Source: Amylibacter sp. | GTDB lineage: Bacteria > Pseudomonadota > Alphaproteobacteria > Rhodobacterales > Rhodobacteraceae | Length of the DNA stretch: 36,520 nucleotides | Direction of reading: 5' to 3' | Assembly: GCA_021775375.1 (NCBI GenBank) | Contig: JAJFHY010000073.1 | Span: 1 to 36,520 of the forward strand | Shown: positions 1 to 36,520 of the stretch, one piece after another | How the letters are laid out: the number at the start of each line of letters is the position of its first letter | How positions within the stretch are numbered: position 1 is the first letter of the stretch | Position numbers and translations under genes: made by a program | Notes under the pieces: model-generated | The model's database searches: none | What the model saw: only the letters and a program-made list of their open reading frames with translations | What the model was told of the DNA's origin: nothing

Positions 1-19
1 AAAAGTAAGGAAGCTAGAC

Positions 20-331
20 ATGTCACGTGTTTGCGAATTAACTGGTAAAGGCCCAATGAGCGGCAATAATGTCAGCCACGCCAAAAACAGAACCAAGCGT
101 CGGTTTTTGCCGAACCTGAATGATGTGACTTTGGCCAGCGAGTCTTTGGGGCGCTCATTCAAGTTCCGCGTATCAGCTGCTGCATTGCGCACAATTGATC
201 ACCGCGGTGGTTTTGATGCGTTTTTGGCAAAAGCAAAGGACAGTGAATTGTCTGCGAATGCTTTGAAAGTCAAAAAAGACATAGCAAAAGCAAAAACCGA
301 AGCCGAAGCAACAGTCGAAGCTACAGCATAA
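20..331 (+). CDS. rpmB: 50S ribosomal protein L28
   Basis: This is a structural protein of the large ribosomal subunit. The N-terminus [12 protein letters not shown] and the following [16 protein letters not shown] stretch are the L28 signature. The 103-residue length fits alphaproteobacterial L28, which carries a longer Lys/Ala-rich C-terminal tail than the E. coli protein (here [15 protein letters not shown]). An AAGGA ribosome binding site lies about 8 bases before the ATG. A rho-independent terminator follows closely, so it is probably transcribed alone or as the last gene of its unit. The identification is secure. Confidence 0.97.
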
Positions 332-354
332 ACTGACGGTATCGAAGAATTTAT

Positions 355-389
355 GCGGCCTTGGGAATATTTCTGGGGCCGCTTCTTTT
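355..389 (+). terminator. Rho-independent terminator after rpmB
   Basis: GCGGCC (355-360) pairs perfectly with GGCCGC (377-382) across a 16-base loop, and TTCTTTTTG follows. It sits about 25 bases after the rpmB stop codon and before the next gene on the same strand, so it probably ends rpmB transcription. Confidence 0.75.
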
Positions 390-462
390 TGTCTTGTGGT
401 TATTTATAGTTGAAAGGCTTAAGTAGCAGACAAGTATTTAGCAGTGGTAAATGGATTGAAAA

Positions 463-1047
463 ATGGCACAAAAATCTAAAGCAGGCATAATCGGTATAAT
501 TTTGGCATCACTCGTTGTGATCGCATCACTTGTCTTTCTGGCATGTGTTTTGAAACACAGACATCATGGGCATGATATGGCAGGTCATGATGGGATGCAC
601 AGTGGGATGATGCATGATGGAATGCATAGTGGAATGATGCATGATGGAATGCACACTGAAATGGATGAAGACGGCGAAGGCATTGCAATTGAACACAGCT
701 ATGCACGTGCAAATGGCGCCTCTGCCCAAGCGGGGGCTGCCTTTTTGGTTATCAAAAACTTCAGCGATGAAGATGATCGACTGATAGGTGCAAAAACGGA
801 TGTGTCAAAGAAGGCAGAACTGCATACCCATAAGATGGATGCAAACGGTATGATGACAATGGGCCCGATTGAGGGTGGTTTGGCAGTTCCCGGACATAGC
901 CAGGTTGAGCTGAAACGCGGCGGCAACCATGTGATGATGATGGGGCTGACCCAATCATTGAACCAGGGTGATGTTGTAACTTTGACCCTGACCTTTGAAA
1001 AAGCCGGTGAGGTTATCGTTCAGGTTCCTGTTGATCTGAACAGATAG
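463..1047 (+). CDS. PCu(A)C-type copper chaperone with His/Met-rich N-terminal repeat
   Basis: This is a membrane-anchored or secreted copper chaperone of the PCu(A)C (DUF461) family, which delivers Cu(I) to the CuA site of cytochrome oxidase in the periplasm. Residues 8-30 form one hydrophobic segment ending in LAC, so it may be a signal anchor or a lipoprotein signal. Residues 32-66 are extremely rich in His and Met in a nine-residue repeat (MHDGMHSGM). The PCu(A)C domain occupies about 75-194 and shows the metal-binding pattern with HTHKM near residue 122 and GNHVMMMGL near 150. The extra His/Met stretch is beyond the core family and probably adds metal-binding capacity, which is an inference. 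A phosphatase gene follows after 10 bases, so the two may be co-transcribed. Confidence 0.85.
   Translation: MAQKSKAGIIGIILASLVVIASLVFLACVLKHRHHGHDMAGHDGMHSGMMHDGMHSGMMHDGMHTEMDEDGEGIAIEHSYARANGASAQAGAAFLVIKNFSDEDDRLIGAKTDVSKKAELHTHKMDANGMMTMGPIEGGLAVPGHSQVELKRGGNHVMMMGLTQSLNQGDVVTLTLTFEKAGEVIVQVPVDLNR
586..655 (+). repeat. 27-bp in-frame tandem repeat encoding MHDGMHSGM
   Basis: Two full 27-base units (586-612 and 613-639) and a partial third (640-655) have the form CATGATGGRATGCAYAGTGG plus RATGATG. They encode the His/Met-rich copper-binding-like stretch. The unit is in frame, so changes in copy number would lengthen the metal-binding arm without disrupting the gene. Confidence 0.8.
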
Positions 1048-1057
1048 GTTACCGTTT

Positions 1058-1510
1058 ATGACCACTAAAATAATGTTTGTCTGCCTTGGCAATATCTGCC
1101 GGTCGCCCACCGCCGAAGGCGTGTTTCGCGGGCTGGCAGGGCAGGCCGGTCTGAATGTGAATGTTGATAGTTCCGGCACCAGCGGGTGGCACAATGGTGA
1201 TCTACCTGACAGTCGCGCAATGGCGGAGGCTGATGCACGGGGGTATGACCTGTCCGGGCAGCGCTCATCGCAGTTAAAATCGCAGGATTTCCACGATTTT
1301 GATCTGATTTTATGTATGGATAACAGTAATATCGCAAATGCAGAGGCGATACGCCCTGATGGGGCGAAAGCTGTTGTTAAGCTGTTTTTGGATTATGTAC
1401 CGAACCAGCCTTTGCGGGAAGTACCGGACCCATATTATGAGCATAATTTCGAAGCGGTTTTCGATCTGATCGAAGACGCCAGCCGTGGGTTAATTGCCGA
1501 TCTGTCCTAG
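1058..1510 (+). CDS. Low-molecular-weight protein-tyrosine phosphatase
   Basis: This enzyme hydrolyses phosphotyrosine (or a small phosphomonoester) in the cytoplasm through a cysteinyl-phosphate intermediate. The P-loop C(X)5R appears as CLGNICRS at residues 9-16, and the general-acid aspartate lies in the family motif PDPYY near residue 128. Length (150 aa) is normal for the family. It lies 10 bases after the copper chaperone gene. Its stop codon overlaps by four bases the stop of the convergent gene at 1507-1806. Related proteins partner with tyrosine kinases in capsule export, but no kinase is visible here, so the substrate is unknown. Confidence 0.93.
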   Translation: MTTKIMFVCLGNICRSPTAEGVFRGLAGQAGLNVNVDSSGTSGWHNGDLPDSRAMAEADARGYDLSGQRSSQLKSQDFHDFDLILCMDNSNIANAEAIRPDGAKAVVKLFLDYVPNQPLREVPDPYYEHNFEAVFDLIEDASRGLIADLS

Positions 1511-1806
1511 GACGTGCTGCAATTCTCGGCTGCAAGTACACCAAAAGCTTTATACCGCAGCCAAAACCGTTCTTTTGACGGGTTATCTGACTGTCGGGTG
1601 TCTTGGGCAAGCTGTGGGTCGGCAAAGAATTTAGCCGCCTGTTTTTGATCGCCGCGCGATAGCTTGATATCGGCGACTTTTTGGATGCATGAACAGGTTG
1701 AGGGTTCGGCATTGCGTTGGGAATTATTACACGCCCGTTCTATGTATCCTGCATATAAAGGGGCTGCAGCTAATGCCACTGCACAAGTCAATAGAAGCGT
1801 TCTCAT
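1507..1806 (-). CDS. Small secreted protein of unknown function
   Basis: I do not recognise a family. The protein is 99 residues with a clear Sec signal peptide (hydrophobic residues 2-17, cleavage expected near LYAGY). The mature part has four cysteines (C27, C38, C40 and a C-terminal C96), which suggests disulfides in the periplasm. The rest is polar with several Gln/Lys/Asp. It converges on the phosphatase gene with a four-base overlap (CTAG serves both stops). The signal peptide and coherent composition support a real gene despite its size. Confidence 0.7.
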   Translation of the reverse strand: MRTLLLTCAVALAAAPLYAGYIERACNNSQRNAEPSTCSCIQKVADIKLSRGDQKQAAKFFADPQLAQDTRQSDNPSKERFWLRYKAFGVLAAENCSTS

Positions 1807-1880
1807 CTCTGTCCCTTCGCGGCCTTATCGTTGTTGTGCTGAAATTTGCCATAACGGGTAGCTGTCTGGCAAGAGGATTT

Positions 1881-2762
1881 TTACGGGCAGGATCCATATT
1901 CCAGCCAGTGTCGGTCGCCAGAGCTTAACAGTTGGTCCATCCTGGCGTCATATTGCGCCATATCAGCATCCGTCAGATGTTTCTGCCATTTACCGGAACT
2001 CGCGGATTTGAAGAAGCTTGTTTCATCCTTGAATATATCCATACCTGCGGCAGGAGCGAATTGTGCGGCGTTGGTGCGCATCGCGTCAAATTCCACGCCT
2101 TTGGTTAGGGCAGCCATGGTTTTAGTGTCAAATTCGTAACCCAGAATATCGGCAAAACGGGCCATTGTGCTGTGTAGGTCGGCACGCATGTCGGCGTAGT
2201 GGAGCAGGTGAATATTTGGTTCATCATCCCATTTTTTATATGATTTATAGTGTGATGTTAATGTATCCAGCGTTAAGTAGTCGCAATCCTCTTTTGGTGG
2301 ATGATTGTTGATGAAGCTCAAGGCATCACTGCGCGGATCACCGGGAAACAGATGATCCAACTCGTCGTTAACCATATTGGCCACATGATCGCGCATCGAA
2401 AAATGCACGTCCAGCGGATGGCGGTAGACGGCAATGTAAGTGGCGCGCGGATCGTAAACGATACCATCCAGCGGTGTATGGGTTTTGATGCATCGCCTAT
2501 GGGTCTGCGCATCTAAGATGGCAGTCAGGTCTTCCAGGGGGCGCGACTTGCTGTCCAGCCATGGCGATGTCTTATGCACGCTGGTTTCCAGATCAGGCGT
2601 GCCCTGGATCATCATACAGGTGATGCTCTGGCTCCATGTGGTGCCGCATTTGGGCGGTGTGCAGATAAAAACGTCGCCCGCACGAATTTCCAGCGCATCC
2701 CAGCGGCTGCTGTCAGTGATAGGACCAAGGTATGTGGCAGTGCGTTGAGGGTGATTTGTCAT
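1881..2762 (-). CDS. Sulfotransferase, cytosolic PAPS-dependent type
   Basis: It is predicted to transfer a sulfuryl group from PAPS to a hydroxyl or amine acceptor. The 5'-phosphosulfate loop is visible as PPKCGTTW near residue 37, and the 3'-phosphate motif region as YRHPLDVHFS near residue 113. A conserved KTHTPLDG stretch around 94-101 fits Sulfotransfer_1 family proteins. Length (293 aa) is typical. No signal peptide is seen. The ribosome binding site is weak, so start and expression are less certain. The acceptor cannot be read from sequence. This is one of three sulfotransferase genes in the window, and it differs from the two TPR-fused ones. Confidence 0.88.
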   Translation of the reverse strand: MTNHPQRTATYLGPITDSSRWDALEIRAGDVFICTPPKCGTTWSQSITCMMIQGTPDLETSVHKTSPWLDSKSRPLEDLTAILDAQTHRRCIKTHTPLDGIVYDPRATYIAVYRHPLDVHFSMRDHVANMVNDELDHLFPGDPRSDALSFINNHPPKEDCDYLTLDTLTSHYKSYKKWDDEPNIHLLHYADMRADLHSTMARFADILGYEFDTKTMAALTKGVEFDAMRTNAAQFAPAAGMDIFKDETSFFKSASSGKWQKHLTDADMAQYDARMDQLLSSGDRHWLEYGSCP

Positions 2763-2907
2763 GCGGGAATGTCACCATGATTGGGGGTGATAGGCAAGGT
2801 CTGTTGTTAAATTAAAGTTTAAGCATAATGCACATGGTGGCGTATATGTTGATTTGGTGTTTTGTAACCCATTGACCATCGCGCAAATCCATATCATATC
2901 CCCATCC

Positions 2908-4707
2908 ATGACCGATATATCCAAAATCCGCAACTTTTCCATTGTTGCCCACATCGACCACGGTAAATCCACGCTGGCGGACCGTCTTATCCAGTCTACC
3001 GGTACGGTGGCTGAACGGGATATGGAAGCGCAGATGCTGGATACGATGGATATCGAGCGCGAGCGCGGGATTACCATTAAGGCCAACTCGGTGCGGATCG
3101 AATATAAGGCCAATGACGGGCATGAGTATATTCTCAATCTGATCGACACCCCCGGGCACGTTGATTTTGCCTATGAGGTTTCGCGCTCCATGCGGGCTGT
3201 GGAAGGCTCGTTATTGGTGGTGGATGCCAGCCAGGGCGTGGAAGCGCAAACATTGGCAAACGTTTACCACGCTTTGGACGCGGATCATGAAATTGTGCCT
3301 GTTCTGAACAAGGTCGATCTGCCGGCGGCAGAACCTGAACAAGTAGCCGAACAAATCGAAGATGTGATCGGGATTGATGCAACGGATGCTGTGATGATTT
3401 CGGCGAAAACCGGACTTGGTATTCCTGATGTTCTGGAAGCTATCGTTACCCGTCTGCCTGCGCCCAAGGGTAACCGCGATGCACCGCTGAAGGCCATGTT
3501 GGTGGACAGTTGGTATGACGCTTATCTGGGCGTGGTTGTACTTGTACGTATTATCGACGGGGTCCTAAAAAAGGGCGACAAGATCCATATGATGAACACG
3601 GGTGCGACGTACCCTGTTGACCGCGTTGGTGTTTTCCGCCCGCAAATGGAACCGATTGATGAGCTTGGGCCCGGTGAGATGGGGTATCTGACGGCCTCGA
3701 TCAAACAAGTGCGCGATACCGCTGTGGGGGATACAATCACCCACGACAAACCGCGCTGCGCCGAAGCCTTGCCGGGGTTTGCACCCAGCCAACCTGTTGT
3801 GTTCTGTGGGCTTTTCCCAGTGGACAATGCCGAATTTGAAGACCTGCGTGAAGCGATCAGCAAGCTTAGCCTGAATGACGCAAGTTTTAGCTATGAGATG
3901 GAAACAAGTGCGGCACTTGGCTTCGGGTTTCGCTGCGGTTTTCTGGGATTGTTGCACCTTGAAGTGATACGCGATCGTTTGGAACGCGAATATGACATTG
4001 ATCTGATCACCACAGCACCAAGCGTGATTTACCACATACAGATGCGCGACGGTACAATGATCGAGTTGCACAATCCGGCTGATATGCCTGATCTGACCCA
4101 TGTGGATCACATCGAAGAGCCGCGCATCAAAGCGACTATACTTGTACCTGACGACTATCTAGGTGACGTGCTGAAGCTGTGTCAGGACCGTCGTGGTATA
4201 CAGATGGACCTGACCTATGCAGGTGCGCGCGCCATGGTGGTTTACGATTTGCCGCTGAATGAGGTGGTGTTTGATTTTTACGACCGTTTGAAATCGGTGA
4301 CCAAGGGGTATGCGTCGTTTGACTATCAAATGGACGGTTATCGCGAAGATTTTCTGGTCAAGATGCAAATTCTGGTCAATGACGAGCCGGTTGACGCGCT
4401 TTCAACTATGGTACACCGCGACCGTGCCGAGGCGCGAGGACGCGCCATGGTCGAAAAGCTAAAGGACCTGATCCCGCGTCATATGTTCAAAATCCCTATT
4501 CAGGCTGCTATCGGCGGGCGCATTATCGCGCGTGAAACGCTGGCGGCCATGCGCAAAGATGTAACGGCCAAATGTTATGGTGGCGACATTAGCCGTAAGA
4601 AAAAGCTGCTGGACAAGCAGAAAAAGGGCAAGAAAAAGATGCGCCAGTTCGGTAAAGTGGAAATCCCGCAACAGGCGTTTATTTCCGCGCTGAAGATGGA
4701 TGACTAG
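2908..4707 (+). CDS. lepA: Elongation factor 4 (LepA) GTPase
   Basis: EF4 is a ribosome-associated translational GTPase. From the ATG at 2908 the protein begins [20 protein letters not shown] and has 599 residues, the standard LepA length. The longer track ORF starts 18 codons earlier with unrelated residues. G-domain motifs are complete: AHIDHGKS (G1), DTPGHVDF (G3) and NKVDLP (G4). The LepA-specific C-terminal domain is present with its lysine-rich end ([19 protein letters not shown]). It converges on the small hypothetical gene at 4708-4920. The identification is secure. Confidence 0.97.
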
Positions 4708-4920
4708 TTATATCTTGACCCGTTGAGTGTCGGTCGATTTTTCCAGGATGTCGAATTTTTGCGACAGGCGCGTCATAAGGTTTTGGCTGACATTTTCAAA
4801 TATTGTGGAATCGCCTGATGTTGTACGCAGATATACATCCTGTGCACGGTCTGAATTGCTGAAATGATGTGTTTGGGAAGGTGCCGCGCTTTGGCTGCGG
4901 TTTATGTCAGAATGTTTCAT
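4708..4920 (-). CDS. Small hypothetical protein
   Basis: This is an unrecognised 70-residue polar protein with no signal peptide or membrane segment. The C-terminal half (QNLMTRLSQKFDILEK) could form an amphipathic helix. Its stop codon directly abuts the lepA stop on the opposite strand. An AGTGAG sequence upstream of the ATG could serve as a ribosome binding site. It may be a lineage-specific small protein, but chance remains possible at this length. Confidence 0.45.
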   Translation of the reverse strand: MKHSDINRSQSAAPSQTHHFSNSDRAQDVYLRTTSGDSTIFENVSQNLMTRLSQKFDILEKSTDTQRVKI

Positions 4921-5193
4921 TTTTACTCACTTCAAGTTTACTGGTTACTCTACAGGGTCGTTATAATTTACTAGTGCGGCTATCTATAAATATAATTTGT
5001 GGCAATTTCATGGTATTAGGTACTTTTATTAAAGTATTTTAAGTAAAGCACTGTTTATCTGGATTTATCTTGGTCTGCCATACTGGCCTTGGGATATGCG
5101 TATCTGGAAAAGATACTCACTTATTATCCCAACGGATTGCCATTCCTGTTTATCCCACCTAAACCGCATTTAAACAACTGAAAGCCTTTGATT
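4921..5193. other. AT-rich intergenic region before phnA-like gene
   Basis: These 273 bases hold no credible ORF. The segment around 5010-5050 is very AT-rich (CTTTATTAAAGTATTTTAAG). It probably carries promoters for the flanking divergent genes, but no pair of -35/-10 boxes stands out enough to name. Confidence 0.3.
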
Positions 5194-5748
5194 ATGTCTC
5201 TGAGCACCCTTCAAGCCCGTGCAGGCAACGCCTGCGAACTTTGTGCCGCTACAACAGATCTAACCCCATTTGCCGTTGGTCCGGCCCCTGATGGTACGGC
5301 GATGACCGCGGCATTGCTTTGCCCGACTTGTTCGGCGCAAATTGTGGGTGAGATGGATGTAAACCATTGGCGGTGTCTTTCTGCGTCTATGTGGTCGGAA
5401 CACGCGCCTGTGCAGGTACTTGCCTGGCGGATGCTGGACCGGTTAAGCGATGAAAGCTGGGCACGTGATCTGTCCGATATGCTTTATCTGGATGATGAGA
5501 CACTGGTCTGGGCGAAATCAGGTGCAATAAAGGAAAGCTTGCACAAAGACAGTAACGGTGCCCCACTTGCGGCAGGTGATACGGTTGTGCTGATTAAAGA
5601 CTTGCCTGTTAAGGGTGGCGGTTTCACCGCCAAGCGCGGTACAGCGGTACGCGGGATATCACTGGTTGAAGAGAATCCAGCCCATATCGAGGGCCGCGTG
5701 GAAGGACAACGTATTGTTATCCTTACCGAGTATGTGAAAAAGCGGTAA
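5194..5748 (+). CDS. PhnA/YjdM-like zinc-ribbon protein
   Basis: The protein has an N-terminal zinc ribbon (CELC near residue 13 and CPTC near residue 44) and a C-terminal SH3-like PhnA domain (GDTVVLIKDLPVKGGG through EYVKKR). The family was once named after phosphonate use, but E. coli PhnA (YjdM) is not needed for it, and the true role is unsettled. I choose the ATG at 5194. The track ORF begins two codons earlier at a TTG. At 184 residues it is longer than the ~110-residue E. coli protein because of a central helical insert (HWRCLSASMWSEHAPVQVLA). No phosphonate genes are nearby. Confidence 0.82.
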   Translation: MSLSTLQARAGNACELCAATTDLTPFAVGPAPDGTAMTAALLCPTCSAQIVGEMDVNHWRCLSASMWSEHAPVQVLAWRMLDRLSDESWARDLSDMLYLDDETLVWAKSGAIKESLHKDSNGAPLAAGDTVVLIKDLPVKGGGFTAKRGTAVRGISLVEENPAHIEGRVEGQRIVILTEYVKKR

Positions 5749-5820
5749 AAATTGACCCAAATCAAAGAAGTTGAATGTGATTAACTATAAATTACACCTG
5801 AACAAACAGGAGTTTAAGTG

Positions 5821-6003
5821 ATGTTACGCCTTGCAACGATGCTTTATGCCGTAATCGGATCAACTTTGGCTGGAACAGCCGTCATTGCGGTTCTGGTTGC
5901 CGGATACACCACGTTGACGCCGATACTGATCGCAGCCGGTGTAGGCGCACTTATAGCGATACCCGCGACATGGTTTGTCGCGCGAATGATTTATGAAGCG
6001 TAG
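5821..6003 (+). CDS. Small two-helix membrane protein (often mislabelled CTP synthetase)
   Basis: This 60-residue integral membrane protein has two hydrophobic segments (about 7-28 and 33-52) and a short RMIYEA tail. Very similar short proteins are widespread in Rhodobacteraceae and carry an erroneous CTP synthetase label. Nothing here resembles that enzyme. AGGAG at 5808-5812 lies eight bases before the ATG at 5821. The GTG three bases earlier is an alternative start. Its role is unknown. Confidence 0.75.
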   Translation: MLRLATMLYAVIGSTLAGTAVIAVLVAGYTTLTPILIAAGVGALIAIPATWFVARMIYEA

Positions 6004-6019
6004 CTATTGGTTGTGAGCC

Positions 6020-6148
6020 TTAGCTGGCTGATTTGGAAATCGCTTTTCCAGCCTTGGAAATGTCTGTGCCCATCCCATCGACAGTTGCACATGCAGTAAG
6101 GGCGGTAAGAGCAATGATCACGGTTATACGGGTCAATGTGCGGGTCAT
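6020..6148 (-). CDS. Entericidin-like small lipoprotein
   Basis: This 42-residue protein is absent from the ORF track because of its size. It reads MTRTLTRITVIIALTALTAC followed by ATVDGMGTDISKAGKAISK and a short end. The signal peptide ends in a lipobox (LTAC), so the mature protein would start at a lipidated cysteine. The VDGMGTDISKAGKAI part is the entericidin A/B family pattern. AAAGGAA lies seven to eight bases before the ATG. Entericidins are small envelope lipoproteins of a proposed toxin-antidote pair in E. coli, but only a single copy is seen here and in most alphaproteobacteria, so a toxin role should not be assumed. Confidence 0.85.
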   Translation of the reverse strand: MTRTLTRITVIIALTALTACATVDGMGTDISKAGKAISKSAS

Positions 6149-6361
6149 GGTCGTTCCTTTTGTTATCGCGTCAATTCTTAAATAAGATCGAATTTATTGG
6201 CAAGTGCCTTACGGCAATACTTCGCTTATCATCTTACCTGAATGCTTTTGTTAAAACTATAGGCAATGTCCGCATGCATTAAGCTTTGCAGATCGGACTT
6301 TCAGCTATCTTGTACTAATGTTAGGTTTGCATTTGTATATCTTAAATACCGGAAAACCGAA

Positions 6362-7543
6362 TTGCCTTTAAAGATTAACAACCGTGATGCACGCAGGCTT
6401 TGGCTGGAGACGCAAGGCTTGTCCCAACCGCCCACGGGTGCTTTGGATGTCCTGTCGATTATAAAACAACTTGGTTTTGTTCAGCTTGATACTATTCGTG
6501 TCATTGCGCGTGCCCATCATCATATAATCTGGTCGCGCAATCAACACTACCGCGAGCATATGTTGAACCGGTTGATGGCGGATAACCGTGCTATTTTTGA
6601 ACATTATACCCATGATGCCTCGGTTCTGCCGATGGAGTTTTATCCAATGTGGCAACGGCAATTTCGACGTAAAAGGAAAATGATAGATCGATCAAAATAC
6701 TATAAAACCAAGCTGGATGCAGCAGGGCGTGATGCCATCAAAGCGCGTATATTGAGAGAAGGGCCGTTATCAACCCATGCGTTTGATACAAAAGTTTCAG
6801 GCCCCAAGGGAATGTGGGAACGTCCACCGCATAAAATTTCATTGGATTATATGTGGTATGCGGGTGAACTTGCGACCTCTCATCGGCAGAATTTTACCAA
6901 GTTTTATGATTTGTCACATCGGGTTATCCCGCAAGAGATAAGCGACCAGAGCCACAGCGATGAAATGCAGATAAATTGGCTGTGCCATGCTGCTCTTGAT
7001 CGCATGGGATTTGGTAGTTTGAACGAGATACAGAAGTTTTGGGAGGCAACAGATAACAGCGAAGTGAAAGCATGGGCATCACGCGAAGCGGCATCAATGA
7101 TACCTGTTGCGCTGCAAGCGTCTGATGGTTCGTGGAGTGATGCTTATGCAGCTGCAGATATTGAGCAGCGTTTAGCTTCACTTACCGCGCCGACCTCGCG
7201 TTTGCGCATCCTGAACCCGTTTGACCCTGCTGTGCGAGATCGTAACCGTCTAAGCCGACTTTTCGGTTTTGAATACCGCATTGAAATATTTGTACCTGAA
7301 GCCAAACGCAAATGGGGTTACTATGTGTATCCCTTGCTTGAAGGTGATCGGTTTATCGGTCGGATCGAAGCAAAGGCTGATCGTACAAACGGGGTGTTGA
7401 ATGTGACAAACCTTTGGGCTGAACCCGGTGTCAAATGGACAAAAGCAAGGGCTGTGAAACTGGATGCAGAACTTGCGCGTCTTGCCCGTTTTGTCGCTGT
7501 GGACAAGGTGAAATGGCACTGTGCGAACAATCCGGTCACATAA
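6362..7543 (+). CDS. Winged-helix protein of the AlkZ/YcaQ family
   Basis: The family (HTH_42) includes DNA glycosylases AlkZ and YcaQ that remove alkylated or crosslinked bases. The protein opens with INNRDARRLWL, and the catalytic QxD/QxQ position is visible in FVQLDTI. This is followed by HHHIIWSRN, typical for the family. Length of about 393 residues fits YcaQ-like proteins. The start is uncertain. TTG at 6362 gives a protein beginning just before the conserved region and has GGAAAA upstream. The track ATG at 6266 adds 32 residues that do not look family-like. It is separated by about 90 bases from a methyltransferase gene. The DNA-repair role is inferred from family membership. Confidence 0.82.
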   Translation: MPLKINNRDARRLWLETQGLSQPPTGALDVLSIIKQLGFVQLDTIRVIARAHHHIIWSRNQHYREHMLNRLMADNRAIFEHYTHDASVLPMEFYPMWQRQFRRKRKMIDRSKYYKTKLDAAGRDAIKARILREGPLSTHAFDTKVSGPKGMWERPPHKISLDYMWYAGELATSHRQNFTKFYDLSHRVIPQEISDQSHSDEMQINWLCHAALDRMGFGSLNEIQKFWEATDNSEVKAWASREAASMIPVALQASDGSWSDAYAAADIEQRLASLTAPTSRLRILNPFDPAVRDRNRLSRLFGFEYRIEIFVPEAKRKWGYYVYPLLEGDRFIGRIEAKADRTNGVLNVTNLWAEPGVKWTKARAVKLDAELARLARFVAVDKVKWHCANNPVT

Positions 7544-7634
7544 TCGGGAAAGTCGTTTAAAATGGTGTTTCCCTGCAAAAAATCACGCTAATAAGGCGCG
7601 TAGGTTTATTGTTATTGAATTTAGGAGTTCCCGT

Positions 7635-8471
7635 ATGTTTTCCCGTAACGGTTGGCGGCGTTTTAAGTTTGGTCTTCAAACAATTCTAGGATTGTCCAAA
7701 CGCGGCTTTTTTATTCCCTACCGTTATGCCGCTAGTGTTTCGGATAGCCAGCCGGTTTATGCTGCGCTAGAGCAAGTATTTAATGCAAAGCGCGCGGATT
7801 TTGCCGAGTTTTGCAAGTCTTTGGATGTATATGCCGGTGAGTTTGAAAACTTTGATGCGGCCCCTAGGCCCAAATGGCAACAGGGTTGGTTTTCGCGCCT
7901 TGATGGCGCTGCGGCATACGGGTTGGTGCGTCAGCGTGAGCCAAAGACTATTATTGAGGGTGGGTCGGGTCACTCGACCCGGTTCATGGCACAGGCAATT
8001 TACGACGGTGGATTGGATTGCACTCAGATTGCAATAGACCCATACCCCCGCGCTGCGATCCAAAGCCTGCCCATTGAATGGCGTGCGGAGTTATTGAATG
8101 AGGAACATATCGCGATGTTTGCCGATCTTGAAGCCGGTGACATCGCATTCTTTGACTCCAGCCATATCCTAATGCCGGGCACTGATGTGGACATGATCTT
8201 TAACCGCATCATGCCAGTGTTGAAACCGGGTGTGTTGATCCACATTCACGATATACTGCTTCCCGATCCATACCCCGATGCATGGCTTTGGCGCGGTTAC
8301 AATGAACAAAATGCGCTTGGCCCGATGATTGCCAGCAATGCTTATGAAGTCATCTTTGCCAGTGCCTATGTTGCCAGCCGTATGCAGAATGAAATTGCAG
8401 CCACAAGCTTAAGTCAATTACCGCTTTTTGTGGGTGCGTATGAGACCAGCTTGTGGTTGGAAAAGAAGTAA
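7635..8471 (+). CDS. Class I SAM-dependent methyltransferase
   Basis: This is a 278-residue predicted methyltransferase. The SAM-binding glycine motif is EGGSGHSTRF, followed by IAIDPYP and a DSSH acidic motif further on. The overall pattern resembles Methyltransf_24 proteins, whose substrates vary and include glycans and small molecules. The start at ATG 7635 is set by GGAG seven to eight bases upstream. The track ORF extends upstream into the previous gene without support. It ends about 25 bases before a tRNA 3' remnant. Substrate unknown. Confidence 0.8.
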   Translation: MFSRNGWRRFKFGLQTILGLSKRGFFIPYRYAASVSDSQPVYAALEQVFNAKRADFAEFCKSLDVYAGEFENFDAAPRPKWQQGWFSRLDGAAAYGLVRQREPKTIIEGGSGHSTRFMAQAIYDGGLDCTQIAIDPYPRAAIQSLPIEWRAELLNEEHIAMFADLEAGDIAFFDSSHILMPGTDVDMIFNRIMPVLKPGVLIHIHDILLPDPYPDAWLWRGYNEQNALGPMIASNAYEVIFASAYVASRMQNEIAATSLSQLPLFVGAYETSLWLEKK

Positions 8472-8497
8472 TAACTGTAGCATATGAAGTGAGTGGG

Positions 8498-8525
8498 GAG
8501 GGTTCGATTTCCTTCGCCCGCTCCA
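8498..8525 (+). repeat. tRNA-Gly-type 3' end fragment (attachment-site scar)
   Basis: GAGGG, a TTCGATT T-loop and TCCTT form a T-arm. CGCCCGC then matches the 3' half of an acceptor stem, with discriminator T and CCA. A CGCCCGC-T-CCA end fits bacterial tRNA-Gly. No matching GCGGGCG acceptor 5' half, D-arm or anticodon arm lies upstream, so the gene is not complete. The antisense translation GAGEGNRT is the familiar artefact peptide from tRNA 3' ends. Such fragments mark one end of an element that integrated at a tRNA gene. Confidence 0.7.
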
Positions 8526-8693
8526 ATCATTTGAAAAGTCGGTTTGTATTGATGACGATGTCTGCTTTGTTTGATCTCAATCAAGGCAGCTCCCATGATT
8601 GAGATATATGAACCAGTGGTGCATGCGATAGACAAACAGCCTGCAGTCGCAAAAATTCGACGCAAAAAATGCAGCTATATGAAAGGATGCACT

Positions 8694-9203
8694 GTGCCCA
8701 AAAAATTCGCTGTTATTGGACTTTTGGCTCTGACTTACTGGATTTGCCCTGCTAGTGCTCAGCAAGTTGATCCACACACTCTGTATGAGCAAAATTGTGC
8801 AGGATGCCATACCCTACACGCGGGTGAGTTTGTGTATGAAAACCTCGATCTAATCGACAATACCCTTGTAGGTAAGAAAACTGGCAGACCCGTGTCTGCG
8901 TTTTTGGAAACAGGGCACGGAGGCTTGTCGCCTGATGAAATTAAGATCATGATGGATCATTTGTCAAGTATTCGGCAATCTGGACGGCTTTTTCACGAAA
9001 AATGCAGGATATGCCATGTCAACGCAAAGGAATTGGCACGCCTTAATCTTATTATTCGGGACGGCATACTTCTTGGCCGTTACACTGGAAAGGACATTGC
9101 TCAGTTTCTACTGAACCATGGACGGCTTGATACTAAAGAAGCCGCCAGAATGGTTGACGTACTAAAGCGCCAACTGATGACAACACCAACAACACAGAAT
9201 TAA
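8694..9203 (+). CDS. Secreted c-type cytochrome-like protein with two CxxCH motifs
   Basis: The signal peptide spans about residues 1-23 (hydrophobic FAVIGLLALTYWICPASA). Two heme-binding motifs, CAGCH and CRICH, sit in two similar halves, each followed by a helix-rich segment ending in a GHGGL or NHGRL turn. This suggests an internal duplication of a mono-heme domain. I choose GTG at 8694 because AAAGGA lies six bases upstream. ATG at 8679 is an alternative. Each half is short and no clear Met ligand is seen, so the second axial ligand may be His. It lies just inside the tRNA-Gly scar and may belong to an inserted segment. Electron-transfer partner unknown. Confidence 0.72.
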   Translation: MPKKFAVIGLLALTYWICPASAQQVDPHTLYEQNCAGCHTLHAGEFVYENLDLIDNTLVGKKTGRPVSAFLETGHGGLSPDEIKIMMDHLSSIRQSGRLFHEKCRICHVNAKELARLNLIIRDGILLGRYTGKDIAQFLLNHGRLDTKEAARMVDVLKRQLMTTPTTQN

Positions 9204-9415
9204 CGTGGGTTTGCATTGGCAACTTTGTCCGCATAAGAGACCTTCGATTGAACGAAATGCTGGACAGAGCACGAACGGCGGCTTTGGAGAGACGTGGGTT
9301 GTCATAACCATCTTTGGGCCACAACCCGAAGCTGCGCCTTTGCATTCCACCTACAGAATAGTCCGCATAACTCACTCCGGTGTATCAAAACCACTTCTCC
9401 GGCCATATCAAGAGC
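9204..9415. repeat. Non-coding stretch with a duplicated TTTGCATT...GTCCGCATAA motif
   Basis: No convincing gene is present; the overlapping ORFs on both strands have no recognisable features. Two direct copies of TTTGCATT-N(9-14)-GTCCGCATAA occur at 9210-9236 and 9339-9370, flanking a CGGCGGCTTTGG segment. The arrangement looks like a dispersed genomic repeat remnant rather than a gene. Confidence 0.4.
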
Positions 9416-10669
9416 TTATGAAACTATCTTTTTCATAGCCTTTAAAAATGCCTGCACTTCCTGCTTGGTATTATAATGGCACATTGACACACGAATGCAG
9501 CTATCCAGCCCAAGCGGGGTTAGAATATTGCCTGAATAGTGATCGGCGCGGCGTATGTGAACGCGAATACCGTTTTCAGACAGTTTTGCTACAACATCAC
9601 CGGATGGCTGGCCTTTGACCACGATAGAACAAAGCCCTTCACGGTGTGGATTGTCGATACCGCCGATCACTGTGATTTCCGGCATGTCGGCAAGTCCTGT
9701 TTCGCCACCGACACCGTGTAACATGGCGTCCACCAGCGCATTTTCCTGTGCGGTAATGGCGTGGCCCGCCGCGACAACCTTATCACGCGCGGTGGTAGCA
9801 TTAGACACGCGCCCGCCCAACCATTCGAAATATCCCACAACATCTGAAAATGTCGCATAAGAGCCTGCATCGCGGGTGCCCAGTTCCCAAGGTGCGTTGG
9901 GCGCGCCGATCAGTGTGTCATGGGGCATGGCCGCCAGACGATCTGAAATCCAAGCAATACCGTAGCCATGCCGCGAAAACACTTTGTAGGGCGAGATTAC
10001 ATAACCATCGATGCCGTAAGCATCAATGTCCAACCCGCCGTGGGCCGCATGCTGAATGCCGTCGACGATAATGATGCAATCGGGTGAGACATCGCGGATA
10101 GCTTTTGCAATTGCGCCTACGTCAACCGACATTCCGGTGACGGGTGAGGTGTGCAGGATGGTCGCCACGCGGGTATCTGCCGTGATGTGGGGAAGGTAAT
10201 CCTCAACACCAACAGTGCCTGTTGCATCGTTATGACTGGCAGAAACGTAGGATTTACCGGCAATTTCCGCCCATCTGATACAAGCGCTGCGTGATGCGGG
10301 ATGTTCTAGCGTGCTGCCCAGAACCTCACCGCCCTTGGGCGTGCCTAAACAAGCGGCACTAATCAGGCGAAACAGAAGTTCTGTGCCGCTTTCGCCGACA
10401 AAAACCTGACCGCCATTGGCATTCAGAAAGGTGCGGATGCTGTCTTTGGATGCCGCAATCATGGATCCGGCTTGTTGAGATGCAGGGTTATCGCGGCCCT
10501 GATTGTCGGGGATGGCAGCATATTGGGCAGTGGTTTCAACAACTGATTTCAGGGTCAGAGCGCCACCGGCGTTTTCAAAGAAAATACGCGCACCCTGATC
10601 GGGACAGCTATCGACCAGACAGAACCTGTCGCGGACTTCGTCCATTATGCTTTCAACGGTGGTAATCAT
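9416..10669 (-). CDS. Class V aminotransferase / cysteine desulfurase-like PLP enzyme
   Basis: This is a 417-residue fold-type I PLP enzyme. The cofactor lysine is in SPYKVFSRHGYG. The upstream IIIVDGIQHAAHG holds the aspartate and histidine that contact PLP in this family, and STLEHPASRS is the conserved Glu-His region. The closest recognisable relatives are selenocysteine lyase/cysteine desulfurase-like aminotransferases (CsdA-like, isopenicillin N epimerase-like), but the catalytic Cys loop is not obvious, so desulfurase activity is not assured. It is divergent from a LysR-type regulator over a short intergenic region, a layout in which the regulator commonly controls the enzyme gene. Substrate unknown. 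Confidence 0.85.
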   Translation of the reverse strand: MITTVESIMDEVRDRFCLVDSCPDQGARIFFENAGGALTLKSVVETTAQYAAIPDNQGRDNPASQQAGSMIAASKDSIRTFLNANGGQVFVGESGTELLFRLISAACLGTPKGGEVLGSTLEHPASRSACIRWAEIAGKSYVSASHNDATGTVGVEDYLPHITADTRVATILHTSPVTGMSVDVGAIAKAIRDVSPDCIIIVDGIQHAAHGGLDIDAYGIDGYVISPYKVFSRHGYGIAWISDRLAAMPHDTLIGAPNAPWELGTRDAGSYATFSDVVGYFEWLGGRVSNATTARDKVVAAGHAITAQENALVDAMLHGVGGETGLADMPEITVIGGIDNPHREGLCSIVVKGQPSGDVVAKLSENGIRVHIRRADHYSGNILTPLGLDSCIRVSMCHYNTKQEVQAFLKAMKKIVS

Positions 10670-10700
10670 TAGATGTTCCTTAAGCAGTGTTTCAAGAAAG

Positions 10701-10732
10701 CTCTACCACCAAATCTTCAAATGATTTAGAGT
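10701..10732. promoter_or_regulatory. Candidate LysR operator between divergent genes
   Basis: AAATC (10711-10715) and GATTT (10723-10727) form an inverted repeat with a 7-base spacer. It lies within a wider CTCTA...TAGAG pair. It lies 30-60 bases from both start codons, the usual position and size of a LysR-type binding site. This rests on symmetry and position only. Confidence 0.45.
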
Positions 10733-10763
10733 GTAATTGTTATATCAACCAAAAGGAAATGTT

Positions 10764-11624
10764 TTGGATATTCGATTTCTGGAAAGTCTGGTTGCGGTTG
10801 TTGAAGGTGGGTCAATTTCTGCGGCCGCACGCGGGCAGGGACTGACGGCAACCGCTGTCAGCCAACGCATCCGTGCCTTAGAGGTCGTGTTTGGTGCTGA
10901 TCTTTTGATCCGTTCGGGGCATGCCGCCGTACCAACCAAAGCCTGCCTGAACCTGCTGCCGCGCGCCCGTGACTTGATTTTTGAAGCCGCAATGTTGAAA
11001 CGCGATTTTGGTAAAGACGCATTATCGGGTCCGTTTCGGATCGGGGCCATTGAAACCGCCCTGTCAGAACTGATCCCGTCTGTGGTCAAAACGATTTCGG
11101 ACAATGCACCTGATTGCCAGCTATCGATCAAGCCGGGAACATCGATCCAGCTTTATGAAATGCTGGAAAATGGCCAGATTGATCTGGCTATTATAGTTGT
11201 ACCACCCTTTGCTATTCCAAAGGCCTTTTGTTTGGATAAACTGGCTGTACAACCCTATGTTTTGATCCAAAGTATCGATAATGGTCCTGTCACCAGAGAC
11301 AGGCTGATATCTGAGCCTATCATCCTATACGACCGTAAATCATGGGGTGGGGCACCTGCGTGGAAATGGGTTACAGAATATGCAAATCCACAGAATATCA
11401 TGTGTGATCTGGATGGGTTGCGTACCATTGCCGCAATGGTGGAAAGCGGTCTGGGGATAGCATTGTTGCCCAGCTGGCCGGAATTGCTGGACAGTAAGGC
11501 AAAGCTTTCATTTACCGCACCGGTGCCACCGATTTCAGACCGGAATATCGTTTTGCTGGGTAAAGCTGCGGAAAAGCATGACCCGCTTTGTGGCCTCATT
11601 CGTAAATGTTTGTTGCAGCACTAG
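10764..11624 (+). CDS. LysR-family transcriptional regulator
   Basis: The N-terminal winged helix-turn-helix is clear (LESLVAVVEGGSISAAARG then TATAVSQRIRALE), followed by a periplasmic-binding-like effector domain from about residue 80. I set the start at TTG 10764, giving LDIRFLESL..., because AAAGGAAA lies six to seven bases upstream and LysR proteins normally begin a few residues before this helix. Length (286 aa) is normal. It is divergent from the class V aminotransferase gene and probably regulates it. Its stop codon directly abuts the stop of the convergent TPR-sulfotransferase gene. Confidence 0.9.
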   Translation: MDIRFLESLVAVVEGGSISAAARGQGLTATAVSQRIRALEVVFGADLLIRSGHAAVPTKACLNLLPRARDLIFEAAMLKRDFGKDALSGPFRIGAIETALSELIPSVVKTISDNAPDCQLSIKPGTSIQLYEMLENGQIDLAIIVVPPFAIPKAFCLDKLAVQPYVLIQSIDNGPVTRDRLISEPIILYDRKSWGGAPAWKWVTEYANPQNIMCDLDGLRTIAAMVESGLGIALLPSWPELLDSKAKLSFTAPVPPISDRNIVLLGKAAEKHDPLCGLIRKCLLQH

Positions 11625-13400
11625 CTATTCATAGCCGAACCGTTCAATCCACGGCTGGATCCGGTCGTTATATGCTTTGAAATATGATTGGTAGTTTTTC
11701 CATCTGTATGTTGCATCTTTATAAAGCGGTTGCACCACCTGACTGTAACTTGGCGTGTTGATCTTACCGCGCTCTATGGCTGTTTTTTGATATTCGTTCA
11801 GGCTTTCTTCCCATTCCAGATCCAGAAACTGCAATAGTTTTTCAATCTCATTTGGCATATCAACAACGAGATCTTCATATCTGATCATGTGGAATTTCAA
11901 ATCATATCGTTTTTGTGACAACCACCAAGTTTCCATTACGGCACAATAAAAATCTATTATCCTTTCTAAATCCACCATATTTGCCATCTGCGGGTTCAAT
12001 TTAAAATATTGCATATAACAACTTAGGATACAGTCATACGGGTGCCTGATGGCCAAGATGAATTTAGAATGTGGAAATACGCTATGGATAAGTGGGGTTT
12101 CGATAGCGTTTAATGGCAATTTATCTATGCAAACCTGATTGGATGTACGGTTTTCAATGTGTTTGTCCAACTCGGCATAATATTGTGCCTGCAAATATGA
12201 GGCTCTTTTGGGATCAATGCTTTCGATATCTTCTAGGTTGAAAAAGCTATCCAACTCATTTCGAATTGCCGCAACCATTGGCTGCTCTTCCGCCACGACA
12301 ATATTAGTGTGACTGCGCAATATAGTGTCTAACAATGTTGTACCCGAGCGTGGAAAGCCAACAAGAAAACAGGGTGTGTTTTGGGTGGTATCGGTATTAT
12401 CAGCCACGTGCGGCAGAGCGGGTGCATCTTTCAACTCTTGTAATGCAGAGGTAATATTTGCGAAGTATGCATCCGGGTCGGCTTGTATATAATCAGAGCT
12501 TTGCTTTGCTTTCGTGTTCATCATTGAAAATGCTGAATATGCATCATCGAATAACCCGATTTTATCGCATGTCTTTCCTTTCAACTCATAGAAAGCAATG
12601 ACGCGCTTTTGGATTAAGTTATCCGGTGTGATCTGGGCGATTAAAATTTTTGCCTGCTCAAAATTCTTTTCCCGAAACTCCAGCAATGCAGCATAATATA
12701 ATATATTTGCGTTGCTTGCTGTGGGGGAGCTTTTTGCTTCTACCAATGTGCGGGACAATCCAGCAAGATTATTTGTTTTTTCATAAAAGTCACAAAGACT
12801 TGTTCTAAATTTCAAATCGTTAGGGTCAATTTGAAGAGCGTGTTGAAAACTTTGTTCAGCAGCTTCAATTTCACCATTGCCGTTCAATGCTATCGCAAGA
12901 TTGTTATGTAAAGTTGCATTGTCAGGTTCAATATTTAATGCTTTTTGATAACATTTGATTGCCGCGCTTAAGTTACCACTTTGTTTCAGCGCGCCGCCCA
13001 GATTATTATAGGCCTGCACCGATTTTGGATCAATTTGCAAAGCACGGTTAAAACATTGGGTCGCTGGGTCTATCTGGCCCTGTTTAATATATGCAACTCC
13101 AAGAAGGTTATGCAAAAATGGTGTTTGTGGATACTGTTTTAATAAGGCATTTCCGCGCTCTATAACCTCGTGCAATCTACCTTGATTATAAAGCTCAACC
13201 ACAGCTTTGATTTGATCTTGAGCGGACGTTGCAGTTCTTGGTTCATGCAATGCGTTCAAAGCCGCAAGGCCAAGCTGTGCAGGTTTGTTATTCGGGAACT
13301 TCATCAATACAGAAAGATACTGTTTTTTGGCTTCAGCAATTTGCCCGTTTTTAGCATGCTTTCGCGCGCTTAATAATAATTGCTGTACAGATAACTGCAT
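11625..13400 (-). CDS. TPR-repeat sulfotransferase (copy 1)
   Basis: This 591-residue fusion has tetratricopeptide repeats over roughly residues 5-310 and a C-terminal sulfotransferase domain. TPR units show the canonical pattern (e.g. AYNNLGGALKQSGNLSAAIKCY). The 5'-PAPS loop is GFPRSGTTLLDTILRSH near residue 350, and the 3'-phosphate site is AIRHPYDCILSCYMQ near 450. There is no signal peptide, so it is probably cytoplasmic. Related TPR-sulfotransferases occur in many marine and soil bacteria with undefined acceptors. A close paralog lies at 16431-18368 on the same strand, with a glycan-type trio between them. The upstream 45 bases are also conserved between the two, suggesting duplication with regulatory sequence. 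Confidence 0.88.
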   Translation of the reverse strand: MQLSVQQLLLSARKHAKNGQIAEAKKQYLSVLMKFPNNKPAQLGLAALNALHEPRTATSAQDQIKAVVELYNQGRLHEVIERGNALLKQYPQTPFLHNLLGVAYIKQGQIDPATQCFNRALQIDPKSVQAYNNLGGALKQSGNLSAAIKCYQKALNIEPDNATLHNNLAIALNGNGEIEAAEQSFQHALQIDPNDLKFRTSLCDFYEKTNNLAGLSRTLVEAKSSPTASNANILYYAALLEFREKNFEQAKILIAQITPDNLIQKRVIAFYELKGKTCDKIGLFDDAYSAFSMMNTKAKQSSDYIQADPDAYFANITSALQELKDAPALPHVADNTDTTQNTPCFLVGFPRSGTTLLDTILRSHTNIVVAEEQPMVAAIRNELDSFFNLEDIESIDPKRASYLQAQYYAELDKHIENRTSNQVCIDKLPLNAIETPLIHSVFPHSKFILAIRHPYDCILSCYMQYFKLNPQMANMVDLERIIDFYCAVMETWWLSQKRYDLKFHMIRYEDLVVDMPNEIEKLLQFLDLEWEESLNEYQKTAIERGKINTPSYSQVVQPLYKDATYRWKNYQSYFKAYNDRIQPWIERFGYE

Positions 13401-13722
13401 TTTTTATTCTCTCTTATTTAGCAAGACAGTGACACAAACGAAAACGTAATTAAATATGATAAAGACGAATATTCTATGTGCCACAATTAAAACCTGCACC
13501 TATTGTGCTATAACCTTTCAATATTAAATCCGGATTGTAGTCGAGATTGTGATATAAGCGTCACGGCGATAACGCGGCATTGGTCAATGGGTGCTGGGCG
13601 CAAGCTTTCTGTTGCTAAACTCAAGTGTAGGAAGCTACAGTTGAGCGAAAAATCAAAGCTTTGGTAAATGCGGTTTTGATGGGGCGGACGGGACTGGATA
13701 CGTTTTGAACAAAAGCGTTAAA
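13401..13722. other. Intergenic region between TPR-sulfotransferase 1 and gtrA
   Basis: No gene is supported in this ~320-base divergent intergenic region. It contains the block CACAAA...TATTCTAT at 13433-13477 that resembles the block upstream of TPR-sulfotransferase 2, and a CACAAT/ATTGTG inverted repeat beginning near 13482. Promoters for both flanking units presumably lie here. Confidence 0.4.
13433..13477 (-). promoter_or_regulatory. Upstream block conserved with TPR-sulfotransferase copy 2
   Basis: Read on the plus strand, CACAAA..GAAA....AATT.AAAT ends in TATTCTAT. The same ordered words occur at 18412-18454 in front of the paralog, at similar distance from its ATG. Conservation in non-coding DNA beside diverged coding sequence suggests a shared promoter or operator. 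Confidence 0.4.
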
Positions 13723-14124
13723 ATGAAACAGGAAACAAGAAGCATAGTGTTTCGTTTTGCTGTTGTAGGCACGATCGTTGCGGCCTGTTATGTAATTTTT
13801 TACCTGACACTTTTGGCGCTGGGTCTCTCTCAACCTTTTGCAAATATAATAGCGTTTCTTACGGCTGTTGCCATTCAGTATGTCGGCCAGGCACTTTGGA
13901 CATTCCGTCGCCCTTTGGCTATACCCACACAAATTGGCCGTTTTCTTGGAACAATCGGATTGGGGCTGGTTGTCTCTGCGCTGATTACAGGCGTTCTTGG
14001 CCCTTCATTCGGATGGTCAAGTTGGGTGTCAGCCGTGTTGGTGACGCTTGTTCTTCCCGTTCAAAATTTTATTTTCTTCAGAATTTGGGTGTTTACTGAA
14101 ACAGAAGCTTCATCGGAGAGTTGA
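13723..14124 (+). CDS. GtrA-family membrane protein (putative lipid-linked sugar flippase)
   Basis: GtrA-like proteins are small four-helix membrane proteins, thought to flip undecaprenyl-phosphate-linked sugars across the inner membrane. Four hydrophobic segments are visible (FRFAVVGTIVAACYVIFYLT, FANIIAFLTAVAIQYVG, FLGTIGLGLVVSALITGV and SAVLVTLVLPVQNFIFF), with the family-typical phenylalanine-tryptophan pattern around LWTFRR. The ATG at 13723 begins just before the first helix. A TTG 18 bases upstream is an alternative. Its TGA overlaps the ATG of the methyltransferase, so it is the first gene of a coupled three-gene unit. Confidence 0.85.
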   Translation: MKQETRSIVFRFAVVGTIVAACYVIFYLTLLALGLSQPFANIIAFLTAVAIQYVGQALWTFRRPLAIPTQIGRFLGTIGLGLVVSALITGVLGPSFGWSSWVSAVLVTLVLPVQNFIFFRIWVFTETEASSES

Positions 14125-14879
14125 TGGCACATATTTATTCAAACCAGTTTTTCGACTATATAGACGCGGGCGCAAAATCTTCGGCGCAACACATGATTAG
14201 TGTAGTTCAGCCATTGCTGGAAGTAAGAAGTATTGTGGATCTTGGCAGCGGGCGGGGCGTTTGGCTACGGGAATGGGCTGCTGCAGGCGTGGCTGACATT
14301 ACCGGTGTAGACGGCGACTATGTGGACCGAGAAAACCTTGCTATCCCTACAGATGCTTTTCACGCAACAGATCTGACCAAACCATTGGATCTTGGACGTC
14401 GATTTGATCTTGCACAAAGCCTGGAAGTTGGCGAGCATCTGCCTGAAACTGCGGCCAACATATTGGTCGACAGCCTGACAAAGCATAGTGACCGGGTTCT
14501 GTTTTCAGCTGCGGTGACAGGGCAGGGCGGCGAATTTCATATCAATGAAAAGCCTTTGTCTTTTTGGCAGGATATTTTTGCCGAACGGGGTTATACGGCC
14601 TTTGATTGCGTTCGCCCGCATTTGAAGTCTGTGTGGGATGTGGAGCCTTGGTATAAGTATAATACGATTTTATATGTGAATAAAGCGGGTCTAAAGGGCC
14701 TGCCTGAAGAGGTGCTGATAACAGAGGTTCCGGTTGGGGCGCCGGTTCCGAATGGTGGAAATGCATCGTGGCGTCTACGTCGGGCAATTGTATCTTTATT
14801 GCCGCGCAGTATGGTGACATGGATCGCACAGATGAATGCAGCTTGGAAAGTGCGTAGGTTGAAACGGTTGATTAAATGA
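14124..14879 (+). CDS. SAM-dependent methyltransferase in Gtr-like operon
   Basis: This is a 251-residue class I methyltransferase. The SAM motif is SIVDLGSGRGVWL near residue 35, followed by TGVDGDYV (acidic motif II) and a SLEVGEHLP motif typical of Methyltransf_23/11 proteins. No membrane segment is present. GGAGAG lies a few bases before the ATG, which overlaps the gtrA stop (TGATG). Its own stop overlaps the next start (ATGA). In canonical gtr cassettes this middle position is held by the GtrB glycosyltransferase, so this operon would modify a sugar or lipid acceptor differently. Substrate unknown. Confidence 0.85.
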   Translation: MAHIYSNQFFDYIDAGAKSSAQHMISVVQPLLEVRSIVDLGSGRGVWLREWAAAGVADITGVDGDYVDRENLAIPTDAFHATDLTKPLDLGRRFDLAQSLEVGEHLPETAANILVDSLTKHSDRVLFSAAVTGQGGEFHINEKPLSFWQDIFAERGYTAFDCVRPHLKSVWDVEPWYKYNTILYVNKAGLKGLPEEVLITEVPVGAPVPNGGNASWRLRRAIVSLLPRSMVTWIAQMNAAWKVRRLKRLIK

Positions 14880-16303
14880 CTGTGGGCACTACGGAAGCAC
14901 ATACGATGAAATCTAATGTACCGTTCATGTTGCTTTGTACGATCGGGCTAACTTTCGCGGTGCTGATGCTGGCTTCTGGCCTACAAGTGTTGGACCCAAT
15001 GGTCCGTCATGACGATTTTGGGGCATTGCTGGCTGATCCGACAGATTTTTATGTCAAAACCCTGGAGGAAGGGCGTTGGTTGAATTACTGGTGGCACCTG
15101 CGGGGATGGGTGACACCCGCTTGGATCAACTTTTCAGTTTATCAATTTTTCTGGGCAATTTTTGCCGGTGCTGCTGCTGTGAATGCATGTGGCAAAGAAG
15201 AACCGTTTAGATATGTCGCCGCTTTGGCATTGATGATCGTCGTTTCACTTCCCGCTTTGCTGATATCCGTGTGGTTCAATACGCTTCTTCCCGGTCTTGG
15301 TTTAGTGGCTTTATTTGCACTTCTGGCATCATTCCTGCGCCCCGCAACCATGCGTTGGTTGCTGCTGCTCTTTGTTCCATTAACACTTATGGCCTATACA
15401 ACTTTTCCGCTTTTATTATTAACGGTCTGCTTGACCACGCGGGATTTGCGCCGTTCTTGGTGGGATCTGCTGACCCTTATGGCAACCTTTGTCATCAGTT
15501 TCGCTTTAGGCTTGCTTGTGATTTATTCTCTTAATTATATGGAACATGGGGTTTTTGGTATTTCGATTGCAAACTGGCGCAATCCTACACCGCCGCATGA
15601 TCTGGCGTCTGTAATTGCCAACTTGGGTCTGGTTCTGGAGTTTTTCAAAGAAACGGCTTTGACGATTGCATTCGAGAATACAACTATGGTGACTATATTT
15701 GTTTTGGTTCTGACAGGCAGCCTTATATATCTTGCGCGTGTTGAGCCTTGGACGGCACTTTACATCTTTGCCGGTTTGTTTGCAGGTATTGGTCTTCTGA
15801 GTTTACAGATAATAATGACAGGCGTGATTACGCCTGCGCGTGCCGTAAACTTTGTCTGGGTTTTATACAGCGTTTTATGTGTTCGTGTTGCTGTTGTTTG
15901 CCATAGTAAGGGCAGGGTTCCAGCCAATTTGGCATGGAGCTTCCTGTTGATTACCATCACTGTCTATTTGATATGGATCTGGGAGCGATATTTTATATAC
16001 ACATATTGGCAAGATGAAACGCGGGCACTGGCAGTGCAGGCAGGAACCGGTGCGGGTCCCATTTATGTGATCGGTTCGTACAAAGCTCTTAAATCTGAAA
16101 GCAAGGTCGGCATTATGGGGCCGCGCGGCTTGCAGTTACGCTTGAAATACCTGACGGGACGTACAGTTTTTGTTTGCGATAGAACACCTGACGCATGTGA
16201 AAACGTATCTGCGGATGCACTTTCCGGCTTGGTTGTACCCGTGCCAGAGGTGCGGCAAATGCAAGATAGGACTGAAATCATTCTGCCCCCGGTCACAGAG
16301 TAA
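14876..16303 (+). CDS. Polytopic membrane protein resembling GtrII/GT-C glycosyltransferases
   Basis: The protein has 475 residues with about ten to eleven hydrophobic helices and a soluble C-terminal part of roughly 80-100 residues. After the first helix comes MVRHDDFGALLADP...GRW, an acidic-pair-then-GRW arrangement like the first external loop of GtrII-type and other GT-C enzymes, which use lipid-phosphate sugars. Position after gtrA and a methyltransferase, with a four-base ATGA overlap, supports a role in O-antigen or cell-surface glycan modification. Family assignment rests on topology and the acidic loop, so it is tentative. A short AAGTGC/GCACTT hairpin lies at its 3' end without a T-tract. 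Confidence 0.6.
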   Translation: MTVGTTEAHTMKSNVPFMLLCTIGLTFAVLMLASGLQVLDPMVRHDDFGALLADPTDFYVKTLEEGRWLNYWWHLRGWVTPAWINFSVYQFFWAIFAGAAAVNACGKEEPFRYVAALALMIVVSLPALLISVWFNTLLPGLGLVALFALLASFLRPATMRWLLLLFVPLTLMAYTTFPLLLLTVCLTTRDLRRSWWDLLTLMATFVISFALGLLVIYSLNYMEHGVFGISIANWRNPTPPHDLASVIANLGLVLEFFKETALTIAFENTTMVTIFVLVLTGSLIYLARVEPWTALYIFAGLFAGIGLLSLQIIMTGVITPARAVNFVWVLYSVLCVRVAVVCHSKGRVPANLAWSFLLITITVYLIWIWERYFIYTYWQDETRALAVQAGTGAGPIYVIGSYKALKSESKVGIMGPRGLQLRLKYLTGRTVFVCDRTPDACENVSADALSGLVVPVPEVRQMQDRTEIILPPVTE

Positions 16304-16430
16304 GTGCTTCACTAAGGTGCACTTAAAGGTCCATAGGGTGTATGCTATGATTTTCAATATGAAACCCACCCAACACGCGATCCTTAATAGTTGCCTGTTT
16401 TGATAGGGCTACAGTAAGTGGTAATTGTGC

Positions 16431-18368
16431 CTACTCGTACCCAAATTTTTTGATCCAAGGTTGGATTTGTTTGTCATATTTCGAAAAGTAATCCCGATAG
16501 TTTTCCCATCGATAAGCGGCATCTTTATATATTGGTTGTACGACTTGTCTGTAACTTGGGGTGTTTATTCTGCCTCTTTTGAGCGCCGTTTTTTGATATT
16601 CTTTTAGGTCTTCTTCCCAATCCAATTCCAGAAAGTTTAAAAGAGCACCAACATTATGGGCCATGTCCACGACAAGATCTTCATATCTGATAATTTGATA
16701 ATCCAAGTGATATCTTTCTTGGGAAAGCTGCCATGTTTGCATTGTGATACAATACAGTTCAACAATCCGATCCAGATCGACCATATTTGACATTGCTGGG
16801 TTTGGTCTGAAGTTTTGCATATAGCAACTTAGAATACAGTCATATGGATGTCTTATCGCCAAAATAAACTTGGATTTTGGGAAAATAGTATTCAAAATTG
16901 GCGCATTTAATGCATTAAGCGGCATTTTATCGATACATATTTTAGTCATCTGATCGGGGTTAGTTTGCTTGTCTAGTTCTTTAAAATAGATCGATCGCAG
17001 TTGTGAAATCCTATCCGTACTAAGGGATTCTAATTCTTCTATGGCCACATACCCTCCCAATGCTCTACGAATATTCGCAGCCATTGGTCCTTCTTCGACA
17101 ACAGTTATCTGGGAATGGCTGCGAAGAATTGTATCGAGCAATGTTGTCCCGGACCGTGGAAATCCGATTAAAAAACAAGGCGTGTTCTTATGTGTCGAGG
17201 TTTCATTAATAGATTGCGGTAAAAGCGGGGCTGCATTTTTTATATTTTTCAATGAGTCGGCGGCTCTGTTAAAATATGCTACTGGATTTGTTTGATTAAA
17301 TTCTATGCTTTGCGAAATTTCTTTATTCATGTCTATAAATGCATCAAATGCCATATCGGGCATTTCAAGCTTGTCAAAAGTTTTGCCTTTCAATTCATAA
17401 AATGCAAGCAGTAAACTTTTGAACAGATTGTCTGTTTCGGTATTCTCAATGTGTATTTTTGCGCTTTCAAAATCCTTTTTCCGAAAATCAATTACCGCTT
17501 TATAATACAGAATATTCGCATTATTTGAATCAATACGGTTTTCGGCAAGAGAGAGCGTGTCGGATAAGTCGTTAATATTATTGGTTTTTTCGTAGAAATT
17601 ACATAGATTTACGAGATATCTTAGCTGATCAGGTTGTTCTGCAAGTGCATTTTGGTAACATATTTTCGCGCGGTCAATTTCACCCGTTGCTAAGAAAACA
17701 TTGCCTAGATTATTCTGTGTTTCGGCATTTTTAGGGTCAATTTCTAAAGCTTTTTGATATGTCGCGAATGCGGCTTTTAATTGTCGCGTATTTTTAAGAA
17801 CACTGCCTAAATTGTTAAATGCATCAATAAAATCCGGTTTTAAAGCAATGGCGTCTCTGAAGCTTTGAATAGATGCGTCACTGTCTCCGATTTCTTTTTG
17901 GGCAATTCCCAGATTATTGTGTATTTCGGCATTTTTAGGATCAATCTTTATAGCCTTTTGTAAAAACGCGATTGCCTCAGCCCAATTACCAATTTCAATA
18001 GATGTATTCCCAAGGTTTTTGTGGGCATCGACTAGATTGGGATCAATAGTTAACGCTTTTTCAAAGCACTTTATTGCATCTTTGAATTTACCTGTTTCCT
18101 TTAAAATTCCTCCGATATTATTGTGTGATTTCGCATTCTGGGGGTCAATTTCCAAGGCCGAGCGGAAACAATCTATTGCTGCATCGTAGTCTTTCATACC
18201 TGCATGTGCCGCACCTAACAGATTATGTAACATCGCTACTTGCGGGTAGTTCTCTGTCAGTGCGGTAACGTATTCTATGACATCTTTTAGTTGCCCGTTT
18301 TGGTAGAACCCTATTGCGGTGGTAATTTCATCTTGTGTGGGATGTGGGTATTGTTGTGCGGGGGGCAT
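16431..18368 (-). CDS. TPR-repeat sulfotransferase (copy 2)
   Basis: This 645-residue paralog of the 11625-13400 protein has about eight TPR units over residues 10-370 and a C-terminal sulfotransferase domain. The PAPS loop GFPRSGTTLLDTILRSH and the 3'-phosphate site AIRHPYDCILSCYMQ are identical to copy 1, and both end in I(Q)PWI..FGYE. It has more TPR units than copy 1, many matching the consensus almost exactly (e.g. NAEIHNNLGIAQKEIGD), suggesting recent repeat expansion. It converges on the GT-C-like gene. The acceptor is unknown, and a surface polysaccharide is one possibility. Confidence 0.88.
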   Translation of the reverse strand: MPPAQQYPHPTQDEITTAIGFYQNGQLKDVIEYVTALTENYPQVAMLHNLLGAAHAGMKDYDAAIDCFRSALEIDPQNAKSHNNIGGILKETGKFKDAIKCFEKALTIDPNLVDAHKNLGNTSIEIGNWAEAIAFLQKAIKIDPKNAEIHNNLGIAQKEIGDSDASIQSFRDAIALKPDFIDAFNNLGSVLKNTRQLKAAFATYQKALEIDPKNAETQNNLGNVFLATGEIDRAKICYQNALAEQPDQLRYLVNLCNFYEKTNNINDLSDTLSLAENRIDSNNANILYYKAVIDFRKKDFESAKIHIENTETDNLFKSLLLAFYELKGKTFDKLEMPDMAFDAFIDMNKEISQSIEFNQTNPVAYFNRAADSLKNIKNAAPLLPQSINETSTHKNTPCFLIGFPRSGTTLLDTILRSHSQITVVEEGPMAANIRRALGGYVAIEELESLSTDRISQLRSIYFKELDKQTNPDQMTKICIDKMPLNALNAPILNTIFPKSKFILAIRHPYDCILSCYMQNFRPNPAMSNMVDLDRIVELYCITMQTWQLSQERYHLDYQIIRYEDLVVDMAHNVGALLNFLELDWEEDLKEYQKTALKRGRINTPSYRQVVQPIYKDAAYRWENYRDYFSKYDKQIQPWIKKFGYE

Positions 18369-18411
18369 AATATTCCTACATTATCTTAGGTATGGATTTT
18401 CAGGATACTGT

Positions 18412-18454
18412 CACAAAATGAAAGCAATTTAAATCAAAGTATACAGTATTCTAT
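18412..18454 (-). promoter_or_regulatory. Upstream block conserved with TPR-sulfotransferase copy 1
   Basis: This is the counterpart of the block at 13433-13477: CACAAA...GAAA...AATTTAAAT...TATTCTAT. It begins about 44 bases before the ATG of copy 2. The function is inferred from conservation only. Confidence 0.4.
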
Positions 18455-18489
18455 AGAAAATCTGTGAGGGCGCTTTTCGACAATTACTA

Positions 18490-18574
18490 CTGGGCCGCAC
18501 GGCACCAATCACTCGGGATGAGCTATTCAGTCAGTCGTCAGATAAATATGTAATCATTGGTGCTGTGCGCAGTC
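18490..18574. repeat. Imperfect inverted repeat next to direct-repeat module A
   Basis: CTGGGCCGCACGGCACCAAT (18490-18509) is an imperfect inverted match to ATTGGTGCTGTGCGCAG (from 18556). A ~46-base loop lies between. This could mark the end of a mobile segment or form a long hairpin. Confidence 0.4.
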
Positions 18575-18765
18575 TCAAGCTAACCAGTCTGGGCCAAATT
18601 TCCCTGTTTAACAGGGAAATAACAGGGAATTTGTGCTATTTTGGCATAAAATCGTAAAATATACCGTGATTACATACGAATTAACAGTGACTTACGCATG
18701 ATTTCCCTGCTGCAGTTAACAGGGAATTTAGTTGGACCGAACAGGGAATGATTTGTTAAATCAGG
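18556..18765 (+). repeat. Direct-repeat module, copy A (AACAGGGAA boxes)
   Basis: It starts with ATTGGTGCTGTGCGCAGTC, identical over 19 bases to 33888-33906, followed by GCTAAC.AGTCT.GG. A series of TTCCCTG and AACAGGGAA boxes then follows in the same order as copy B, including the pair TAACAGGGAAAT(T)AACAGGGAATTT. The module contains no gene. Copies A and B have the same orientation and lie on either side of the sox region. Confidence 0.75.
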
Positions 18766-18767
18766 GA

Positions 18768-19004
18768 TTATGAATTCCAGCTATTGTAACGCTCAAATGT
18801 ATCTTCAATCCCGTTGTCTTCATCATCCTCGTCAACGGCCTGATCAAGAGTAAGCAATGTCATTGCAAACCCATCATACTGGTAAAGGGTTTGGGCCGAG
18901 AGTTCTTTCCCAAGCGGCTTGCGAAGCCAGTCCTCGGGATCGATTGCTTCTATGTTGGTCCAGTCCCCAGGGTACACGCAGCACCCCCGCCAACACCTCA
19001 CCAA
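18768..19004 (-). CDS. Hypothetical protein or gene remnant
   Basis: This unrecognised 78-codon ORF opens at a TTG. The C-terminal two thirds (DPEDWLRKPLGKEL, then an acidic DEDDEDNGIEDTFERYN) looks like genuine protein, while the first residues (VRCWRGCCVYPG) do not. It is best read as a short hypothetical gene or the 3' end of a broken one. It abuts repeat module A, consistent with a rearranged junction. Confidence 0.35.
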   Translation of the reverse strand: MVRCWRGCCVYPGDWTNIEAIDPEDWLRKPLGKELSAQTLYQYDGFAMTLLTLDQAVDEDDEDNGIEDTFERYNSWNS

Positions 19005-19144
19005 AAGGCCACAGAGCGCGGGATTGGGTGGAGGTTCCGACAGTTTTCTTCACAGTAGTGGGTTTCTCTTAGCTCCTGCCAAGGTCATTTCAGGATAGTA
19101 CAGCGTGCATGCAGCTATACAGCCACTTTAATCACGAGAGACAT

Positions 19145-19312
19145 TTAGAGATCAGATAATCCATCAAGCAAAAGCGTGTAACTACTCTCACGGAGTGGTT
19201 CAATTTCTGCGCCGTATAATGATGATGCTGGTATGCCTTTTGCGGCGCGCTCAAGTATGTCTAACAACACCCCATATAGGCGTTTCTCGAAGCCTTTCGT
19301 TGAGTGCTTCTA
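19145..19312 (-). pseudogene. 3' remnant of an unidentified gene beside soxT
   Basis: About 55 codons are open with coherent protein character (KGFEKRLYGVLLDILERAAK ... LRESSYTLLLDGLSDL) and end at TAA. The frame is closed upstream by a TAG and has no start codon. It lies between the repeat module and soxT. I do not recognise the family. It looks like the tail of a gene cut during insertion of the sox region or later decay. Confidence 0.4.
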
Positions 19313-19316
19313 AATA

Positions 19317-20372
19317 TTAAATTGATGGACTATATCCAACTATCAATTGCTTTAGGCCAATAGCAGCACCAATTAAAATCGCTATAAATGTGACAGGGGC
19401 ACTATACGCAAGTACTGAAAACGCAGATAAGCCCTGCCCAACACTGCAGCCAATAGAGACGACAGCACCCATTCCCATAAGTGTGGCGCCCAATATTTGA
19501 CGCTTTAATTCTCGCGGGTCTTCGCAAGCCTCCCAGCGGAAGTGGCCTTTGAGCATGCTCCCTATGAATGCACCGACAAGCACACCAATAACAGATCCTG
19601 TTCCAAAGCTGATGGAATTTCCTGAAGACGTCATAAGGTAAAGCATTGTTTCCCCTATGGGGGCTGAAAATGTGTGCGAAATAACGGGTGTTGCATCAAA
19701 TCCATTTTGTGCGACCCACTGAGTTCCAGCCCATCCAGATACGATTGCAAGCCCTACAATCGCACCCCAGAAGATATGCTTATGCGATCGTAGCATTTTT
19801 TGATTGCATAAGGTTAGGGCAATTATGGATAGCCCGATTAGTATGCCTGTTGTTTCTGTTGATAGGTTGATCCAACTCGATATATGCGTTGCAATGTTTG
19901 TTGTGTTGGTTGCTGGATCACTGTCGCCAAATGCCCAGATGCGTAATATTGCTAGTGGGCCTCCTAATGAAATGTAGGCGGATAAGCCCATGACCAAAAC
20001 GATTACAAAAGAGCGAAGGTCACCACCGCCAAGTCGGGCTAATGCCCCGTAACCACAGTTACCCGCGAGAGCCATGCCATACCCAAAGACAAGGCCGCCA
20101 ATGATGTTGGCAAAAGGGTTCCAGTTTCGGGATAAATAGAGAGTTTCGTTTAAGTTCAGTGAACCTTGTGCGCTTAAGGTAAAGGTTCCTATTATGGCAA
20201 CGCCGATAGCAATTCCCCACATGCGAAATCTTAGGGAGTTATTGCCGTAATATAAATCTTCAATCGCGCCTAATGTGCAAAACTGCCCAATCCGGGCGGC
20301 CAAGCCCAATAAAACGCCACCAATCAGGCCGATGATCGCTACTAGTGTAGGTTCTGAAAAAATGTTCAGCAT
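19317..20372 (-). CDS. soxT: SoxT, YeeE/YedE-type sulfur-compound permease
   Basis: SoxT is an inner-membrane protein of the YeeE/YedE (TsuA-like) family, thought to import thiosulfate or a related sulfur compound used as inducer or substrate. The 351 residues form about nine to ten hydrophobic helices in two similar halves. Family cysteines are visible in RIGQFCTLGAIEDLYYG, GNCGYGALARLGGGD and SIGCSVGQGLSA, matching residues that hand sulfur through TsuA. It lies 35 bases after soxR on the same strand, in the soxS-soxR-soxT order known from Paracoccus pantotrophus. The name is supported by context. Confidence 0.85.
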   Translation of the reverse strand: MLNIFSEPTLVAIIGLIGGVLLGLAARIGQFCTLGAIEDLYYGNNSLRFRMWGIAIGVAIIGTFTLSAQGSLNLNETLYLSRNWNPFANIIGGLVFGYGMALAGNCGYGALARLGGGDLRSFVIVLVMGLSAYISLGGPLAILRIWAFGDSDPATNTTNIATHISSWINLSTETTGILIGLSIIALTLCNQKMLRSHKHIFWGAIVGLAIVSGWAGTQWVAQNGFDATPVISHTFSAPIGETMLYLMTSSGNSISFGTGSVIGVLVGAFIGSMLKGHFRWEACEDPRELKRQILGATLMGMGAVVSIGCSVGQGLSAFSVLAYSAPVTFIAILIGAAIGLKQLIVGYSPSI

Positions 20373-20407
20373 AGCCGCAATTTATATAAATCTTGCGACA
20401 TCTCTTG

Positions 20408-20743
20408 TTATTCCTCTTTGCAGAATAAATCGTAAACCACTTCCATGATCTGGGTGGGGCGATCATCTGCTAAGCTGTAATAAATTATTTTTCCATCACG
20501 GCGTGGCGTGACGAGACCTTCAAGACGCAGACGCGTCAGTTGCTGAGAAACGGCCGCTTGACGTGATGACAAAAGCTCTTCTAGTTGCGTCACTGACTTT
20601 TCGCCTGAAGCTAAGTAGCACAAAATCATCAATCGACCTTCATGGCTGATTGCCTTTAAAAAGTTTGCTGCGCGCATGGCATTTTCTGCCATTTTGTCCA
20701 TATCTTCATCGCAGATACTTGCATCAAATCGTGGAAGGCCCAT
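20408..20743 (-). CDS. soxR: SoxR, ArsR-family sulfur-responsive repressor
   Basis: This 111-residue winged helix-turn-helix repressor of sox genes has its recognition helix in SSRQAAVSQQLTRLRLEGLV, followed by a wing (TPRRDGKIIYYSL). Cysteines at 42 and 108 match positions C41 and C107 of SqrR/BigR-type sensors, which form a polysulfide bridge when reactive sulfur is present. A third lies at C11. Sulfide, polysulfide or thiosulfate oxidation products should therefore release it from DNA. It is encoded between soxS and soxT. Candidate operators are listed separately. Confidence 0.9.
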   Translation of the reverse strand: MGLPRFDASICDEDMDKMAENAMRAANFLKAISHEGRLMILCYLASGEKSVTQLEELLSSRQAAVSQQLTRLRLEGLVTPRRDGKIIYYSLADDRPTQIMEVVYDLFCKEE

Positions 20744-20805
20744 TGTTTAATCTCTTTGTTTCGCGTTGTTGTTAACTATATTACCGTCTTTTGTCATCTC
20801 GTATT

Positions 20806-21171
20806 CTACAAGCCAGCTTTCGTGACGCCTGCATCAGATAGCATCCGCGCTAAAAGCCCCCAAAAGAAATCCTCACCTGGGTAGCCTTCGATACGTGACA
20901 CTTCTTTGCCATCTACCACTAATACGAATGTAGGTGTGAAATGTAAGTTGCGTTCATATTCGATATTACGTGGGCGGGCGCCATGAATATTCATTCGCAC
21001 CAATGGAGCTGCTTTGCCCTCAGTTGTTTTGGGGTAGATATGGGATATTTCGTCATCCCAGCGCTCACACCAAACACAACCATCTTCTTCAACCATAACC
21101 AAATACGTCTCGGCATTTGCGCTGGTGGCAAAGATGAAGGTGATAAAGAGAACAAATATTCTTAGCGGCAT
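20806..21171 (-). CDS. soxS: SoxS, periplasmic thioredoxin-like protein
   Basis: SoxS is a periplasmic thioredoxin that, in Paracoccus, keeps the SoxYZ carrier in its active reduced state. I choose the ATG at 21171 (MPLRIFVLF...), since AAAAGG lies upstream and it opens directly into a signal peptide cleaved near SANA. The upstream ATG at 21195 has no ribosome binding site. The redox motif is EEDGCVWCERWDDEI, and the cis-proline region is HFTPTFVLVVDG. It is divergent from soxV and the first gene of soxS-soxR-soxT. Confidence 0.88.
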   Translation of the reverse strand: MPLRIFVLFITFIFATSANAETYLVMVEEDGCVWCERWDDEISHIYPKTTEGKAAPLVRMNIHGARPRNIEYERNLHFTPTFVLVVDGKEVSRIEGYPGEDFFWGLLARMLSDAGVTKAGL

Positions 21172-21191
21172 GTCAGGTTGACCTTTTACAT

Positions 21192-21215
21192 ACATATAAC
21201 ATAATGTGAATATGT
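21192..21215. promoter_or_regulatory. Candidate SoxR operator in soxS-soxV intergenic region
   Basis: ACATAT (21192-21197) and ATATGT (21210-21215) are inverted about an inner palindrome ACATAATGT (21199-21207). The ACATAATGTG word recurs before soxX and GAATATGTA recurs before the soxG-like gene. In Paracoccus and Pseudaminobacter, SoxR acts in the soxS-soxV and soxW-soxX gaps, which agrees with these positions. Confidence 0.55.
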
Positions 21216-21243
21216 AATCTATACAAGTTTTAGGACGTATCTT

Positions 21244-21984
21244 ATGTTTGATATCACTTTTGCAGGTGCTGCTCTTGCAGGTCTCTTATCGTTCCTATCT
21301 CCGTGTATCCTGCCTATTGTGCCATTTTACCTAAGTTATTTGGCAGGAGTGGGAATGAACCAAATCTCTGCAGATGCCTCAATTGATAGTGCTACACGCA
21401 GGAGAGCCGTGATAGCTGCTATCTGTTTTGCAGCAGGTGTTATCACGATATTTATGGGATTAGGGGCTGCAGCGACCGTGTTTGGGCAAGTCGTGCGAGA
21501 GTATTTCGATGTGTTACGCTGGATTGCGGCAGGTATTATTCTTGTGATGGGATTGCATTTTTTAGGCGTTTTACGAATTGGTCTTTTGTATCGACAATTG
21601 CGTGTTGATGCTGGTGATTCGACAAAACTAAGTCTGATTGGGGCTTATGTGGTTGGACTGGCATTTGCATTTGGGTGGACGCCATGTGTCGGTCCCGTAC
21701 TTGCGGCTATATTATTTACCGCAGCTGGAGCGGATACCGCGATGACAGGTGCAGCTTTATTATTCGTCTATGGTCTGGGAATGACTTCGCCCTTTATCTT
21801 GGCTGCGTTTTTCATCGGTCCATTTATGCGTTGGATGCGTGGATTTCGTCAATATTTGGGGTTGGTTGAAAAGATCATGGGCATATTTTTAATCATCTTT
21901 GCGATTTTGATTGCCACGAATTCTATGAATTATATCGCTCAGTGGATGATCAAAGTGTTTCCAAATTTTGGCGCAATAGGTTGA
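21244..21984 (+). CDS. soxV: SoxV, CcdA-family thiol electron transporter
   Basis: This is an inner-membrane protein of the CcdA/DsbD family that passes reducing equivalents from cytoplasmic thioredoxin to periplasmic SoxW. The 246 residues form about six helices. The two reactive cysteines lie in the family motifs LSPCILPIVPFYLSYL (C21) and GWTPCVGPVLAA. The start is the ATG at 21244. It leads the plus-strand sox unit, and soxW follows after 16 bases. Confidence 0.93.
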   Translation: MFDITFAGAALAGLLSFLSPCILPIVPFYLSYLAGVGMNQISADASIDSATRRRAVIAAICFAAGVITIFMGLGAAATVFGQVVREYFDVLRWIAAGIILVMGLHFLGVLRIGLLYRQLRVDAGDSTKLSLIGAYVVGLAFAFGWTPCVGPVLAAILFTAAGADTAMTGAALLFVYGLGMTSPFILAAFFIGPFMRWMRGFRQYLGLVEKIMGIFLIIFAILIATNSMNYIAQWMIKVFPNFGAIG

Positions 21985-22000
21985 ATCGAAGGAGAATGTA

Positions 22001-22561
22001 ATGTTGAAATATCTTTCTTGTGTATTCGTTCTGTTAACAAGCTTACCAGTAGTCGCTGCGGAATTGGGCGACGATGGCTTACACAAAGCGCCTTGGATAC
22101 AAGACACATTCAAAGATCTGCGCGAAGACCTTGTCGATGCGAATGCTGAAGGCAAGCGACTGATGGTAATGATCGAGCAGCGCGGCTGTATTTACTGTAC
22201 AAAAATGCATGAAGAGATTTATCCACTTCCGCATATTACCAATTATATCACTGATAATTTTTACGTTGTTCAAATAAATATGTTTGGTGATGTAGAGGTA
22301 ACGGACTTTGATGGGACCGTTTCGACAGAAAAAGAAATGGTCAAAAAATGGGGTATTTTATTTACACCAACGATTCTGTTCTTTTCTGAAGATGTAGCTG
22401 TAGATACTTCCGCCAATAAAGCATCTGTTGCCGTCATGCCAGGTGCCTTTGGACCGGGGACAACATTTGATATGCTGAACTGGGTGGTCGCGAAAGGTTA
22501 TGATAAAGAGGAAAGTTTCCAAAAATATCATGCACGTAAGATTTCTGAACGCAATAATTAA
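22001..22561 (+). CDS. soxW: SoxW, periplasmic thioredoxin
   Basis: SoxW receives electrons from SoxV and is reported to be needed for thiol supply to the Sox system, though not essential in every strain. The signal peptide covers residues 1-20 (cleavage near VVAAE). The redox motif is EQRGCIYCTKMHEEIYP (C63, C66), and the cis-proline site is LFTPTILFF. Length is 186 residues. GAAGGAG lies just before the ATG. It is separated from soxX by a 113-base gap with a candidate SoxR site. Confidence 0.92.
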   Translation: MLKYLSCVFVLLTSLPVVAAELGDDGLHKAPWIQDTFKDLREDLVDANAEGKRLMVMIEQRGCIYCTKMHEEIYPLPHITNYITDNFYVVQINMFGDVEVTDFDGTVSTEKEMVKKWGILFTPTILFFSEDVAVDTSANKASVAVMPGAFGPGTTFDMLNWVVAKGYDKEESFQKYHARKISERNN

Positions 22562-22651
22562 CGTAAGCTTCAGCCAGCTTAAATTCACTTATTCAATTTT
22601 ATGAATTTATTGTTGCAAGCTGCGACATTATTGCGCTATGCTACATGAAAT

Positions 22652-22660
22652 ACATAATGT
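22652..22660. promoter_or_regulatory. Candidate SoxR site upstream of soxX
   Basis: ACATAATGT, followed by G, repeats the inner palindrome of the soxS-soxV candidate operator. It lies 14 bases before the soxX ATG, immediately ahead of the GGGAGG ribosome binding site, so a bound repressor would block initiation. The 113-base soxW-soxX gap is AT-rich and fits an internal promoter. Confidence 0.45.
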
Positions 22661-22674
22661 GTAAGGGAGGACGC

Positions 22675-23130
22675 ATGAAGATATTCAGTCTTATAACCGT
22701 GGCTGCGGTATTTTGCGCAAGTGGGGCAAAAGCGGAGCCGGTCGCACCATCCGATGTTAAATTCGAAGATGGTGCTGTTGTTCAATCCTTAACAGGTATT
22801 GTTGGTGACCCAGCCGAAGGGCGCGAAGTTTTCAAGGGACGTAAACTAGGGAATTGCCTAGCCTGTCATGTAAATGCAGATATGCCAGAAGAATCATTTC
22901 ATGGTGAAGTTGGCCCGGAAATAGCTGGTGTTGCAAGTCGTTGGGAAGAAGCACAGCTCCGAGCAATCGTTGTGAATTCGAAAATGGTTTTCGAAGATAC
23001 AATTATGCCATCGTTTTACCGCGATGCAGGGTACACACGTCCTCTTGAAGGTTTCGAGGGAATGACGATTCTGACGGCGCAACAAGTTGAAGATGTAATA
23101 TCATATCTTCAAACCCTTAAAGAAGATTGA
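22675..23130 (+). CDS. soxX: SoxX, monoheme cytochrome c subunit of SoxAX
   Basis: SoxX pairs with SoxA to form the periplasmic cytochrome that oxidatively attaches thiosulfate to the SoxY cysteine. The start at 22675 is fixed by GGGAGG five bases upstream. The track ORF starts ten codons earlier. Residues 1-20 are a Sec signal (cleavage near AKAEP). The heme motif is CLACH at 61-65, and the axial methionine is in DTIMPSFY (M111). Length (151 aa) fits SoxX. soxY follows after 28 bases. Confidence 0.93.
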   Translation: MKIFSLITVAAVFCASGAKAEPVAPSDVKFEDGAVVQSLTGIVGDPAEGREVFKGRKLGNCLACHVNADMPEESFHGEVGPEIAGVASRWEEAQLRAIVVNSKMVFEDTIMPSFYRDAGYTRPLEGFEGMTILTAQQVEDVISYLQTLKED

Positions 23131-23158
23131 AACCCCAAACTCACAGGAGAGAATAGGG

Positions 23159-23581
23159 ATGGCTTATACACGTCGTAATATTTTAACAATTGGAACTGGA
23201 GCTTTGGTTTTTGCTTCTGTTTCTGGATTGCCAGTGTTCGCATCCGTTGTTGATGACGCAATTGCAAAATTCACTGGCGGTGCAGACGTTGCTGAAGGCG
23301 GTATTGAACTCACAGCGCCAGAAATTGCTGAGAACGGAAATACAGTGCCAATTCAAGTATCGGCACCTGGTGCATCTGCAATCACCTTACTTGCCATTGG
23401 CAACCCGGAACCAGCTGTTGCAACATTCAACTTTGGCCCATTGGCAGGATCGCGGTCGGGATCGACCCGCATCCGTTTGGCAAAAACGCAAGATGTTGTT
23501 GCGATCGCAAAAATGGAAGATGGATCGTTCCGCAAGGTTGCGGCGACAGTAAAGGTAACAATCGGCGGCTGCGGCGGCTAA
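23159..23581 (+). CDS. soxY: SoxY, sulfur-carrier subunit of SoxYZ
   Basis: SoxY carries the pathway intermediates covalently on a C-terminal cysteine. The last residues are VTIGGCGG, the hallmark swinging-arm motif. An N-terminal TRRNILTIG twin-arginine motif and hydrophobic stretch show Tat export, as known for SoxYZ, with SoxZ carried along. Length (140 aa) fits the family. It lies between soxX and soxZ with short gaps of 28 and 25 bases. Confidence 0.95.
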   Translation: MAYTRRNILTIGTGALVFASVSGLPVFASVVDDAIAKFTGGADVAEGGIELTAPEIAENGNTVPIQVSAPGASAITLLAIGNPEPAVATFNFGPLAGSRSGSTRIRLAKTQDVVAIAKMEDGSFRKVAATVKVTIGGCGG

Positions 23582-23606
23582 TTTTAGGTAATTAGGAGAA
23601 ATTAAA

Positions 23607-23936
23607 ATGGCTTCAGGTGTAAAACCTCGCGTCAAAGTGCCAAAGACAGCTGCGGCGGGCGAGACGATTACGATCAAAACATTGATCAGCCACAAAATGG
23701 AATCTGGTCAACGTAAAGATAAAGAGGGCGTTCTTATTCCACGCTCAATCATCAATCGTTTCACTGCTGATTTCAACGGTCAGAACGTTATTGATATAAC
23801 TATCGAACCAGCTGTGTCGACCAATCCTTACTTCGAATTTGAAGCAATCGTTCCAGAGGCCGGTGAATTCAAATTTACTTGGTATGATGACGATGGATCT
23901 GTTTACGAGACAAGTAAACAGATCACTATCACGTAG
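23607..23936 (+). CDS. soxZ: SoxZ, partner subunit of SoxY
   Basis: SoxZ is a 109-residue immunoglobulin-like protein without its own signal peptide, exported with SoxY through Tat. It begins ASGVKPRVKVPKTAAAGE and shows the conserved ISHKMESGQRKD and RFTADFNGQ stretches of the family. TAGGAG precedes the ATG by about eight bases. The identification is secure from sequence and operon position. Confidence 0.94.
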   Translation: MASGVKPRVKVPKTAAAGETITIKTLISHKMESGQRKDKEGVLIPRSIINRFTADFNGQNVIDITIEPAVSTNPYFEFEAIVPEAGEFKFTWYDDDGSVYETSKQITIT

Positions 23937-23964
23937 TTATGGTTATTTTTGGGAGGGCGACTAG

Positions 23965-24801
23965 ATGAATATAAAAGCTTTACTTGCAGGTATAACCTGT
24001 TTTGGGGTTGCCGGCTTGGCAGCGCATGCAGGTCAAGATGCGAAACTATCAATAGATGGTGAAGTATTAACTACCCAGGCCGCGGCTCCCGCGCATACTG
24101 AAAACTTGGATGAAATATATTCCGGTTGGCTGTTTAGATCAGGCGAAACACAAGCTTTGCAGCTTGATGATTTCGATAACCCTGGCTTTGTATTTGTTGA
24201 TCAAGCGATTGATGAATATTCTAAAGTGGATGGTTCTGCTGGCAAATCATGTGCGTCATGTCATGAAAACGTAGAAGATTTTGCAGGACTTAGGCCTACA
24301 TTACCACGGGTTGAAGGTGCTGAATTGGTTTCCATGGAAGACCTGATAAATAATTGCCGCACTGAACGCATGGGTGCTGAGCCATGGAAATGGTCTGGTG
24401 GAAAAATGACGGGTATGACAGCATTGATTGGTGTGCAATCACGTGGTTTGCCAATGAGTGTTGCCATCGATGGTGCAGCCGCTCCGTTCTGGGAAAAGGG
24501 CAAAGAGCTTTATTACAAAAGGGTCGGCCAATTGGATATGTCCTGTTCAAATTGTCATGAAGACAATTACAACAAGATGATCCGTGCAGATCATTTAAGC
24601 CAAGGTCAAATCAATGGTTTTCCAACATACCGCTTGAAAAATGCGAAACTGAATTCCATTCACGCACGCTTTAAAGGCTGTATGAAGAACATTCGTGCAC
24701 AGCCTTTCAAAGAAGGTGGCGACGAGTTCAAATCATTGGAGCTGTACATCGCGTCTCGTGCAGAGGGGCTTGCTGTCGAAACACCTTCAGTACGTAACTA
24801 G
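23965..24801 (+). CDS. soxA: SoxA, diheme cytochrome c subunit of SoxAX
   Basis: SoxA is the catalytic cytochrome of SoxAX. A signal peptide covers residues 1-22. Two heme motifs are visible, CASCH (96-100) and CSNCH (194-198), so this is the diheme form. Cys131 (NNCRTERMG) and Cys239 (RFKGCM) match the two axial cysteine positions, the second being the active-site cysteine persulfide of the Rhodovulum/Paracoccus enzyme. Length is 278 residues. It is the last gene of this part, followed by a strong terminator. Confidence 0.94.
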   Translation: MNIKALLAGITCFGVAGLAAHAGQDAKLSIDGEVLTTQAAAPAHTENLDEIYSGWLFRSGETQALQLDDFDNPGFVFVDQAIDEYSKVDGSAGKSCASCHENVEDFAGLRPTLPRVEGAELVSMEDLINNCRTERMGAEPWKWSGGKMTGMTALIGVQSRGLPMSVAIDGAAAPFWEKGKELYYKRVGQLDMSCSNCHEDNYNKMIRADHLSQGQINGFPTYRLKNAKLNSIHARFKGCMKNIRAQPFKEGGDEFKSLELYIASRAEGLAVETPSVRN

Positions 24802-24814
24802 TCAATAATACAAG

Positions 24815-24844
24815 CCCCATGCTTTAACATAGCGTGGGGTTTTT
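24815..24844 (+). terminator. Rho-independent terminator between soxA and soxB
   Basis: CCCCATGCT (24815-24823) pairs with AGCGTGGGG (24831-24839) over nine base pairs with one G-T wobble and a seven-base loop, followed by a run of five Ts. It separates soxVWXYZA from soxBCDEF, so the second half needs its own promoter or readthrough. Confidence 0.85.
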
Positions 24845-24862
24845 CATTAATAACAAATTCAA

Positions 24863-24874
24863 ATATGCGCATAT
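24863..24874. promoter_or_regulatory. Palindrome upstream of soxB, candidate operator
   Basis: ATATGCGCATAT is a perfect 12-base palindrome within CAAATATGCGCATATGTG. It lies 22 bases before the soxB ATG, just after the terminator. Its ATATG/CATAT half-sites recall the other candidate SoxR sites. Confidence 0.45.
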
Positions 24875-24896
24875 GTGATGCCATTAAGGACAATAG

Positions 24897-26600
24897 ATGA
24901 TTTCTCGTCGCGATTTTATGCAAACAAGCATGGCAGCCGCTGCTCTTTACGGTGCATCTAGCTATGGACAATGGGGACGGTTAGCTGCTCAGCAAAGTCT
25001 AACACAAGACAAGCTATTGGAGTTTGATACATTTGGAAATGTATCGCTTATTCACCTCACCGATATACATGGGCAATTGAAGCCAATCTATTTCCGTGAG
25101 CCTGAGATCAATATTGGTGTTGGCGAAAACAAAGGTGCTGTGCCCCATGTAACAGGTGCAGAGTTTCGCAAGCTTTACGGTATCGAAGATGGTAGCCATT
25201 CCGCATATGCATTGAGTTATGATGACTTTTCTTCATTAGCGCGTGGATATGGGCGCGTTGGCGGATTGGATCGTGTTGCAACAGTTGTAAATCATATACG
25301 ATCTGAACGCCCTGACGCATTACTGCTGGATGGCGGCGATACATGGCATGGCAGCTATACTTGTTACCATACACAGGGCCAAGATATGGTTAATGTCATG
25401 AATAGGCTAGAGCCTGACGCGATGACGTTTCACTGGGAGTTCACACTTGGATCTGACCGCGTGAATGAGATAGTTGAAGGCTTGCCGTTTGCGGCTTTAG
25501 GCCAAAATATTTTTGATGCAGAGTGGAATGAACCAACAGAGATATTTCCGCCATATAAGTTCTTTGAACGCGGCGGTGTAAAAATTGCTGTAATCGGGCA
25601 AGCGTTCCCCTATATGCCAATTGCCAATCCGGGGTGGATGTTTCCAGAATATTCATTTGGTATTCGGGATGAACGCATGCAGGAGATGGTGGATGAGGTT
25701 CGTGCACATGGTGCCGAGCTTGTTGTTTGCTTAAGCCACAATGGCTTTGACGTTGATAAACAGATGGCTGGTAAAGTGACCGGTATTGATGTGATCTTGT
25801 CGGGCCATACGCATGACGCATTGCCTGAACCTGTATTGATTGACCAAACAATTATCGTTGCTTCAGGCTCGAATGGTAAATTTGTAAGTCGTGTGGATCT
25901 TGATGTACGTGATGGCCGAATGATGGGTTTCCGCCATAAGTTGATCCCAATCTTTTCGGATGTAATCGAACCAGACGCCGATATGACGAAATTGATTGAT
26001 AAACAACGTGCGCCATATGCATCTGAGTTAAGTGAAGTGATCGGTAAGACAGGTGATGATCAAATTCTGTATCGACGTGGTAATTTTAACGGTACTTGGG
26101 ACGATTTAATTTGTGATGCGCTTATTTCAGAACGCGATGCAGATATTGCATTGTCACCTGGTGTGCGTTGGGGACCATCCATCTTGCCGGGCCAAGATAT
26201 CACACGCGAAGACATCTGGAACGTGACATCCATGACATACGGCGAAGCATATAGAACGGAAATGACAGGGGAATTCCTGCATGTGGTTCTGGAAGATGTT
26301 GCTGATAACTTGTTCAATCCTGACCCGTATTACCAGCAAGGTGGCGATATGGTGCGAGTGGGCGGTCTTGGATACCGCATGGATGTGACCAAACCACAGG
26401 GCAATCGGATAACGGAAATGACGTTATTGCGTACTGGTGAAAAAATTGACCCAAGCAAAACATATCAAGTCGCTGGCTGGGCCAGCGTGAATGAAGATAC
26501 CGAAGGTCCACAAATTTGGGATGTTGTCGAAAATCACATCCGAAAGCAGGGGGTTATTTCCCTTGATCCTAATAACAGTGTGAAAGTTGTTGGCGCATAA
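24897..26600 (+). CDS. soxB: SoxB, sulfate thiohydrolase
   Basis: SoxB is a di-manganese periplasmic hydrolase of the 5'-nucleotidase family that releases sulfate from SoxY-bound thiosulfonate. The Tat motif SRRDFMQT starts the protein. Metal-binding motifs are LTDIHGQ (D56, H58), GGDTWHGS (146-153), HWEFT (179-183), SHNGFD and SGHTHD. Length (567 aa) is typical. Its stop TAA shares a base with an upstream ATG of the soxC frame. Identification is secure. Confidence 0.96.
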   Translation: MISRRDFMQTSMAAAALYGASSYGQWGRLAAQQSLTQDKLLEFDTFGNVSLIHLTDIHGQLKPIYFREPEINIGVGENKGAVPHVTGAEFRKLYGIEDGSHSAYALSYDDFSSLARGYGRVGGLDRVATVVNHIRSERPDALLLDGGDTWHGSYTCYHTQGQDMVNVMNRLEPDAMTFHWEFTLGSDRVNEIVEGLPFAALGQNIFDAEWNEPTEIFPPYKFFERGGVKIAVIGQAFPYMPIANPGWMFPEYSFGIRDERMQEMVDEVRAHGAELVVCLSHNGFDVDKQMAGKVTGIDVILSGHTHDALPEPVLIDQTIIVASGSNGKFVSRVDLDVRDGRMMGFRHKLIPIFSDVIEPDADMTKLIDKQRAPYASELSEVIGKTGDDQILYRRGNFNGTWDDLICDALISERDADIALSPGVRWGPSILPGQDITREDIWNVTSMTYGEAYRTEMTGEFLHVVLEDVADNLFNPDPYYQQGGDMVRVGGLGYRMDVTKPQGNRITEMTLLRTGEKIDPSKTYQVAGWASVNEDTEGPQIWDVVENHIRKQGVISLDPNNSVKVVGA

Positions 26601-26629
26601 TGCCAGCCGAAGAATTGGAGCGATGCGTC

Positions 26630-27901
26630 ATGTCCGACATAGACAAAGATAGATCACCCTCACGTCGTGCCTTTTTACAAGGTGCGGCTGCAGCAGGTGC
26701 AGGTGCGTTTGCCGCAGGAAACGCACAGGCTGCTACACCTGACCCACTGATTACTGAAGTCCAACCGTGGGCGCAGGAATTAGGGGATGGTGTTGATGCA
26801 ACGCCATATGGCCTGCCGACAGCACATGAGGGGGACGTTATCCGCCGCAATGTGGAGTGGTTGACTGCGGATACAATCAGTTCGATTAATTTTACACCAA
26901 TCCACGCATTGGATGGCACAATAACGCCACAGGGTTGTGCTTTTGAACGTCATCACTCTGGTGCGATTGATTTGAAAAAAGAAGACTACCGTCTGATGAT
27001 CAACGGTCTGGTCGATACGCCATTGGTGTTTTCATACAGCGACCTGGAGCGTTTCCCACGTGAAAACCATGTCTATTTTTGTGAATGTGCTGCAAATACA
27101 GGTATGGAATGGGCCGGGGCCCAATTGAATGGTGCCCAGTTCACACATGGTATGATCCACAACATGGAATACACAGGCGTTCCACTACGCACTTTATTGG
27201 AAGAAGCAGGCTATCAAACAGCAGGTAAATGGGTGTTTGTGGAAGGGGCTGATGCATCGTCCAATGGGCGCTCTATACCAATGGAAAAAGCTTTGGATGA
27301 TGTTTTGATTGCCTTCAAAGCGAACGGCGAAGCTTTGCGCAAAGAGCACGGGTATCCTGTGCGTCTTGTCGTGCCAGGTTGGGAGGGCAATATGTGGGTC
27401 AAATGGATTCGCCGCATTGAAGTAATCGAAAATGCTGTGGAATCGCGTGAGGAGACATCAAAATACACAGACACATTGGCGGATGGTACAAGCCGTAAAT
27501 GGACATGGGCGATGGATGCGAAATCTGTTGTTACAAGCCCAAGCCCACAAGCACCGATTACACATGGCAAAGGGCCGATGGTTATTTCAGGACTTGCATG
27601 GTCTGGCAATGGTGCGATTACGCGTGTAGATGTATCAAAAGACGGTGGTAAAAATTGGGAAACAGCACGTTTGGCGAAACCAGGCGAGAATAAAGCGCTG
27701 ACACGGTTTTACCTTGATACATCATGGGATGGCGAAGAAATGATATTGCAATCCCGTGCGATGGACGAAACCGGATATGTGCAACCAACAAAGACACAAT
27801 TACGCGAAGTGCGTGGGTTGAACTCTGTATATCACAACAATTGTATTCAAACGTGGTTAGTGCGTTCTAATGGGCAGGCTGAAAATGTTGAAGTATCTTA
27901 A
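26630..27901 (+). CDS. soxC: SoxC, molybdenum subunit of sulfane dehydrogenase SoxCD
   Basis: SoxC is a sulfite-oxidase-family Mo-cofactor protein that, with SoxD, oxidises the sulfane sulfur left on SoxY by six electrons, so no sulfur globules accumulate. I start at ATG 26630 (MSDIDKDRSPSRRAFLQG), which has GGAG about ten bases upstream and a Tat motif directly after. The track ORF begins ten codons earlier. The Mo-ligating cysteine region is VYFCECAANTG, followed by HGMIHNMEYTG. A C-terminal dimerisation domain follows. The 3' end overlaps soxD by 17 bases. Confidence 0.94.
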   Translation: MSDIDKDRSPSRRAFLQGAAAAGAGAFAAGNAQAATPDPLITEVQPWAQELGDGVDATPYGLPTAHEGDVIRRNVEWLTADTISSINFTPIHALDGTITPQGCAFERHHSGAIDLKKEDYRLMINGLVDTPLVFSYSDLERFPRENHVYFCECAANTGMEWAGAQLNGAQFTHGMIHNMEYTGVPLRTLLEEAGYQTAGKWVFVEGADASSNGRSIPMEKALDDVLIAFKANGEALRKEHGYPVRLVVPGWEGNMWVKWIRRIEVIENAVESREETSKYTDTLADGTSRKWTWAMDAKSVVTSPSPQAPITHGKGPMVISGLAWSGNGAITRVDVSKDGGKNWETARLAKPGENKALTRFYLDTSWDGEEMILQSRAMDETGYVQPTKTQLREVRGLNSVYHNNCIQTWLVRSNGQAENVEVS

Positions 27902-28907
27902 TTTTATTGGCGCAACCGCTTTAATTCTGGCAGCGCCTTCTGCTTATGCAGGTGGCAAACACGGTCTTGGACGTTCTGCCTTACCAGAAGAAATCGCAGC
28001 ATGGGACGGCGATGTCAGCCCTAATGGAAAAGGTTTGCCAGCGGGATCAGGTGACGCTTTGGTTGGTGAAGAAATCTTTGCGGATAAATGTGCATCCTGC
28101 CATGGCGATTTTGCCGAAGGTATTGATAACTGGCCCAAACTTGCGGGCGGTATTGATACGTTGGATCATGATGATCCGTTGAAAACAGTGGGCTCTTATT
28201 GGCCTTATCTATCAACAACATTTGACTACGTGAAACGCTCAATGCCATTCGGAAATGCAGGTACACTTACGGATGACGAGACATATGCGCTAGTGGCTTA
28301 TATCCTTTATTCGAACGATATGATCGAGGATGATTTTGTCTTGTCAAAAGAGACATTCAGTGATGTTGCAATGCGTAATGCGGATGGTTTCATTATCGAT
28401 GACCGTGCTGAAACAGAATATGCGAAATGGACGGGTGAGCCATGCATGCAGAACTGTAAAGACGACGTAAAAGTCACCATGCGTGCAATGGTTTTGGATG
28501 TTACGCCAAGTGAGACAGGAATAGATACCCCTGCAGCAGCAGAAGAAACCAGTCAAGAAGAAGCGCCAGCCGCTGTTGAAGTGCTAGATGCCGAGCTGGT
28601 TGAGAAGGGTAAAAAAATCTTTAAGAAATGTAAGTCCTGTCACCAAATAGGTGCAAAGGCGAAAAATAAGACGGGCCCGATCCTAACAGGGATCATTGGG
28701 TCGCCTGCAGGTGTTGTTGATGGGTTTAAATATTCGAAAAGCATGAAAGCTGCAGCCGAAGGCGGATTGGTATGGACTGAGGAACAGATTGCCGCGTTTC
28801 TAGCGAAACCTAAAGCCTATTTAAAGGGGACAAAAATGTCGTTTGCAGGGCTTAAGAAAGAACAGGATCAACTGGCTATTATCGAATATCTGAAATCTGT
28901 AGAGTGA
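27885..28907 (+). CDS. soxD: SoxD, diheme cytochrome c subunit of sulfane dehydrogenase
   Basis: SoxD takes the electrons from SoxC. I start at ATG 27885 (MLKYLNFIGATALIL...), giving a proper signal peptide cleaved near AYAGG. Heme motifs are CASCH (69-73) in an N-terminal domain and CKSCH in a C-terminal class I cytochrome c domain ending with the Met ligand in GTKMSFAG. An Ala/Glu-rich linker (AAAEETSQEEAPAA) joins them. Length is 340 residues. soxE follows after six bases. Confidence 0.93.
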   Translation: MLKYLNFIGATALILAAPSAYAGGKHGLGRSALPEEIAAWDGDVSPNGKGLPAGSGDALVGEEIFADKCASCHGDFAEGIDNWPKLAGGIDTLDHDDPLKTVGSYWPYLSTTFDYVKRSMPFGNAGTLTDDETYALVAYILYSNDMIEDDFVLSKETFSDVAMRNADGFIIDDRAETEYAKWTGEPCMQNCKDDVKVTMRAMVLDVTPSETGIDTPAAAEETSQEEAPAAVEVLDAELVEKGKKIFKKCKSCHQIGAKAKNKTGPILTGIIGSPAGVVDGFKYSKSMKAAAEGGLVWTEEQIAAFLAKPKAYLKGTKMSFAGLKKEQDQLAIIEYLKSVE

Positions 28908-28913
28908 TCTGAT

Positions 28914-29618
28914 ATGATTTTCCGAATGTTCCTCCCTATAACTTTCGCTTCAACTATTGCTGCGAGTGTTGTCTTTGGCGAGGGACTTGGGGATGCTGGT
29001 AAGGGTACTAAGATTTTCTCAAAGTGCAAATCGTGCCATAGAATTGGAAATGGTGCAATAAACCGTGTTGGGCCCCATTTAAATGGTATCTTTGGGCGTA
29101 AAGCTGGCACTATTGTCGGGTTTGCATATTCAAAATCTATGGTGCGTGCAGGTGTGGATGGTTTGGTTTGGACAGCAGAAACATTAGACGCTTATTTGGA
29201 AAACCCAAAGTCGCTTGTATCTAAAACACGTATGAATTTTCGCGGTTTGAAAAACCCACAAGCCCGTGCCGATTTGCTGGCCTTTTTGCGCGGTTACTCT
29301 GACGAACCTATAAATATTCCTGAAGCAGAACCAACAGCAACAAAAACAGATTTGAAAATCGATCCCGCAATTCTTACCATTAAAGGCGATCCGGAATACG
29401 GTGAATATCTTTCTGGTGAATGTAAGACTTGTCATCAATCCGGGGGAGAGGATGATGGCATCCCAGCGATTACAAAATGGCCGGAAGAAGACTTTGCGAT
29501 TGCAATGCACGCTTACAAACAAAAACTACGACAGCACCCTGTCATGCAAATGATGGCGGGTCGTTTATCAGACGAAGAAATCGCGGCATTAGCCGCATAT
29601 TTCAAAGACCATGAATAA
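28914..29618 (+). CDS. soxE: SoxE, diheme cytochrome c
   Basis: SoxE is a periplasmic diheme cytochrome encoded with SoxF; the pair resembles flavocytochrome c sulfide dehydrogenase. The N-terminal domain (CKSCH at 38-42, ligand region SKTRMNFRG) closely resembles the SoxD C-terminal domain, suggesting duplication. The C-terminal part has CKTCH followed by a segment like the FCSD cytochrome subunit (MQMMAGRLSDEEIAALAAY). A signal peptide covers about residues 1-22. Length is 234 residues. Confidence 0.9.
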   Translation: MIFRMFLPITFASTIAASVVFGEGLGDAGKGTKIFSKCKSCHRIGNGAINRVGPHLNGIFGRKAGTIVGFAYSKSMVRAGVDGLVWTAETLDAYLENPKSLVSKTRMNFRGLKNPQARADLLAFLRGYSDEPINIPEAEPTATKTDLKIDPAILTIKGDPEYGEYLSGECKTCHQSGGEDDGIPAITKWPEEDFAIAMHAYKQKLRQHPVMQMMAGRLSDEEIAALAAYFKDHE

Positions 29619-29641
29619 AGGCAATTAGGGAGGAAGTTAAG

Positions 29642-30901
29642 ATGAAAATGAATAGAAGAAGCTTTATAGGGACTGTGACTGCGGCCACTGCAACTTTATC
29701 CGCTCCGATGGTTATGGGTTCTGGAAAACCGCGCGTTGTTATTGTGGGTGGTGGTGCAGGTGGCGCAACTGCTGCACGTTACATAGCAAAAGACAGCAAG
29801 GGCGGGATCGAAGTAACATTGATTGAACCAAGCCGTGCGTATTACACATGTTTTTTTTCCAACCTTTATATAGGTGGTTTGCGCGATATTAACTCAATTA
29901 GCCATTCCTACGGTACATTAGCCACTAATGGTGTGAACGTTGTGCATGATTGGGCGATTGGTGTGGATCGCGCTGCAAAGACTGTATCATTAGCAGGTGG
30001 CGGGACTGTTCCATACGATAAATTGATACTTAGCCCGGGTATCGATTTCGTAGAAGGTGCTGTCGAAGGTTGGGATACAAGTGCACAAAATGCTATGCCT
30101 CATGCCTATAAGGCTGGTTCGCAAACAGAATTGCTTAAAGCACAAATTATGGCAATGCCACAGGGTGGTACATTTGCGATGGTAGCCCCACCAAATCCTT
30201 TTCGTTGTCCTCCAGGGCCATATGAGCGTGTGTCTATGGTTGCACACTTGTTAAAAGCGAATAACGCAACGGCAAAGATTATTGTGGCCGACCCTAAGCC
30301 GAAGTTTTCAAAGATGTCATTGTTCCAAGAAGGCTGGGCCGAGCATTATGAAGGCATGATTGATTGGATTGGTGAGGATTTTGGCGGCGGAAATGTATCT
30401 GTTGATCCTGCCGCGATGACTGTGACCATTGATGGTGAAGTAACCAAAGTTGATGCCTGTAATGTTATCCCGGCAATGAAGGCGGGTCATATCGCACATT
30501 TGGCTGGTGTGACTGATGGTAATTGGGCACCTGTTAATTCTGCTGATATGAGCACAAAAGCAGACCCTGATGTTTATGTTCTGGGCGATTCAAGCCAACA
30601 GGGCGATATGCCAAAATCTGGGTTCTCGGCAAACAGCCAAGCAAAAGTTTGTGCGAATGCTGTACGCGGTGCATTGACTGGATCGAAAGTATTTCCCGCA
30701 AAGTTCTCAAATACATGCTGGTCTTTGATCGAGATCAACGACGGCGTTAAAGTTGGTGCTACATATCAAGCAACACCAGAAAAGATCGCCAAAGTAGATG
30801 GGTTCATTTCTAAAGCAGGCGAAACAGCTGAGGTGCGAAAAGCCACTTACGAAGAATCTGTAGGTTGGTACACTGGCATAACAGCGGATATGTTTGGTTA
30901 A
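29642..30901 (+). CDS. soxF: SoxF, flavoprotein of the sulfide dehydrogenase type
   Basis: SoxF is an FAD-dependent sulfide dehydrogenase-like protein, exported through Tat (NRRSFIGTVTA). The dinucleotide-binding motif is VVIVGGGAGGATAA. The stretch YYTCFFSNLYIGG holds the cysteine that binds FAD covalently in FCSD flavoproteins. RCPPGPYER and a C-terminal NTCWSLIE cysteine also match the family. It has 419 residues, with GGGAGGAAG before the ATG. SoxF boosts Sox activity with sulfide in Paracoccus. Confidence 0.92.
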   Translation: MKMNRRSFIGTVTAATATLSAPMVMGSGKPRVVIVGGGAGGATAARYIAKDSKGGIEVTLIEPSRAYYTCFFSNLYIGGLRDINSISHSYGTLATNGVNVVHDWAIGVDRAAKTVSLAGGGTVPYDKLILSPGIDFVEGAVEGWDTSAQNAMPHAYKAGSQTELLKAQIMAMPQGGTFAMVAPPNPFRCPPGPYERVSMVAHLLKANNATAKIIVADPKPKFSKMSLFQEGWAEHYEGMIDWIGEDFGGGNVSVDPAAMTVTIDGEVTKVDACNVIPAMKAGHIAHLAGVTDGNWAPVNSADMSTKADPDVYVLGDSSQQGDMPKSGFSANSQAKVCANAVRGALTGSKVFPAKFSNTCWSLIEINDGVKVGATYQATPEKIAKVDGFISKAGETAEVRKATYEESVGWYTGITADMFG

Positions 30902-30912
30902 ATCGCTTTTGC

Positions 30913-30936
30913 GAGGCTTTGAGTTTTCAGAGCCTC
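30913..30936 (+). other. Hairpin between soxF and the DUF302 gene
   Basis: GAGGCT (30913-30918) pairs with AGCCTC (30931-30936), with further TGA/TCA pairing inside. No T-run follows, so it is more likely an RNA processing or stability hairpin than a terminator. Confidence 0.45.
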
Positions 30937-30968
30937 ACAAATTACAGTACTTATACAGGAGAAACATT

Positions 30969-31406
30969 ATGAAACGTTTTATGTTTGGGGTAATTGCCTC
31001 TTTATTCGCAGTACAAGTTGCTACTGCCGGTGAAACATCAACTGTTTATACATTTGATGGTAGTTTTGACGATGCAGCATTCAGTGTTGAAAGTGCAATT
31101 ATCGGCAAGGGGCTGGTGATTGATTACGTTAGTCATACGGGTGCGATGTTAAATCGGACTAGCGAAGATGTCGGCAGTGAGGTGAAACTGTTTGAAGCAG
31201 CGGATGTGTTTATATTCTGCTCTGCTGTTGTATCGCGTAAAGTTATGGAAGTGGACCCAATGAACATAGCACATTGCCCTTATGGTATCTTTGTTGCGGA
31301 ACGAGAAAATAAAGTGATGGTCGGTTACAGACATTACCCATCAGGCGCGATGCAAGAAGTGCAGGCGTTACTGGACGAAATCGCGCGCGAAGCGGTTGGA
31401 GAATAA
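30969..31406 (+). CDS. Periplasmic DUF302-family protein in sox cluster
   Basis: The 145-residue protein has a signal peptide (residues 1-20, cleavage near ATAGE). The mature part fits DUF302 (AFSVESAIIGKGLVIDYVSHTGAML ... ADVFIFCSAVVSRK). The start at 30969 is set by AGGAG eight bases upstream. The track ORF begins 25 codons earlier. Two cysteines (in FCSAV and HCPYG) could be redox-active. DUF302 genes near soxF occur in other sox clusters, but no function is established. It is the last plus-strand gene of the cluster. Confidence 0.75.
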   Translation: MKRFMFGVIASLFAVQVATAGETSTVYTFDGSFDDAAFSVESAIIGKGLVIDYVSHTGAMLNRTSEDVGSEVKLFEAADVFIFCSAVVSRKVMEVDPMNIAHCPYGIFVAERENKVMVGYRHYPSGAMQEVQALLDEIAREAVGE

Positions 31407-31457
31407 ACCGAGACGGACTATATATCATTTTCCCGAGTGCTCTGAATGACTTAATAG

Positions 31458-31482
31458 ACAGCGGCAATTACCGCTGTTTCTT
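31458..31482 (+). terminator. Probable terminator at end of the plus-strand sox genes
   Basis: ACAGCGG (31458-31464) and CCGCTGT (31471-31477) form a seven-base-pair stem with a six-base loop, followed by TTCTT. It lies between the convergent DUF302 and soxH-like genes. The T-tract is weak. Confidence 0.6.
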
Positions 31483-31518
31483 ATGCGTTAAGAACGGCAC
31501 CGAACGAATTCTGTAAAA

Positions 31519-32466
31519 CTATTCAAATTCCATTTGCTCAAAAACACGCCCTGCGTTTTTTGTAGCGAGTTCTTCGTATGTATCTAGATGCTTGTACGGG
31601 GATTGATCCACATAATATGCATCCGCCAACGATCCACCATTGTCTAAGTATTCGCCAATCTTACCGCGTAGATATTCTAAGTAGCCCTTGGTGTAGCGTC
31701 TGACCTGATCCATATTAGTCGGATGTCCATGGCCGGGAATGACAAATGTGGCATTCAACGTTTCGAATTTTGCATCCCACGTTTCGATCCATTCCAATGT
31801 GTTCGTGTGTTCAAAGATCGGTAGCATACGCTCATGAAAAGCCATGTCGCCAGCAATAACCAAACTTTGCTCTGGCAGCCATATAACGATATCACCTGGG
31901 CTGTGGGATGGCCCAAGATAGCGCGCTTCGATTTTTATCCCGCCCATTTCAACGATATATTCATCCTCGAATGTTTCATCTGGTAAAACGACGGTTGTTT
32001 TATCTGCACGTTCTTTGATGCGCGTCTGTGCAGAACGCAAAGATTGTGGCCCGTATTCCTCAAATTCATGAGCGGCATCTATATGGGCTACGATCTTAAC
32101 ACCTTGTTCGGCCCAATATGAATTACCAAGCATGGCGTGACCTTGGCCATTCTCATTGAACACAAGTTTCACAGGCTGACTGGTAACAGCTTTAATTTCT
32201 TTGTGCAGTGCCTGGGCTAGCAAATAGGATGCACCACCATTAACAACTACTACACCATCATTTGTGACGATGAATGTCAGATTATTATTGTGGCCTGCGT
32301 TCTCATAGGTTGGCGGAGCGGTTGCTCCGGTGGCGGAAAAAACATTTGGGATAAATTCGACTGGTTTTGAATATAGAAGGGAGCCTTCGTATTGATCCGC
32401 AATATCTTCACTTGAGGAAGCAGGAACTGCGACCAGTATAGCGATCGTTGCTGCAATATAATTCAT
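31519..32466 (-). CDS. soxH: SoxH-like periplasmic metallo-beta-lactamase-fold protein
   Basis: It has 315 residues from ATG 32466, which has AGAGGTTT upstream and opens into a signal peptide; the track start lies inside the previous gene. The fold is MBL-type, and the length fits Paracoccus SoxH (about 317 aa). The canonical HxHxDH motif is replaced by NENGQGHA at residues 104-111, so the usual first zinc site is changed. Later ligand positions (GPSHSPGD H188, AGDMAF D207, PGHGHP H246/H248) remain. It follows the soxG-like gene with a one-base gap. Activity unknown. Confidence 0.68.
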   Translation of the reverse strand: MNYIAATIAILVAVPASSSEDIADQYEGSLLYSKPVEFIPNVFSATGATAPPTYENAGHNNNLTFIVTNDGVVVVNGGASYLLAQALHKEIKAVTSQPVKLVFNENGQGHAMLGNSYWAEQGVKIVAHIDAAHEFEEYGPQSLRSAQTRIKERADKTTVVLPDETFEDEYIVEMGGIKIEARYLGPSHSPGDIVIWLPEQSLVIAGDMAFHERMLPIFEHTNTLEWIETWDAKFETLNATFVIPGHGHPTNMDQVRRYTKGYLEYLRGKIGEYLDNGGSLADAYYVDQSPYKHLDTYEELATKNAGRVFEQMEFE

Positions 32467-32467
32467 G

Positions 32468-33379
32468 TTAAACCTCTGAGGTAAATTTATAGGCATCGCC
32501 ATTGCGTTCAACATAGCCAATACCATTGCCATCAAGATGGTAACCAATGATTTTGGTCTTCTCTAAAGCCAATTTATCGAGTAACCTTACGCGTGTTTGC
32601 ACCGCTAAATCGCGATCTTGATCAGACCCTGATGGCCACTTTGGACGTTCAAATGCAACGTGGTGATTTACGATACTATCGCCAATAACCATTACGGATT
32701 CTGACCCTGCATGTATTTCATAAGACATATGGCCAGGGGTATGCCCAAAACTGGCATGGGCTGCCACACCTAGCATAACCTCTTGCCCATCTTCGACAAA
32801 AGAAATTTGTTCTGCGATAGACGCAAGGCGACGCTCAGCTCCTACAGCAAAAGAGGTTAATCTTTCACCAATTGTACTGACTGTATTTGGGTTAATCCAA
32901 TAATCCCATTCAGCCTTGCCAATCATATAGGATGCTTCTGGGAACAATGGATCATCAAAATCATCCAGCAAACCCCATAGGTGATCTGGATGTGCGTGGG
33001 TGAATACAATATCCGTAATATCATTAGGTATTAGACCCAACGCATCCAACGACTCTATAAGGACCCCAGAATTAGGAGAAAAATTAGGCCCTGATCCAAC
33101 ATCAAACAACACATTACGATCGCCATTCTGTAGCAGTGTTACATTGCAAGGCGGGGTTAGTGTTTCAATAGATTGATTGTACTTTTTAAGGATCGGTTCC
33201 AACTCGTCCTGAGGCATGGGGCCAAAGGTAAACTCACCTGGTAGGATTAAGGAGCCATCACTCACGGAATGAACAGTCATATCACCCATGATAGTGCGAC
33301 TGTAACCAGTATTCGGCAAACCTGCAGCAATTATGCTTGCAGACGTACCCTGTAGAAACCTACGACGTGTATGGAGCAT
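32468..33379 (-). CDS. soxG: SoxG-like Tat-exported metallo-beta-lactamase-fold hydrolase
   Basis: It has 303 residues, the size reported for Paracoccus SoxG, and a Tat signal (HTRRRFLQG). The zinc motif THAHPDHLWG (H128, H130, D132, H133) is complete, and GHTPGHMSYE and VIGDSIV supply the later ligands. SoxG is a predicted periplasmic zinc hydrolase of unproven substrate in the sox cluster. Unlike Paracoccus, where soxFGH run in one direction, this pair is on the opposite strand. A candidate SoxR motif lies upstream. Confidence 0.72.
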   Translation of the reverse strand: MLHTRRRFLQGTSASIIAAGLPNTGYSRTIMGDMTVHSVSDGSLILPGEFTFGPMPQDELEPILKKYNQSIETLTPPCNVTLLQNGDRNVLFDVGSGPNFSPNSGVLIESLDALGLIPNDITDIVFTHAHPDHLWGLLDDFDDPLFPEASYMIGKAEWDYWINPNTVSTIGERLTSFAVGAERRLASIAEQISFVEDGQEVMLGVAAHASFGHTPGHMSYEIHAGSESVMVIGDSIVNHHVAFERPKWPSGSDQDRDLAVQTRVRLLDKLALEKTKIIGYHLDGNGIGYVERNGDAYKFTSEV

Positions 33380-33405
33380 ATCAAACCTATTAAATTCTAT
33401 AAATT

Positions 33406-33421
33406 GAATATGTATATATGT
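33406..33421 (-). promoter_or_regulatory. Candidate SoxR site upstream of soxG-like gene
   Basis: GAATATGTA, shared exactly with the soxS-soxV site, is followed by TATATGT. It lies 27-42 bases before the soxG ATG. This suggests soxGH responds to the same repressor. Confidence 0.4.
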
Positions 33422-33887
33422 TTTGCTGAGTGCAAGCTTTTTCGCATATGAGTTTTCATCAAAGTAATTAAATTATATCTGCCTCTGTTTTGAATAGTGC
33501 ATCTGTAGCGAACTTCTGCTTTGTCAACTTTTAAACTTTGAGTGTCACTGTCACGAAGGTCTGCTATCCGCCCATATTGAACATCCACTCATTCTAATAA
33601 TTACACCAAGTATGGAAATTTTATCGACTTATAGTCGAGGTCGAAAATGTATTCGAAAAATTTTCTCAGGGGATCGAATACACCAAAAAAAGCAATTATC
33701 CACGGTATGGGGGTGGGTGGGGGTGAGGTGTATGGCTCATTACAAACGATATAATTCCAAAGGATTATTTAAAACCTAAGATTGAGTGGCACAGCATAAC
33801 ATTGTGCTGAAACGCAATCATTTGCTTACCCAATGCTTACCCACATTCAGTTATAGCTAAGTGTTTTATGTCTAAGTTATTGATTTA
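33422..33887. other. Gene-free AT-rich region with inverted repeats and a G-tract
   Basis: No credible gene is found; the 33397-33588 minus ORF is unsupported. TCGACT-TAT-AGTCGA (33624-33638) and GTATTCGA/TCGAATAC (33649-33681) are inverted repeats. TTATCCACG (33696-33704) is one mismatch from a DnaA box. GGGGGTGGGTGGGGG (33709-33723) is a G-rich tract. Confidence 0.45.
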
Positions 33888-34103
33888 ATTGGTGCTGTGC
33901 GCAGTCCTGAGCTAACGAGTCTCGGATTAAAATTCCCTGCTAACAGGGAAATTAACAGGGAATTTACGTGAAAACAGGTAAATTAGCTCGATAAGACACC
34001 AGATCGTGACGTAATATCAATGAGTTAGGAAGGAATTCCCTAACATAAATAACAGGGAAAATAATTTCGCGAACAGGGTAATTATATAGCTTAGCAGGGA
34101 ATG
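33888..34103 (+). repeat. Direct-repeat module, copy B (AACAGGGAA boxes)
   Basis: It begins with the same 19 bases as copy A (ATTGGTGCTGTGCGCAGTC), then GCTAACGAGTCTCGG. The ordered boxes TTCCCTGC, AACAGGGAAATTAACAGGG, TTCCCTAAC, AACAGGGAAA, GAACAGGGTAA and GCAGGGAATG follow. The orientation equals copy A, 15.3 kb away across the sox region. Confidence 0.75.
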
Positions 34104-34323
34104 TTATAAGTATTTCAATTGCTAACATAGCCCTCTTCGCTTTGGATGAAAATTACTTTCTTTCCACCGCAACTCATTCATAGCCCATAAATAATTTACG
34201 TGTATCCGGTAGGGAATATCAGGTTGCTTGCTGACGCAATAATGCTTCGCTTTTACTACAAGTCAAGACGCGAAACGGTATTGTCAAAGGAACTTGGCGA
34301 TTTCGTGACCTCACCATATTTTT
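34104..34323. other. Intergenic stretch between repeat module B and the IS element
   Basis: No gene, RNA or clear repeat is recognised here. It borders the left inverted repeat of the IS6-family element. Confidence 0.3.
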
Positions 34324-35153
34324 GGCACTGTTGCATTAACTTGATCACGGCGCAATCTGGCTAGAAGCCTAGCGAGTTTAAGTTGCCAAACCAAACAGCT
34401 TATGCAGATGTTCAATTTCGCCGAGCGGCCCAGATTTACGTTGATGAATGTGGTTGTTCATGATGGTACGGATGGTTTCGATACACTGTAGCGTGGCTTT
34501 AGTTGATCGCAATGTTTTAAAGCCACGCATGGGATTAAGCAGTCTCTTCAAGGCCGAGTGATCCCCCTCGATCCTGTTGTTCAGATACTTCCGGTTGACG
34601 TGGCGAATTTGATCACCTGGATCACGATGTCGGTTGAACTCCGCCAAAACCTTGCGATAGCTGTGGGCCTTGTCTGTTATGATCACCAGGGGCTGATACA
34701 AACGGGCATTGCCCATCGCCTGACGCAGGAAAACCCTTGCAGCATTGGAATCTCGTCGAGCCGTTAGACGAAAATCGATCAACTTTCCGTGCTGATCTAC
34801 CGCCCGCCAGAGGTACCGCCATTTCCCTCCAACCCGGATATAGGTTTCATCAATGTGCCAAGTCTGTCCCCGCCAATCACGGTGGCTGAAGTTACGCTTG
34901 GAAAGCTCTGGGCCAAATTTAATAACCCAACGATAGATAGTGGAGCCATCGACTTCGATGCCGCGTTCTGACAGCATGTCGCGCACATCCCTATAGGACA
35001 GGGCATAGATAGCGGCAATACCAACGCACAGCCAACAGTATGATTTCAGGTGGAAAGTGATGGCGTTTAAAGGGAGAACGGCGTGACATTTATGAACCTC
35101 GGCAACAGGAAATGGCAAATATCAACAAGTCGGATACTTAATGCAACAGTGCC
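34324..35153 (-). mobile_element. Intact IS6-family insertion sequence
   Basis: The 830-bp element has perfect 16-base terminal inverted repeats, GGCACTGTTGCATTAA (34324-34339) and its complement (35138-35153), around a single transposase gene. The size and the GGCACTGTTGCA ends are typical of IS6/IS26-type elements. The 8 bases on each side differ (ATATTTTT versus CTATCTAT), so no target duplication is seen, which suggests an adjacent deletion or a recombination event after insertion. Confidence 0.9.
34378..35118 (-). CDS. IS6-family DDE transposase
   Basis: The 246-residue transposase catalyses replicative transposition. The catalytic triad is visible as D90 (WHIDETYIRV), D149 (IITDKAHSY) and E184 (RIEGDHSALK), with the classic 35-residue spacing and a lysine seven residues after the glutamate. 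A helix-turn-helix (LSYRDVRDMLSERGIEVDGSTIYRWV) precedes it. The frame is intact, opening with a TTG in this call, so the element may be active. Confidence 0.93.
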   Translation of the reverse strand: MPFPVAEVHKCHAVLPLNAITFHLKSYCWLCVGIAAIYALSYRDVRDMLSERGIEVDGSTIYRWVIKFGPELSKRNFSHRDWRGQTWHIDETYIRVGGKWRYLWRAVDQHGKLIDFRLTARRDSNAARVFLRQAMGNARLYQPLVIITDKAHSYRKVLAEFNRHRDPGDQIRHVNRKYLNNRIEGDHSALKRLLNPMRGFKTLRSTKATLQCIETIRTIMNNHIHQRKSGPLGEIEHLHKLFGLAT

Positions 35154-35477
35154 CTATCTATAGTTATCTATCCCTTTCCTTACTCGTATCCATTACTAGT
35201 ACCTATTACCCCTACCTCTAAGAAATCCCTTTAAAACAACAATCCAGACCACTTCGAACTGGGTAGCCAAGCGGGCAACCGAGAGGCCAGCAGGGTGTCC
35301 TGCGGCCTACCTGGATTGCCTACCCGCTCGTTTCAATCGCGGCGCAAAGCTGCTATATCCTGCTTTGCCGTGCGGGTTACATCCGGCCGCTGGTTTTTCT
35401 AACACAAATTGTGATAAAGGGCGTGCAACAGTATCTGGGTATTTCGCAAATCCCATCGAAAGCCCTCTTCGTAATAA
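35154..35477. other. Non-coding region with strong nested hairpins
   Basis: No credible gene occupies these bases. GGGTAG (35261-35266) pairs with CTACCC (35320-35325). Inside, GCAACC pairs with GG-A-TTGC. The core GGCC-A-GCAGG-GTGT-CCTGC-GGCC (35285-35307) is a near-perfect hairpin. A second hairpin GCAAAGC/GCTTTGC follows at 35344-35368, and GGTTTTTCT ends the GC-rich part. It may be an RNA, a recombination site or a relic of a plasmid sequence. Confidence 0.5.
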
Positions 35478-36520
35478 CTAGTTGTCGCCGTGTAGCAGCG
35501 CCCCGGCACCAGAGTCATCTTCGGCGTGAATTTGCGAAAGACCTGGGTTCAGTCCGATGGTGTGTTCGCTCAGCCAGCCGCCGACTTCGATAGGTTCGAA
35601 CCGTCCTTTGGCTTCTACGGGAAAGCGGATCTCAGCTCCTGCCTTCACTGGGAGAACCTCATTGTCTTTAACTACAATTGTGCCGTTCACAACAACGTAA
35701 GGTATACCCGTCGTTGGCGTGCCATGCTCGCCCACTTTGTAGCCGGAATTATCTGTGATCGCTTCGGGGTCAAATATCGTGATGTCGGCAACCTTACCCA
35801 CCTGCATGCGGCCACGGTCTTGCATGGACTTAAGTCCGGTATCGCCCAAATGTTTGGCGACCCAATAGCTTGCTTGCGCAATGGTAAACATCAAGGGCAC
35901 GCCCTGTTCACGGCCCAGGCGGAATGTTGCCCCACGGGTGCCCGATGTTCTGGGGTGGCCACGATATTCAGAATATTCAGCGTCCCATGGAAGTAATTCG
36001 CCATCTTCGCCCACACCTGCCATTGCATCGCTGGCCAATGTCATATGCGGAACCGTCAACCAGTATGGCATCCATTCTTCCCGGTAAGGGAAAAACACCA
36101 CGACAGCGCGTCCGGGATTTGATTCCAGCAATGCGGCATAGGTCTCATCCGTCAGATAAGCATCGTCAACCGGATCGTACAACGTGTCTTCATAGCGGTA
36201 GCCGTATTTTTCCCGCCACTCAGCAGGGCGTAGGAAATCAGCACTAACCGGAGTCGATCCCGCAGCATAGGGATAATAGTCTGACCACATGTTGAGGCCT
36301 TTATCGCGGGCCATTTGGAGTTTTTCTTCAATTTCCCACCAGCCATAATCATTATTGTGCGCCATCAGAAGTGGGGCATCAAGTAACATCGCGTTGGTAA
36401 AAATCTCGTCGAAGGCAATGGGCGCTTCGGTCGGGGTCTCGTTGATCAAGTGATAGCGCGTGTGGACAGACGTTAAACGATCATAATTTGCTGCCGCCCG
36501 TTGTGCAGTAAAAAGCTCGT
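35478..36520 (-). CDS. N-acyl-D-amino-acid deacylase (D-aminoacylase), 5' end outside window
   Basis: This amidohydrolase-superfamily metal enzyme releases D-amino acids from N-acyl forms. The frame stays open to the window edge (…ELFTAQRAAANYDRL… before the track start at 36449, a TTG), so the gene is cut by the window and about the first third is missing. Visible features are APLLMAHNNDYG with a conserved histidine, SDYYPYAAGSTP, TLASDAMAGVGEDG with the catalytic aspartate, and a C-terminal GKVADITIFDPEAITD strand of the composite beta-domain. The PHPRTSGT-like segment (GHPRTSGTRG) matches D-aminoacylase. It is downstream of the IS element and structured region, unrelated to sox. Confidence 0.85.
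   Translation of the reverse strand, partial: ELFTAQRAAANYDRLTSVHTRYHLINETPTEAPIAFDEIFTNAMLLDAPLLMAHNNDYGWWEIEEKLQMARDKGLNMWSDYYPYAAGSTPVSADFLRPAEWREKYGYRYEDTLYDPVDDAYLTDETYAALLESNPGRAVVVFFPYREEWMPYWLTVPHMTLASDAMAGVGEDGELLPWDAEYSEYRGHPRTSGTRGATFRLGREQGVPLMFTIAQASYWVAKHLGDTGLKSMQDRGRMQVGKVADITIFDPEAITDNSGYKVGEHGTPTTGIPYVVVNGTIVVKDNEVLPVKAGAEIRFPVEAKGRFEPIEVGGWLSEHTIGLNPGLSQIHAEDDSGAGALLHGDN

Follow-up and report, generated by a model that had tools for sequence, protein, structure and literature searches.

A Gtr-type cassette lacking GtrB between two TPR-sulfotransferases in Amylibacter, probably two independent gene sets

In a contig of an Amylibacter sp. genome, two TPR-sulfotransferases bracket a trio of genes for a GtrA-family protein, a methyltransferase, and a GT-C-like enzyme, raising the question of whether the five genes form one glycan sulfation system, as an earlier note on this DNA had proposed. 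The window, meaning the whole stretch of 36,520 nucleotides that was analysed, is contig C235 in a draft genome of 3.2 Mb with 264 contigs and a completeness of 91%. An ORF check and Pfam searches located all five reading frames where the earlier note had placed them and agreed with their naming, and the third sulfotransferase and the sox cluster claimed for the window are present as well. The features are as follows:

1881..2762: third sulfotransferase, Sulfotransfer_1 (9.5e-36)
11625..13400, minus strand: ST1, TPRs and Sulfotransfer_3 (5.6e-32), PAPS loop GFPRSGTTLLDTILRSH with loop start at about 12359
13401..13704, no strand: gap of 304 bp upstream of GtrA, the position of GtrB in relatives
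13723..14124, plus strand: GtrA-family small membrane protein, PF04138 (3.2e-15), ORF from TTG 13705
14124..14879, plus strand: SAM-dependent methyltransferase, PF13489 (2e-8), ORF from TTG 14121
14876..16303, plus strand: glycosyltransferase with a predicted GT-C fold, no Pfam match
16431..18368, minus strand: ST2, TPRs and Sulfotransfer_3 (1.6e-28), paralog of ST1

The best explanation, to which we give a probability of roughly 0.7, is that the locus consists of two neighbouring, independent gene sets, namely, a GtrB-less Gtr-type cassette with a built-in methyltransferase and a pair of TPR-sulfotransferases unrelated to it.

The trio was fairly described as coupled, its junctions overlapping by a few bases (TGATG and ATGA). 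The GtrA gene likely starts at ATG 13723, with homologs aligning from residue 7, and its product, for which hydropathy predicts four transmembrane segments, matches the PHROG GtrA-like family (2.5e-4) in addition to PF04138 and is proposed to be a polyprenyl-phosphate-sugar flippase. The methyltransferase, likely starting at ATG 14124, is 55 to 76% identical to its counterparts in complete cassettes; hydropathy predicts no transmembrane segment for it, and a sequence search of the PDB gave no match.

The product of the last trio gene has no relevant Pfam match at E-values up to 10, and the AlphaFold model (pLDDT 72, pTM 0.72) was compared with the PDB using Foldseek. The matches are PglB (E-value 1e-3, probability 1.0), AftA (probability 0.92), and ArnT (probability 0.90), with low global TM-scores that indicate the fold class only and no specific reaction. 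All three are GT-C enzymes, and the predicted model backs a GT-C fold for this protein, supplying the transferase of a Gtr-type operon at the level of the fold class. About nine transmembrane segments are predicted by hydropathy, and the motif RxDD..EGRWLNYWWHLRG is conserved in the first extracytoplasmic loop among five aligned homologs.

Judged by sequence and gene order, the trio corresponds to the last three genes of a conserved quartet. The order GtrB (GT2)-GtrA-methyltransferase-GT-C is found in 13 roseobacter genomes, comprising G024 and G005, the only searched genus members in which the GT-C gene was found, and eleven other genomes of the family; Sulfitobacter sabulilitoris and Cribrihabitans marinus are among the 13. 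The GT2 of the complete cassettes is GtrB-like by PHROGs (8e-97), and these cassette GtrBs are mostly 70 to 82% identical to one another. The make-up varies, with one genome (G375) carrying GtrB-GtrA-GT-C without the methyltransferase, another (G318) carrying one full cassette plus one lone GT-C gene, and several further GT-C homologs standing alone outside cassettes. Two plasmids of Sulfitobacter sp. OXR-159 also bear the quartet, annotated there as GT2, GtrA family, methyltransferase, and hypothetical protein, and one of these copies lies near IS66 and IS256 transposases. The quartet is best read as a mobile, recurring, partly plasmid-borne Gtr-type roseobacter cassette. The periplasmic sugar addition that the earlier note ascribed to the trio gains support from its place at the tail of this cassette and from the GT-C fold of its last gene. 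A Pfam search for a transposase remnant in the 950-bp gap at 18369-19316 of the window gave no match. A phage origin of the cassette was also considered, for which one remote GT-C (25%), encoded on a contig classified as viral, is not conclusive.

GtrB, present in the operons of the 13 relatives, is absent from that of the window, and no remnant of it was found at 13401-13704 or in the flanks of the trio; we therefore file the trio as a GtrB-less derivative and not as a complete member of the Gtr type. The same genome encodes a lone GT2 on contig C18, sharing 45% identity with the cassette GtrB, and also, on contig C171, a GT2-methyltransferase-GtrA run, which is followed by an open membrane-protein frame and forms a second, different gtr-like operon. 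In Salmonella, family II gtr operons have a gtrB deletion in common, with gtrC intact, and the authors propose that a second gtr operon helps, citing work in Shigella on interchangeable GtrA and GtrB (PMC3688519). From this precedent and the GT2 genes on C18 and C171 we infer that a supply of GtrB in trans from either contig is plausible, and, the assembly being incomplete, its missing portion may contain another GtrB. The C18 gene was rejected as the relocated cassette GtrB, given its identity of 45% compared to the values typical of cassette GtrBs; its best match (74%) is in G017, a genome in which no GT-C homolog was found.

The other gene set appears to have a history of its own. ST1 and ST2 are 54% identical, the main difference being three more TPR units in ST2, and have the 17-residue loop in common, bearing out the view of the earlier note that paralogous TPR-sulfotransferases with identical PAPS loops flank the trio. 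Both score far above the PF13469 cut-off of 27 bits (112 and 101 bits, respectively) and carry GFPRSGTTL as the 5'-PSB loop, and hydropathy predicts no transmembrane segment in either. The ST1 ortholog in G024 is 70% identical and has the same context of AmT5 (aminotransferase) and LysR genes, whereas no counterpart of ST2 was seen in G024, where the sole strong match is the ST1 ortholog. In the tree, ST1 groups with the G024 enzyme and ST2 is their sister (supports of 98/96 and 97/98), placing the duplication before the split between the genome of the window and G024. The neighbours of other TPR-sulfotransferases are unrelated and varied (acetolactate-synthase-like, GcvP, HSP90, porin, and TonB receptor), and a search for plasmid homologs of ST2 at 1e-40 found none. 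The genome encodes an APS kinase for PAPS supply and has nine Sulfotransfer_3 matches. ST1 and ST2 are best read from these comparisons as duplicated, probably cytoplasmic, PAPS-dependent TPR-sulfotransferases.

Several other readings compete with that of two independent gene sets. The note's own model gives the trio the assembly or decoration of a lipid-linked glycan and the TPR enzymes the sulfation of this glycan or of a carrier; it draws on the adjacency of five intact genes in the window, on the PAPS supply in the genome, and on the fact that undecaprenyl-phosphate-linked sugars face the cytoplasm before flipping and are reachable in principle by a cytoplasmic enzyme. We consider it very improbable, since the arrangement is not co-conserved, an outcome that the earlier note, which suggested a search of other genomes, had itself named as refuting: no ST1 or ST2 homolog lies within about 6 kb of the 13 complete chromosomal cassettes, the PRSGTT loop motif is absent from the 20 GT-C loci scanned for it, and G024, the closest genome with both parts, has its ST1 ortholog and its cassette on different contigs, unlinked. 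Furthermore, the sulfotransferases and the trio are on opposite strands in separate transcription units, and the GT-C product would form in the periplasm, out of step with sulfotransferases that have no predicted membrane segment. A functional link between the sulfotransferases and the cassette is unlikely. Very slim, too, is the chance that ST1 and ST2 were recruited, in this lineage only, to the GtrB-less cassette, sulfating either its lipid-linked (methyl-)sugar while this faces the cytoplasm or its acceptor glycan, which would make the locus a sulfated variant of the Gtr seroconversion system. Co-occurrence at the level of whole genomes (14 versus 17 of 396 family genomes, with an overlap of 0 where 0.6 is expected, P about 0.54) is so sparse as to be uninformative for or against an association, and we rejected it as proof of independence. 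Counting against independence, the bracketing by two paralogs is neat, a pattern whose chance is not quantifiable from one genome. Of the sulfate theme seen in the window by the earlier note, the sox cluster and the third sulfotransferase do exist, but the sox cluster is a separate block conserved in the genus, with neither ST2 nor the trio beside it in the relatives that were read. The substrate of ST1 and ST2 is a related question, and our leaning, not a result, is that their acceptor is a protein. That they sulfate a polysaccharide in the cytoplasm, in a pathway unrelated to the trio, seems possible with the odds somewhat against it: they match NoeE weakly (NCBIfam 8.5e-9, well below the cut-off), and NodH, a glycolipid sulfotransferase, is found with PF13469 (PMC11625862), whereas the nearest solved sequences include tyrosylprotein sulfotransferases (E-values of about 1e-7 to 1e-8), a match that does not fix the substrate. 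The Foldseek search for ST1 is dominated by the TPRs, being uninformative on the catalytic domain, and the superhelix resembles that of the protein-acting OGT and SPINDLY in the TPR part only, which likewise leaves the substrate unfixed. The loop Arg, Glu, Lys, and Ser columns align with a tyrosylprotein sulfotransferase chain and are presumably the active-site residues of TPST2, with Glu as the base, but NST1 and HS3ST1 have a Glu base as well (PMC11625862).

Two further readings concern the state of the DNA itself. The trio could be a decaying fragment that lost GtrB when the segment moved, leaving the pathway dead; the missing GtrB would fit this, and the split GT-C frame in the G005 cassette shows that decay occurs in the genus. 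We regard decay as unlikely here, however: the three frames are long and unbroken, their motifs are conserved, and their junctions overlap; in addition, there are the other GtrB-like genes in the genome and the Salmonella operons described above. It is quite improbable that the junction is an assembly chimera joining unrelated pieces at or near the start of ST1. The DNA similarity to G024, running from 9434, does end at 13413, at the ST1 start, the first gene of the cassette is missing at the same junction, and the sox block of G024 is about 325 kb from the ST1 ortholog on the same contig. Yet ST1 and ST2 offer no long identical DNA to mislead an assembler (a 300-nt repeat at 70%), and rearrangements are common around accessory genes. 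GtrA, the methyltransferase, and the GT-C gene are intact despite the loss of GtrB, which counts against the reading of a GtrB-less cassette beside independent sulfotransferases unless GtrB acts in trans.

Under this preferred reading of two gene sets, the complete cassettes would follow the published gtr model, the methylation step excepted (PMC11127046, PMC3688519). GtrB (GT2) would charge polyprenyl phosphate with a sugar at the cytoplasmic face, the methyltransferase would probably methylate the lipid-linked sugar before flipping, GtrA is thought to flip the lipid-sugar, and the putative GT-C enzyme would move the sugar onto a surface glycan in the periplasm. For the copy in the window, the lipid-sugar would come from a GtrB encoded on C18 or C171, or the cassette would be impaired. 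ST1 and ST2 would carry out PAPS-dependent sulfation in the cytoplasm, with the TPR superhelix probably selecting a protein or other cytoplasmic acceptor. The GT-C enzyme of the cassette is not recognised by Pfam and is annotated as a hypothetical protein, and naming it lets annotators read surface-sugar modification from such loci, while the question whether operons can share GtrB becomes testable with the GtrB-less copies of the window and of Salmonella.

The closest known systems to the cassette are the gtrABC O-antigen glucosylation operons of Salmonella, Shigella, and their phages, which likewise encode a GtrA-family protein together with a family-specific GT-C enzyme, have GtrB as the complete roseobacter relatives do, show a mobile distribution, and include the gtrB-deleted operons with intact gtrC (PMC3688519). 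Unlike these, the roseobacter cassette has the order GtrB-GtrA-methyltransferase-GT-C with an embedded methyltransferase, a GT-C enzyme without a Pfam model, and, in the window copy, no GtrB. The extracytoplasmic three-component pentofuranose systems (GT136; PMC11127046) share the logic of a lipid-linked sugar, a flippase, and a GT-C enzyme, but use a MATE flippase and a polyprenyl phosphoribose synthase where the roseobacter cassette has GtrA and GT2. ST1 and ST2 have a PAPS sulfotransferase domain like the tyrosylprotein sulfotransferases (human TPST1/2 and Xanthomonas RaxST), from which they differ by their N-terminal TPR array. In O-GlcNAc transferase and SPINDLY, too, a transferase domain follows a TPR superhelix, a parallel by analogy only, as the catalytic domain is unrelated.

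Loci elsewhere that resemble the GtrB-GtrA-methyltransferase-GT-C cassette or its GT-C gene are as follows.

L104 709-4161 (contig C171 of G000, the genome of the window), second gtr-like operon of G000, with the gene order GT2, methyltransferase, GtrA, large membrane-protein frame
L036 7973-9465 (contig C43 of the Amylibacter-related genome G005), cassette GT-C in two overlapping frames
L128 2527-3921 (contig classified as virus), distant GT-C homolog (25%) with the EGRWLNY motif retained

The large membrane-protein frame of the C171 operon continues past the contig end, and the split of the G005 GT-C is an apparent frameshift. The L128 homolog may be a phage-borne relative. Near it lie a possible tail gene and a large frame with parts that, judged by eye, are methyltransferase-like and glycosyltransferase-like.

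Further features belong to the window itself.

1881-2762, third sulfotransferase (Sulfotransfer_1, 9.5e-36)
18369-19316, 950 bp separating ST2 from the Sulf_transp gene, a gap that holds nothing but short, broken frames
31519-33379, two neighbouring metallo-beta-lactamase-fold genes with a small overlap, following the sox cluster
34378-35118, IS6/IS240-type transposase (DDE_Tnp_IS240, 4.5e-50)

The third sulfotransferase belongs to a Pfam family other than that of the paralogous TPR-sulfotransferases ST1 and ST2, and has no match in NCBIfam. The gap, for which the Pfam search gave no match, is possibly decayed coding DNA. The homolog of the first metallo-beta-lactamase-fold gene (31519-32547) sits within the sox cluster in the related genomes G024, G008, and G005. 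The transposase is located beyond the sox cluster, close to the right end of the window.
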